The translations under genes and the position numbers were made by a program. From positions 1-30,783 of the IMG/VR virus record IMGVR_UViG_3300044640_000819: DNA of 30,783 bases. The stretch is one strand, 5' to 3'. Source of the DNA: a virus. Of the stretch, positions 1 through 30,783 are shown piece after piece; within the stretch, counting starts at the first letter, position 1; each line of letters begins with the position of its first letter. The notes beneath the pieces are model-generated. The model saw only the letters and a list, made by a program, of their open reading frames with translations. It did no database searches and was not told where the DNA came from.

Positions 1-2
1 CA

Positions 3-116
3 TCGGGGGCAAACGCAGGCGTGGCGGTTTACGAGCCCCGGCGACCGTTCACCGTCTTCTCGGTCCTGTATCTGCTGTGCACAGCGCTTATGGTTTGGAG
101 GATCGTGACCCCATGA
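3..116 (+). CDS. C-terminal end of a small membrane protein (partial)
   Basis: Frame 3 is open from the left edge to a TGA at 114-116 and encodes about 37 residues. They end in a hydrophobic stretch (FTVFSVLYLLCTALMVW) followed by RIVTP, which reads as a C-terminal membrane segment after a basic PRRP. The stop overlaps the next ATG (position 113) as ATGA, the translational-coupling pattern seen throughout this window, and this supports the frame. The true start lies upstream of the window. The family is not recognised. Confidence 0.55.
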   Translation, partial: SGANAGVAVYEPRRPFTVFSVLYLLCTALMVWRIVTP

Positions 117-592
117 CCGACTGGATCGAACACACAACCGACACCTGCCCGGTAGACCCGGATACGGTGGTGGAGGTGCGGCTTCGCGGCGGCTACGTGC
201 GGCCTGCGGATAAAGCTGGTGACATGGATTGGGGCAGCTTTTGGGTGGCGTCCTTCAGGCCGCCGCTTGGTTCGCCGATACTGCATCCACTCGACGTCAC
301 CCACTACCGCATCATAACCCCCGCCCCGACTCCGCCTCTGTTTCTGTGCGGTGATCCCGTCAAGCCCCCGGAGCCCGAGATGACCAAGACGCACGATGAC
401 TACACCGGCCCCACGTTCGGTGTCCCGACCAAGCCCGAACCCGACCTCATCACCCTCCGTCTGGAGTGCCTGAAGCTGGCAGTGCAGAGAACACGCTCCC
501 CGGAATACTTCTCGTCGGATATTTCCACGCTTCGGCGGGGCGCCGACGCCCTCCTCCACTACGTCCTCAACGGATCGGTAGACAAGGCGTGA
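113..592 (+). CDS. Hypothetical phage protein, 159 aa
   Basis: The frame is open from an earlier ATG at 77, but ATG 113 is preferred because GGAGG lies at 97-101 and this ATG overlaps the upstream stop (ATGA). The N-terminus (MTDWIEHTTDTCPVDPDT, then VEVRLRGG) resembles small phage proteins that begin with W-I-x-H and a short beta-rich domain with V-E-V-R-x-R-x-G. That resemblance is from memory and gives no function. The middle is proline-rich (about residues 65-120). The end (residues 120-159) looks helical. There is no signal peptide or membrane segment. It is the last convincing plus-strand gene before the 593-1070 gap, so it probably closes a small left-hand operon. Confidence 0.75.
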   Translation: MTDWIEHTTDTCPVDPDTVVEVRLRGGYVRPADKAGDMDWGSFWVASFRPPLGSPILHPLDVTHYRIITPAPTPPLFLCGDPVKPPEPEMTKTHDDYTGPTFGVPTKPEPDLITLRLECLKLAVQRTRSPEYFSSDISTLRRGADALLHYVLNGSVDKA

Positions 593-725
593 GGCTTGGG
601 GCATAGAAGGCAGGCTCAAGCGGATGCAAAAGAGCAACCCGCCCGAAAGGGTCCTGCGGCTTGCGGGGGTAACGGGACTTCCGGCACACGCCACCGACAC
701 GCAGAAGGTCGGGGCGCTACAACTC

Positions 726-771
726 AGGGGCCGGATGGGATGTCGTGGTCCCTACCCGGCCCTTGCCATTT
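726..771 (+). terminator. Hairpin followed by TTGCCATTT, possible terminator
   Basis: GGGCCGG (728-734) pairs with CCGGCCC (756-762). Two more outer pairs and an inner four-pair extension follow after a mismatch. The descending arm runs into CCTTGCCATTT. The 15-base sequence CGGCCCTTGCCATTT (757-771) recurs at 979-993 behind another hairpin. The T-tract is weak, so termination is only a suggestion. It would fit the end of the plus-strand genes at 1-592. Confidence 0.35.
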
Positions 772-961
772 GCGCTATCCAGCTTGCCCACACGCTCAGG
801 TGTGCGGCCATGCGATAGCTACGACGTATAACCTCCAGATTATGCGCTAGGCCTGCGGATATAACAGCACCCTTGACACCCGCCCGCCTCCATGCCAATG
901 GGAAACACTAGGAGCGCGAATTGCGCCGATAGATACCCGCCGTCAGCGCGCTGGCGGTTCG

Positions 962-993
962 AGGGCCGGGGGAAACCTCGGCCCTTGCCATTT
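962..993 (+). terminator. Ten-pair hairpin with GAAA loop, possible terminator or RNA element
   Basis: AGGGCCGGGG (962-971) pairs with CCTCGGCCCT (976-985) through ten pairs, one of them G-U. The loop is GAAA (972-975), a GNRA tetraloop. The downstream bases TGCCATTT match those after the 726-764 hairpin. The stem is strong but the T-tract is interrupted, so it may be a terminator or part of a structured RNA. Confidence 0.4.
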
Positions 994-1039
994 AGCTCCC
1001 CCGCGCGGGAAGCCGGTCGGCGACTGGTGCAACGACCGG

Positions 1040-1072
1040 AGAGGGTCGGGTGCGCGAAAGGCCCGGCCCTCT
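1040..1072 (-). terminator. Hairpin at the 3' end of the minus-strand regulator operon
   Basis: AGAGGGTCGGG (1040-1050) pairs with CCCGGCCCTCT (1062-1072) over 11 positions with one G-U pair and an 11-base loop. It starts at the TAG stop of the minus-strand regulator (1071-1073), the place for an operon terminator. On the minus strand no T-tract follows, so it may instead protect the 3' end. Confidence 0.4.
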
Positions 1073-1301
1073 ACTGCGGCACACCACCCGGCGGCAGGCT
1101 ACCGGCAAGCAGCATTTCGACGGCTAGTGAAACCGGGCCGCTGATTTTGGTCTTTCCGCGCTCATAATCGCGGATGGACTCCCCAGGGTCCCGGCCGCCA
1201 AGGCGCAGGACCCGACCCATCTCGGAGGCCTTAAGCGGTCGCCCAAGGCCCCACATAAGGCCAAGGGTGCGGCGGGCGTTGTAGAGGTCAACTGGGGTCA
1301 A
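1071..1301 (-). CDS. XRE-like DNA-binding regulator, 76 aa
   Basis: This is a probable repressor or antirepressor of the Cro/XRE helix-turn-helix type. The N-terminal helix (DLYNARRTLGL) and the later GESIRDYERGKTKISGP resemble the recognition helix and following turn of XRE proteins (S-I-R-x-[WY]-E-R-G). The central part (LGRPLKASEMGRVLRLGG) would form helices 1-2. An ATG at 1394 would extend the frame, but a TTG at 1299-1301 is preferred: it has GGAG (1311-1314) nine bases upstream and gives the usual size of such regulators. The start overlaps the upstream gene by 14 bases. It is the last gene of a three-gene minus-strand operon whose promoter contains a palindrome, so autoregulation is likely. 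No experimental analogue was recognised. Confidence 0.7.
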   Translation of the reverse strand: MTPVDLYNARRTLGLMWGLGRPLKASEMGRVLRLGGRDPGESIRDYERGKTKISGPVSLAVEMLLAGSLPPGGVPQ

Positions 1302-1467
1302 GTTCGCGTTCTCCAGCTTCGATGGCCTCGCTGACAATGCGAAGCCAGGTCCGATACGGCGGCCAAACGTCGCCCAGCGCGCCTGATGGCCCAAGGCTCT
1401 GAATGTTGCCTTGGGTCGTTTTCAGGGCCTCCAGCATAAGCCGGAGGGCGTTAGGGGCGCCCTTCAC
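1288..1467 (-). CDS. Small hypothetical protein, 59 aa
   Basis: The GTG start at 1465-1467 follows AGGGGG, and the gene overlaps its upstream neighbour by GTGA and the downstream regulator by 14 bases. The product begins MKGAPNALRLMLEALKTTQG and ends GERELDPS. It looks like a soluble, mostly helical protein with a central turn (GPSGALGDVWPP). It is shorter than usual gene-finding thresholds, but the overlaps on both sides and the ribosome-binding site support it. The family is not recognised. Its place between another tiny gene and a DNA-binding regulator suggests a regulatory accessory protein. That is inference. Confidence 0.6.
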   Translation of the reverse strand: MKGAPNALRLMLEALKTTQGNIQSLGPSGALGDVWPPYRTWLRIVSEAIEAGERELDPS

Positions 1468-1613
1468 GCTTGCCCCCTGAGTTCGTCGTAGAGGTCGGAA
1501 ACCATCTGGTCGATCAGATCGGCCCCAAGAACGGCCCGGCAGGCTTCCATGGCGGACATGCCCTCGGCGATCTTGGAGAGGATAGCGGCGCTGATTGCTT
1601 GGGTCTTGGTCAT
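1464..1613 (-). CDS. Small hypothetical protein, 49 aa
   Basis: The ATG at 1611-1613 is preceded by GAGGA seven bases upstream on the minus strand. The protein starts MTKTQAISAAILSKIAEGMS and continues with an E-A-C-R-A-V-L-G helix and the end SDLYDELRGQA. It is compact and all-helical, with no membrane segment. It is first in the three-gene operon and ends in a GTGA overlap with the next gene. The helical pattern I-L-x-K-I-A-x-G-M-x-x-x-E-A could be a small DNA- or protein-binding fold, but no family is assigned. Confidence 0.6.
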   Translation of the reverse strand: MTKTQAISAAILSKIAEGMSAMEACRAVLGADLIDQMVSDLYDELRGQA

Positions 1614-1659
1614 TTGTCTGTCCTCGTCAGGTGGGGCGTCGCCCCGTGTTGATGTCTAG

Positions 1660-1687
1660 ATAATACGGATATTATCCGGCCCGGCAA
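1660..1687 (-). promoter_or_regulatory. Predicted promoter of the minus-strand regulator operon
   Basis: On the minus strand TTGCCG (1687-1682) and TATTAT (1665-1660) are separated by 16 bases. This fits a sigma-70 promoter about 45 bases upstream of the 49-residue gene. The spacer contains the palindrome at 1666-1678, so a bound repressor would block the promoter. Confidence 0.5.
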
Positions 1688-1709
1688 CACCTAATGCGGA
1701 TTAATTCCG
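1666..1709. promoter_or_regulatory. Pair of related palindromes, candidate operators
   Basis: CGGATATTATCCG (1666-1678) is a perfect 13-base palindrome around a central T. It lies inside a second inverted repeat, GATAATA-CGGA-TATTATC (1659-1676). CGGATTAATTCCG (1697-1709) has the same outline, CGGAT-N4-TCCG. The centres are 31 bp apart, about three helical turns, which would place two dimers on one DNA face. They sit between the divergent regulator operon and the terminase genes and are natural targets for the XRE-like protein. The protein-DNA link is inference. Confidence 0.55.
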
Positions 1710-1852
1710 TAAAAAGTTCGCGTCCACTACGGACAAACCCCTTCGGCCCCGTCATCGCGACACCCTACGCAAACCCCGCAGGCGAATGCACGCGGGCCGA
1801 TCCCTCACGCATCGACGCCAGGAGGCCGCGAGGTCTGGCGAGAGAGGCGACC
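1710..1852 (+). other. Leader upstream of terminase small subunit; no separate gene seen
   Basis: The frame of the terminase small subunit is open back to an ATG at 1694, but those codons read as an unlikely basic leader and lack a ribosome-binding site. A loose inverted repeat lies at CGCGGGCC (1791-1798) and GGCCGCG (1824-1830). The stretch could hold the late promoter, an untranslated leader or the packaging recognition site. None can be confirmed by eye. Confidence 0.35.
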
Positions 1853-2158
1853 GTGAAAAACAATCAGCGGAAATCACCCGGCAATGTGGGCGGCGCTCGC
1901 CCCGGCGCGGGAAGGCCCAAGGGCTCCCTCAACAAGGCCACGGCGGACATTAAGGCCGCAGCTCAGGCCTACACCGAAGACGCCCTCGCCACGCTGGCCC
2001 AGATCATGAAGGCGGGTGAGAGCGAAGCGGCGCGGGTCGCGGCGGCAAACTCCATCCTCGACCGTGGGTTCGGAAAGCCCCGGCAGTCGGTGGATTTGGA
2101 CGCCCAGGTCAAAGCCGACTTCTCGACCATCGAGCTGGTGGGTGTGAGCCCTGAGTAA
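1853..2158 (+). CDS. terS: Terminase small subunit-like protein, 101 aa
   Basis: It probably recognises the packaging site and recruits the large terminase. The N-terminal part carries GARPGAGRPKGSLNK (about residues 14-28), the AT-hook-like basic motif found at the start of many phage small terminases, followed by a helical region (residues 30-72) and a short acidic tail. GTG 1853 is preferred over ATG 1694 because GAGAGG (1842-1847) lies just upstream and the motif then starts near residue 14, as usual in this group. It lies directly before the large subunit: the AAGG that overlaps its stop serves as that gene's ribosome-binding site. The assignment rests on the motif plus position. A general DNA-binding role is the main alternative. 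Confidence 0.75.
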   Translation: MKNNQRKSPGNVGGARPGAGRPKGSLNKATADIKAAAQAYTEDALATLAQIMKAGESEAARVAAANSILDRGFGKPRQSVDLDAQVKADFSTIELVGVSPE

Positions 2159-2165
2159 GGTTCAG

Positions 2166-3449
2166 ATGCAAATCCCGGCCAAACTGGTGCCGGTGTTCAT
2201 TGGCCCAGCAGACGTTCGGGGGGCATACGGCGGACGGGGTTCTGCGAAGTCGCGGACGTTTGCTAAGATGACCGCTGCCCGCGCCGTGATGTGGGCTAGG
2301 GCAGGCGAAAGCGGGATTATCCTGTGCGGTCGCCAGTTTATGAACTCGCTGGCCGACTCCTCAATGGAGGAGGTCAAACACGCCATCAACGAAGAGCCTT
2401 GGCTGAAGCCGCACTTTGAGATCGGCGAAAAATACATCCGGACGACCTGCGGGCGCATCGACTACGCCTTCACCGGGCTGGATCGGAACATCGACTCCGT
2501 GAAGTCGAAGAGCCGCATTCGGATTGCATGGATTGATGAGGCCGAGCCAGACACCGAAGAAGGTTGGACCAAGCTGGACCCGACGCTTCGGGAGGAGGAT
2601 TCTGAACTCTGGGTGACATGGAACCCGGAGGGCAAGAACAGCGCAACGCATCGGCGCTTTCGAATGAGCCAAGACCCTCTGGTCAAGGTCATCGAGATGA
2701 ACTGGCGGGACAATCCTTGGTTCCCGGACATTCTGAACCGGAAGCGGTTGAGGGACATGGCAGAGCGCCCGGATCAGTATGACCACATCTGGGAAGGCGG
2801 CTTCAAAGAGATCACAGACGGAGCCTACTTCGCCAGCGCGCTGACGCAGGCCAAGGCGGAGGGCAGGATCGGGAACGTGGCGGCCGACCCGCTTATGACG
2901 TTCCGCGCGTTCTGGGATATCGGCGGGACGGGAGCCAAGGCTGACGCCTGCAGCATCTGGATTGCCCAGTTTATCGGGCGCGAGGTTCGGGTGCTGGACT
3001 ACTACGAGGCGCAGGGCCAGCCGCTGGCCACGCATGTGAATTGGCTGAGGGCCAACGGATACGGTTCGGCCTTGTGTGTGCTTCCCCATGACGGCGCGCA
3101 GTCGGACAAGGTGTTTAGCGTCAGCTACGAAAGCGCTCTGCGGGATGCGGGGTTCTCGGTTGAGGTTGTTCCGAACCAAGGCCGGGGAGCGGCTGCGGAG
3201 CGGATTGAGGCGGTTCGGCGGCTCATGCCTTCGGTCTGGTTCAGCGCTGAGAAGACGGCGCACGGTCGGGACGCTCTTGGCCACTACCACGAGAAGCGGG
3301 ACGAGAAGCGCGGGATCGGGCTGGGGCCAGAGCATGACTGGTCATCGCACGGCGCGGACGCCTTCGGGTTGATGGCTGTATCGTATCAAGCGCCAGTGGT
3401 GGCGAAACGGCCAAGGCCGGTGGCAGCAGCGGGAGGCTGGATGGGATGA
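2166..3449 (+). CDS. terL: Terminase large subunit (ATPase-nuclease), 427 aa
   Basis: This is the motor that pumps DNA into the procapsid and cuts it. The Walker A motif is GGRGSAKSRT (residues 22-31, K28) and Walker B is RIRIAWIDEAE (117-127, D124 and E125). The coupling motif WVTWNP is at 149-154, followed by NWRDNPWF (179-186), typical of the PBSX-like terminase group. The C-terminal RNase H-like nuclease shows FWDIGG (D251), PHDG in the middle, and HGADAFG (D398) near the end. The length is normal for the family. ATG 2166 follows the small subunit by seven bases, and the stop overlaps the portal start as ATGA. All key residues are present, so it should be functional. Confidence 0.95.
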   Translation: MQIPAKLVPVFIGPADVRGAYGGRGSAKSRTFAKMTAARAVMWARAGESGIILCGRQFMNSLADSSMEEVKHAINEEPWLKPHFEIGEKYIRTTCGRIDYAFTGLDRNIDSVKSKSRIRIAWIDEAEPDTEEGWTKLDPTLREEDSELWVTWNPEGKNSATHRRFRMSQDPLVKVIEMNWRDNPWFPDILNRKRLRDMAERPDQYDHIWEGGFKEITDGAYFASALTQAKAEGRIGNVAADPLMTFRAFWDIGGTGAKADACSIWIAQFIGREVRVLDYYEAQGQPLATHVNWLRANGYGSALCVLPHDGAQSDKVFSVSYESALRDAGFSVEVVPNQGRGAAAERIEAVRRLMPSVWFSAEKTAHGRDALGHYHEKRDEKRGIGLGPEHDWSSHGADAFGLMAVSYQAPVVAKRPRPVAAAGGWMG

Positions 3450-5395
3450 AGGAATACGATTCCGACGCCAGCAAGCCCGACGCGCTCAAGGACGCCCTAG
3501 AGGCCTTTGAGAAGTCCGCCGAGCATGACGACCACAACCGCAAGGCCTTCGAGGACGACATCGACTTCGCCTTGCTGGAGAACCAGTGGCCTGAGAAAGT
3601 GCTCCGGGATCGTGAGCTTGAAGGCCGACCCTGCCTGACGGTCAACAAGCTGGCCGCGATGGGCCGCCAGATCGTCAACGACGCGAGGCGCAACAAGCCT
3701 GGGATTACCGTTCACCCGGTGGACAGCGAGGCCGACCCGGAGACGGCTGAGGTTCTGAACGGCATCATCCGGAATATCGAGCAATCGTCTAACGCTGAGG
3801 TTGCCTACGACACGGCGCTTGAGAACGCGGTCTTCGGCGGCTTCGGGTATTTCCGGATCAACACCAAATACACCTCCGACGACACGTTCGATCAGGACAT
3901 CGTCATTGAGCGGATCAGCAACCCGCTTTCGGTGTATCGGGATTGCTACAGCACGGCGGCGGATTCGTCGGACTGGAATTATTGCTTTGTGGTAGACAGC
4001 CTGTCGAAGGCTCAGTTCAAGCGCCAATACCCCGGCGCGGAGCAGGTGGACTGGAAGAGCGAGGCCTGGCGTGACCTGTCGTCGCCTTGGCTGGACGGCG
4101 ACTTTGTGCAGGTGGCGGAATACTGGACCCGCGAGAAGGCGAAGAAGCGCATCCTCCTCCTGTCCGATCAGTCGGTGATCGAGGCCGACGAATACGAGAA
4201 GAACAAGCCCGCCTTCGACGCCGTTGGCCTTCAGGTCATGGCCGAACGCGAGGTCGATACGCACAAGGTCAAGCAGCGGATTATGTCCGGGGCTGAGGTT
4301 CTGGAAACCGTGGATTGGGCGGGGAAGTATATCCCCATCGTCCCGGTCTATGGGACTGAGGTGGTGCTGAAGGGCAAGCGCACCTTCCGCAGCCTCGTTC
4401 GCGGGGCGAAGGACGCTCAGCGGATGTTTAACTACTGGCGCACCACGTCCACCGAACTGGTGGCGATGGCTCCGAAGACCCCGTTCATCGGGCGGAAGGG
4501 TGCGTTTGAGACCGACATCAACAAGTGGGCGACTGCCAACACGCAGAGCCATGCGTTTATCGAGTATGACGGCCCCGAGGCCCCTCAGCGTCAGCCGTTT
4601 GCTGGTGTGCCTGCGGGAGCCCTGCAAGAGGCCCTGAACGCCTCTGACGACATCAAGACCGTGCTTGGCATGTATGACGCCAGCTTGGGAGCCCGGTCGA
4701 ACGAGACGAGCGGAAAGGCCATTATCGCCCGCCAGATGGAGAGCGATAACGCGACCTTCCACTTCATCGACAACCTGTCGCGCGGCATTCGTCACGCGGG
4801 CCGCATCCTGATTGACCTGATCCCCCAGGTCTACAGCGTCCCGAGGGTGCTGCGGATCATCGGTCAGGACGGCGAGCCCGACATGCGCCCGGTGAATCAG
4901 GAGATCAGGACGGAGGAGCGCAACCCGCTCACCGGCCAGATCGAGGAGATCGTGAAAATCTACGACCTGACCGCTGGCCGCTACGACCTGACCGTGTCGG
5001 CTGGGCCTTCGTTCGCCTCCATGCGTCAGGAAGCGGCTTCGCAGATGATCGAGCTGATCCGCGCTTATCCGGATGCGGCCCCGATCATCGGCGACTTGCT
5101 CGTGAAGAACCTCGATTGGCCGGGGGCTGACGAGATCGCCGAACGGATGCAGAAGGCGATGGGCATGGCGGAAGAGGGCGAGGGAGCCCCGCAAGGCCCT
5201 GACCCGCAGGCCATGCAGGTGGTCCAGCGCTACCAGTCGGCCTTGCAGGAGATGCAGCAGCGCTATCAGGCTTTGGAGGCTGACAAGAGCCTCGAAGCCC
5301 GGAAACTCGACATCGCGGCTTTTGACGCTGAGACCAAGCGGATGAGCGCCATGAACCGCGAAACCAGACTGCCCGCCGGTCTTTACACCGGCTGA
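3446..5395 (+). CDS. P22-like portal protein, 649 aa
   Basis: It forms the dodecameric ring at the capsid vertex through which DNA enters and leaves. The sequence matches the P22-type portal pattern: an acidic, charged N-terminus, then YDTALENAVFGGFGYFRI (about residues 120-137), RISNPLSVYRD, and later GARSNETSGKAIIARQ and FIDNLSRGIRHAGRI. The C-terminal 80 residues are helical and glutamine-rich (VQRYQSALQEMQQRYQALEA), consistent with the barrel and crown. P22 gp1 is about 725 residues, so this one is somewhat shorter. ATG 3446 overlaps the terminase stop by four bases. Confidence 0.93.
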   Translation: MKEYDSDASKPDALKDALEAFEKSAEHDDHNRKAFEDDIDFALLENQWPEKVLRDRELEGRPCLTVNKLAAMGRQIVNDARRNKPGITVHPVDSEADPETAEVLNGIIRNIEQSSNAEVAYDTALENAVFGGFGYFRINTKYTSDDTFDQDIVIERISNPLSVYRDCYSTAADSSDWNYCFVVDSLSKAQFKRQYPGAEQVDWKSEAWRDLSSPWLDGDFVQVAEYWTREKAKKRILLLSDQSVIEADEYEKNKPAFDAVGLQVMAEREVDTHKVKQRIMSGAEVLETVDWAGKYIPIVPVYGTEVVLKGKRTFRSLVRGAKDAQRMFNYWRTTSTELVAMAPKTPFIGRKGAFETDINKWATANTQSHAFIEYDGPEAPQRQPFAGVPAGALQEALNASDDIKTVLGMYDASLGARSNETSGKAIIARQMESDNATFHFIDNLSRGIRHAGRILIDLIPQVYSVPRVLRIIGQDGEPDMRPVNQEIRTEERNPLTGQIEEIVKIYDLTAGRYDLTVSAGPSFASMRQEAASQMIELIRAYPDAAPIIGDLLVKNLDWPGADEIAERMQKAMGMAEEGEGAPQGPDPQAMQVVQRYQSALQEMQQRYQALEADKSLEARKLDIAAFDAETKRMSAMNRETRLPAGLYTG

Positions 5396-5398
5396 CAG

Positions 5399-5438
5399 AG
5401 CCCGGCCCGTCGTGAGACGCGCCTTTCCCTTTGATGGA
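5399..5438 (+). promoter_or_regulatory. Leader hairpin copy 1, upstream of scaffold
   Basis: The leader holds GGC-C-CGTC-GTGA-GACG-C-GCC (5404-5423): a 4-bp stem with GTGA loop, a C-C mismatch, then 3 more pairs. TTTCCC and TGATGGA (5432-5438) follow, the latter near the scaffold start. The same arrangement, with a slightly different loop, precedes the coat gene at 6371-6409. The conserved stem with changed loop suggests a functional RNA element such as translation control or mRNA processing. Confidence 0.5.
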
Positions 5439-5446
5439 CCCTACAC

Positions 5447-6367
5447 ATGAGCGAAGACACGACCAATCCGGTCGATGTTGAGGATGATGCCATCCTCGAC
5501 CAGCCGGAAGTCGAGGTTGAAGCGGACGATACCGCCGACATCGACACCGATGAAACCGAAGGCAAGGCCGATGAGGCCCAAGCCGAGGACGACACGGAGG
5601 AGATCGAGCGGGACGGGGTGAAATACCGCATCCCCAAAGCCCTGAAGGATGACCTTCTGCGGCAAGCGGACTATACCCGGAAGACGCAGGAAGTCGCGGA
5701 AGCAAGGCGCGCACTGGAGACGCAGGCCCAAAGCCTCGCCCAGCAAGCCGAACTTGCCCAAGCGACCCTCGAACACCGGACCAACCTGAAGCTGGTCGAA
5801 CAGCAGATCGCTCAGTTTCAGAACACCGACTGGTCAGCCTATTCGGCGCAGTATGGTGCGGACGCCACGGCTGCGGCTATGGCGTCTTGGCAACAATACA
5901 GGGACGCTCATGCGGAACTGTCTGGGGCCATTACCCGCGCAGAGGGTGAAAGTCGGGCGATCAGCGAGCGGAACGCCGCCAACGCGGTTGCTCAGGCCGA
6001 AGCCCAACTGTCGCGGGAGATTGAAGGCTGGGGCGTCGAATATCTCAGCAGCCTTGCCGCTTACGCCTCGAAAGAGTTTGGCGTCAGCGGGCAAGAACTG
6101 AGGGAATCGGTCATCAACCCGGATGGAACACCCGACACACGAACCATTAAGGTTCTCGCGCGGCTCCATAAGGCTGAAACCGAACTCGCCACGCTCAAAG
6201 CCGAGAAAACCAAAGCGCAACAGGCATCGAAGCAAGCTGCCGTCACTCCCGCCAAGGCCGTGGGCCAGCGGGCCGGAGGGTATGAGCCCGGACTGAACGA
6301 CAAGCTTCCCGTCGATGAATGGTTGCGCCGCCGCAACGCCCAACTCGCCAAGGCGAACGGGCGCTAA
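5447..6367 (+). CDS. Scaffolding protein, 306 aa
   Basis: It is likely the internal scaffold for procapsid assembly, expelled or degraded during packaging. The first 55 residues are very acidic, followed by a short motif (RDGVKYRIPKALKDDLLRQA) and a long coiled-coil stretch rich in A, E and Q (about residues 80-240). The C-terminus is basic (PVDEWLRRRNAQLAKANGR), as in scaffolds whose positively charged end contacts coat protein. Position between portal and coat matches P22-like order. Sequence similarity among scaffolds is low, so the call rests on composition and position. Translation probably starts at ATG 5447 with TGATGGA as ribosome-binding site. Confidence 0.85.
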   Translation: MSEDTTNPVDVEDDAILDQPEVEVEADDTADIDTDETEGKADEAQAEDDTEEIERDGVKYRIPKALKDDLLRQADYTRKTQEVAEARRALETQAQSLAQQAELAQATLEHRTNLKLVEQQIAQFQNTDWSAYSAQYGADATAAAMASWQQYRDAHAELSGAITRAEGESRAISERNAANAVAQAEAQLSREIEGWGVEYLSSLAAYASKEFGVSGQELRESVINPDGTPDTRTIKVLARLHKAETELATLKAEKTKAQQASKQAAVTPAKAVGQRAGGYEPGLNDKLPVDEWLRRRNAQLAKANGR

Positions 6368-6370
6368 CCC

Positions 6371-6409
6371 AACCCGGCCCGTCGAGATGACGCGCCTTCC
6401 CATGATGGA
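6371..6409 (+). promoter_or_regulatory. Leader hairpin copy 2, upstream of coat protein
   Basis: ACCCGGCCCGTCGAGATGACGCG-like sequence at 6372-6396 folds as GGC-C-CGTC (6376-6383), loop GAGAT, GACG-C-GCC (6389-6396). CTTCCCA and TGATGGA follow, and the coat ATG is at 6418. It is a direct repeat of the scaffold leader at 5399-5438. Confidence 0.5.
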
Positions 6410-6417
6410 AAATTCAC

Positions 6418-7626
6418 ATGCCTAACTCACTCCTGACTATCAACATGATTACGCGGGAAGCCCTGCGTGTCCTCCACCAGAAGCTAAATTTCGTCGGCTC
6501 GATCAATCGCCAGTACGATTCGCAGTACGCCAAAGACGGCGCGAAGATCGGCGACACTCTCCGCATCCGCCTGCCGAACCAGTATGTGACCCGTACCGGC
6601 CCCACGCTCTCGGCAAACACGGACACGGAAGAGCGTCAAGTCTCTCTGCAGGTCAACACCCAGAGGGGTGTGGACCTGAACTTCCAATCGACCGAACTCA
6701 CGCTGTCGCTGGATGACTTTTCCAGCCGCATTCTTGAGCCGGCGATGGCCCAGCTCGCGGCCTCTATCGAGGCCGACGCCATGACGATGTATCAGGACGT
6801 GTCTCAGTCAATCTGGAACGGCGGAGCCGCCCTGACCTTCAACCACGTCCTCGACGGACGGCAGCTTCTGCAGGACTCTCTCGCGCCCCTGAACGACCGT
6901 TCGGCCAACCTGAACAGCCGCGATCAGGCGAGCTTCATCAAGGACACCAAGGGTCTGTTCCAAGATTCGTCCACGGTCGCCAAGCAGTATCGCGAAGGCT
7001 TCGTGGGGCGGACTGCCGGGTTCGACGTCATGGAAAACACCATGTGGGGCAGGCATACGCGCGGTGCGGCCACGGGCGCTTACACGACCTCGACCCTCGT
7101 GGCGGTCCTGCCTGTGACCTCCACAACCCCGGTCAGCGCCATCACCGTGGCGACCGGCACCGGCGCGATGAACAAGGGCGACGTTTTCACCATCGGCAAC
7201 GTCTTCGCGGTTCATCCCGAAACCAAGGTCAACACCGGCGTTCTTCAGCAGTTTGTGGTTACCGCGAACTACGCTGGCGGGGCGGGTTCGGTGCAAATCT
7301 CTCCGGCCATCGTCATGGCTGGCGGCGGTCAGAACGTGGTCATTCCGACCACCTCGGCGACCGCCGCCATCGCCTTCGCTGGCACGGCCTCCACTTCGGT
7401 CGGCACCTCTCTGCTTTACCAGAAGGACGCCTTCACCTTCGCCACGGCTGACCTCGTCATGCCCAAGGGCGTGGACATGGCGGCCCGGGAGGTGTTCGAC
7501 GGCATCTCGATGCGGATCGTGCGCCAGTATGACATCAACAACGACAGGTTCCCCTGCCGTCTCGATGTTCTCTACGGCTATAAGACGATCCGCCCGCAGC
7601 TCGCGGCTCGCCTGCACAACAGCTAA
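6418..7626 (+). CDS. Major capsid (coat) protein, P22 gp5-like, 402 aa
   Basis: This is the shell protein, expected to form an HK97-fold lattice. The N-terminus (MPNSLLTINMITREALRVLH) and the stretch TLRIRLPNQYVTRTG (about residues 43-57) match P22 coat-like proteins, as does ELTLSLDDFSSRILEPAM further on. Residues 215-340 are threonine-, alanine- and glycine-rich and likely form the inserted beta domain. The length is close to P22 gp5 (about 430). It is preceded by a leader hairpin and followed eight bases later by a strong terminator, as expected for the most abundant late protein. Confidence 0.92.
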   Translation: MPNSLLTINMITREALRVLHQKLNFVGSINRQYDSQYAKDGAKIGDTLRIRLPNQYVTRTGPTLSANTDTEERQVSLQVNTQRGVDLNFQSTELTLSLDDFSSRILEPAMAQLAASIEADAMTMYQDVSQSIWNGGAALTFNHVLDGRQLLQDSLAPLNDRSANLNSRDQASFIKDTKGLFQDSSTVAKQYREGFVGRTAGFDVMENTMWGRHTRGAATGAYTTSTLVAVLPVTSTTPVSAITVATGTGAMNKGDVFTIGNVFAVHPETKVNTGVLQQFVVTANYAGGAGSVQISPAIVMAGGGQNVVIPTTSATAAIAFAGTASTSVGTSLLYQKDAFTFATADLVMPKGVDMAAREVFDGISMRIVRQYDINNDRFPCRLDVLYGYKTIRPQLAARLHNS

Positions 7627-7633
7627 GGCGCTT

Positions 7634-7667
7634 GGGGGAGGGGTTCGCGCCTCTCCCCCATTCTTTT
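7634..7667 (+). terminator. Intrinsic terminator after the coat gene
   Basis: GGGGGAGGGG (7634-7643) pairs with CCTCTCCCCC (7650-7659) over ten pairs with one G-U, around a six-base loop TTCGCG. It is followed by ATTCTTTT (7660-7667). It is the clearest rho-independent terminator in the window and would raise coat mRNA relative to the tail genes downstream. Confidence 0.85.
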
Positions 7668-7680
7668 ATCGGGGGCCTGC

Positions 7681-8331
7681 ATGGCGATTACGAGTTACGC
7701 CGAGCTGCAATCGTCGGTGGCGGGTTGGCTCAATCGCTCTGACCTGACGGCGGCTATTCCGGACTTCATCTCGCTTGCCGAGGCGCAATTCAACCGCGTG
7801 ATGCGCGCGCGTGAAATGCAGGGGCAGGCGACCGCCAACATCACCACGGCGTTTTTCGCCCTTCCGGCGGACTTTGCCGAACTGAAGTCCATGCGCCTGA
7901 CGGACCCTTCGGGAACGTCGTGGGAACTGATACAGGCGACCCCGGAACAGCTCTCGGAAGGCCTGGCGGAATCGTCCGTCGCCTCCGTCCCGCAATTCTT
8001 CTCCATCATCGGCGAGCAATTCCAGATTTACCCGCCGCCGAATGGAGCCTACGTCGCGAACCTGATCTACGTTCGCAAGCTTGTCCCGCTCTCGACCTCC
8101 GCGCCGACGAATTGGCTGCTGGAGACGGCTCCGGACATCTACCTTTACGGAGCCCTCTCCCAAGCCGCGCAATACCTCCGTGACGCCGAAGGGCTGGCGA
8201 CATGGAAGACGCTGTTGCAGGCGGCTATCGAGGAACTCAGGGTCGGCGATAAGCCCGTCATCGGCCCGCTTCGGACTGACCTGCCCATGCTCGGCATCCA
8301 GCGCCGGTATTCGATTTACACCGACTATTGA
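7681..8331 (+). CDS. Head-tail adaptor protein, 216 aa
   Basis: It probably binds under the portal to build the connector. The sequence starts MAITSYAELQSSVAGWLNRS and continues with DLTAAIPDFISLAEAQFNR, a pattern common to the roughly 200-residue phage adaptor proteins found just after the coat gene. This is a helical protein with a beta insertion around FFSIIGEQFQIYPPP (about residues 101-115) and a C-terminal helix that includes LYGALSQAAQYLRD. It has no catalytic motif. ATG 7681 follows the terminator by 13 bases. Function is by position and family resemblance. P22 gp4 plays the equivalent role. Confidence 0.75.
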   Translation: MAITSYAELQSSVAGWLNRSDLTAAIPDFISLAEAQFNRVMRAREMQGQATANITTAFFALPADFAELKSMRLTDPSGTSWELIQATPEQLSEGLAESSVASVPQFFSIIGEQFQIYPPPNGAYVANLIYVRKLVPLSTSAPTNWLLETAPDIYLYGALSQAAQYLRDAEGLATWKTLLQAAIEELRVGDKPVIGPLRTDLPMLGIQRRYSIYTDY

Positions 8332-8339
8332 GGCTCTGA

Positions 8340-8744
8340 ATGGCCATTAAATACGATACCGCGACCCGCAACGCCAAGCTTGACGCGGTGACCACCCGCG
8401 CTGGCACATCGGCGCGGCTGCGGATCTACAACGGAGCCCGTCCCGCCAATCCGGGCACGGCGATCACTTCCCAGACCATGCTTGTCGAACTGGTGTGCAA
8501 CGCCTCGGCCTTCGCCCCGGCGGCTTCTGGCGGCGTCCTGACGGCCAACGCCATCACCAATGGCACGGCGGCCGCCACTGGAACCGCCTCATGGTTCCGC
8601 CTGTTCCAGTCCAACGGAACCACGGCCATCATCGACGGCGACGTGGCCACGGCGGGTTCGGACCTGAACCTGAATAACACGAGCATTGCGACCGGCCAGA
8701 CCGTGAGCGTGACCTCCTTCGCCATCACTGAGGGGAATGCCTGA
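8340..8744 (+). CDS. Conserved phage structural protein, 134 aa
   Basis: The protein begins MAIKYDTATRNAKLDAVTTR and has an alanine-, threonine- and serine-rich beta-type body with ASGGVLTANAIT and a TVSVTSFAITEGNA end. Similar proteins occur after adaptor genes in many phages of GC-rich hosts. They look like small beta-sandwich virion or decoration proteins, but no experimental role is known to me. TGAGG at the previous stop supplies the ribosome-binding site, and its own stop overlaps the next ATG by one base (TGATG). Confidence 0.65.
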   Translation: MAIKYDTATRNAKLDAVTTRAGTSARLRIYNGARPANPGTAITSQTMLVELVCNASAFAPAASGGVLTANAITNGTAAATGTASWFRLFQSNGTTAIIDGDVATAGSDLNLNNTSIATGQTVSVTSFAITEGNA

Positions 8745-9154
8745 TGGCCGATAACGTCGGCTATACACCGGGCTCAGGCGCGAGCATTGCGGCTGACGAT
8801 ATCGGCGGCGTCCTGCATCAGCGGATCAAGCTTGGCGTGGGTGCGGATGGCGCGGCGACGGACGTTTCCGAAGCCAACCCCATGCCGGTCAGGGATGACA
8901 ACTCGCAGAACCTTCTCCTGCGGATTTTCAACATCCTCGCCGCCCCGCTTGGCTACGATAAATCGCTACAGCGCCAGCGCTCCACGGCGGTGATCGAATC
9001 CGGCACGGTGACGACCGTCAGCACGGTGACCACCGTCACCACGCTAAGTTCCCTGACCAACATCGCGGGCATCGGCGGCTATTCGGCCCAGATGACCGTT
9101 CTCGACCAGAACCGTTCGGCTTGGGCGCAATGCGTTCGGGCTCGCATTACCTGA
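8744..9154 (+). CDS. Conserved phage structural protein, 136 aa
   Basis: The N-terminus (MADNVGYTPGSGASIAADDI and then GGVLHQRIKLGVGADG) is a recognisable phage pattern of unknown function. Residues 85-106 are threonine- and valine-rich (SGTVTTVSTVTTVTTLSS), a low-complexity beta stretch. A virion-associated role follows from the position between two other structural genes. The end (NRSAWAQCVRARIT) is short and basic. The start overlaps the upstream stop by one base. Confidence 0.6.
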   Translation: MADNVGYTPGSGASIAADDIGGVLHQRIKLGVGADGAATDVSEANPMPVRDDNSQNLLLRIFNILAAPLGYDKSLQRQRSTAVIESGTVTTVSTVTTVTTLSSLTNIAGIGGYSAQMTVLDQNRSAWAQCVRARIT

Positions 9155-9161
9155 GGACCGC

Positions 9162-10784
9162 ATGGCTAACACGTTCAAGAAGGTCATCGACACCCTCGTC
9201 TGGCGGCAGGTTGCTCCGGCCCCCAACGCCCATTCGGCGGCAACCTGCGTAGCGTCCGATATCCGGTCGGACCTGTCCCGCAACCCCTTCGTCTATCAGC
9301 TTGTCTCTAACACGGTCCTGAACCGTTTTAACATCGTCACCAAGGCGTGGAACTTCGTCCAGTCGCCCGCCCTCGCCGGAACCTTCGGCGCGGGCGCGGC
9401 AATGGCCTTTGCGCCGTCTCTGGGCCTTGTGGGCACCATTGCAGCGGGTGCGACGACCACGAGCGTGGTGCTTTCAACCGCCCTTCCTACCGCTGTCGGC
9501 GTGAACATGCTCGCCAACCGTGGCGGATCGGGTGAATACGGCTTCAAGCTGCGGATCATCGACACCGCGTCTGGCAGGACGGCTGAACGCTACATCATCG
9601 GCAACAGCGGCGGCACGACCCCGACCATCACGGTCCTGTCCTCCTTCGGCTTCACGCCTGCGACCGGCGCCCGCTACGAGATTATTGCGGGCCGGGTCTT
9701 CATGCTGGGGGCGGGGACCACGGCGTCGAACATCTGGCGTTCGCTGGAAGTGGCCTCGAATACGCTCTCAACCGCCCTTTCGACGACCGGCCTTCCCGCC
9801 ACCATTGCGACGGATTCCGATATCCTCGTCCTCGATGAGCAATTCACGCCCTACGACAATTCTCCCGGCGATGGGATGATCAAGGGCGCTTACAACTACG
9901 ACACCGGCATTGTGTCCCGCTACGCCCTGACGGCCACGGCCTCGGCATCGACGACCCTGACCGGCCAGGCGACCCTTGGCGACAATTCCGTCCTCGCCAA
10001 CGAATACCGCAACTTCCAAATCCGGATTGTGGAAGACACCACGGCCCCGACGGCTGTCGGCCAGCGGCGGATCATCGCATCCCACACGGCTGGCCCGTCT
10101 CCAATCTATACCCTCGGCACGGCATGGACGGTGACGCCGTCTTCGAGCGCTAAATTCGTCATTGAACTGCCCAACCTGATGCTGGTGCGATCCAGCGCCA
10201 CGACCACGGTCTATACCTACAACTACGGCGATGCGACCGTTAACAACGGGACGAACACCATCTCCGCGTCGGGCTGGTCAACGACCTACTTCGGCGCGGC
10301 CCCGGCGGCCAATGGCGCGGGCGGAATGTGGGCTCCCTCGTTCGGCATCCAGCCCGACCCTGCCCACAACGCCCGCCACTCGTTCTGCTACTTCTTCCGG
10401 GGTGGCGCGGCGACGACCCTCGACGTTCTGGACATTTCGGCCTCGATCACCGGCACATGGACCGGCGCGATTGTGTATGAGGGATCAGGCGCGGCGACCA
10501 TCCAGACGGGAACCTGCGGAGCCCTTGCGCCGTTCGAAAACGAGGGGCGCATGTTCTACATGAACCCCTACGTCGCCTCGGCGGTGAACCAGATTTTCCG
10601 CTTCGACGTGCAAAACCGGGTGCTTGCGCCTTATGCCCCGACCGACTTCCTGCAAGTCGGCACGGCGGCGCTTGGAAAGCGCATGGCGGCATATGCGGCT
10701 CTGGACGGGACGGACACTTACGACGTCGTCCTTCTTCAGTCGCACCTCTCGACCGTGGCGCAAGAACTGGTGGTCCTGGTCTAA
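9162..10784 (+). CDS. Large virion/tail structural protein, 540 aa
   Basis: No enzyme motif is seen. The protein is beta-rich and dominated by A, T, G and S. Aromatic-containing strands recur (for example KAWNFVQSPALAGTFGAGAA at about residues 62-81), suggesting a repeated beta fold such as a propeller or sandwich. It starts MANTFKKVIDTLVWRQVAPA and lies in the tail gene block between small structural proteins and the repeat protein. The ribosome-binding site GAGGACCGC overlaps the previous stop, and the same TGAGGACCGCATG string recurs before the gene at 14389. The best guess is a tail or head-surface protein. The exact place in the particle is unknown. Confidence 0.6.
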   Translation: MANTFKKVIDTLVWRQVAPAPNAHSAATCVASDIRSDLSRNPFVYQLVSNTVLNRFNIVTKAWNFVQSPALAGTFGAGAAMAFAPSLGLVGTIAAGATTTSVVLSTALPTAVGVNMLANRGGSGEYGFKLRIIDTASGRTAERYIIGNSGGTTPTITVLSSFGFTPATGARYEIIAGRVFMLGAGTTASNIWRSLEVASNTLSTALSTTGLPATIATDSDILVLDEQFTPYDNSPGDGMIKGAYNYDTGIVSRYALTATASASTTLTGQATLGDNSVLANEYRNFQIRIVEDTTAPTAVGQRRIIASHTAGPSPIYTLGTAWTVTPSSSAKFVIELPNLMLVRSSATTTVYTYNYGDATVNNGTNTISASGWSTTYFGAAPAANGAGGMWAPSFGIQPDPAHNARHSFCYFFRGGAATTLDVLDISASITGTWTGAIVYEGSGAATIQTGTCGALAPFENEGRMFYMNPYVASAVNQIFRFDVQNRVLAPYAPTDFLQVGTAALGKRMAAYAALDGTDTYDVVLLQSHLSTVAQELVVLV

Positions 10785-10805
10785 TCATCGGAGCGGGAGC
10801 GGTCG

Positions 10806-11468
10806 ATGCTGCTAACGCTTCTCTCTCCTCAACTCGCGCCCGGCTCAATCGTCGGGTCGGTCAATGTCACTGAGGCCCCGGACACCCTTGACGCTCTCGG
10901 GCAGGTGGTGGTTTCCGGCTCGCTGGCGGTTACTGAGGCGGCCGATACCCTATCCGCCGCAGGCACGGTCTCTGGCGGGACTGTAACAGGCTCTCTGGCG
11001 GTCACAGAGGCCCCTGACACGCTTTCCGCATCCGGCGGGGTGGCGATATCGGGCACACTGGCCCGGACCGAAGCGCCTGACACGCTGGCGGCTTCGGGAA
11101 CGATCATAACGGTTGTCATCCCGGGCAGCCTGAACGTCACCGAGGCCCCGGACACGCTGGCGGCTTCCGGCGGGGTTCTGGTTTCTGGGATTGCCTCGGT
11201 CACGCAGGCCCCGGACACGCTGACGGCGGGCGGGTGGCAGTCGGCCTTCGGGTTTGTGGCCTCAACCGAGGCTGCGGACACGCTGATCGGCGTGATTGTG
11301 ATTACCGGCTGGGGCAACCCGACGGACACGCCGGAAAGCTGGAACCCGACGACGGACAGCGGGGCGACGTGGACGCCGGTGTCCAATGCGGGCGGGTCTT
11401 GGTCCAGTCCAACGGGCTCGCCGGGCATCTGGACGCCGGTTCCGGGTAATTCGGAGACGTGGTCATGA
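10806..11468 (+). CDS. Tandem-repeat tail/surface protein, 220 aa
   Basis: The N-terminus is short. Residues 18-168 are seven repeats built around V-T-E-A-[PA]-D-T-L-x-A-x-G, alternating 21 and 24 residues in the first five. The C-terminal 50 residues carry spaced tryptophans (TPESW, ATWTPV, GSWSSP, GIWTPV, SETWS) at 10-13 residue steps. No enzyme motif is seen. Such repeats are known in phage tail and adhesin-like proteins, often linking domains or varying in number. GGAGCGGGAG precedes ATG 10806. The stop overlaps the next gene as ATGA. Confidence 0.65.
   Translation: MLLTLLSPQLAPGSIVGSVNVTEAPDTLDALGQVVVSGSLAVTEAADTLSAAGTVSGGTVTGSLAVTEAPDTLSASGGVAISGTLARTEAPDTLAASGTIITVVIPGSLNVTEAPDTLAASGGVLVSGIASVTQAPDTLTAGGWQSAFGFVASTEAADTLIGVIVITGWGNPTDTPESWNPTTDSGATWTPVSNAGGSWSSPTGSPGIWTPVPGNSETWS
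10857..11309 (+). repeat. Seven-copy TEAPDTL repeat array
   Basis: The coding repeat covers residues 18-168 of the 10806-11468 protein. Unit lengths are 21, 24, 21, 24, 21, 21 and 19 residues. The TEA[PA]DTL core is kept in all but one unit (TQAPDTL in unit 6). Repeat DNA is partly diverged, so the array is not a very recent expansion. Confidence 0.85.
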
Positions 11469-11713
11469 GGCCGGTTGATCCTAGGTTCGGCTTTCCGCTG
11501 GCCCCGACCCTGCAGGAAATGCAGGACGTGATTCTCGAGGCTGAAACCCCGACCAAGCCGGTTCGGTTCGCCCAAATCGCGCAGGCTGATCTTCCCCCGG
11601 CGGCGGATTGGCCCGCAACGGCCATCCTCGTAACCGATCACCACTGCCTTGCTGTGTCCATGCAGGTTTCCGGCGTCTGGCAATGGCGTCGTGCTGACGG
11701 AGGTCCGCTTTAA
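11465..11713 (+). CDS. Small conserved phage protein, 82 aa
   Basis: ATG 11465 is preferred over GTG 11459 because it overlaps the upstream stop as ATGA and has GGAG (11453-11456) at good distance. The product starts MRPVDPRFGFPLAPTLQEMQ and ends with a compact beta part (VSGVWQWRRADGG). It has no membrane or catalytic signature. It lies between two tail proteins and couples to the next gene by a TAATG overlap, so a tail-assembly or structural accessory role is likely. The family is not recognised. Confidence 0.6.
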   Translation: MRPVDPRFGFPLAPTLQEMQDVILEAETPTKPVRFAQIAQADLPPAADWPATAILVTDHHCLAVSMQVSGVWQWRRADGGPL

Positions 11714-12387
11714 TGCCGTCCACCTACACCATTTCCTTCCGGCTGAACCTTCAGGCCCCCGGCGACAACCTCAACACTTGGGGTGTGCAGCTCAACAACG
11801 GCGTCTTCCAGCTTCTGGAGGATGCGCTGGCGGGGTCTGTCACTCAGACCCTGTCTGGCCCCCTGATCCTGACGAGCGTGAACGGCGCGACCGATCAGGC
11901 CCGCTGCATGGCCCTCAACATCACCGGCGGGACCGGGGGAACGATCACGGTCCCGAGCGTCAAGAAGCTCTACTTCGTCCGCAATGCGTCTTCCGGGGCG
12001 GTTGTCGTCACCACCGGAGCAGGGGCTTCGGCCTCGTTCGCGGCGGGTGAGGTGGGCTTCTGCTACTCGCCGGACGGGACCAACTTCTACCGCACCACGA
12101 CCGCAACCAACTTTGGCGGCGTGACCCTCACCAACCTTGGCGCGCCCTCGGCCAACACCGACGCGGCGACCAAGGGCTATGTGGACAATACCGCCTTCGC
12201 CATGGCCTCCGGAAGCCTGCCCGGCCAGACGGGCAACGCGGGCAAGAGCCTCATCACGGATGGAACCAATCCGTCCTGGGGCATTCCGACCCTGACGACC
12301 TCTGACATCACCAACTACGCCTCCGACCAGGCCGCCAAGACCGCGACCGCCACGAAACTCGCCATCGCCTTCGCGGCGGCTCTCTAA
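11713..12387 (+). CDS. Tail fibre-like protein, 224 aa
   Basis: The first 45 residues (starting MPSTYTISFRLNLQAPGDNL) form a phage tail-fibre-type attachment region including NTWGVQLNNGVFQLLEDAL. The middle is beta-rich with G-G-T-G-G-T-I-T-V-P, and LTNLGAPSANTDAATKGYVD (about residues 140-159) is the classic fibre motif (A-x-x-x-D-A-x-x-K-x-Y-V-D). The C-terminus is short and lacks a recognisable receptor-binding domain. It is therefore more like a fibre base or linker than a full adhesin. The start overlaps the previous stop by one base. Confidence 0.65.
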   Translation: MPSTYTISFRLNLQAPGDNLNTWGVQLNNGVFQLLEDALAGSVTQTLSGPLILTSVNGATDQARCMALNITGGTGGTITVPSVKKLYFVRNASSGAVVVTTGAGASASFAAGEVGFCYSPDGTNFYRTTTATNFGGVTLTNLGAPSANTDAATKGYVDNTAFAMASGSLPGQTGNAGKSLITDGTNPSWGIPTLTTSDITNYASDQAAKTATATKLAIAFAAAL

Positions 12388-12399
12388 GGACCCCCTGAA

Positions 12400-13065
12400 A
12401 TGCCTGTCACTCCCAACTCCATCGTCACGCCTCAGACGCCTTGGAGCGCCACTGCGGTGGCGACCACGGCGAACACGACCTACACCGACACGCCGACCAA
12501 CACGGTCCTGCTGGCCCCGGTCCACCTCCTGAACCCGGCTCCGTTCAGCGTGGTCAACGCCTCGCCCACCGTCACGGTGACGCAGGCGGAACACGGCCTT
12601 TCGACGGGCGACACGATCACGGTGGCCGGCGCTGTTGCGGTGGGTGGCATTACGCCCGTTGGGGCCTATCAGGTCACGGTCCTTTCGGCCTCGTCCTACA
12701 CCATCACCCACGGCTCTAACGCCACCTCGACGACCACTGGCGGCGGTTCTGCGGTCACGGTGCAGGACAGCCGCACAAGCCGGAACGGGGCGCGGATCAC
12801 CTCGATCAAGGCCCTCGCGCGGGCAACCAACACGGCGACGGAATTGCAACTGTTCGTCAGCCCAGACGGCGGGACCACGAAGCGGTTCATCAAGTCCGCC
12901 CTGCTGGCCGCTTACACGGTCGCGGCGACCACGGCGCAGACCGGCGGCGACTTCGGCTTTACGGATTCCTCGCCGCTGATCCTCGCCAAGAACGAGACGC
13001 TTTGGGTCGGCATCTCCGTCACCAACACCGGCATTGTGTTTGACGCGCAGGGCTTCGGCTACTAA
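12400..13065 (+). CDS. Tail-associated protein with inserted beta module, 221 aa
   Basis: The ends (residues 1-44 and 122-221) form one beta-rich protein. Residues 45-121 form a separate module with P-T-V-T-V-T, HGLSTGDTITVAGAVAVGGI and TGGGSAVTV. A clear relative of that module sits at residues 102-176 of the tail hub protein at 15158-16957. Similar modules are often labelled FCCH-like in phage tail genes; that name is from memory. No catalytic motif is present. AAGGA precedes ATG 12400. The stop overlaps the next ATG as TAATG. Confidence 0.6.
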   Translation: MPVTPNSIVTPQTPWSATAVATTANTTYTDTPTNTVLLAPVHLLNPAPFSVVNASPTVTVTQAEHGLSTGDTITVAGAVAVGGITPVGAYQVTVLSASSYTITHGSNATSTTTGGGSAVTVQDSRTSRNGARITSIKALARATNTATELQLFVSPDGGTTKRFIKSALLAAYTVAATTAQTGGDFGFTDSSPLILAKNETLWVGISVTNTGIVFDAQGFGY

Positions 13066-14381
13066 TGCCCGTCCAGCCCCTCGGACCTACGGGCCTTCTG
13101 GCCCAATCCCTGACCCTCCCGGCGGGCTCTCAGAGCATGTCCAGGGGCGGCATGAGGATGCAGGCTCAGGGGATGGATGGGCGGAAGAAGGGAACCTCGA
13201 TCCGCGACTGGATTGCGCAGGTCGGAGACGCCACGATCAACGACTCTCTTGACGTCGCTGCGGACGCGCAAGGCAGCCTGTATCTGGTCGGTCGGCCTGG
13301 CGCGACGGGGGATACGTTTCTGGCCCGCTACGCTCCGGACGGCCCCCCTCTGTGGTGCAACCGAATTAACGGCATGGTGAATGGGGGCTCTAGCAGCCTC
13401 CCGTCATTCCCTCGCACTGTGTCGGTCGCTGTTGATCTGTCTGGAAACGTGATTGTTCTGGGTCGAAGCGTCCCGCCGGGCGTCTTGGAGATACGGAAAT
13501 ATAGCCCCGCCGGGCAATTGCTGTGGGGGAGAACTTACAGCGCGGGGGACGACGTTGAAGTTCGTAGTTTGGCCGTTGGCGCAAGTGGCGCTGTCTATGT
13601 TTCTGGCAACGTCATCAACCCACCCAGCGGATACGGTGACAGTCAGCTTGTTGTGAAATACAGCGCAACTGGCGCTTTTCAGTGGTCCCGAAACATCAAT
13701 GCTCCTGCTGGATTTGGCCTCTCAATTGACGCCAGCGAGAACGTGTATGTCGGGCATCAGAACCTCATAAAGCTGAACAGCGCCGGGACCATTCAGTGGG
13801 CGGTTCAAAGGACTTCCGGATCGGCGAACCTGAACGCCATTTCGGCAAGCCCGTCCGGGGAAACCTGCGCCGTTGGCTATGCCGCCGGACCCGTCGGAGT
13901 GCTGCTGTCCTTTGACACGTCCGGGTCGCTTCTGTGGCAGCGGGGCCTGACCAATGCGCGCTGGATGAGCGTTATGCGGTCGGGCCAGAGCATATACTGC
14001 GCGGGCTGGTTGGACGGCGGGCCGAATGACCTGCTGCTGGCCGAATACGACACCGCCGGAACCCTCAAGTGGCAGCAGCGTATTGATAGCACAAACGATA
14101 ACTGGGCCATCGCGCTCGCCGATATCGACGCCTCCAGCGTGGCCGTGGCGGGGACGACCAACTTCAGCGGAACGGACTGCCTGATCTCCAGGTATCCGAA
14201 AAGCGGCGCTCGCCCGGGTCCGCGTGGCCCTTACACCATCATCAATTCGACCGCGACGACCGCGACACCCGCTGAGGCGTATTCGTCCTACTCGCCCGCC
14301 TCGACCTCTGTCGGGTCTGACGCTGCATCGGCCCTGACTGACACGGCGATCAGCCTGCCCGCCACAATCTACCCGCTCTGA
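13065..14381 (+). CDS. Beta-propeller protein, probable tail adhesin, 438 aa
   Basis: Residues about 55-375 hold at least six copies of a blade motif ending in K/R-Y-x-x-x-G-x-x-x-W, such as LARYAPDGPPLW, IRKYSPAGQLLW, VVKYSATGAFQW, LIKLNSAGTIQW, LLSFDTSGSLLW and LAEYDTAGTLKW, each about 45-55 residues apart. This is the SBBP/PQQ-like propeller pattern. The first 45 residues are a probable attachment region, and the last 60 are serine- and threonine-rich. No catalytic residues are evident. A receptor-binding or virion-surface role fits its place in the tail block. DNA at 13400-14000 looks more AT-rich than its neighbours, hinting at exchange. Confidence 0.7.
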   Translation: MPVQPLGPTGLLAQSLTLPAGSQSMSRGGMRMQAQGMDGRKKGTSIRDWIAQVGDATINDSLDVAADAQGSLYLVGRPGATGDTFLARYAPDGPPLWCNRINGMVNGGSSSLPSFPRTVSVAVDLSGNVIVLGRSVPPGVLEIRKYSPAGQLLWGRTYSAGDDVEVRSLAVGASGAVYVSGNVINPPSGYGDSQLVVKYSATGAFQWSRNINAPAGFGLSIDASENVYVGHQNLIKLNSAGTIQWAVQRTSGSANLNAISASPSGETCAVGYAAGPVGVLLSFDTSGSLLWQRGLTNARWMSVMRSGQSIYCAGWLDGGPNDLLLAEYDTAGTLKWQQRIDSTNDNWAIALADIDASSVAVAGTTNFSGTDCLISRYPKSGARPGPRGPYTIINSTATTATPAEAYSSYSPASTSVGSDAASALTDTAISLPATIYPL

Positions 14382-14388
14382 GGACCGC

Positions 14389-14820
14389 ATGACCCTCTAC
14401 CAACGCAAGACCCTCCCCGACACCCTCATCGGCGACCCCGCCCCGCTCCCCGCCGAACTGGTGGGCCTGTCGGACGCCTGCCTTGCCGATCTGTCCGCCG
14501 GTATTCCCGACGCGGCTGCGGAACTCGGCTACGTCAATCAGGGCTTCTTCCGCTACACGCCCCCGCCTCCCGAACCGGAACCGGTGGACGAGCTGCACAA
14601 GGTGGACTTCCTGCGGCTGTTCACCCAGGCCGAGCGCATCGCCATCCGGCAGGCGGCGAAGGTGAACCCGGTGGTCGAGGACTATCAGGCGATGCTTGAT
14701 GCGGCCACGGTCATCCGCCTGTCCGATCCCGACATTCAGGAGGGCATCCCGGAACTTGAGGACGCGGGCCTCATCGGACCCGGGCGCGCCGCTCAAATCC
14801 TTTCTGGAGAAATTCCGTGA
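14389..14820 (+). CDS. Small phage protein, tail-fibre accessory type, 143 aa
   Basis: The N-terminal half is acidic and proline-rich. A run PPPPEPEPVDE (about residues 57-67) separates it from a helical C-terminal domain with FLRLFTQAERIAIRQAAK and GLIGPGRAAQIL. That C-terminal pattern occurs in small proteins encoded just after tail-fibre genes in phages of this kind. Whether it is a chaperone, an assembly factor or a virion protein is unknown. The ribosome-binding site GAGGACCGC overlaps the previous stop. The stop overlaps the next GTG start as GTGA. Confidence 0.6.
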   Translation: MTLYQRKTLPDTLIGDPAPLPAELVGLSDACLADLSAGIPDAAAELGYVNQGFFRYTPPPPEPEPVDELHKVDFLRLFTQAERIAIRQAAKVNPVVEDYQAMLDAATVIRLSDPDIQEGIPELEDAGLIGPGRAAQILSGEIP

Positions 14821-15155
14821 CCAAAGAATTTCCGCAGCAGCAAACTTACATTCCCGGACGCCCAATTTTGACCTACTTCCGAAGGCTGTTCGTGTCTTTG
14901 GATCAGTTGGTCAATGTCATTTTCGCTGGGGACGAGGATGAAACCGTGTCCTCCCGCATCGCCAAAGACGTTCGGCGCGGTCGCAAATTCGCTTGCGTCC
15001 TGTGCAAAATCCTTGACTGGATCGACCCGGACCATTGCGAAAAGGCCATCGAGCGGGATGAGGGCAAGAGGCCCGGCCAATACGACCCGCCCCCGGGCCT
15101 CGAAAAGCGCTATGAGAAGCGTTGGGTCTATCCCCCGCGCGGGGACTGGAGTTAA
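14817..15155 (+). CDS. Conserved phage protein with cysteine/histidine motif, 112 aa
   Basis: The GTG start overlaps the previous stop (GTGA). The core DEDETVSSRIAKDVRRGRKF is followed by CVLCKILDWIDPDHC (about residues 60-74). The C-x-x-C plus H-C spacing could bind zinc, though this is unproven. The C-terminus is rich in proline, arginine and tyrosine. I recognise the general pattern (G-D-x-D-E-T-x-S-S-R) from phage genomes, but no function is known. It lies before the tail hub gene. Confidence 0.6.
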   Translation: MTKEFPQQQTYIPGRPILTYFRRLFVSLDQLVNVIFAGDEDETVSSRIAKDVRRGRKFACVLCKILDWIDPDHCEKAIERDEGKRPGQYDPPPGLEKRYEKRWVYPPRGDWS

Positions 15156-15157
15156 GC

Positions 15158-16957
15158 ATGGCTCGCGTTGTTCTTGAACTCCCTCCCGGGCTCAACAACG
15201 ACGACACGACCTTTTCCGCCGCAGGTCGGTGGGCTGACGGCTCCAACGTGCGCTTCTGGCGAGGCCGGGCGCAAGTCATCAACGGCTGGGAAGCCCTGAC
15301 GACAACCGCCCTGACTGGCATCTGCCGCAAGGTGTTCGGCTGGACGGACAACGCCGCCGTTCTGAATGTGGCGGCGGGGACACATAGCAACCTCCAGCTT
15401 TATCAGGGCGGGGCGCTCTACGACATCACGCCGTTTGGCCCGGTGGTGCAGCTTGGCCCCAACCCCCTGACGGTGACGAACTCGTCGCCGGTGGTGACCG
15501 TCTCCCATCCCGGCCACGGCCTGATTACCGGGGACAGCGTGACCATCTCCGGCGCGGTGGCGGTGGCGACCATCACGCCGAACGGGACGTTTCCCATCAC
15601 CGTCCTGACGGCTGATACCTACAGCTACACCTTCACGTCCAACGCCAACAACAACACGACCGGCGGCGGAACCCTTGTGGTCGCCATCCCTCAGAAGGCC
15701 CTCCCTGCGGGCAATATCGACGGCACTGGCGGCGCGGGCTACGGAACCGGCACTTGGTCAACCGGAACCTACTCCAGCCCGTCCACGGTCGATTATTTCC
15801 CCCGCACGTGGTCCCTCAGCGCATGGGGCCAGAACCTGATCGCCAACCCGCGCGGGGGCGGTGTGTATACATGGACCAATAACACGGCCAACCGGGCCAT
15901 TGCGGTGGCGAACGCGCCCTCTCAGGTGACTTACGCCCTTGTGGCCCCAACCCGTCAGCTATTCGCCCTGGGCTGCAATGCTGAGGCCTCGCCCCACACC
16001 TTCGACCCGCTGATTATCCGCCATTCCAGCATCGGGAATAACACGGAGTGGAACACGGCGGCTTCGACGACCGCGCGGGAATATCGCCTCCCCGGCGGGG
16101 GACGCATTGTCTGCGGTGCGGTGGTCGGGGATAACCTCCTGATCTGGACGTCGGAGGCCCTGTTCCTCGGAACCTTCGTCGGCTCCCTTGGCCAGCCGTG
16201 GCGGTTTGACAAGGTCGGGGATCAGTGCGGGATCATCGGACCGAACGCCTTCGCCATCAACGGTCAGCAGGCCATGTGGGTGGGTCCGAACCTCCAGTTT
16301 TACGCTTACACCCTCGGCGGACAGCCCATCCTCATCCCCTGCCCCATTCAGGACGACTTTGCCGACAACATGGCCCCGGCCCAGACCGACAAAATCACGC
16401 TGTCGTCGGTGTCGTTCTTCGACGAGGTCCGGATTGATTACCCGGACGGCCGAGATGGGGTGGAGAACTCGCGTTATCTGGCGGCCCACATTCCGACGCT
16501 GCTAAACAGCCCCGAGAACGCATGGTATCGTGGCGTCATGGCGCGAACGGCCTTCGTTGATACGCCGCCTTCCCCCAACGCCTTCCCGATTGGCGTTGAC
16601 CCGGCGGGCCTCATCTACTGGCATGAAAAAGGCCAGACGGCGAACGGCGGCCCGATATCATGGTTCATCGAGACGGCGGACAACTACCTCGATCCCGCGC
16701 TGACAATGCAAGTGCGCGGCATCTGGCCCGACTTCAAGGACCAGGTGGGCGCTATCGACGTCAGCATTGCGACCCGGTTCTATCCGCAAGACACTGAGGT
16801 TATGACCTCCGGACAGATCATGGCCCCGAACGCCAACAAGTCCGACGTTCGCGCAACGGGCAGGCTGGCGAAGCTGAAGTTCTCAGGATCGTCGAGCCCG
16901 ACCTTCGTCCGCCTCGGAAACCCGACGATTGACGTTGTTCCGGTGGGGCAGCGGTGA
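15158..16957 (+). CDS. Tail hub / DNA-stabilisation protein, P22 gp10-like, 599 aa
   Basis: It probably closes the connector and holds packaged DNA. The start (ELPPGLNNDDTTFSAAGRW, then ADGSNVRFWRGRAQVINGWE) is typical of this large phage tail-hub family. Later strands such as WGQNLIANPRGGGVYTW and GDNLLIWTSEALF suggest a propeller-like fold. P22 gp10 is about 472 residues, and the extra length is partly the 75-residue module at 102-176 shared with the gene at 12400. ATG 15158 is preferred over an upstream ATG at 15122 because GGAG (15148-15151) precedes it and it avoids overlapping the previous gene. Confidence 0.75.
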   Translation: MARVVLELPPGLNNDDTTFSAAGRWADGSNVRFWRGRAQVINGWEALTTTALTGICRKVFGWTDNAAVLNVAAGTHSNLQLYQGGALYDITPFGPVVQLGPNPLTVTNSSPVVTVSHPGHGLITGDSVTISGAVAVATITPNGTFPITVLTADTYSYTFTSNANNNTTGGGTLVVAIPQKALPAGNIDGTGGAGYGTGTWSTGTYSSPSTVDYFPRTWSLSAWGQNLIANPRGGGVYTWTNNTANRAIAVANAPSQVTYALVAPTRQLFALGCNAEASPHTFDPLIIRHSSIGNNTEWNTAASTTAREYRLPGGGRIVCGAVVGDNLLIWTSEALFLGTFVGSLGQPWRFDKVGDQCGIIGPNAFAINGQQAMWVGPNLQFYAYTLGGQPILIPCPIQDDFADNMAPAQTDKITLSSVSFFDEVRIDYPDGRDGVENSRYLAAHIPTLLNSPENAWYRGVMARTAFVDTPPSPNAFPIGVDPAGLIYWHEKGQTANGGPISWFIETADNYLDPALTMQVRGIWPDFKDQVGAIDVSIATRFYPQDTEVMTSGQIMAPNANKSDVRATGRLAKLKFSGSSSPTFVRLGNPTIDVVPVGQR

Positions 16958-17298
16958 TCGGAGAATGGGTCAGGGTCCGCAAGTGGATTCTGCCCGCGAT
17001 GGTGGACACGACCGAAGCTGAGTTGATTGCTGAACTCCTCGCCGGACGGGCGACCCTCTGGCCCGGCGAGCGAGCGGCCTTTGTCACCGTCCTGCATACC
17101 GACCCCGACCGAATGCACGTCTGGCTAGGCGGTGGGGATGGGGCGGAAATGGAAGCTATGATATCCGGTATGTCGGCCTGGGGCCGTGCGCAAGGCGCGC
17201 AATGGGCCACGGTCAACGGTCGCCGGGGATGGAAGCGGAAGTTGCGGAAACACGGATTTGAGCCCCGGGACGGGGAACTCTGGAAGGCGCTCACATGA
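16954..17298 (+). CDS. GNAT-like small protein, 114 aa
   Basis: The GTG start overlaps the hub stop (GTGA). The fold suggested by ERAAFVTVLHTDPDRMHVWL, then MSAWGRAQGAQW and GRRGWKRKLRKHGFEP resembles the second half of acetyltransferases of the GNAT family (A-x-x-x-G-R-x-G-W-x-x-x-L-x-x-x-G-F). A clear Q/R-x-x-G-x-G/A acetyl-CoA loop is not seen, so activity is doubtful. Podoviruses often encode such a protein next to internal virion genes, and it may be structural. It overlaps the next gene as ATGA. Confidence 0.55.
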   Translation: MIGEWVRVRKWILPAMVDTTEAELIAELLAGRATLWPGERAAFVTVLHTDPDRMHVWLGGGDGAEMEAMISGMSAWGRAQGAQWATVNGRRGWKRKLRKHGFEPRDGELWKALT

Positions 17299-18500
17299 GT
17301 AAGAAAACCAAGACCACCTCGCAAAGCACCAGCACGGCGACCCGGACCCCGACGAACCCCGAATGGGTGACGTCCGGGCTTCAGGGCCTCGGTGGAAAGA
17401 TCATGGGCCTTGCTGACCAAGACCCGCGCTCGTTTGTCGCCGGTCCGTCCACCCTGCAGAATCAGGTCTTCGGCGATGCGGCCAAGCTGACCACCTCTCC
17501 CCGCTTCAATCAGGCTGGCGACATCTTCACCCGCGTGGCCGGGGCTGGGGCGAACACCTACGATCCGTCGCAGGGAAAGGCCGAGGACTGGAGCGCGCAG
17601 GGCTACGACGCCGAAAGGTTCAATGCGTCTTCCCTGCTGGAAGGCCTCGACAAGTATATGAGCCCTTACACGGGGCAGGTGGTGGACACGGCACTGGCCG
17701 ACTACGACTTCGGCGCGGGACAGACGCGGGCCGGGCAGGCGCTGGACGAGGCCCGTTCAGGGGCCTTTGGAGGCTCTGGAGCGGCCATCACGCGCGCGCT
17801 GACTGAAGACAGCCTGACGCGAGGCCGGGGAACCCTGTCCGCTGGCCTGCGGGATACGGCCTTCACGCGAGGCGCTGGCCTGTCCGCCACGGACGCGGGC
17901 TTCCGCAATCAGGCTGCGGCGGCCAATGCGGCGGCGGCAAACCAAGCGGCGGCCTTCCGGGCTCAAGCGGCGAACCAAGCCGCTGCGGCCAATGCGGCGG
18001 CGCGGAACCAGTTCGGCCTTGCCAACATGGACGCGCTGAACGAGGCGGGCCGCTTCAACGCTGGGGCGATGGACACGGCCCTCAATCGCCAACTTACAGC
18101 CGGTGGGGCTCTCGGGGAGTTGGGCGCGCAGGAGGGGGCGGACACGCGGGCCAATCTGGCGCTGCAAGGAACCCTCGGCGCGGATCAGCGGGCGATTGAG
18201 CAGGCAAAGGCTGCGGCCCCGCTTTCGGTTCTTCAGGCTCTCAGCGGCACGTTCAGCGGCCTTCCGCTCAACCTTCTCAGCGGCGAGACGCAAACGGGCT
18301 CGCAGCAGGGCTCCAGCACTAGCTCGACCTCTGACCCCTTGGGCGCTATCGCCACCCTCGGAAGCATGGCCCTGGCCCCGTTCACCGGCGGCTTGTCGAT
18401 GGCGGGTCTCGGCATGAATGCGCTCATGGGCGGCGGGTCGGCTCTCGGCAATTATTCCAGCCAGGTTCCGTCTGGCGGCTTCAGCTTCCTGAGGAGGTAA
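17295..18500 (+). CDS. Internal virion (ejection) protein, alanine-rich, 401 aa
   Basis: The N-terminus is serine- and threonine-rich. Residues 150-300 are strongly alanine-, glutamine- and asparagine-rich, with a near-duplicated block around NQAAAANAAAANQAAAF (residues 205-221) and NQAAAANAAARNQ (about 227-239), suggesting a long helix. The last 60 residues contain glycine-rich hydrophobic stretches (LGAIATLGSMALAPFTGG and AGLGMNALMGGGSALG) that could insert into membranes. This composition fits proteins released with DNA through the cell envelope. It is the first of four such genes. GAGGAGGT at its end is the ribosome-binding site for the next gene. Confidence 0.65.
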   Translation: MSKKTKTTSQSTSTATRTPTNPEWVTSGLQGLGGKIMGLADQDPRSFVAGPSTLQNQVFGDAAKLTTSPRFNQAGDIFTRVAGAGANTYDPSQGKAEDWSAQGYDAERFNASSLLEGLDKYMSPYTGQVVDTALADYDFGAGQTRAGQALDEARSGAFGGSGAAITRALTEDSLTRGRGTLSAGLRDTAFTRGAGLSATDAGFRNQAAAANAAAANQAAAFRAQAANQAAAANAAARNQFGLANMDALNEAGRFNAGAMDTALNRQLTAGGALGELGAQEGADTRANLALQGTLGADQRAIEQAKAAAPLSVLQALSGTFSGLPLNLLSGETQTGSQQGSSTSSTSDPLGAIATLGSMALAPFTGGLSMAGLGMNALMGGGSALGNYSSQVPSGGFSFLRR

Positions 18501-18503
18501 GGC

Positions 18504-19196
18504 ATGCCCCTTTTGAACAAGATCGGCGGCGCTCTGAAGCGCATGGGCCAGTATTACACCTCGCCCGAGGGGCTGCAAACCGTGCAAGCCATGCTGATGG
18601 ATTATGCCAACCCGAACGCGGGAGCGTATGCGGGGCTCATGCGTCAGCGCGAAATGGCGATGCAGAGGCAGCAGGAAGACGCCCAGCGCGAGCAATTCGG
18701 AACCGCCCTCTCCGACCTCATGTCCCAAATGCGCGGTCCCGACACCATGACCCCGCAGGTGAACGAGCTGATCGGCGGGGCGAACATGCGCGGCGGACAG
18801 GTCGGCATGGCCCCGATGCAGATGCAGACGCCTCGACGGGCAGGCCTCGACTACACCGACCCTGCCACGCGGGACGCTTTCCAGCGGTTCATCATGGCCG
18901 GCGGGAAGCCGGAGTTCGCCCAAGGCATTGCGGAGAGCATGCAGCCGGAGAAGCCCACGACATGGACTCTCAGCCGTGGCCAGCGCGTAGTGGACGAAGC
19001 GGGCAACACCATTGCCGAAGGCATGCCCTATGAGGAGCGCCCGCTTGTGGTTCCGCAAGGCGGGTCCGTGTTCTGGCCCGGCCAGCGCGCTCCCGGCTAT
19101 GTAGCGCCCAAGACCTTCGCGCCGCCGCGACCGACCAGTGGCGGGTCGCAAGGTGGCCCCGTCAGAAACCAGCCAACCCGCATCGTCACCTACTAG
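18504..19196 (+). CDS. Internal virion protein, 230 aa
   Basis: It starts MPLLNKIGGALKRMGQYYTS, continues with a methionine- and glutamine-rich helical part (REMAMQRQQEDAQREQFG, about residues 48-65), and ends in a proline- and glycine-rich tail. No enzyme motif is visible. A nearly perfect anti-SD match, AGGAGGT (18491-18497), lies seven bases before the ATG, inside the end of the preceding gene, so expression should be strong. Its position among ejection proteins suggests an internal virion component. The family is unrecognised. Confidence 0.6.
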   Translation: MPLLNKIGGALKRMGQYYTSPEGLQTVQAMLMDYANPNAGAYAGLMRQREMAMQRQQEDAQREQFGTALSDLMSQMRGPDTMTPQVNELIGGANMRGGQVGMAPMQMQTPRRAGLDYTDPATRDAFQRFIMAGGKPEFAQGIAESMQPEKPTTWTLSRGQRVVDEAGNTIAEGMPYEERPLVVPQGGSVFWPGQRAPGYVAPKTFAPPRPTSGGSQGGPVRNQPTRIVTY

Positions 19197-19207
19197 GAGC
19201 CCTCGCT

Positions 19208-20164
19208 ATGGTCTCAAGAAACTACGTTGACGGCGGTGTCTATCCGTTCGCGGACGGATCGGAGAGGGTCTGGTATAAGTCCCCGAACGAAAAGATGCGC
19301 CCGTCCGGCTTCGTCACTGAGGAGGAGTTCAAGCAACTCAAGGCCAGCCAAAGGGCCTCGGTGAGTGAGGCCGATCAGTCCAAGTTCAACGCGGCGCAGG
19401 TTGGCCTTCAGAGCGTGAACGAGGCGCGGCAAATGCTGGCTCGACGCCCCCCAGGCTACAGCAACCGGGTGGCGGCCATGGATGCGGGGGAAATTGACCC
19501 CACATGGCTTGAGGCGTTCTTCCGCAACAAAGGCGGAAACCCGTCCGGCTGGGGTGGGCAGATGGCGCAGGCCCTGACGCCGCTCCGCAACACCGCCTTC
19601 ATCAACCAGATTCAGAACATCCAAAAGAACTCTCCCACTGGTGGCGGGGCGTCTTTGGGAAACTCGATTGTTGAAGGTCAGCGTCTTGAGGGCGCTTTCG
19701 GATCGCTGGCCGTGGGTCAAGACCCCGCCGCCCTTGGCCGCACCCTGTCCAATATCGAAGGCATGGTGAAAACCTGGCAGCCGGGCCTAACCCCTGCCAA
19801 CCCGATGGATTTGACCGCCGGACAAAGCCGGGACACGGCTCCGCGCGGCGCGTTCTATCGGAGCCCCGAGGGGGCGGTGCGGAAGAATATCAGCGGCAAC
19901 GCGGGCAACCCGATAGTGTGGACGCCGGAGAGCGACCCACAGAAGGCCTATAAAGACGCCAAGCTGGCTTGGAACGACCGCTGGTTTCAGCGGCGTGGGA
20001 GCCTCGACGGAGCCAACGAGGCCTTTGAAAAGTGGTGGGCGACCGCCCCGGCGGCCATCAAGACCAACAAGAAGGCCCCGCCGATTGCCCCGCCGCCCCG
20101 CGCTAACAACGCCTTTTCCGGTATGTCAAACGAGCAAGTCCTGAACCTGGCAAGGGGGAAGTAA
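19208..20164 (+). CDS. Internal virion protein, 318 aa
   Basis: The product starts MVSRNYVDGGVYPFADGSER and has a helical middle and a C-terminus that is rich in lysine, proline and alanine (ATAPAAIKTNKKAPPIAPPP) before ending FSGMSNEQVLNLARGK. The middle fragment NPSGWGGQMAQALTPLRNTA and the later GALFGSLAVGQD-like stretch suggest an extended helical structural protein. No catalytic motif is found. It lies between two probable ejection proteins. AGGAG behind the upstream stop is the ribosome-binding site. The TAA stop shares one base with the next ATG. Confidence 0.6.
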   Translation: MVSRNYVDGGVYPFADGSERVWYKSPNEKMRPSGFVTEEEFKQLKASQRASVSEADQSKFNAAQVGLQSVNEARQMLARRPPGYSNRVAAMDAGEIDPTWLEAFFRNKGGNPSGWGGQMAQALTPLRNTAFINQIQNIQKNSPTGGGASLGNSIVEGQRLEGAFGSLAVGQDPAALGRTLSNIEGMVKTWQPGLTPANPMDLTAGQSRDTAPRGAFYRSPEGAVRKNISGNAGNPIVWTPESDPQKAYKDAKLAWNDRWFQRRGSLDGANEAFEKWWATAPAAIKTNKKAPPIAPPPRANNAFSGMSNEQVLNLARGK

Positions 20165-22761
20165 TGCCGACGCGCGAGGAAGCGATGGCCGAAGCCTACC
20201 GGCGCGGCCTTATGCCCCCGCAACAGCGGGCGGCCTATGAGGAAGCGCAACGGCGCGGGCTCGTAAAGGCCCCGTCCGCTCTGGACAGGACCAACGCCTT
20301 CGTAAATCAAAACATCAACCCGGTTTTGATGACGTTCAACCGCAACGCCCTTCCGTTCATGGACGAAGCGGCGGACGCCCTGCAAGCGGCTTCAAACCTC
20401 GCACAAGGCCGCGCCAAGACCCCGGCTGAGGCTTGGACGCAGGCCCGCAGCGCGTCCAAGAGCGCTGTAGCCAACCTTGAGGCGACCCGCCCCAAGACGG
20501 CGGCCCTGACCCGGGGCGTTGGTTTGGCCAGTCAGGCGCTTGTCCCGGCGGGTGTCGGCGCTCGCGCCGTTGCGGCGGCTCCCACTCTTGGCCAAGCGGC
20601 GGTTCGGTCAGGCGTCCTGGGTGCGACCGCTGGTGGCGTCAGCGGCTATGCCGCCGGGGAGGGTCAGAACCGTGGGCGCTCAGCAATCGAAGGCGCAGGC
20701 GTTGGCGGCGCGGTTGGCACGGCCCTGCCGTTTGCGGTTCCCGCTGTCAGCGCTCTTGTGGACCGCGCCTCGCCGTTGATCCGCCAAGGCCTCAGCGCAT
20801 CCGCACCGATGGTGGAAGGCGTGGGGCGCGCTGTTCCCGCTGTAGACGACCTGACGGGGAATGTGGCGGCGAGAATGCGCGCTATGGCTCCGGGCGGTGT
20901 TGCGAACCTGCCGACGCCAGAACAGATCGCCCTTCGCCATATTGCCCGCAACCTTCAGGCGTCGGGCCTGTCGCTGGATGATTTGCGGAGCGCGCCGGAT
21001 AGCATCACGGCGGCGGAGGCCCTTGGCCGCACTGGCCAACGCCAGCTTGGCGCGTTGGCCCGCATGGAGGGGCGGACCGGAGACGATTTGGCCGCCAAAA
21101 TTGCCGAGCGCCGCGCTGGCCGGCCCGATCTGTTGAAGGAGGAGTTTGCGCGGGCAACCGGGGTTGCGCCGGATGACGCGTTGGGCGCTATTCAGTCCGT
21201 CGTGGCAAAGGGCCGGGCAGAGGCCGCCCCGCTTTACGATGCCGCTTACCAGGCCGGACCGTTTGACAGTCCCGCCCTCAATGGCCTGATGGGTAGGCCA
21301 AGCCTTAAGCGGGCCATGAGAAAGGCCTATAGGCTTGCGGCGGAGGAGGGAGAAAACCCGGAGGCGCTGGGCTTGGTCAACATGGACATCATGGACCAGT
21401 GGGCAGTTACCGATCCGGCGGATTTTGGCGCGACACAAACCGCCCAAAAAACCGTTCGCGGCCCGTCGCGGGCGCCCAGTCAAGGTCCGTCGCTGGTCAA
21501 GTTCTTGGCTGATAGTGGCGGCATTGATGACGTCGGCGGCGATCTGGCGGCAATGGATGCCGGTTCTTGGCACAAGGGCAGGGCGTACCAACGGCCTCTG
21601 ATCGGCAGAATGAGCGCCGATGATGCAGCGTTGAAGGCATGGCAGGCAGGCTATTTCCCGGGCCGGCAAGACCGGCCGGATATCAATGAGCTTCTGGACG
21701 CGGTGTCACGCGAGCTGCGCGGAAAGCCCACTTATGCCAGGGCGGCCGATCAGGGAGCGGCGGATCGGTTTGCGGCGCGCAACGCGGCGGACGAGGCGGT
21801 CTATTATGGATACACTGGGGAAGATCCCCCGATGGAAACAGATTACGGCCTGCGCCCTGAGCCTGTGGGCGAGCCCGCCTTCACAAGCCTGCCAACCGCG
21901 AAGACTTGGGACTACGTTAAGCGCGGCTTGGACGAGGTGCTTGAAGGCTATCGAGACACCACGACCGGACGCCTGCCTAACAACAATGAAGTGCGGGCGG
22001 TTCAGGAAACGCTCAAGGCTTTGCGCTCTGAGTTGGTTTCCGCAAACAAGGCCTATGGGCAGGCGCTGAATGTGTCGAGTGACTATCTCGGCGCACAAGA
22101 TGCTTTCTATCGCAGTCAAAAGTTGTTCCTAAATCCGAACGTGACGGAGCAGCAGTTCGCCAAGAATATCGGCGCCTTGAGCGGTTCTGAGAAAGCTGCG
22201 TTCAAGGCGGGCATTGCCAATCAGATGTTTGACAGCGCCCAAAACGGCAAACTGGATACGCGCCTGTTTAAGGCTCCTCGGGTGCGAGAAAAGATGCGCC
22301 TGGTCTTTGGCGAGCGGGACGCGCAGTCTTTGATCTCAACCTTGGAAATTGAGGCGCAAAAAGCGGCCTTTGAGAACCGCTACGGCCCCGCTGCGGGCTC
22401 AATCACGGCGGATATGCTGGCCGGGGGCGAGGAGCTGGCGCAAAGTGTTGGCGGCGGCCCCATGACTGTCGGTCAAATGGTAATGAACCCGGTTCAGGCC
22501 GCAAAAACCGGTGCAGAGGCGCTTATAAACCGCATCTATCTCGGCGCAACGCAGCCGGGCCAAGCAGCGGCGCGGGACGCCATTGGCCAAAACTACCTGA
22601 TGAGCCCGCAGCAACTGGCGGCTCTCCTCGAAGCCAACCCGGTCAATGTCCCGGCGCCGGCCTTCCCCGGCCCGCGCGCGCCCAACCCGTTCGCCCTCAT
22701 ACCCCCCGCACCAATATCAGCACCACGGCCCCGATCGTCACAAGGATCGCGTAGGCAATAA
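20164..22761 (+). CDS. Large internal virion / ejection protein, 865 aa
   Basis: This is the largest product of the window. The N-terminus has short repeats of AEAYRRGLMPPQQRAAYEEAQRRGLVKAP type. Residues 110-205 contain glycine/alanine zippers (GVLGATAGGVSGYAAGEG, GAGVGGAVGTALPFAVPAVS), typical of segments that cross membranes during DNA ejection. The middle (to about residue 760) is helical and charged, and the end is proline-rich. No peptidoglycan-lytic motif was recognised. DNA at about 21300-22500 looks less GC-rich at third positions than the flanks, compatible with exchange. The last 65 bases overlap an antisense gene (22697-22894), and the final SRPRSSQGSRRQ-like residues may be a by-product of that overlap. 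Confidence 0.7.
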   Translation: MPTREEAMAEAYRRGLMPPQQRAAYEEAQRRGLVKAPSALDRTNAFVNQNINPVLMTFNRNALPFMDEAADALQAASNLAQGRAKTPAEAWTQARSASKSAVANLEATRPKTAALTRGVGLASQALVPAGVGARAVAAAPTLGQAAVRSGVLGATAGGVSGYAAGEGQNRGRSAIEGAGVGGAVGTALPFAVPAVSALVDRASPLIRQGLSASAPMVEGVGRAVPAVDDLTGNVAARMRAMAPGGVANLPTPEQIALRHIARNLQASGLSLDDLRSAPDSITAAEALGRTGQRQLGALARMEGRTGDDLAAKIAERRAGRPDLLKEEFARATGVAPDDALGAIQSVVAKGRAEAAPLYDAAYQAGPFDSPALNGLMGRPSLKRAMRKAYRLAAEEGENPEALGLVNMDIMDQWAVTDPADFGATQTAQKTVRGPSRAPSQGPSLVKFLADSGGIDDVGGDLAAMDAGSWHKGRAYQRPLIGRMSADDAALKAWQAGYFPGRQDRPDINELLDAVSRELRGKPTYARAADQGAADRFAARNAADEAVYYGYTGEDPPMETDYGLRPEPVGEPAFTSLPTAKTWDYVKRGLDEVLEGYRDTTTGRLPNNNEVRAVQETLKALRSELVSANKAYGQALNVSSDYLGAQDAFYRSQKLFLNPNVTEQQFAKNIGALSGSEKAAFKAGIANQMFDSAQNGKLDTRLFKAPRVREKMRLVFGERDAQSLISTLEIEAQKAAFENRYGPAAGSITADMLAGGEELAQSVGGGPMTVGQMVMNPVQAAKTGAEALINRIYLGATQPGQAAARDAIGQNYLMSPQQLAALLEANPVNVPAPAFPGPRAPNPFALIPPAPISAPRPRSSQGSRRQ

Positions 22762-22894
22762 AGGTGGCGACCTCGTTACCCGGCTGGCCAACGGGATTAG
22801 GCCGGTTCAGAAACTCCCGGATCGCTGAATCCCGATGCTCTGGCGGGACGATCTCCCAATCCAGCGCTATGGGCTTGTCATCATCCTCGCGCAA
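22697..22894 (-). CDS. Small antisense membrane protein, 65 aa
   Basis: On the minus strand a TTG at 22892-22894 has GGAG seven bases upstream and opens a frame with an acidic N-terminus (MREDDDKPIALDWEIVPPEH), a short linker and one strong C-terminal membrane segment (VATFIAYAILVTIGAVVLIL, ending VRGV). The composition is protein-like, and the gene fills the 155-base gap between the ejection gene and the lysis cassette. It overlaps the ejection gene by 65 bases tail to tail and stops 22 bases short of the next plus-strand start. It is the only minus-strand gene inside the late block. It could be an antiholin, an exclusion factor or a spurious frame. Confidence 0.55.
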   Translation of the reverse strand: MREDDDKPIALDWEIVPPEHRDSAIREFLNRPNPVGQPGNEVATFIAYAILVTIGAVVLILVRGV

Positions 22895-22916
22895 TCTCTC
22901 ACTCCGAGCTTGACCT

Positions 22917-23288
22917 ATGCCAGAAACCCCGCGCCTCCGCGTCCGCCAGGTCAATCAGCCTGAGAGCAAGACGCATGATGAGATTTACGCACTCGTTGAG
23001 CATTCCAGCCGCCAAGCGGAGCAAGCGTTTCAGGCAACCTCTCAGATCGAGCAGATGCTGAAGGACCTGACGGAAGCGATTGGGTCTGAAAACCTCGACG
23101 AATACGGCAAACCAGTAGGAACGGGGATCGTCGGACGTCTCATGCGCTTGGAACGCGACGTTGCGTCTAGGTTCGGCAAATACGACGGCTGGGTCAAGAT
23201 GCTGACGGGGGCGGCGGTCGCTATCGGCATCATTGGGCCGGTTTTGTGGTGGCTTGTGGGCGACAAGATGGCGGACATCTTCAAATGA
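22917..23288 (+). CDS. Coiled-coil protein with C-terminal membrane anchor, 123 aa
   Basis: Residues 20-90 are helical and charged (HSSRQAEQAFQATSQIEQML, then VGRLMRLERDVASRFGKYDG) and residues 95-115 are a membrane segment (MLTGAAVAIGIIGPVLWWLV). The topology resembles XhlA-type lysis accessory proteins, and the gene overlaps a holin start as ATGA, so a lysis role is likely. The ribosome-binding site of ATG 22917 is weak, so the start is less sure. Confidence 0.6.
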   Translation: MPETPRLRVRQVNQPESKTHDEIYALVEHSSRQAEQAFQATSQIEQMLKDLTEAIGSENLDEYGKPVGTGIVGRLMRLERDVASRFGKYDGWVKMLTGAAVAIGIIGPVLWWLVGDKMADIFK

Positions 23289-23521
23289 AGGCCGCGTTTC
23301 TCGCCCTGCAATCCGCCGCGCTCTGTGCGGTGCGCAAGTGGTGGCGGCCCCTCGTTCAGCTTGGGATCGGCGGGAGCCTCGTCGTCAACGGCGTGGTTGT
23401 CCCGCTCATCACCCGGACGTATCCTGACCTGACCGGGCTGGCGGCATGCATCGTCGCGGCGGCTCCGTTTGCGGCAATCCGGGCATGGGAAAAAGCGAAA
23501 GGAACGACCGGCAATGAGTAG
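23285..23521 (+). CDS. Holin, 78 aa
   Basis: It probably forms the timed membrane lesions that start lysis. ATG 23285 overlaps the upstream stop (ATGA) and is preferred over the ATG at 23246. The product has two hydrophobic stretches (VQLGIGGSLVVNGVVVPLI, about residues 27-45, and LTGLAACIVAAAPFAAIRAW) after a short basic N-terminus with KWWRP, and a charged tail. It resembles small holins of the R-P-L-x-x-x-G type. It sits directly before the endolysin and overlaps its start by eight bases. Confidence 0.8.
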   Translation: MKAAFLALQSAALCAVRKWWRPLVQLGIGGSLVVNGVVVPLITRTYPDLTGLAACIVAAAPFAAIRAWEKAKGTTGNE

Positions 23522-24023
23522 GTTTCGAATCTGCCTTGATCGCGTTCTGAAACACGAGGGTGGGTTTGTGAACCATCCGAAGGACCCGGGAGGGGCCACC
23601 AACTTCGGCATCACCCAGGCCACGCTCGCCGACTTTCGCAAGAAGCCCGTCACGGTGGCCGAAGTGAAGTCCATGACGAAGGACGAGGCGGGGGAAATTT
23701 ACCGCTGGCGCTATTGGTCGCCACCCTTGTGCGAGGCCCTGCCTGCAGGTGTGGACTACATGGTATTTGACCTGGCGGTTAATTCTGGTGTATCGCGGGC
23801 TGTGAAGTTCCTGCAACTCACGGTCGGGGCCACGCCAGACGGCAAGGTCGGACCGGCAACGCTGAAGGCGGTTTCGTCCATGCCAGCGCGCGAGATCATC
23901 GAGAAGATGAGCGACCGCCGGGAGGCTTTCTTCCGCTCCCTGCCCACCTTTGGCACATTTGGCCGGGGTTGGCTTGGACGCCTCGACGACGTGACGCGGG
24001 ACAGCCTGAAGGACGCCGCTTGA
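23514..24023 (+). CDS. Endolysin, GH108-type N-acetylmuramidase, 169 aa
   Basis: It cleaves the glycan backbone of peptidoglycan at lysis. The catalytic region is HEGG at 14-17 (E15 the probable acid) followed by NHPKDPGGATNFGIT, the family signature. The middle contains YRWRYWSPPLCEALPAGVDY and FDLAVNSGVSRAVKFLQ. The C-terminal part, TPDGKVGPATLKAV, resembles the PG_3 peptidoglycan-binding domain that normally follows. There is no signal peptide, so it needs the holin. ATG 23514 lies eight bases inside the holin end. AAAGGA upstream is the ribosome-binding site. Confidence 0.92.
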   Translation: MSRFRICLDRVLKHEGGFVNHPKDPGGATNFGITQATLADFRKKPVTVAEVKSMTKDEAGEIYRWRYWSPPLCEALPAGVDYMVFDLAVNSGVSRAVKFLQLTVGATPDGKVGPATLKAVSSMPAREIIEKMSDRREAFFRSLPTFGTFGRGWLGRLDDVTRDSLKDAA

Positions 24024-24412
24024 TCCCTATCACCTTCCCTTGGAAGCTGGCGGCTCTGGCCGCTCTCGTTCTGGCGCTAGGCGTCCAGACAGTCCGCGTT
24101 GACCGCCTGAAGGAAGACGCCGACAAGGCCCGTAAAATGGCCACAGAGGCCCGTCTGGAGGCGGGACGGTATAAGTCCTATGCCGAACTCTGCAAGGCCG
24201 CCCTAGGCCGCCAGAATGACGCCATTGAGGCGTTAAGGGCCGAAAGCGCGGAGCGTCTTGCCCGCGCTGACAAAGCGGCCGCCGATGCAAGGGCCGTTGC
24301 CGCATCGGCAAGCAAATTCTCCCGAGATTTGATGAACGCGCGCCTTGCGGGCCAGACGGCTTGTGAGCGCGCGGAAGACGTGCGCGCGCGATTTCTGGAG
24401 GGCATCAAGTGA
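24020..24412 (+). CDS. Rz: Rz-like inner-membrane spanin, 130 aa
   Basis: The start is a TTG at 24020-24022 that overlaps the endolysin stop (TTGA). GAAGGA (24008-24013) precedes it. An N-terminal membrane segment (about residues 5-22, WKLAALAALVLALGVQTV) is followed by a long periplasmic alpha-helix rich in A, E, K and R (KEDADKARKMATEARLEAGR and later). This topology matches the i-spanin partner of an outer-membrane lipoprotein, encoded next. It overlaps that gene by four bases (GTGA). Confidence 0.8.
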   Translation: MIPITFPWKLAALAALVLALGVQTVRVDRLKEDADKARKMATEARLEAGRYKSYAELCKAALGRQNDAIEALRAESAERLARADKAAADARAVAASASKFSRDLMNARLAGQTACERAEDVRARFLEGIK

Positions 24413-24729
24413 CGTGGATTGCATTTCCGAAGGGCCTGTCATTGCTTCCGAAAAACTGGACGGTTTTCCCGAAGGGCTGGACCGTGCTTCCCCTGATCCT
24501 GACCGGATGCGCCACGCCCGGCGAGACCATCACCGTCAGTGTCCCGACGCCGGTTCCTTGCGTGTCTAAGGACTTCCCCCCGCCCCCGGCCTATCCCGAC
24601 ACCCGGACAGCCCTGACCACGGCTCCGGATCAAGCGGAGTTTCTGCGGCTTCTGGCGGCGGGCTGGCCCCTGCGGGTTGCGCGCCTTGACGCGCTCGAAA
24701 ACGCCCTCACCATCTGCCGCGAAAAATAA
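24409..24729 (+). CDS. Rz1: Rz1-like outer-membrane spanin lipoprotein, 106 aa
   Basis: The lipobox LTGC (residues 31-34) predicts a lipid-anchored Cys34. After it, the mature part is proline-rich near the start (CVSKDFPPPPAYPD) and ends helical and charged. Position just after the i-spanin fits the o-spanin. The signal sequence is odd: three tandem seven-residue units, FPKGLSL, LPKNWTV and FPKGWTV, followed by LPLILTGC. The GTG start overlaps the Rz stop (GTGA) and has GGAGGG upstream. Unlike lambda, Rz1 is not embedded inside Rz here. Confidence 0.75.
   Translation: MTWIAFPKGLSLLPKNWTVFPKGWTVLPLILTGCATPGETITVSVPTPVPCVSKDFPPPPAYPDTRTALTTAPDQAEFLRLLAAGWPLRVARLDALENALTICREK
24424..24486 (+). 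repeat. Triple 21-base tandem repeat in the Rz1-like signal sequence
   Basis: Three 21-base units (24424-24444, 24445-24465, 24466-24486) encode FPKGLSL, LPKNWTV and FPKGWTV. A fourth LP follows before the lipobox. Each unit begins TTCCGAA- or TCCCGAA-like. The repeat is in the coding frame, keeping a seven-residue period. Confidence 0.8.
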
Positions 24730-24738
24730 GGAGGGCTC

Positions 24739-25686
24739 ATGCCGATCTCCGATGAGCAGTTTATTGCGGCTTGGCGGGAAAGCCTTTGCTCCCCAGCCGC
24801 CACCGCCCGCACACTCAACATTGACGTCCGCGCGGTCTATCGCCGACGCCAGCGAATGGTGGACCGGGGGATTGTGCTTGAAACGCACCCGGCCAACATT
24901 TCAGGGGCAATGCAGTCCACTTACACGCAGGCTTGGTCCTACCCCCGCGAACTGACCGTCACTGTGCAGAACGGCCACGCCATCGTCTTCTCGGATGCCC
25001 ACTTCTGGCCCGGCGGTCGCACGGTCGCCAACGAGGCGTTGCTCAAACTGATCAAGCGGATGAAGCCCGCCTTGCTCGTGGCGAACGGCGACATCTTCGA
25101 CGGCGCGCGGATCAGCCGCCACGACCCACATGGCTGGGGCCAGCCTCCTTCGGTCAAGGAGGAGCGGGACGTGTGCGTCGAGCGGATGCACGAAATCTCC
25201 GACGCCGCCCCGCGCCAAGCCGAGCGCAAGTGGACCATCGGCAACCACGACATGCGCTTCGATCGCGCTCTGGCCATCAACGCGCCGCAGTATGACGGCG
25301 TTCTGGAGCGGCTGTCCGACATCTTCCCCGAGTGGGACATGGCGTGGTCCATGCGCGTCAACAACACGGTCATGATCAAGCACCGTCAGGCCAACGGCAT
25401 CCACGCGGCATACAACAACACCCTCAAGGGCGGTCTGTCGATGGTGACGGGCCACCTGCACCGCCTTGCCGTTACGCCTTGGGCCGACTACAATGGTCGG
25501 CGCTGGGGCGTCGACACCGGCACACTGGCCGACCCGCTCGGCCCGCAGTTCGAGTATCTGGAGAACAACGCCACGCCGTGGACATCCGGTTTCGCGGTGC
25601 TGACGTTCAAGGACGGCAAGCTGCTTCCGCCCGAGCTGTGCGAGGTTCTGGACGGCGTGGCCTACTTCCGGGGCGAAGCCGTATAG
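24739..25686 (+). CDS. HTH-metallophosphoesterase, 315 aa
   Basis: The C-terminal domain (from about residue 78) has the calcineurin-like motifs SDAHF (85-89, D86 and H88), NGDIFDG (116-122, D118), GNHD (168-171), an H215 candidate and GHLH (238-241). It should hydrolyse phosphomono- or diester bonds with two metal ions. The first 50 residues resemble a helix-turn-helix (SPAATARTLNIDVRAVYRRR), which may bring it to DNA. The substrate is unknown; phage relatives may process nucleotides or nucleic acids. Strong AAGGAGG precedes ATG 24739. It is the last plus-strand gene, four bases from a convergent minus-strand gene. Confidence 0.8.
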   Translation: MPISDEQFIAAWRESLCSPAATARTLNIDVRAVYRRRQRMVDRGIVLETHPANISGAMQSTYTQAWSYPRELTVTVQNGHAIVFSDAHFWPGGRTVANEALLKLIKRMKPALLVANGDIFDGARISRHDPHGWGQPPSVKEERDVCVERMHEISDAAPRQAERKWTIGNHDMRFDRALAINAPQYDGVLERLSDIFPEWDMAWSMRVNNTVMIKHRQANGIHAAYNNTLKGGLSMVTGHLHRLAVTPWADYNGRRWGVDTGTLADPLGPQFEYLENNATPWTSGFAVLTFKDGKLLPPELCEVLDGVAYFRGEAV

Positions 25687-25690
25687 CGCC

Positions 25691-25843
25691 CTAATCCGTC
25701 GACCAATACAGAAAGCCGATCAGCACTGCCGCCACGTCGCTGAACGCTTCGGCGAGAGCATTGAGCGCCACCGCCAGGCCAACGGCGATCCAGCCCAAAA
25801 CGTAGGCCACGAGGACCAGCGGGAACAGAGCGAGGGCTTTCAT
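25691..25843 (-). CDS. Tiny two-span membrane protein, 50 aa
   Basis: The ATG at 25841-25843 overlaps the upstream stop as ATGA. The product is almost entirely hydrophobic: MKALALFPLVLVAYVLGWIA and then AVALNALAEAFSDVAAVLIG, with short polar ends (FLYWSTD). Two membrane spans are likely. It is the last gene of the minus-strand operon, and its stop is four bases from the convergent metallophosphoesterase gene with no terminator between. The function is unknown; exclusion or membrane-modifying roles are possible. Confidence 0.6.
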   Translation of the reverse strand: MKALALFPLVLVAYVLGWIAVGLAVALNALAEAFSDVAAVLIGFLYWSTD

Positions 25844-26019
25844 CCCATCACGCCCTTGGCCCAGATGAAATACAGCGGCGGCCCAAGCCAGAAGGCCAGC
25901 CACAAGGCAGCGGCCATCTTCTCGTGAAGTCTAAGGGTGTAGTCCCATACCTCATAAAACCTCCATGCGCTGGCCACGCCGATGAGCGTCATCAAGATCA
26001 GGGCGCTAATTTGACTCAC
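25840..26019 (-). CDS. Small two-span membrane protein, 59 aa
   Basis: A GTG at 26017-26019 with AAGGAG eight bases upstream is the start. It overlaps the upstream gene's stop (GTGA), and its stop overlaps the next gene as ATGA. The product has two hydrophobic segments (SALILMTLIGVASAWRFYEV and AAALWLAFWLGPPLYFIWAK), with a charged RLHEK loop between. The family is not recognised. Confidence 0.6.
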   Translation of the reverse strand: MSQISALILMTLIGVASAWRFYEVWDYTLRLHEKMAAALWLAFWLGPPLYFIWAKGVMG

Positions 26020-26195
26020 GACGTCGGCTCCTTCCTCGTCAGATTCGGCCAGCAATAGGCCCGCTCCTTCACGTCCGTCCGTGGCCGGGTGGGCTCCATC
26101 CAGTCGGTGAACGGGCGGCTGGGGTGGCGAGGCGTCAAGAAGTGCGAGGCGAAGCGGACGGGCAGGTCTGAGGCGGTGGGGCGTCGGAAGTTCAT
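26016..26195 (-). CDS. Small hypothetical protein, 59 aa
   Basis: ATG 26195 follows the junction cassette GGAGGGTGACCA. The product starts MNFRRPTASDLPVRFASHFL and continues with PFTDWMEPTRP and KERAYCWPNLTRKEPTS. It is basic, proline-rich and soluble. The frame is confirmed by ATGA and GTGA overlaps at both ends. No family is recognised. Confidence 0.6.
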   Translation of the reverse strand: MNFRRPTASDLPVRFASHFLTPRHPSRPFTDWMEPTRPRTDVKERAYCWPNLTRKEPTS

Positions 26196-26217
26196 TGGTC
26201 ACCCTCCTTTGCGATGG
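26192..26217 (-). repeat. Junction cassette copy 1
   Basis: On the minus strand CCATCGCAAAGGAGGGTGA then CCAATGA. It carries the ribosome-binding site and start of the 26016-26195 gene and the last codons of the 20-codon gene. It matches copy 2 (26692-26721) in the part before the start. Confidence 0.75.
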
Positions 26218-26254
26218 TGGCGGGGTCGATGGGGGTGAAGGGTTGGGGGGTCAT
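26192..26254 (-). CDS. 20-codon cistron, possible relic of a duplicated gene
   Basis: An ATG at 26252-26254 overlaps the upstream stop (ATGA), and its own TGA overlaps the next ATG (26195). It encodes MTPQPFTPIDPATIAKEGDQ. The end, DPATIAKEGDQ, matches the end of the 76-residue gene at 26696-26926 (DPETIAKEADQ). It is either a working leader that couples translation or a leftover tail of a deleted paralogue. It is too short for a fold. Confidence 0.5.
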   Translation of the reverse strand: MTPQPFTPIDPATIAKEGDQ

Positions 26255-26481
26255 GTGCCGCTCCCGAGAAAGCGAAGGATGGCGGCAATACCGACAACGG
26301 GCAGGCAGGTGAATACCAAGACGAGGGCCACGTATCTGACAGCGTTCGATGTCTGGCGCAGCCGCCAGTAAGCGGCGGTGATCCGCACGAGATCGAAGAC
26401 AGCAACCACCCACACACCGAAAAGGCCCAGAACCGCGCCCCAAAGTGCGACGGCAAGCAGAATGCCAGCAGACAAGCTCAT
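26251..26481 (-). CDS. Two-span membrane protein, 76 aa
   Basis: ATG 26481 follows AAGGAG (minus strand) and overlaps the upstream stop as ATGA. The product has a first span (ILLAVALWGAVLGLFGVWVV), a polar DLVRITAAYWRLRQ loop, and a second span (VALVLVFTCLPVVGIAAILR). The third small membrane protein of this cluster, it may act in the cell membrane with the two downstream. No family is recognised. Confidence 0.6.
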   Translation of the reverse strand: MSLSAGILLAVALWGAVLGLFGVWVVAVFDLVRITAAYWRLRQTSNAVRYVALVLVFTCLPVVGIAAILRFLGSGT

Positions 26482-26699
26482 TGATGGGGCTCCTTTGCGG
26501 CCATGTAGGTAGCAAGAGCGTAGTCCCGCGCCCGCTGCTCGGCGTTTGGCCCGGAAAATATGGCGCGGTAAATCTCGCCCTCTGACCCGTAGTCGATAGC
26601 CTCCACCAACCAACGGTCGGGGTCGTGCCTTAGCGGTACGACCTCGACTTCCAAGCCGGGAGGCTCATTGTCGTTTATGGGGCAGGCTGACTCACTCAC
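26478..26699 (-). CDS. Hypothetical protein, 73 aa
   Basis: The start is a GTG at 26699 within junction cassette copy 2. It gives MSESACPINDNEPPGLEVEV, RHDPDRWLVEAIDYGSEG and RARDYALATYMAAKEPHQ. It is soluble, acidic in front and helical at the end. The GTGA overlap with the upstream stop and the ATGA overlap downstream fix the frame. No family is recognised. Confidence 0.6.
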   Translation of the reverse strand: MSESACPINDNEPPGLEVEVVPLRHDPDRWLVEAIDYGSEGEIYRAIFSGPNAEQRARDYALATYMAAKEPHQ

Positions 26700-26721
26700 T
26701 GGTCAGCCTCCTTTGCGATGG
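26692..26721 (-). repeat. Junction cassette copy 2
   Basis: Minus-strand CCATCGCAAAGGAGG, then CTGACCAGTGAGTGA. It combines the upstream part of copy 1 with the downstream part (AGGAGGCTGACCAGTGAGTG) of copies 3 and 4, a chimera between the two cassette types. Confidence 0.8.
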
Positions 26722-26926
26722 TCTCGGGGTCTAGGCGTCGGACATTGACATACCGGCGATTTGCCCAAGCATAATCAGCCTCCCTCGCAGCAGCCTCCAG
26801 CCCTAGCCGGATGCCCTCTAGCCGGGCGGCGTCGATCAGGTGTTGGTTGATGATGGGGCTGTTGTGCAGCGCGATTTGCTTCCGCAAAGCATCCTCCAGC
26901 GCCTTGATGCGGTCATCGTCACTCAC
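26696..26926 (-). CDS. Hypothetical helical protein, 76 aa
   Basis: The start is a GTG at 26926. The product has MSDDDRIKALEDALRKQIAL, a coiled-coil-like N-terminus, then HLIDAARLEGIRLGLEAAAR and the tail NVRRLDPETIAKEADQ. It shares RIKALE with the 166-residue protein upstream (17 identical bases at 26892-26908 and 27449-27465), and its tail with the 20-codon cistron. It has no catalytic motif. Small helical phage proteins of this kind are common in early operons. The role is unknown. Confidence 0.6.
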   Translation of the reverse strand: MSDDDRIKALEDALRKQIALHNSPIINQHLIDAARLEGIRLGLEAAAREADYAWANRRYVNVRRLDPETIAKEADQ

Positions 26927-26946
26927 TGGTCAGCCTCCTTGAGCAG
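26919..26946 (-). repeat. Junction cassette copy 3
   Basis: 28 bases identical to copy 4 (27141-27168); the minus strand reads CTGCTCAAGGAGG, CTGACCAGTGAGTGA. Here the upstream gene runs through the cassette in another frame and stops at TGA inside GGCTGACC. Confidence 0.85.
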
Positions 26947-27148
26947 GGCGGCGCGAAGGATCACGTGGCGGGATCGGGCCTATCACTTCGAGAGCAAGCC
27001 GAAGATCGGAAATGAACCCAGGCTCCGCTAAGTCCTGCTCTATCGTTGTTTCTGCGTTGGCGATGCGCTGCATCCGCAATATCGCCGCCGCAGTGGCGTC
27101 CCACGGGCGACGGCAGTGCGGGCAGCAGAATGGCTTAATCTCACTCAC
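26930..27148 (-). CDS. Small cysteine-motif protein, 72 aa
   Basis: The GTG at 27148 lies in junction cassette copy 4. The product starts MSEIKPFCCPHCRRPWDATA. The C-C-P-H-C cluster (residues 8-12) could be half of a zinc knuckle, but a second cysteine pair is absent. The rest is helical (ILRMQRIANAETTIEQDL), and the end is basic and proline-rich. The last residues are read from cassette copy 3 in another frame, suggesting that the 3' end was replaced. Family unrecognised. Confidence 0.55.
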   Translation of the reverse strand: MSEIKPFCCPHCRRPWDATAAAILRMQRIANAETTIEQDLAEPGFISDLRLALEVIGPIPPRDPSRRPAQGG

Positions 27149-27168
27149 TGGTCAGCCTCCTTGAGCAG
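27141..27168 (-). repeat. Junction cassette copy 4
   Basis: 28 bases identical to copy 3. The minus strand encodes the last residues (ALLKEADQ) of the 166-residue gene, the ribosome-binding site AGGAGG and the GTG of the next gene. Confidence 0.85.
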
Positions 27169-27645
27169 AGCCTCGGCTTCGGCTTCCGTGGCGCACTCCG
27201 TCACTTCGAACAGAAAGCCGTCGTCGCGGGCCTCGCGCTCGGCTTCCGAAAGGAAGCGGACGGCGGCGTAGATGGGCGCGCAGTCCCGGAGCGTGTCTAT
27301 GCGGAGAACCTGCGTGCCGTTCGGGAGGTAATCTTCCGGGTCAAGTTCATCCACCATGGCCTGAACGGCGTCCTGCACGGAGTCGAAGGGCGATCCTTCG
27401 TCGTCGGCATAATAGAACCACCGGGGCTTGTTTGCCTTCTCCAACTCCTCCTCCAGCGCCTTGATCCTCTCTGCGGATGCGGCCTGTCCGGCGCGGTAGG
27501 CGCGGACGGGATCGTCAAGGTTCACGTCCATCAACCCGGCGCGATATTCTGCGGGAAAATCCACGCCGGGCATCGGGCCATATTTCTCGCACTGTTGGGC
27601 CGCGTCCTCCCTCGCCCACAGCAGGGCCTCGTCGGGTTCAGTCAT
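27145..27645 (-). CDS. Hypothetical protein, 166 aa
   Basis: ATG 27645 overlaps the upstream stop (ATGA). The order is an acidic N-terminal part (MTEPDEALLWAREDAAQQCE), a coiled-coil AERIKALEEELEKANK (about residues 58-73), then a region with WFYYADDEGSPFDSVQDAV and YLPNGTQVLRID, and a C-terminal part with FLFEVTECATEAEAEALL. It is soluble, with no recognised domain. Comparable proteins in early operons of GC-rich-host phages are mostly uncharacterised. The C-terminal codons are the cassette shared with neighbours. Confidence 0.6.
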   Translation of the reverse strand: MTEPDEALLWAREDAAQQCEKYGPMPGVDFPAEYRAGLMDVNLDDPVRAYRAGQAASAERIKALEEELEKANKPRWFYYADDEGSPFDSVQDAVQAMVDELDPEDYLPNGTQVLRIDTLRDCAPIYAAVRFLSEAEREARDDGFLFEVTECATEAEAEALLKEADQ

Positions 27646-27908
27646 TGTGCGGCCTCCTCGGCATTGGTTTTGACACTTTCGCCCCCGGCCATGCCCTCAG
27701 CACCGCTCGGGCGAAAGGAGCGAGCTTCCTCCAGCGTCATCTCGGCCAGCACAAACCCGGCCTCCATGTCCTGCACGATGTTGGCCACGCGGTCGGTGTG
27801 GTCCAGCTCCCCGGCGCGGATGGGGCGGGTGAGGAGGTTGGCCTGCGACGGCGAAAGGCGCTGGATGGCGCGTTCGCGGGCGAGGCGTTGGATGGTGTCG
27901 TGGGTCAT
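27642..27908 (-). CDS. Hypothetical protein, 88 aa
   Basis: ATG 27908 is chosen over longer starts because it overlaps the upstream stop as ATGA. The product reads MTHDTIQRLARERAIQRLSP, then IRAGELDHTDRVANIVQDME and FVLAEMTLEEARSFRP. It is soluble and helical, without known motifs. A small accessory role in early phage metabolism is the most that can be said. Confidence 0.6.
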   Translation of the reverse strand: MTHDTIQRLARERAIQRLSPSQANLLTRPIRAGELDHTDRVANIVQDMEAGFVLAEMTLEEARSFRPSGAEGMAGGESVKTNAEEAAQ

Positions 27909-28102
27909 GCGGCCCTCCGGGCTTTGACGATCTCGGCCTTCATGGCGGCGAGCTGGGCTCGCATCCGGTCGGCGGCGCGTTCGGCGGCTTGCAGCGCCTC
28001 GGGCGTGGCCCATTGCCCGCAGGCCCGGCGGATCAGCGCAGCCTCGGCGGCGAGGGTGTCGGACAAGGCGCGGGCCTCGGTGGGAACGGTGATGTAGGTC
28101 AT
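27905..28102 (-). CDS. Small helical protein, 65 aa
   Basis: ATG 28102 overlaps the HNH gene stop as ATGA. The product MTYITVPTEARALSDTLAAE continues through ALIRRACGQWATPEALQAAE to RMRAQLAAMKAEIVKARRAA. It is mostly alpha-helical, with a likely coiled coil in the second half. No family is recognised. Confidence 0.6.
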   Translation of the reverse strand: MTYITVPTEARALSDTLAAEAALIRRACGQWATPEALQAAERAADRMRAQLAAMKAEIVKARRAA

Positions 28103-28503
28103 GCGTCCAGTTTCCTGATTGTCCCGTCAAACCGGCGGGAATGGGTGAAGCCGCGCGACTTGAGGCGCGACGGTTTCGGCCCCTCCGTCTCGCGGCGGAT
28201 GATGCGTTCGGCCTTGGCGATGGCTTTCACGTCGCCCCGCGTCTTGGCCTTGTGGCAGTCGACGCAGATCGGGACCCAGTTCCCCGGATCGTGCCGGCCG
28301 CCGAGGGCCAGGGGGATAACGTGGTCGATGTGCCATGCGCCTGTCAGGGCCGTTTCGCAGGCGCTACAGGCCCCGCCGAAGTCCTCGGCCACCTTCCTGC
28401 GCTGCGATGGCGTAAAGCCCCTGCGCGGCGTTTTCTCGGGCCGGATTTGGCCGATGGCCTCGCGCAGGCGGGCGAGGGTGGCGCGTTTGTCGGCGGGGGT
28501 CAT
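28099..28503 (-). CDS. HNH endonuclease, 134 aa
   Basis: The catalytic core is WHIDHVIPLALGGRHDPGNW (about residues 57-76; D60-H61, N75), followed by CVDCHKAKT (80-88). Cysteines C46/C49 and C80/C83 should bind a structural zinc. It probably nicks or cuts DNA. In many phages such an enzyme works with the terminase, in others it is a homing or defence nuclease. Here it sits in the early operon. ATG 28503 overlaps the methylase stop as ATGA. A C-terminal basic tail (RRFDGTIRKLDA) may contact DNA. Confidence 0.88.
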   Translation of the reverse strand: MTPADKRATLARLREAIGQIRPEKTPRRGFTPSQRRKVAEDFGGACSACETALTGAWHIDHVIPLALGGRHDPGNWVPICVDCHKAKTRGDVKAIAKAERIIRRETEGPKPSRLKSRGFTHSRRFDGTIRKLDA

Positions 28504-29117
28504 GCGGCTTTCTCCAGGGCGTATCCGCCCCACTGGTCGGCCATGGCCTCGGCGATCCCGGGAAAGAACCGGGAGCGTTCCTTCCAGCGGTCGGCGCGCT
28601 CGGGCATCCGATGGACCCTCTGTTCCCGGCCCTCGACGATCCGCGTGGGCGTGAGCGGCGGGAGGTTCCGCAGCCAGAGACAGGTGCGCTTGCACTCGCC
28701 GTGCCCAAACTGCCAGGGCTGCACGGACTGGGCCGGCTCGCGGTAGTTGACGATCAGCGCCTTCGCGTGGCGGTGCATCACCGGGTTCTCGATGGCCACG
28801 CGCTCAATGGGCGCGTTCCAGAAGGCCGAAAACAGGTCGGCCCCGGCCTCCAATTCGGCCTGCATCTGGTCGGCGGTCTTGCCCGGCGGCGGCGTCGAGA
28901 GCCAGCGGACCCCGGAATTGCAGAGCCGGGTGCAGGGCGGGTGCGCGACCATCAACAGGTCCCAGCCGTCGTTCAGGATGTCGCGGGCGTCGCCGATGAT
29001 GTGGCGGTTCGACCCGTCCTCGGAGGGCAGCAGGTCGCACGACCAGGCGTCGTGACCCCGGTCTAGGAAGGCGTTGCGGACGGTCCCGCTGTATTCGCAG
29101 GCGACGAGAACTTTCAC
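28500..29117 (-). CDS. Small C5 cytosine methylase-like protein, 205 aa
   Basis: The start VLVACEYSGTVRNAFLDRGH (motif I region) is followed by HPPC (59-62), the catalytic P-P-C of cytosine-5 methylases, and IENP (109-112), where canonical enzymes have E-N-V. It would transfer a methyl group from SAM to cytosine. At 205 residues it is shorter than usual enzymes, and no clear motif VIII or target-recognition domain was seen, so specificity is uncertain. GTG 29117 has GGAG seven bases upstream. No cognate restriction nuclease is adjacent, so a protective or regulatory role is likely. Confidence 0.7.
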   Translation of the reverse strand: MKVLVACEYSGTVRNAFLDRGHDAWSCDLLPSEDGSNRHIIGDARDILNDGWDLLMVAHPPCTRLCNSGVRWLSTPPPGKTADQMQAELEAGADLFSAFWNAPIERVAIENPVMHRHAKALIVNYREPAQSVQPWQFGHGECKRTCLWLRNLPPLTPTRIVEGREQRVHRMPERADRWKERSRFFPGIAEAMADQWGGYALEKAA

Positions 29118-29129
29118 AGCATTGCTCCG

Positions 29130-29204
29130 TTAGCGTTGAATGCCCAACCCTACCGACTTCCCGCGCGCGATGGGCGGCGGCAAAATGTCGCAGGCGGCGC
29201 TCAC
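29130..29204 (-). CDS. Possible 24-codon cistron
   Basis: A GTG at 29202-29204 overlaps the winged-helix gene's stop (GTGA) and opens VSAACDILPPPIARGKSVGL plus a few residues. It ends 12 bases before the methylase start, keeping the chain of overlapped genes nearly unbroken. The sequence itself is not informative, and it may only be a spacer. Confidence 0.3.
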   Translation of the reverse strand: MSAACDILPPPIARGKSVGLGIQR

Positions 29205-29461
29205 TCCACTTCCTCCCCATCGTCCAGCCTCATGCGCGCATCCCACCCATCCGGCGTGATTTGCACCATATCGCCGTCACGATCCTGGATGATTCGGACA
29301 TAGCCCTTCTCCTCCAGATGCCGCAGGGTCCGGTGGCCGGTGTGCCAACCTGTCCGCGTGTCTGACTTGGCGAGAATCCTCCGGGCCTCATGGCCGGCAA
29401 GATCACCGTCTGACAGCGCGTCGAGAAGGCGGTGCGCGCGACCGTTGACGCTGTAGGTCAT
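29201..29461 (-). CDS. Winged-helix-like DNA-binding protein, 86 aa
   Basis: The order of helices (AHRLLDALSDGDLAGHEARR, then TGHRTLRHLEEKGYVRII) followed by a hairpin (DRDGDMVQITPDGW) matches a winged helix-turn-helix (L-x-x-L-x-x-x-G-Y-V). It may regulate phage early genes. ATG 29461 overlaps the NinB stop by one base (TAATG). It lacks a recognised effector domain. Confidence 0.65.
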   Translation of the reverse strand: MTYSVNGRAHRLLDALSDGDLAGHEARRILAKSDTRTGWHTGHRTLRHLEEKGYVRIIQDRDGDMVQITPDGWDARMRLDDGEEVE

Positions 29462-29853
29462 TAGGCAGCCTCCTCGCCGCCGAACGTCACACCCTCGCGG
29501 GCTCCAAACGCTTCGATCAGCGCCATCAGGTCGGACATTTCATCCACCGACAGGGCCGATGATGAGCGGCCAAGCTGGACAAAGCCGTTGCCGTCGAGGT
29601 TCGGCACCATGCGCAATTCAGCCTTCAGCGCGGACAGAAACACCACCTTCCAGTCGTCTGGAGAGAGCTTCTGCCCGTGCCATTTCACCTGCCGGGCCAC
29701 ATCGGTAAGCATTGCCCACATGCGTTCGTTTTGAGGCAGGGTCCGCTTGGGGCCAGCGAACGTGACGCGGGTTCCCCACGCAGCCTGATCGATCCACGCG
29801 CGGGCGCGGGCCTTCTCGATCTGGGAGTGAAGGACGATAACGGCGCGGGACAT
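29461..29853 (-). CDS. ninB: NinB-like recombination protein, 130 aa
   Basis: The pattern TLPQNERMWAMLTDVARQV (residues 38-56) followed by KWHGQKLSPDDWKVVF is typical of NinB/Orf-family recombination mediators, which bind single-stranded DNA and help load a recombinase. The length is right. It lies next to the ERF annealing protein, which fits. The start overlaps the ERF stop as TAATG. Confidence 0.85.
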   Translation of the reverse strand: MSRAVIVLHSQIEKARARAWIDQAAWGTRVTFAGPKRTLPQNERMWAMLTDVARQVKWHGQKLSPDDWKVVFLSALKAELRMVPNLDGNGFVQLGRSSSALSVDEMSDLMALIEAFGAREGVTFGGEEAA

Positions 29854-30512
29854 TAGTCACCCGCCTCGTCGTCGAAAAGCTCCTGACGCCGCAGCTCCAG
29901 CTTGTCGCGGTAGGGGTCGAGCCATGACAGCGGCTGATCCGCCGTAAGGTCGTCGAAGTTGGCGAGCCAGTCGGCCAGGCCTTCCTTGGAAAGCCGGTTG
30001 ATCTCGCCAATGATCCGCTCGTGATCCCCGTCGCGTTTGGCTTGGGCTGACGACTTGCGGCCCCCGCTGGGCATTTCAGGCGGAGCGACGGGGGCGGGAC
30101 GCTGGGCGCGAGGCGCAGCCGCCGTCGCGGCGTTGCCGTCATCATCCTCCGGCGCAACCCCGACGAAAGCGGCGAGGGCATATCGCCGAGCGTAGGTGGT
30201 CGCGGACCCGTAAGCCTGGGCATCCACCTTGGCCAGCGGGATCGTCAGCGTCCCGCGCATCCACTCCCCGGAAGCATGGGCCAGCATGGTCGTCATTTCC
30301 ATCCGCCCATCGGCGCAGGGACCGGGGGACTGGACGACCGCGAGGCCGTGCTTGGTGAGGGCTTCCCGGCAGGCATCCCACACGGCGGCGAGGTCGGCGT
30401 ATTTGGAGCGGAAGGCGGGGTTTGCCTTGCCCTTTACAGCGCCTTCAACCTCGCCCTGTGCGGCTGACAGAGCCTTGGCGAGCGAGGCGATGGTGGGGGA
30501 GGTGTCAAACAT
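29853..30512 (-). CDS. erf: ERF-family single-strand annealing protein, 219 aa
   Basis: Residues 31-44 (NPAFRSKYADLAAV) and 101-127 (YGSATTYARRYALAAFVGV, APEDDDGN) are the conserved N-terminal motifs of P22 Erf-type recombinases. The alanine/proline linker (about 128-150) and a charged C-terminal domain follow. It should anneal single strands and support recombination or genome circularisation. ATG 30512 lies eight bases inside the end of the upstream gene. Confidence 0.9.
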   Translation of the reverse strand: MFDTSPTIASLAKALSAAQGEVEGAVKGKANPAFRSKYADLAAVWDACREALTKHGLAVVQSPGPCADGRMEMTTMLAHASGEWMRGTLTIPLAKVDAQAYGSATTYARRYALAAFVGVAPEDDDGNAATAAAPRAQRPAPVAPPEMPSGGRKSSAQAKRDGDHERIIGEINRLSKEGLADWLANFDDLTADQPLSWLDPYRDKLELRRQELFDDEAGD

Positions 30513-30747
30513 CGGTCAGAATCTCCGAAATGGCGTTCAGCTTGATTTTCAGTTGTTCCGCGCTGTCCCAATCCTTGTCGGCAATGGCGCAGTAAAGTTT
30601 TGAGGTCAGAACCTGAAACCGCTCTTCGAGGTTCTGGTTCACATGAGCAGCGGCCTGCATCTCTCGCACCATGTCCGGGGGAGACAGCGGCACATCGCCC
30701 TCCGCTAGAACAGGTCGAAGGCGATAGCGCTCGGTGCGGTTACGCAT
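30505..30747 (-). CDS. Hypothetical protein, 80 aa
   Basis: ATG 30747 has AGGAG upstream (minus strand). The product MRNRTERYRLRPVLAEGDVP is basic at the start and then helical (NQNLEERFQVLTSKLYCAIA, DKDWDSAEQLKIKLNAIS). The helical part faintly recalls a UVR-type helical hairpin. No function is assigned. Its end overlaps ERF by eight bases, so it probably belongs to the same recombination operon. Confidence 0.6.
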   Translation of the reverse strand: MRNRTERYRLRPVLAEGDVPLSPPDMVREMQAAAHVNQNLEERFQVLTSKLYCAIADKDWDSAEQLKIKLNAISEILTDV

Positions 30748-30783
30748 TGGTGATGCTCCTGACTTGGAAGGCGGCGAGGCGAG
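30740..30783 (-). CDS. C-terminal end of a further upstream minus-strand gene (partial)
   Basis: One minus-strand frame is open from the right edge to a TAA at 30742-30740 and reads RLAAFQVRSITNA. It would overlap the next gene's start (30747) by eight bases, the overlap length seen at the ERF start. Only 13 residues are visible, so this is tentative. Confidence 0.35.
   Translation of the reverse strand, partial: RLAAFQVRSITNA

Follow-up and report, generated by a model that had tools for sequence, protein, structure and literature searches.

A putative self-repressed accessory operon with an Aca-like layout and exchangeable cargo beside phage packaging genes

In the acr-aca loci, as PMC9410906 outlines them, an HTH gene follows the acr genes, the core promoter contains an inverted repeat, and early, strong transcription is then repressed by the HTH product at that repeat. 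Aca1 and Aca2 each occur with many Acrs (PMC9410906), and, according to the AcaFinder report (PMC9765179), one aca is often found recombined with various acr genes. The C proteins of restriction-modification systems, such as C.Csp231I and C.Esp1396I, are likewise small autoregulators with the XRE fold, and in archaeal viruses, on the account given in PMC11065993, many small early genes that are unrelated to one another, anti-defence genes among them, share a conserved regulatory sequence.

The window analyzed here, i.e. the whole stretch of 30,783 bases that forms one IMG/VR virus record, encodes a Terminase_3 large subunit and a P22-like portal and contains, beside terS and terL, a cassette of three small genes (Table 1) that we consider probably to be a self-contained, transferable and self-repressed accessory operon of Aca-like type. 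Compared with acr-aca loci (Aca1-Aca10 and similar, as portrayed in PMC9410906 and PMC9765179), the cassette is alike in placing a short HTH gene downstream of small, variable genes of one operon, in the inverted repeat within the core promoter, which is joined by a second repeat in several acr-aca families, and in the recombination of the same regulator with different cargo. The regulator, at 76 aa, is below the size of about 150 aa that delimits the short HTH proteins counted as Acas, with modest support for the HTH itself; it is encoded after short genes of the same operon, and an inverted repeat lies within the core promoter of that operon. The cassette differs from acr-aca loci in that no known Acr was matched among its cargo, that the regulator has no match by sequence beyond chance to any PDB chain, that a conserved 5' hairpin leader is common to units with different operators, and that the second repeat stands at 31-33 bp and the unit beside terS/terL. 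Because no acr partner is shown, we do not file the regulator as an Aca; the comparison with Aca sequences covered those presumably present in the PDB, and as no known Acr or Aca sequence was matched, membership of an Acr or Aca family is not claimed. The cassette units differ from those of C proteins in having no restriction endonuclease/methylase pair, and from the archaeal viral system, which as described in PMC11065993 belongs to another domain of life and uses another promoter type, in having the operator within the promoter itself and an HTH gene as the last of the unit.

Table 1 Features of the cassette and its surroundings in the window.
Feature	Positions	Strand	Basis or remark
GC-rich hairpin immediately flanking the cassette at the operon's 3' end	1039-1072		possible terminator, no T-run
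76-aa XRE-like regulator, last gene of the operon	1071-1301	minus	TTG start
Whole cassette	1072-1738		delimited by the empty sites in L044 and L047, to within a few bases
G2, 59-aa cargo gene	1288-1467	minus	GTG start
G1, first gene of the operon, 49-aa cargo	1464-1613	minus	ATG start
Shine-Dalgarno-like GAGGA ahead of G1	1621-1625	minus	sequence
5' leader hairpin GGGGC-GAC-GCCCC	1633-1645	minus	only copy in the window
-10 hexamer TATTAT	1660-1665	minus	sequence
O1, perfect palindrome in the -35/-10 spacer	1666-1678		extended site TACGGAn5TCCG 1664-1678
-35 hexamer TTGCCG	1682-1687	minus	TTGACG in several relatives
O2, near-perfect sister palindrome 31 bp upstream of O1	1697-1709		extended site 1697-1711
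O3, possible degenerate third site (half-site TGTCCG)	1730-1742		weak; 2 mismatches

The three overlapping minus-strand ORFs of 49, 59 and 76 aa (1071-1613) proposed by the first-pass annotation are all present in the window, as is the promoter TTGCCG-16-TATTAT (1687-1660, minus strand), which scores 9/12. O1 (CGGATATTATCCG) is, as had been described, a perfect palindrome that fills the spacer up to the -10 hexamer. O2 (CGGATTAATTCCG) is indeed its sister at a distance of 31 bp; one arm pair is mismatched, so that O2 is near-perfect. The possible third site is located 33 bp past O2, at the edge of the cassette, and occupies the same place in L002, L127 and L129. Taken alone, the 9 perfect 6+1+6 palindromes of the window are not remarkable and the number of CGGAn5TCCG sites (3 observed vs. 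1.4 expected) is near chance; the extended motif TACGGAn5TCCG is found in exactly two copies, namely, the O1 and O2 sites. The leader hairpin (GGGGCGACGCCCC) lies between the promoter and G1 and has a predicted folding energy of -11.8 kcal/mol. An Rfam scan of positions 1000-1900 found nothing, and the leader and operator DNA had no match in phage and plasmid records.

Homologs of G1, with G2 beside them, accompany the regulator in 10 cassette loci, several of which are near-identical contigs; such small genes are not called with certainty, and the loci are mostly metagenomic contigs, few with known hosts. The predicted structure of G1 consists of three helices and is confident (pLDDT 93.6), with no significant fold match, Foldseek included; a similarity of G1 to an engineered PDB protein (E 1e-7) was taken as chance, with no stretch passing alone. 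G2 had no match to protein families or to the PDB. Homologs of G1 are also found apart from the regulator, at the head of operons in phages that appear unrelated: G1-like 48-aa proteins (MTKTQAIS...) start operons in L032-L037, around position 3001, and in L036 and L037 are followed by recombination-protein-like and exonuclease-like genes (labels assigned by reading the sequences); the G1-type protein of L036 had no match in phage records. At the far end of the window (28500-30747, minus strand), an Erf-like annealing protein, a NinB/Orf-like protein and a DNA methyltransferase are encoded, with small unknown genes adjoining. Since the record ends inside this block, the early control region of the phage is probably missing from it.

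The last gene of the operon, described at first pass as XRE-like, exists as a 76-aa ORF, and its identity as an HTH protein is modestly supported by its relatives and by its predicted structure. The protein itself matched no Pfam family. Among 20 relatives, weak profile matches to phrog_14076 (8/20) and HTH_3 (1/20) were obtained, and the AlphaFold model of the regulator comprises four helices (mean pLDDT 76.8); together, these data are suggestive of an HTH protein. In structural comparisons, the model came closest to C.Csp231I (Z 5.5, rmsd 3.8, 68 aligned) and, tied with it, P22 c2 (Z 5.3, rmsd 3.1, 58 aligned), a similarity that may reflect only a common arrangement. A Foldseek search with the model yielded no significant match, and comparison by sequence with PDB chains, which presumably include Aca1 (7FA3) and Aca2 (7B5J), gave nothing beyond chance; a PDB profile match to DDX3X (E 0.055 and worse) was likewise taken as chance.

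Scans of IMG/VR for relatives of the regulator returned 23 loci with a single sequence and 48 loci with a profile, and three genome contigs, from Proteobacteria, Rhizobium and Phenylobacterium MAGs, also encode relatives; the working set, including the window and L221, comprised 53 loci with 41 distinct regulator proteins. Near-identical contigs inflate the raw counts, so the operator-pair and leader tests used distinct proteins, some of which are still close kin. Conservation of the palindromes among relatives, named as a check in the first-pass annotation, holds for the paired sites: CGGAn5TCCG pairs 31-33 bp apart, with at most 2 mismatches in all, are present upstream of the regulator in 12 of the 39 distinct loci with enough upstream DNA, compared to 2 of 800 windows of 1 kb drawn at random from the same loci, and in 12/19 distinct loci whose regulator has E at residue 41. 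Because the paired sites are thus conserved, we regard the palindrome observation as solid. The fixed-motif test with controls replaced a generic scan for palindrome pairs, which rose barely above shuffles outside the CGGA group. The CGGA pair is absent from 27/39 distinct loci; at the same place, many loci without it have another operator, with the spacer being, for example, TTACAGGGAAACCCTG or CTACCGATAATCCTTG, depending on the group. In nearly every relative with a readable promoter, an operator lies inside the regulator's own core promoter, and this arrangement spans relatives with widely differing backbones. The part of the first-pass proposal that concerns self-control is supported by this placement and by the enrichment of the pairs.

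Residue 41 of the regulator, which lies within its DPGES segment, varies in parallel with the operator. Glutamate at this position goes with CGGA/TCCG half-sites, and A, Q, T or V with CCTG or CTTG half-sites, in all 27 rows counted (27/27), i.e. those for which a promoter was read, with the exclusion of L136 (= L214), where A41 is combined with a mixed operator, TACAGG...TCCG. Because there are only 2 changes on the tree, the link is suggestive only and cannot be significant; a test of independent pairs, with 2 pairs, lacked power. The covariation between residue 41 and the half-site is, to this extent, suggestive of the regulator being the protein that binds the operator.

The leader is conserved as well. 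A promoter followed by the GGGGCnnnGCCCC hairpin, a ribosome site and ATG was detected within 1.5 kb upstream of the regulator in 28/41 distinct loci (L149, L158 and L163 being cut short in this test), and elsewhere in the same loci in 4 copies per 456,546 bases searched. In L127, the hairpin is present and the start codon is farther away; in nine distant members (L157, L160 and L164-L170), the strict test detected no leader. A second, divergent hairpin leader, with its own operator where this was read, is present in L143-L146 and L150, which thus have two divergent promoters upstream with apparently one regulator for both; in L145, L146 and L150, a middle operator lies between the divergent promoters at a spacing of about 31 bp, and L159 has a weaker candidate for a second leader. 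In L180 (2744-8000), the hairpin leader occurs three times ahead of runs of small unknown genes, and the spacer sequence differs; L024 (3001-3519) encodes two convergent members of the regulator family, 54% and 39% identical to the protein of the window.

Outside this set, the regulator of the window had no significant match in 50,697 phage records (one at E 0.6), and the related protein of L221 had none in the 50,697 phage or 72,556 plasmid records. Among 299 genomes of the family to which the genome of L124 belongs, a clear member was identified only in the genome of L124 itself (E 2e-35); 20 others gave matches at E 1e-12 to 1e-8, with no hairpin leader in the stretches examined. A literature search, mostly of open-access texts and with the tables of AcaFinder's 36 new families outside its scope, found no prior description of the regulator family or of the leader, and no link to the regulator emerged from passages of PMC10688885, on XRE factors of Caulobacter and phiCbK.

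Between the constant leader and the constant regulator, the genes change. The cargo consists of 49 and 59 aa proteins in the window, 83 and 100 aa in L127, 113 aa in L128, 60 aa in L130, 44, 73 and 56 aa in L132, and 63 aa in L142; in most loci, these ORFs run or overlap into the regulator. In total, 111 predicted cargo ORFs, including repeats from near-identical contigs and one identical stretch pair counted twice (L161/L283), fall into 69 clusters. The regulator proteins of L127 and L128 are 96-97% identical to that of the window; at the DNA level, identity to L127 and L128, respectively, is 90% and 87% in the XRE gene, 85% and 87% in the promoter, and 38% and 54% in the cargo region, that is, unrelated, and the TerL of the same contigs (= L005 and L006) is only 35% and 34% identical to that of the window. 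The suggestion that G1 and G2 are co-regulators or antirepressors is not supported by this comparison, as unrelated genes replace both in L127 and L128 beside a nearly identical regulator; they behave as interchangeable cargo.

We chose 62 cargo proteins by hand from the 111 ORFs and from the per-locus cargo ORFs, dropping repeats and spurious-looking ORFs (e.g. in L164 and L170). These matched two families each in Pfam and NCBIfam and seven in PHROGs, with one protein per family; no known Acr was matched in the three libraries, which probably hold few Acrs. By analogy with acr-aca loci, the most likely role is anti-defence (anti-CRISPR or similar), with about an even chance of being correct. 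A Cas1 match in one of the three MAGs with relatives is neutral on an anti-CRISPR role. A competing possibility, to which we give appreciable but lesser credence, is that the operon is self-repressed and accessory as proposed, with cargo serving host takeover, superinfection exclusion or lysogen fitness: the same evidence on architecture applies, and the scans of the 62 proteins point to no target for any of them, but anti-defence loci, as characterized in PMC9410906, typically combine a constant repressor with high turnover of cargo, an argument that is not decisive.

A toxin-antitoxin-like unit, in which one or more small toxin genes would precede an HTH antitoxin that represses the operon, in the HigBA order, shares with the cassette the toxin-first order and the autorepression, a similarity remarked on for Acas in PMC9410906. 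However, the cargo is highly variable, often with several unrelated genes per unit, while the regulator is nearly constant, and no toxin family was matched among the 62 cargo proteins. An antitoxin must fit its toxin, and the toxin-antitoxin reading does not fit because regulators 96-97% identical are found with unrelated upstream genes (L127, L128); we consider it improbable. As a type II system, it was rejected for want of a constant toxin partner, the cargo differing beside near-identical regulators. A C protein of a restriction-modification system was rejected as well: linked R and M genes were not found, and the only methyltransferase-like match among the 62 cargo proteins was to phrog_757.

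The position of the operators between the cassette and terS, and the proximity of relatives to TerL (2.5 kb or less in 33/34 loci with a TerL found, out of 53 examined), would fit the first-pass idea that the XRE protein controls, besides itself, the packaging (late) genes through these palindromes. Four observations make this very unlikely. First, L044, whose TerL, TerS and portal are 98%, 95% and 97% identical to those of the window, has no regulator, G1, G2, hairpin or operators; L047 (TerL 81%) is also without regulator, G1, G2 and hairpin. In both, window position 1071 is joined within a few bases to 1737-1741, which delimits the cassette at about 1072-1738, with the regulator stop codon at one end and the edge of the third site at the other. 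Because the cassette is cleanly absent from a near-identical phage (L044), it is not a needed controller of packaging, and the operators are not conserved with the packaging genes. Second, the orientation relative to TerL varies: of the 34 loci with TerL in reach, near-identical contigs being counted, 16 have the cassette and TerL on opposite strands and 18 have both on one strand. Third, no plus-strand promoter scoring above 7/12 was detected between 1640 and terS. Fourth, in L111, a GIY-YIG-like gene, so labelled by reading its sequence, intervenes between the cassette and the packaging genes. A cI/cro-like lysogeny switch of a temperate phage, with evenly spaced operators as in lambda OR, is scarcely credible, two to three evenly spaced operators and the divergent hairpin-bearing second promoters of L143-L146 and L150 notwithstanding, in view of a unit that is dispensable in a near-identical phage, is located at the packaging genes, regulates swappable cargo and has no visible CI-like partner.

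At exactly the same junction, L050 (1225-3596) carries a different insert, with a transposase-like gene (311 aa), a GIY-YIG-like gene and one other gene. Inverted repeats form its termini, and there may be an 8-bp duplication, CCCTCACA; both the repeats and the identification as a transposase come from reading the sequence. The cassette junction is, therefore, a repeated insertion site.

From the architecture, the conservation of operators, leader and regulator, the swapping of cargo and the empty site, all read directly from sequence, we infer how the Aca-like, self-repressed operon might work. A strong promoter of sigma-70 type would fire at once on infection, with the mRNA starting a few bases ahead of a stable 5' hairpin and a good ribosome site; the hairpin could act on the stability of the mRNA or on its translation. 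A burst of small cargo proteins, G1 and G2 in the window, would follow. The small HTH protein encoded by the last gene would accumulate and, probably as a dimer, bind O1 in the -35/-10 spacer, with O2, about three helical turns upstream, assisting, and the bound protein would shut the promoter. The cargo would be exchanged by recombination between the promoter and the regulator gene, both of them conserved, and the whole unit would come and go at a site beside the packaging genes. Aca2 binds RNA as well as DNA.

The leader also extends beyond this regulator family. In L194, the same leader has another operator, GCACTCAGTGC, in the spacer, and the last gene encodes an HTH_31/HTH_3 protein above curated cut-offs. 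We tentatively raise the possibility, which we regard as rather doubtful, that a promoter-embedded operator with a 5' GGGGCnnnGCCCC hairpin is a general expression frame for anti-defence genes in many phages (probably alphaproteobacterial), used by different HTH families, each with its own operators.

The tempting reading of the locus is thereby corrected, in that an operator beside terS need not mean control of late genes. This corner of phage biology appears unexplored, as the regulator had no significant match in phage records and the L221 protein none in phage or plasmid records. Homology searches do not easily find anti-defence genes, which are small and evolve fast. Because its layout matches that of known anti-CRISPR operons, the cassette may be a lead to new anti-defence genes, and a constant regulator and a constant promoter-leader around changing cargo are a practical bait for such genes; if the general frame were true, it could be used in this way to catalogue unknown anti-defence genes in large numbers.

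Follow-up and report, generated by a model that had tools for sequence, protein, structure and literature searches.

The question raised by this locus is why one short sequence, spanning the end of one gene, a ribosome site and the start of the next, should recur at several junctions within a string of small phage genes, and whether such junctions are places where genes are exchanged. The stretch of DNA analysed (the window) is a viral contig of 30,783 bases from a P22-like phage (podovirus), with P22-type portal, scaffold and coat genes on the plus strand (PHROG matches phrog_156, phrog_3927 and phrog_283). On the minus strand the order is Erf, NinB, a DNA methyltransferase and an HNH protein, followed by a string of small genes down to approximately 25.7 kb; Erf and NinB adjoin the array of cassettes considered here. 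No close relative of the window was found in the isolate collection, the best isolate match to its portal being 46 % identical. The portal (2166-3449) is 81 % identical to that of contig G001 (L100), but the terminase large subunits of the two are only about 35 % identical, which makes this a mosaic joint inside the packaging genes. The features of the array and its surroundings are as follows.

29853-30512, minus strand: gene for an Erf-type single-strand annealing protein (phrog_155, E 1.6e-40).
29461-29853, minus strand: gene for a NinB/Orf recombination mediator (phrog_72, E 2.6e-31).
27642-27908, minus strand: conserved flank gene, 88 aa, MTHDTIQRLARERAIQ..., which precedes the array in G001, G013, G018, G022 and G024 and is also found in G012 and G021.
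27642-27659, minus strand: junction of a second type, GAGGAGGCCGCACAATGA, with the tail EEAAQ-stop; it holds the start of array gene 27145-27645 and begins the array.
27145-27645, minus strand: array gene 1, 166 aa; its head is common to G018 and its tail block ATEAEAEALLKEADQ to many genes.
27141-27168, minus strand: cassette copy 1, TGCTCAAGGAGGCTGACCAGTGAGTGA, comprising the tail ...EALLKEADQ-stop of gene 27145-27645, the Shine-Dalgarno sequence AAGGAGG and the GTG start of gene 26930-27148.
26930-27148, minus strand: array gene 2, an ORF of 72 aa containing CPHC.
26919-26946, minus strand: cassette copy 2, identical to copy 1 over 28 bases; the gene that enters it, 26930-27148, is out of the KEADQ frame.
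26696-26926, minus strand: array gene 3, 76 aa; its first ~165 nt from the Shine-Dalgarno sequence on show 2 mismatches against G004 and G016, where the neighbours are others.
26692-26721, minus strand: cassette copy 3, with the tail DPETIAKEADQ-stop of gene 26696-26926 and the GTG start of gene 26478-26699.
26478-26699, minus strand: array gene 4, an ORF of 73 aa.
26478-26495, minus strand: degenerate junction, AAGGAGCCCCATCAATGA (14/18), between genes 26478-26699 and 26251-26481.
26251-26481, minus strand: array gene 5, 76 aa, membrane-like; its relative in G012 comes after a junction of the second type.
26192-26254, minus strand: ORF of 20 codons, MTPQPFTPIDPATIAKEGDQ, each end of which overlaps the adjoining gene by ATGA.
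26192-26217, minus strand: cassette copy 4, the variant AAGGAGGGTGACCAATGA, with the tail DPATIAKEGDQ-stop of the 20-codon ORF and the ATG start of gene 26016-26195.
26016-26195, minus strand: terminal array gene, 59 aa, MNFRRPTASDLPVRF..., which has no cassette at its 3' end.

Read on the coding (minus) strand, the cassette is AAGGAGGCTGACCA-RTGA, often with GTGA next, and consists of the tail of one gene, the Shine-Dalgarno sequence AAGGAGG and the RTG start of the following gene; the window holds three exact 22-mers and one variant. Stop and start overlap by four bases (RTGA) in three of the copies, where the tails read KEADQ-stop or KEGDQ-stop. When up to 3 mismatches are allowed, AAGGAGGCTGACCAGTGAGTGA has exactly three matches in the window and none in 100 dinucleotide shuffles, while AGGAGGNTGACCARTGA has four exact matches, all on the minus strand, against an expectation of 0.35 even at 3 mismatches. 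Motif counts show that the cassette differs from the general ribosome site of the window. Sequence comparison bore out the structure described in the initial annotation: the copies at 26919-26946 and 27141-27168 agree in all 28 bases, and the copy at 26692-26721 has 22 of these 28 bases in 26692-26713 and continues in 26714-26721 as does the copy at 26192-26217. Its statement that each copy holds a gene end, an AGGAGG site and the next start stands for all copies, except that the 'gene' ending at 26192-26217 is merely the 20-codon ORF. This ORF is probably a gene tail left over from recombination, since its DPATIAKE tail is a block common to many array genes. The second junction type at 27642-27659 was absent from the initial list.

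Most of the array proteins tested gave no Pfam or PHROG match at the usual thresholds, and neither of two that were searched in sequenced isolates was found there. Since a search with the protein of gene 27145-27645 gave no relatives (no tblastn-confirmed locus in viral contigs and none in isolates), relatives were collected by the DNA of the cassette, through exact scans of IMG/VR followed by mismatch searches inside the records found, a procedure that inflates the apparent uniformity of the cassette. Approximately 33 contigs besides the window were found to carry cassette arrays, usually of several copies lying close together and mostly on one strand; two of them (L050 and L054) are binned with bacterial genomes. 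The 18-mer also occurs in 36 stretches of GTDB bacterial genomes, nearly all of them lone gene starts, without an array, in unrelated bacteria, the exceptions being L050 and L054, and a scan of 397 genomes from the order of the L050 bin matched that bin only. A single match in Gordonia phage Murp, at one stop/start junction without repeats, was taken as chance or convergence. Several features of individual carriers were recorded. The 64.6-kb contig G012 (L109, L110) has two arrays with different genes, at ~4-5 kb (plus strand) and ~56-58 kb (minus strand). Array genes in G015 and G002 (L114, L101; 358 aa) and also in G022, G023 and G025 appear by eye to encode pentapeptide-like repeats (ANLRGADL...). 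In G006, G012 (L104, L110) and G027 (L264) the large subunits of the terminase, 857 and 946 aa long, seem by eye, from their translations, to contain intein-like inserts. The MNFRRPTASDL, MNPSWLILHI and MSKDWLFYHI families, of which window gene 26016-26195 is an example, usually close arrays and lack a cassette at the 3' end; the arrays therefore have polarity.

The carriers are not a single group of phages. The portal of the window was found in 6 of the 31 other carriers searched, and its Erf in the same six, in two cases partly. The terminases of the carriers fall into at least five clearly different types, most pairs of which are no more than 45 % identical. Because the portals differ and there are at least five terminase types, the array genes constitute a pool common to structurally unrelated phages, and different small genes sit on either side of the cassette across these groups, which is why we regard it as marking where phages trade small genes. 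Judged from these sequences, exchange appears to cross unrelated phage lineages, which goes beyond what had been claimed from the window. Two candidates for a recombinase common to all carriers were rejected: Erf was found in the P22-like carriers only, and RecT was above cut-off in no carrier.

To describe the neighbours of the cassette, 92 nt of flanking sequence on either side of 121 usable junctions were grouped at a threshold of 72 % identity, with the cassette itself left out. This gave 68 clusters on the upstream side and 68 on the downstream side, paired in 98 combinations; more than one partner was found for 20 of the upstream clusters and for 15 of the downstream ones, and 22 of the 98 junction types recurred in at least two contigs. 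Of the non-redundant swapped pairs, 8 that share the upstream side and 4 that share the downstream side involve window junctions. Gene 26696-26926 illustrates the pattern when set beside G004: the two are unrelated before the cassette, and nearly identical for ~165 nt from AAGGAGG; a variable middle part leads to a 40-nt tail and the cassette, in which they are once more identical (CCTAGACCCCGAGACCATCGCA plus cassette, 26696-26735), and beyond this they are unrelated, a different gene coming next in G004. Likewise, genes other than 26930-27148 follow the upstream tail of copy 1 in relatives, the gene downstream of copy 4 is placed after other genes in G007, G011, G012 and G024, and the gene upstream of the second-type junction at 27642-27659 is common to G001, G018, G022 and G013, where mostly other genes come next. 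A gene of 56 aa (SDDERIKALELM...GFLAGEADQ) has four different genes before it and three after it in different places. Among P22-like carriers whose portals are about 80 % identical, the arrays behind the flank gene of the 27642-27908 family differ in both the number and the kind of their genes. The proposal that the copies are exchange points would have been contradicted by a single conserved gene order in relatives; what was seen is the same upstream gene with different downstream genes, and vice versa. With partners that vary, homology that breaks inside the 18-bp cassette and arrays that differ between phages of ~80 % portal identity, the exchange-point reading is supported, and recombination is the probable agent.

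Homology switches inside the 18 bp in 79 non-redundant swapped pairs. In the 38 upstream-shared pairs mean identity has fallen to ~0.25 by position +8 past the start, and in the 41 pairs that share the downstream side it climbs at the Shine-Dalgarno sequence. Because the flanks in this paired profile had been chosen around cassettes, an independent all-against-all analysis of homology-block ends was carried out, in which an end counted as being at a cassette if it lay from -35 to +12 of the cassette start, and shifted cassettes (1000 shuffles) served as the control. Left ends lay at cassettes in 162 of 660 cases against a shuffled 35 +/- 10, and right ends in 118 of 667 against 36 +/- 10, values reached in 0 of 1000 shuffles on either side and amounting to an enrichment of about 3- to 5-fold. 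Comparison of the contigs places exchange joints at the cassette. The proportion of blocks that end at a site, rather than spanning it, was 0.89 for cassettes, 0.67 for other called gene starts and 0.22 for gene middles, indicating that in these arrays any gene border can be a joint and that cassettes are so to a greater degree (cassettes over other starts, Fisher p 6e-11 on ends, the contigs being non-independent). Among high-identity block ends, 44 of 53 lay away from cassettes; since other gene starts also break often, the cassette is best described as a favoured joint, one among several. The best single case is the comparison of G012 with G024, which have no mismatches over ~4.1 kb to the right of the start and 23 % identity to the left of the cassette. 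The stretch shared at this joint is merely ~9-15 bp, which is short for homologous recombination.

That the DNA was copied, and not the protein end, had been argued from a copy read in a different frame by the gene that enters it. Such readings were found at two independent junctions; in the window, gene 26930-27148 ends QGG-stop, 3 nt ahead of the next start, in the copy at 26919-26946. The codon usage of the tail points the same way: alanine in the EADQ tail is encoded by GCT in 58 of 60 tails, compared with 16 % in these genes overall. The contigs were collected with GCT in the search pattern, and the further copies within each contig are free of that selection. The argument is thus supported on both grounds. 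Reading frames are intact across the joints.

The clearest case of gene gain or loss involves L050 and L054, which have common flanks between which L050 has one gene and L054 three. The single gene of L050 is chimeric, combining L054 genes 1 and 3, which are joined in a repeated coding stretch, TACCGCGCCGGTCAGGCCGCATCCGC. The comparison captures a natural gain or loss of genes between repeats, with the crossover in a coding segment outside the cassette. Since the chimera was joined in one, repeated segments within genes also act as joints. Among such internal segments a count of sequence contexts gives RIKALEE, NQHLIDAARLEGIRL, HDGGPQPVAD and DPATIAKE; the 37-bp core of the cassette leads by far, with 53 copies in 22 contigs in 42 left and 46 right contexts. 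Within the window, the RIKALEE coding repeat at 26879-26908 and 27436-27465 is 83 % identical over 30 nt and is one of several internal homology nodes.

Our working hypothesis, to which we assign a probability of roughly 0.7, is that the copies serve as standard connections between modules within an operon of small genes, at which co-infecting phages exchange, gain and lose genes, most likely by recombination at short homologies. Wherever in the cassette a joint fell, the upstream gene would still end at a stop and the downstream gene would still have a ribosome site and a start; nearly any pair of genes could therefore be joined undamaged and would remain coupled in translation. Phages that infect the same cell, even if structurally unrelated, would then swap, gain or lose small genes at these junctions, with the 18-45 bp of common sequence most likely serving as the short homology, acted on by Erf-type annealing in the lineage of the window and by other or host enzymes elsewhere; ease of exchange may itself keep the sequence uniform. 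Phage Rad52-like proteins, Erf included, do recombine regions with short stretches of homology (PMC3945230). It is conceivable, and we put it forward only tentatively, that the cassette is a plug-in junction (tail, ribosome site and stop/start) kept across unrelated lineages by selection for exchangeability and not as incidental homology, a common connector for the pool of small genes.

The main rival to exchange at shared junction sequence is that the cassette is a translation element, selected as an efficient coupled ribosome site in the manner of the start-associated sequences (SAS) of cluster K mycobacteriophages, and that recombination is illegitimate, with only joints at gene borders surviving. 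A Shine-Dalgarno sequence with an overlapping RTGA is what coupling requires, other array gene starts break too (0.67, against 0.22 for gene middles), and the G012/G024 joint has very little common sequence. We nevertheless consider this account unlikely: selection for initiation leaves unexplained why the CTGACCA spacer is uniform, why CTGCTC or CATCGCA recurs upstream, why GTGA follows the start and why GCT is near-invariant; the window's general ribosome site is a different one; and breaks occur more often at cassettes than at other starts, with the reservation on independence given above. Tandem duplication, in which the repeats would be the conserved ends of diverged duplicates within one genome, could draw on the heads or internal segments that some array genes share (RIKALEE, YRAGQAASAE) and on two similar genes in L054. 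It was rejected, and we think it highly improbable, because close relatives of the genes between copies sit in other phages beside other genes; moreover, the genes between the window copies are mostly unrelated, and four window genes do not align over their length.

That one short sequence turns up at so many joints, almost always in the same orientation, would also be expected of an attachment site for a dedicated, integron-like recombinase. This too seems very doubtful, given that breakpoints occur outside the cassette as well, that no long inverted arms were seen when the cassette was read by eye, that terminal genes lack the cassette and that two junction types occur together. On non-systematic inspection, no recombinase gene common to the carriers was noticed. 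As every sequence is a metagenome contig, it might be supposed that short-read assemblers had fused unrelated phages at the repeat. Such chimeras are scarcely credible as an explanation, with 22 of 98 junction types present in at least two contigs and frames intact across the joints; a repeat of 18-28 bp is, in addition, shorter than most assembly words, which counts against them.

A search of the open-access literature gave no prior description of the cassette system, a weak indication that none exists, and the idea of boundary sequences is itself old. It has long been asked whether phage mosaicism arises by homologous recombination at boundary sequences or by illegitimate recombination filtered by selection. 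Boundary sequences or linkers have been proposed as sites of homologous recombination between the modules of lambdoid phages (Clark et al., 2001, for HK620; Susskind and Botstein, 1978, for P22; both as cited in PMC3029335), yet they cannot be found at most mosaic borders (PMC3029335), and the question has been held open because they are so rarely found at joints. Here cassettes lie at joints in dozens of copies, with breakpoints mapped to the base pair and with recent events, so that the question becomes directly testable, and the fixed 18-mer offers a simple handle for retrieving the shared small-gene phage pool from metagenomes. Like the lambdoid boundaries, the cassette is a short common sequence at a border with unrelated modules on either side, and joints are enriched at it over other places; unlike them, one cassette serves many junctions per genome and is spread over at least five terminase types, it reaches into the coding sequence at gene ends and starts, and its joints are mapped at base-pair level. 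In the mycobacteriophages Island3 and Brujita, the C-terminal 18 residues and ~50 bp of DNA are common to the neighbouring genes 67 and 68, and recombination between them explains the gain or loss of one gene (PMC3029335); that case is one event seen in two phages, whereas the cassette is present in many copies and lineages and its repeat includes the ribosome site and start. The SAS of cluster K mycobacteriophages (PMC3203893), 13 bp of GGGATAGGAGCCC lying mostly upstream of ATG and proposed to act in translation, has inverted repeats at about half of its sites. It resembles the cassette as a short asymmetric repeat with a Shine-Dalgarno core, in many copies and one orientation, before the starts of unrelated small non-structural genes. 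The two differ in that in cluster K the SAS consensus GGGATAGGAGCCC precedes the start by 3-7 bp, whereas the cassette is AAGGAGGCTGACCARTGA in P22-like and other contigs, includes the end of the previous gene and the stop/start overlap, and has shuffled neighbours. The relaxed recombination of Rad52-like proteins (PMC3945230) provides a mechanism that can join short homologies, and Erf, which the window has, was tested there; it differs in using longer diverged homologies and no dedicated repeated junction. The cassette system, which was not found in sequenced isolates, combines features of the lambdoid linkers, the Island3/Brujita repeat and the SAS, and is an unusually clear case of such a sequence in multiple lineages.
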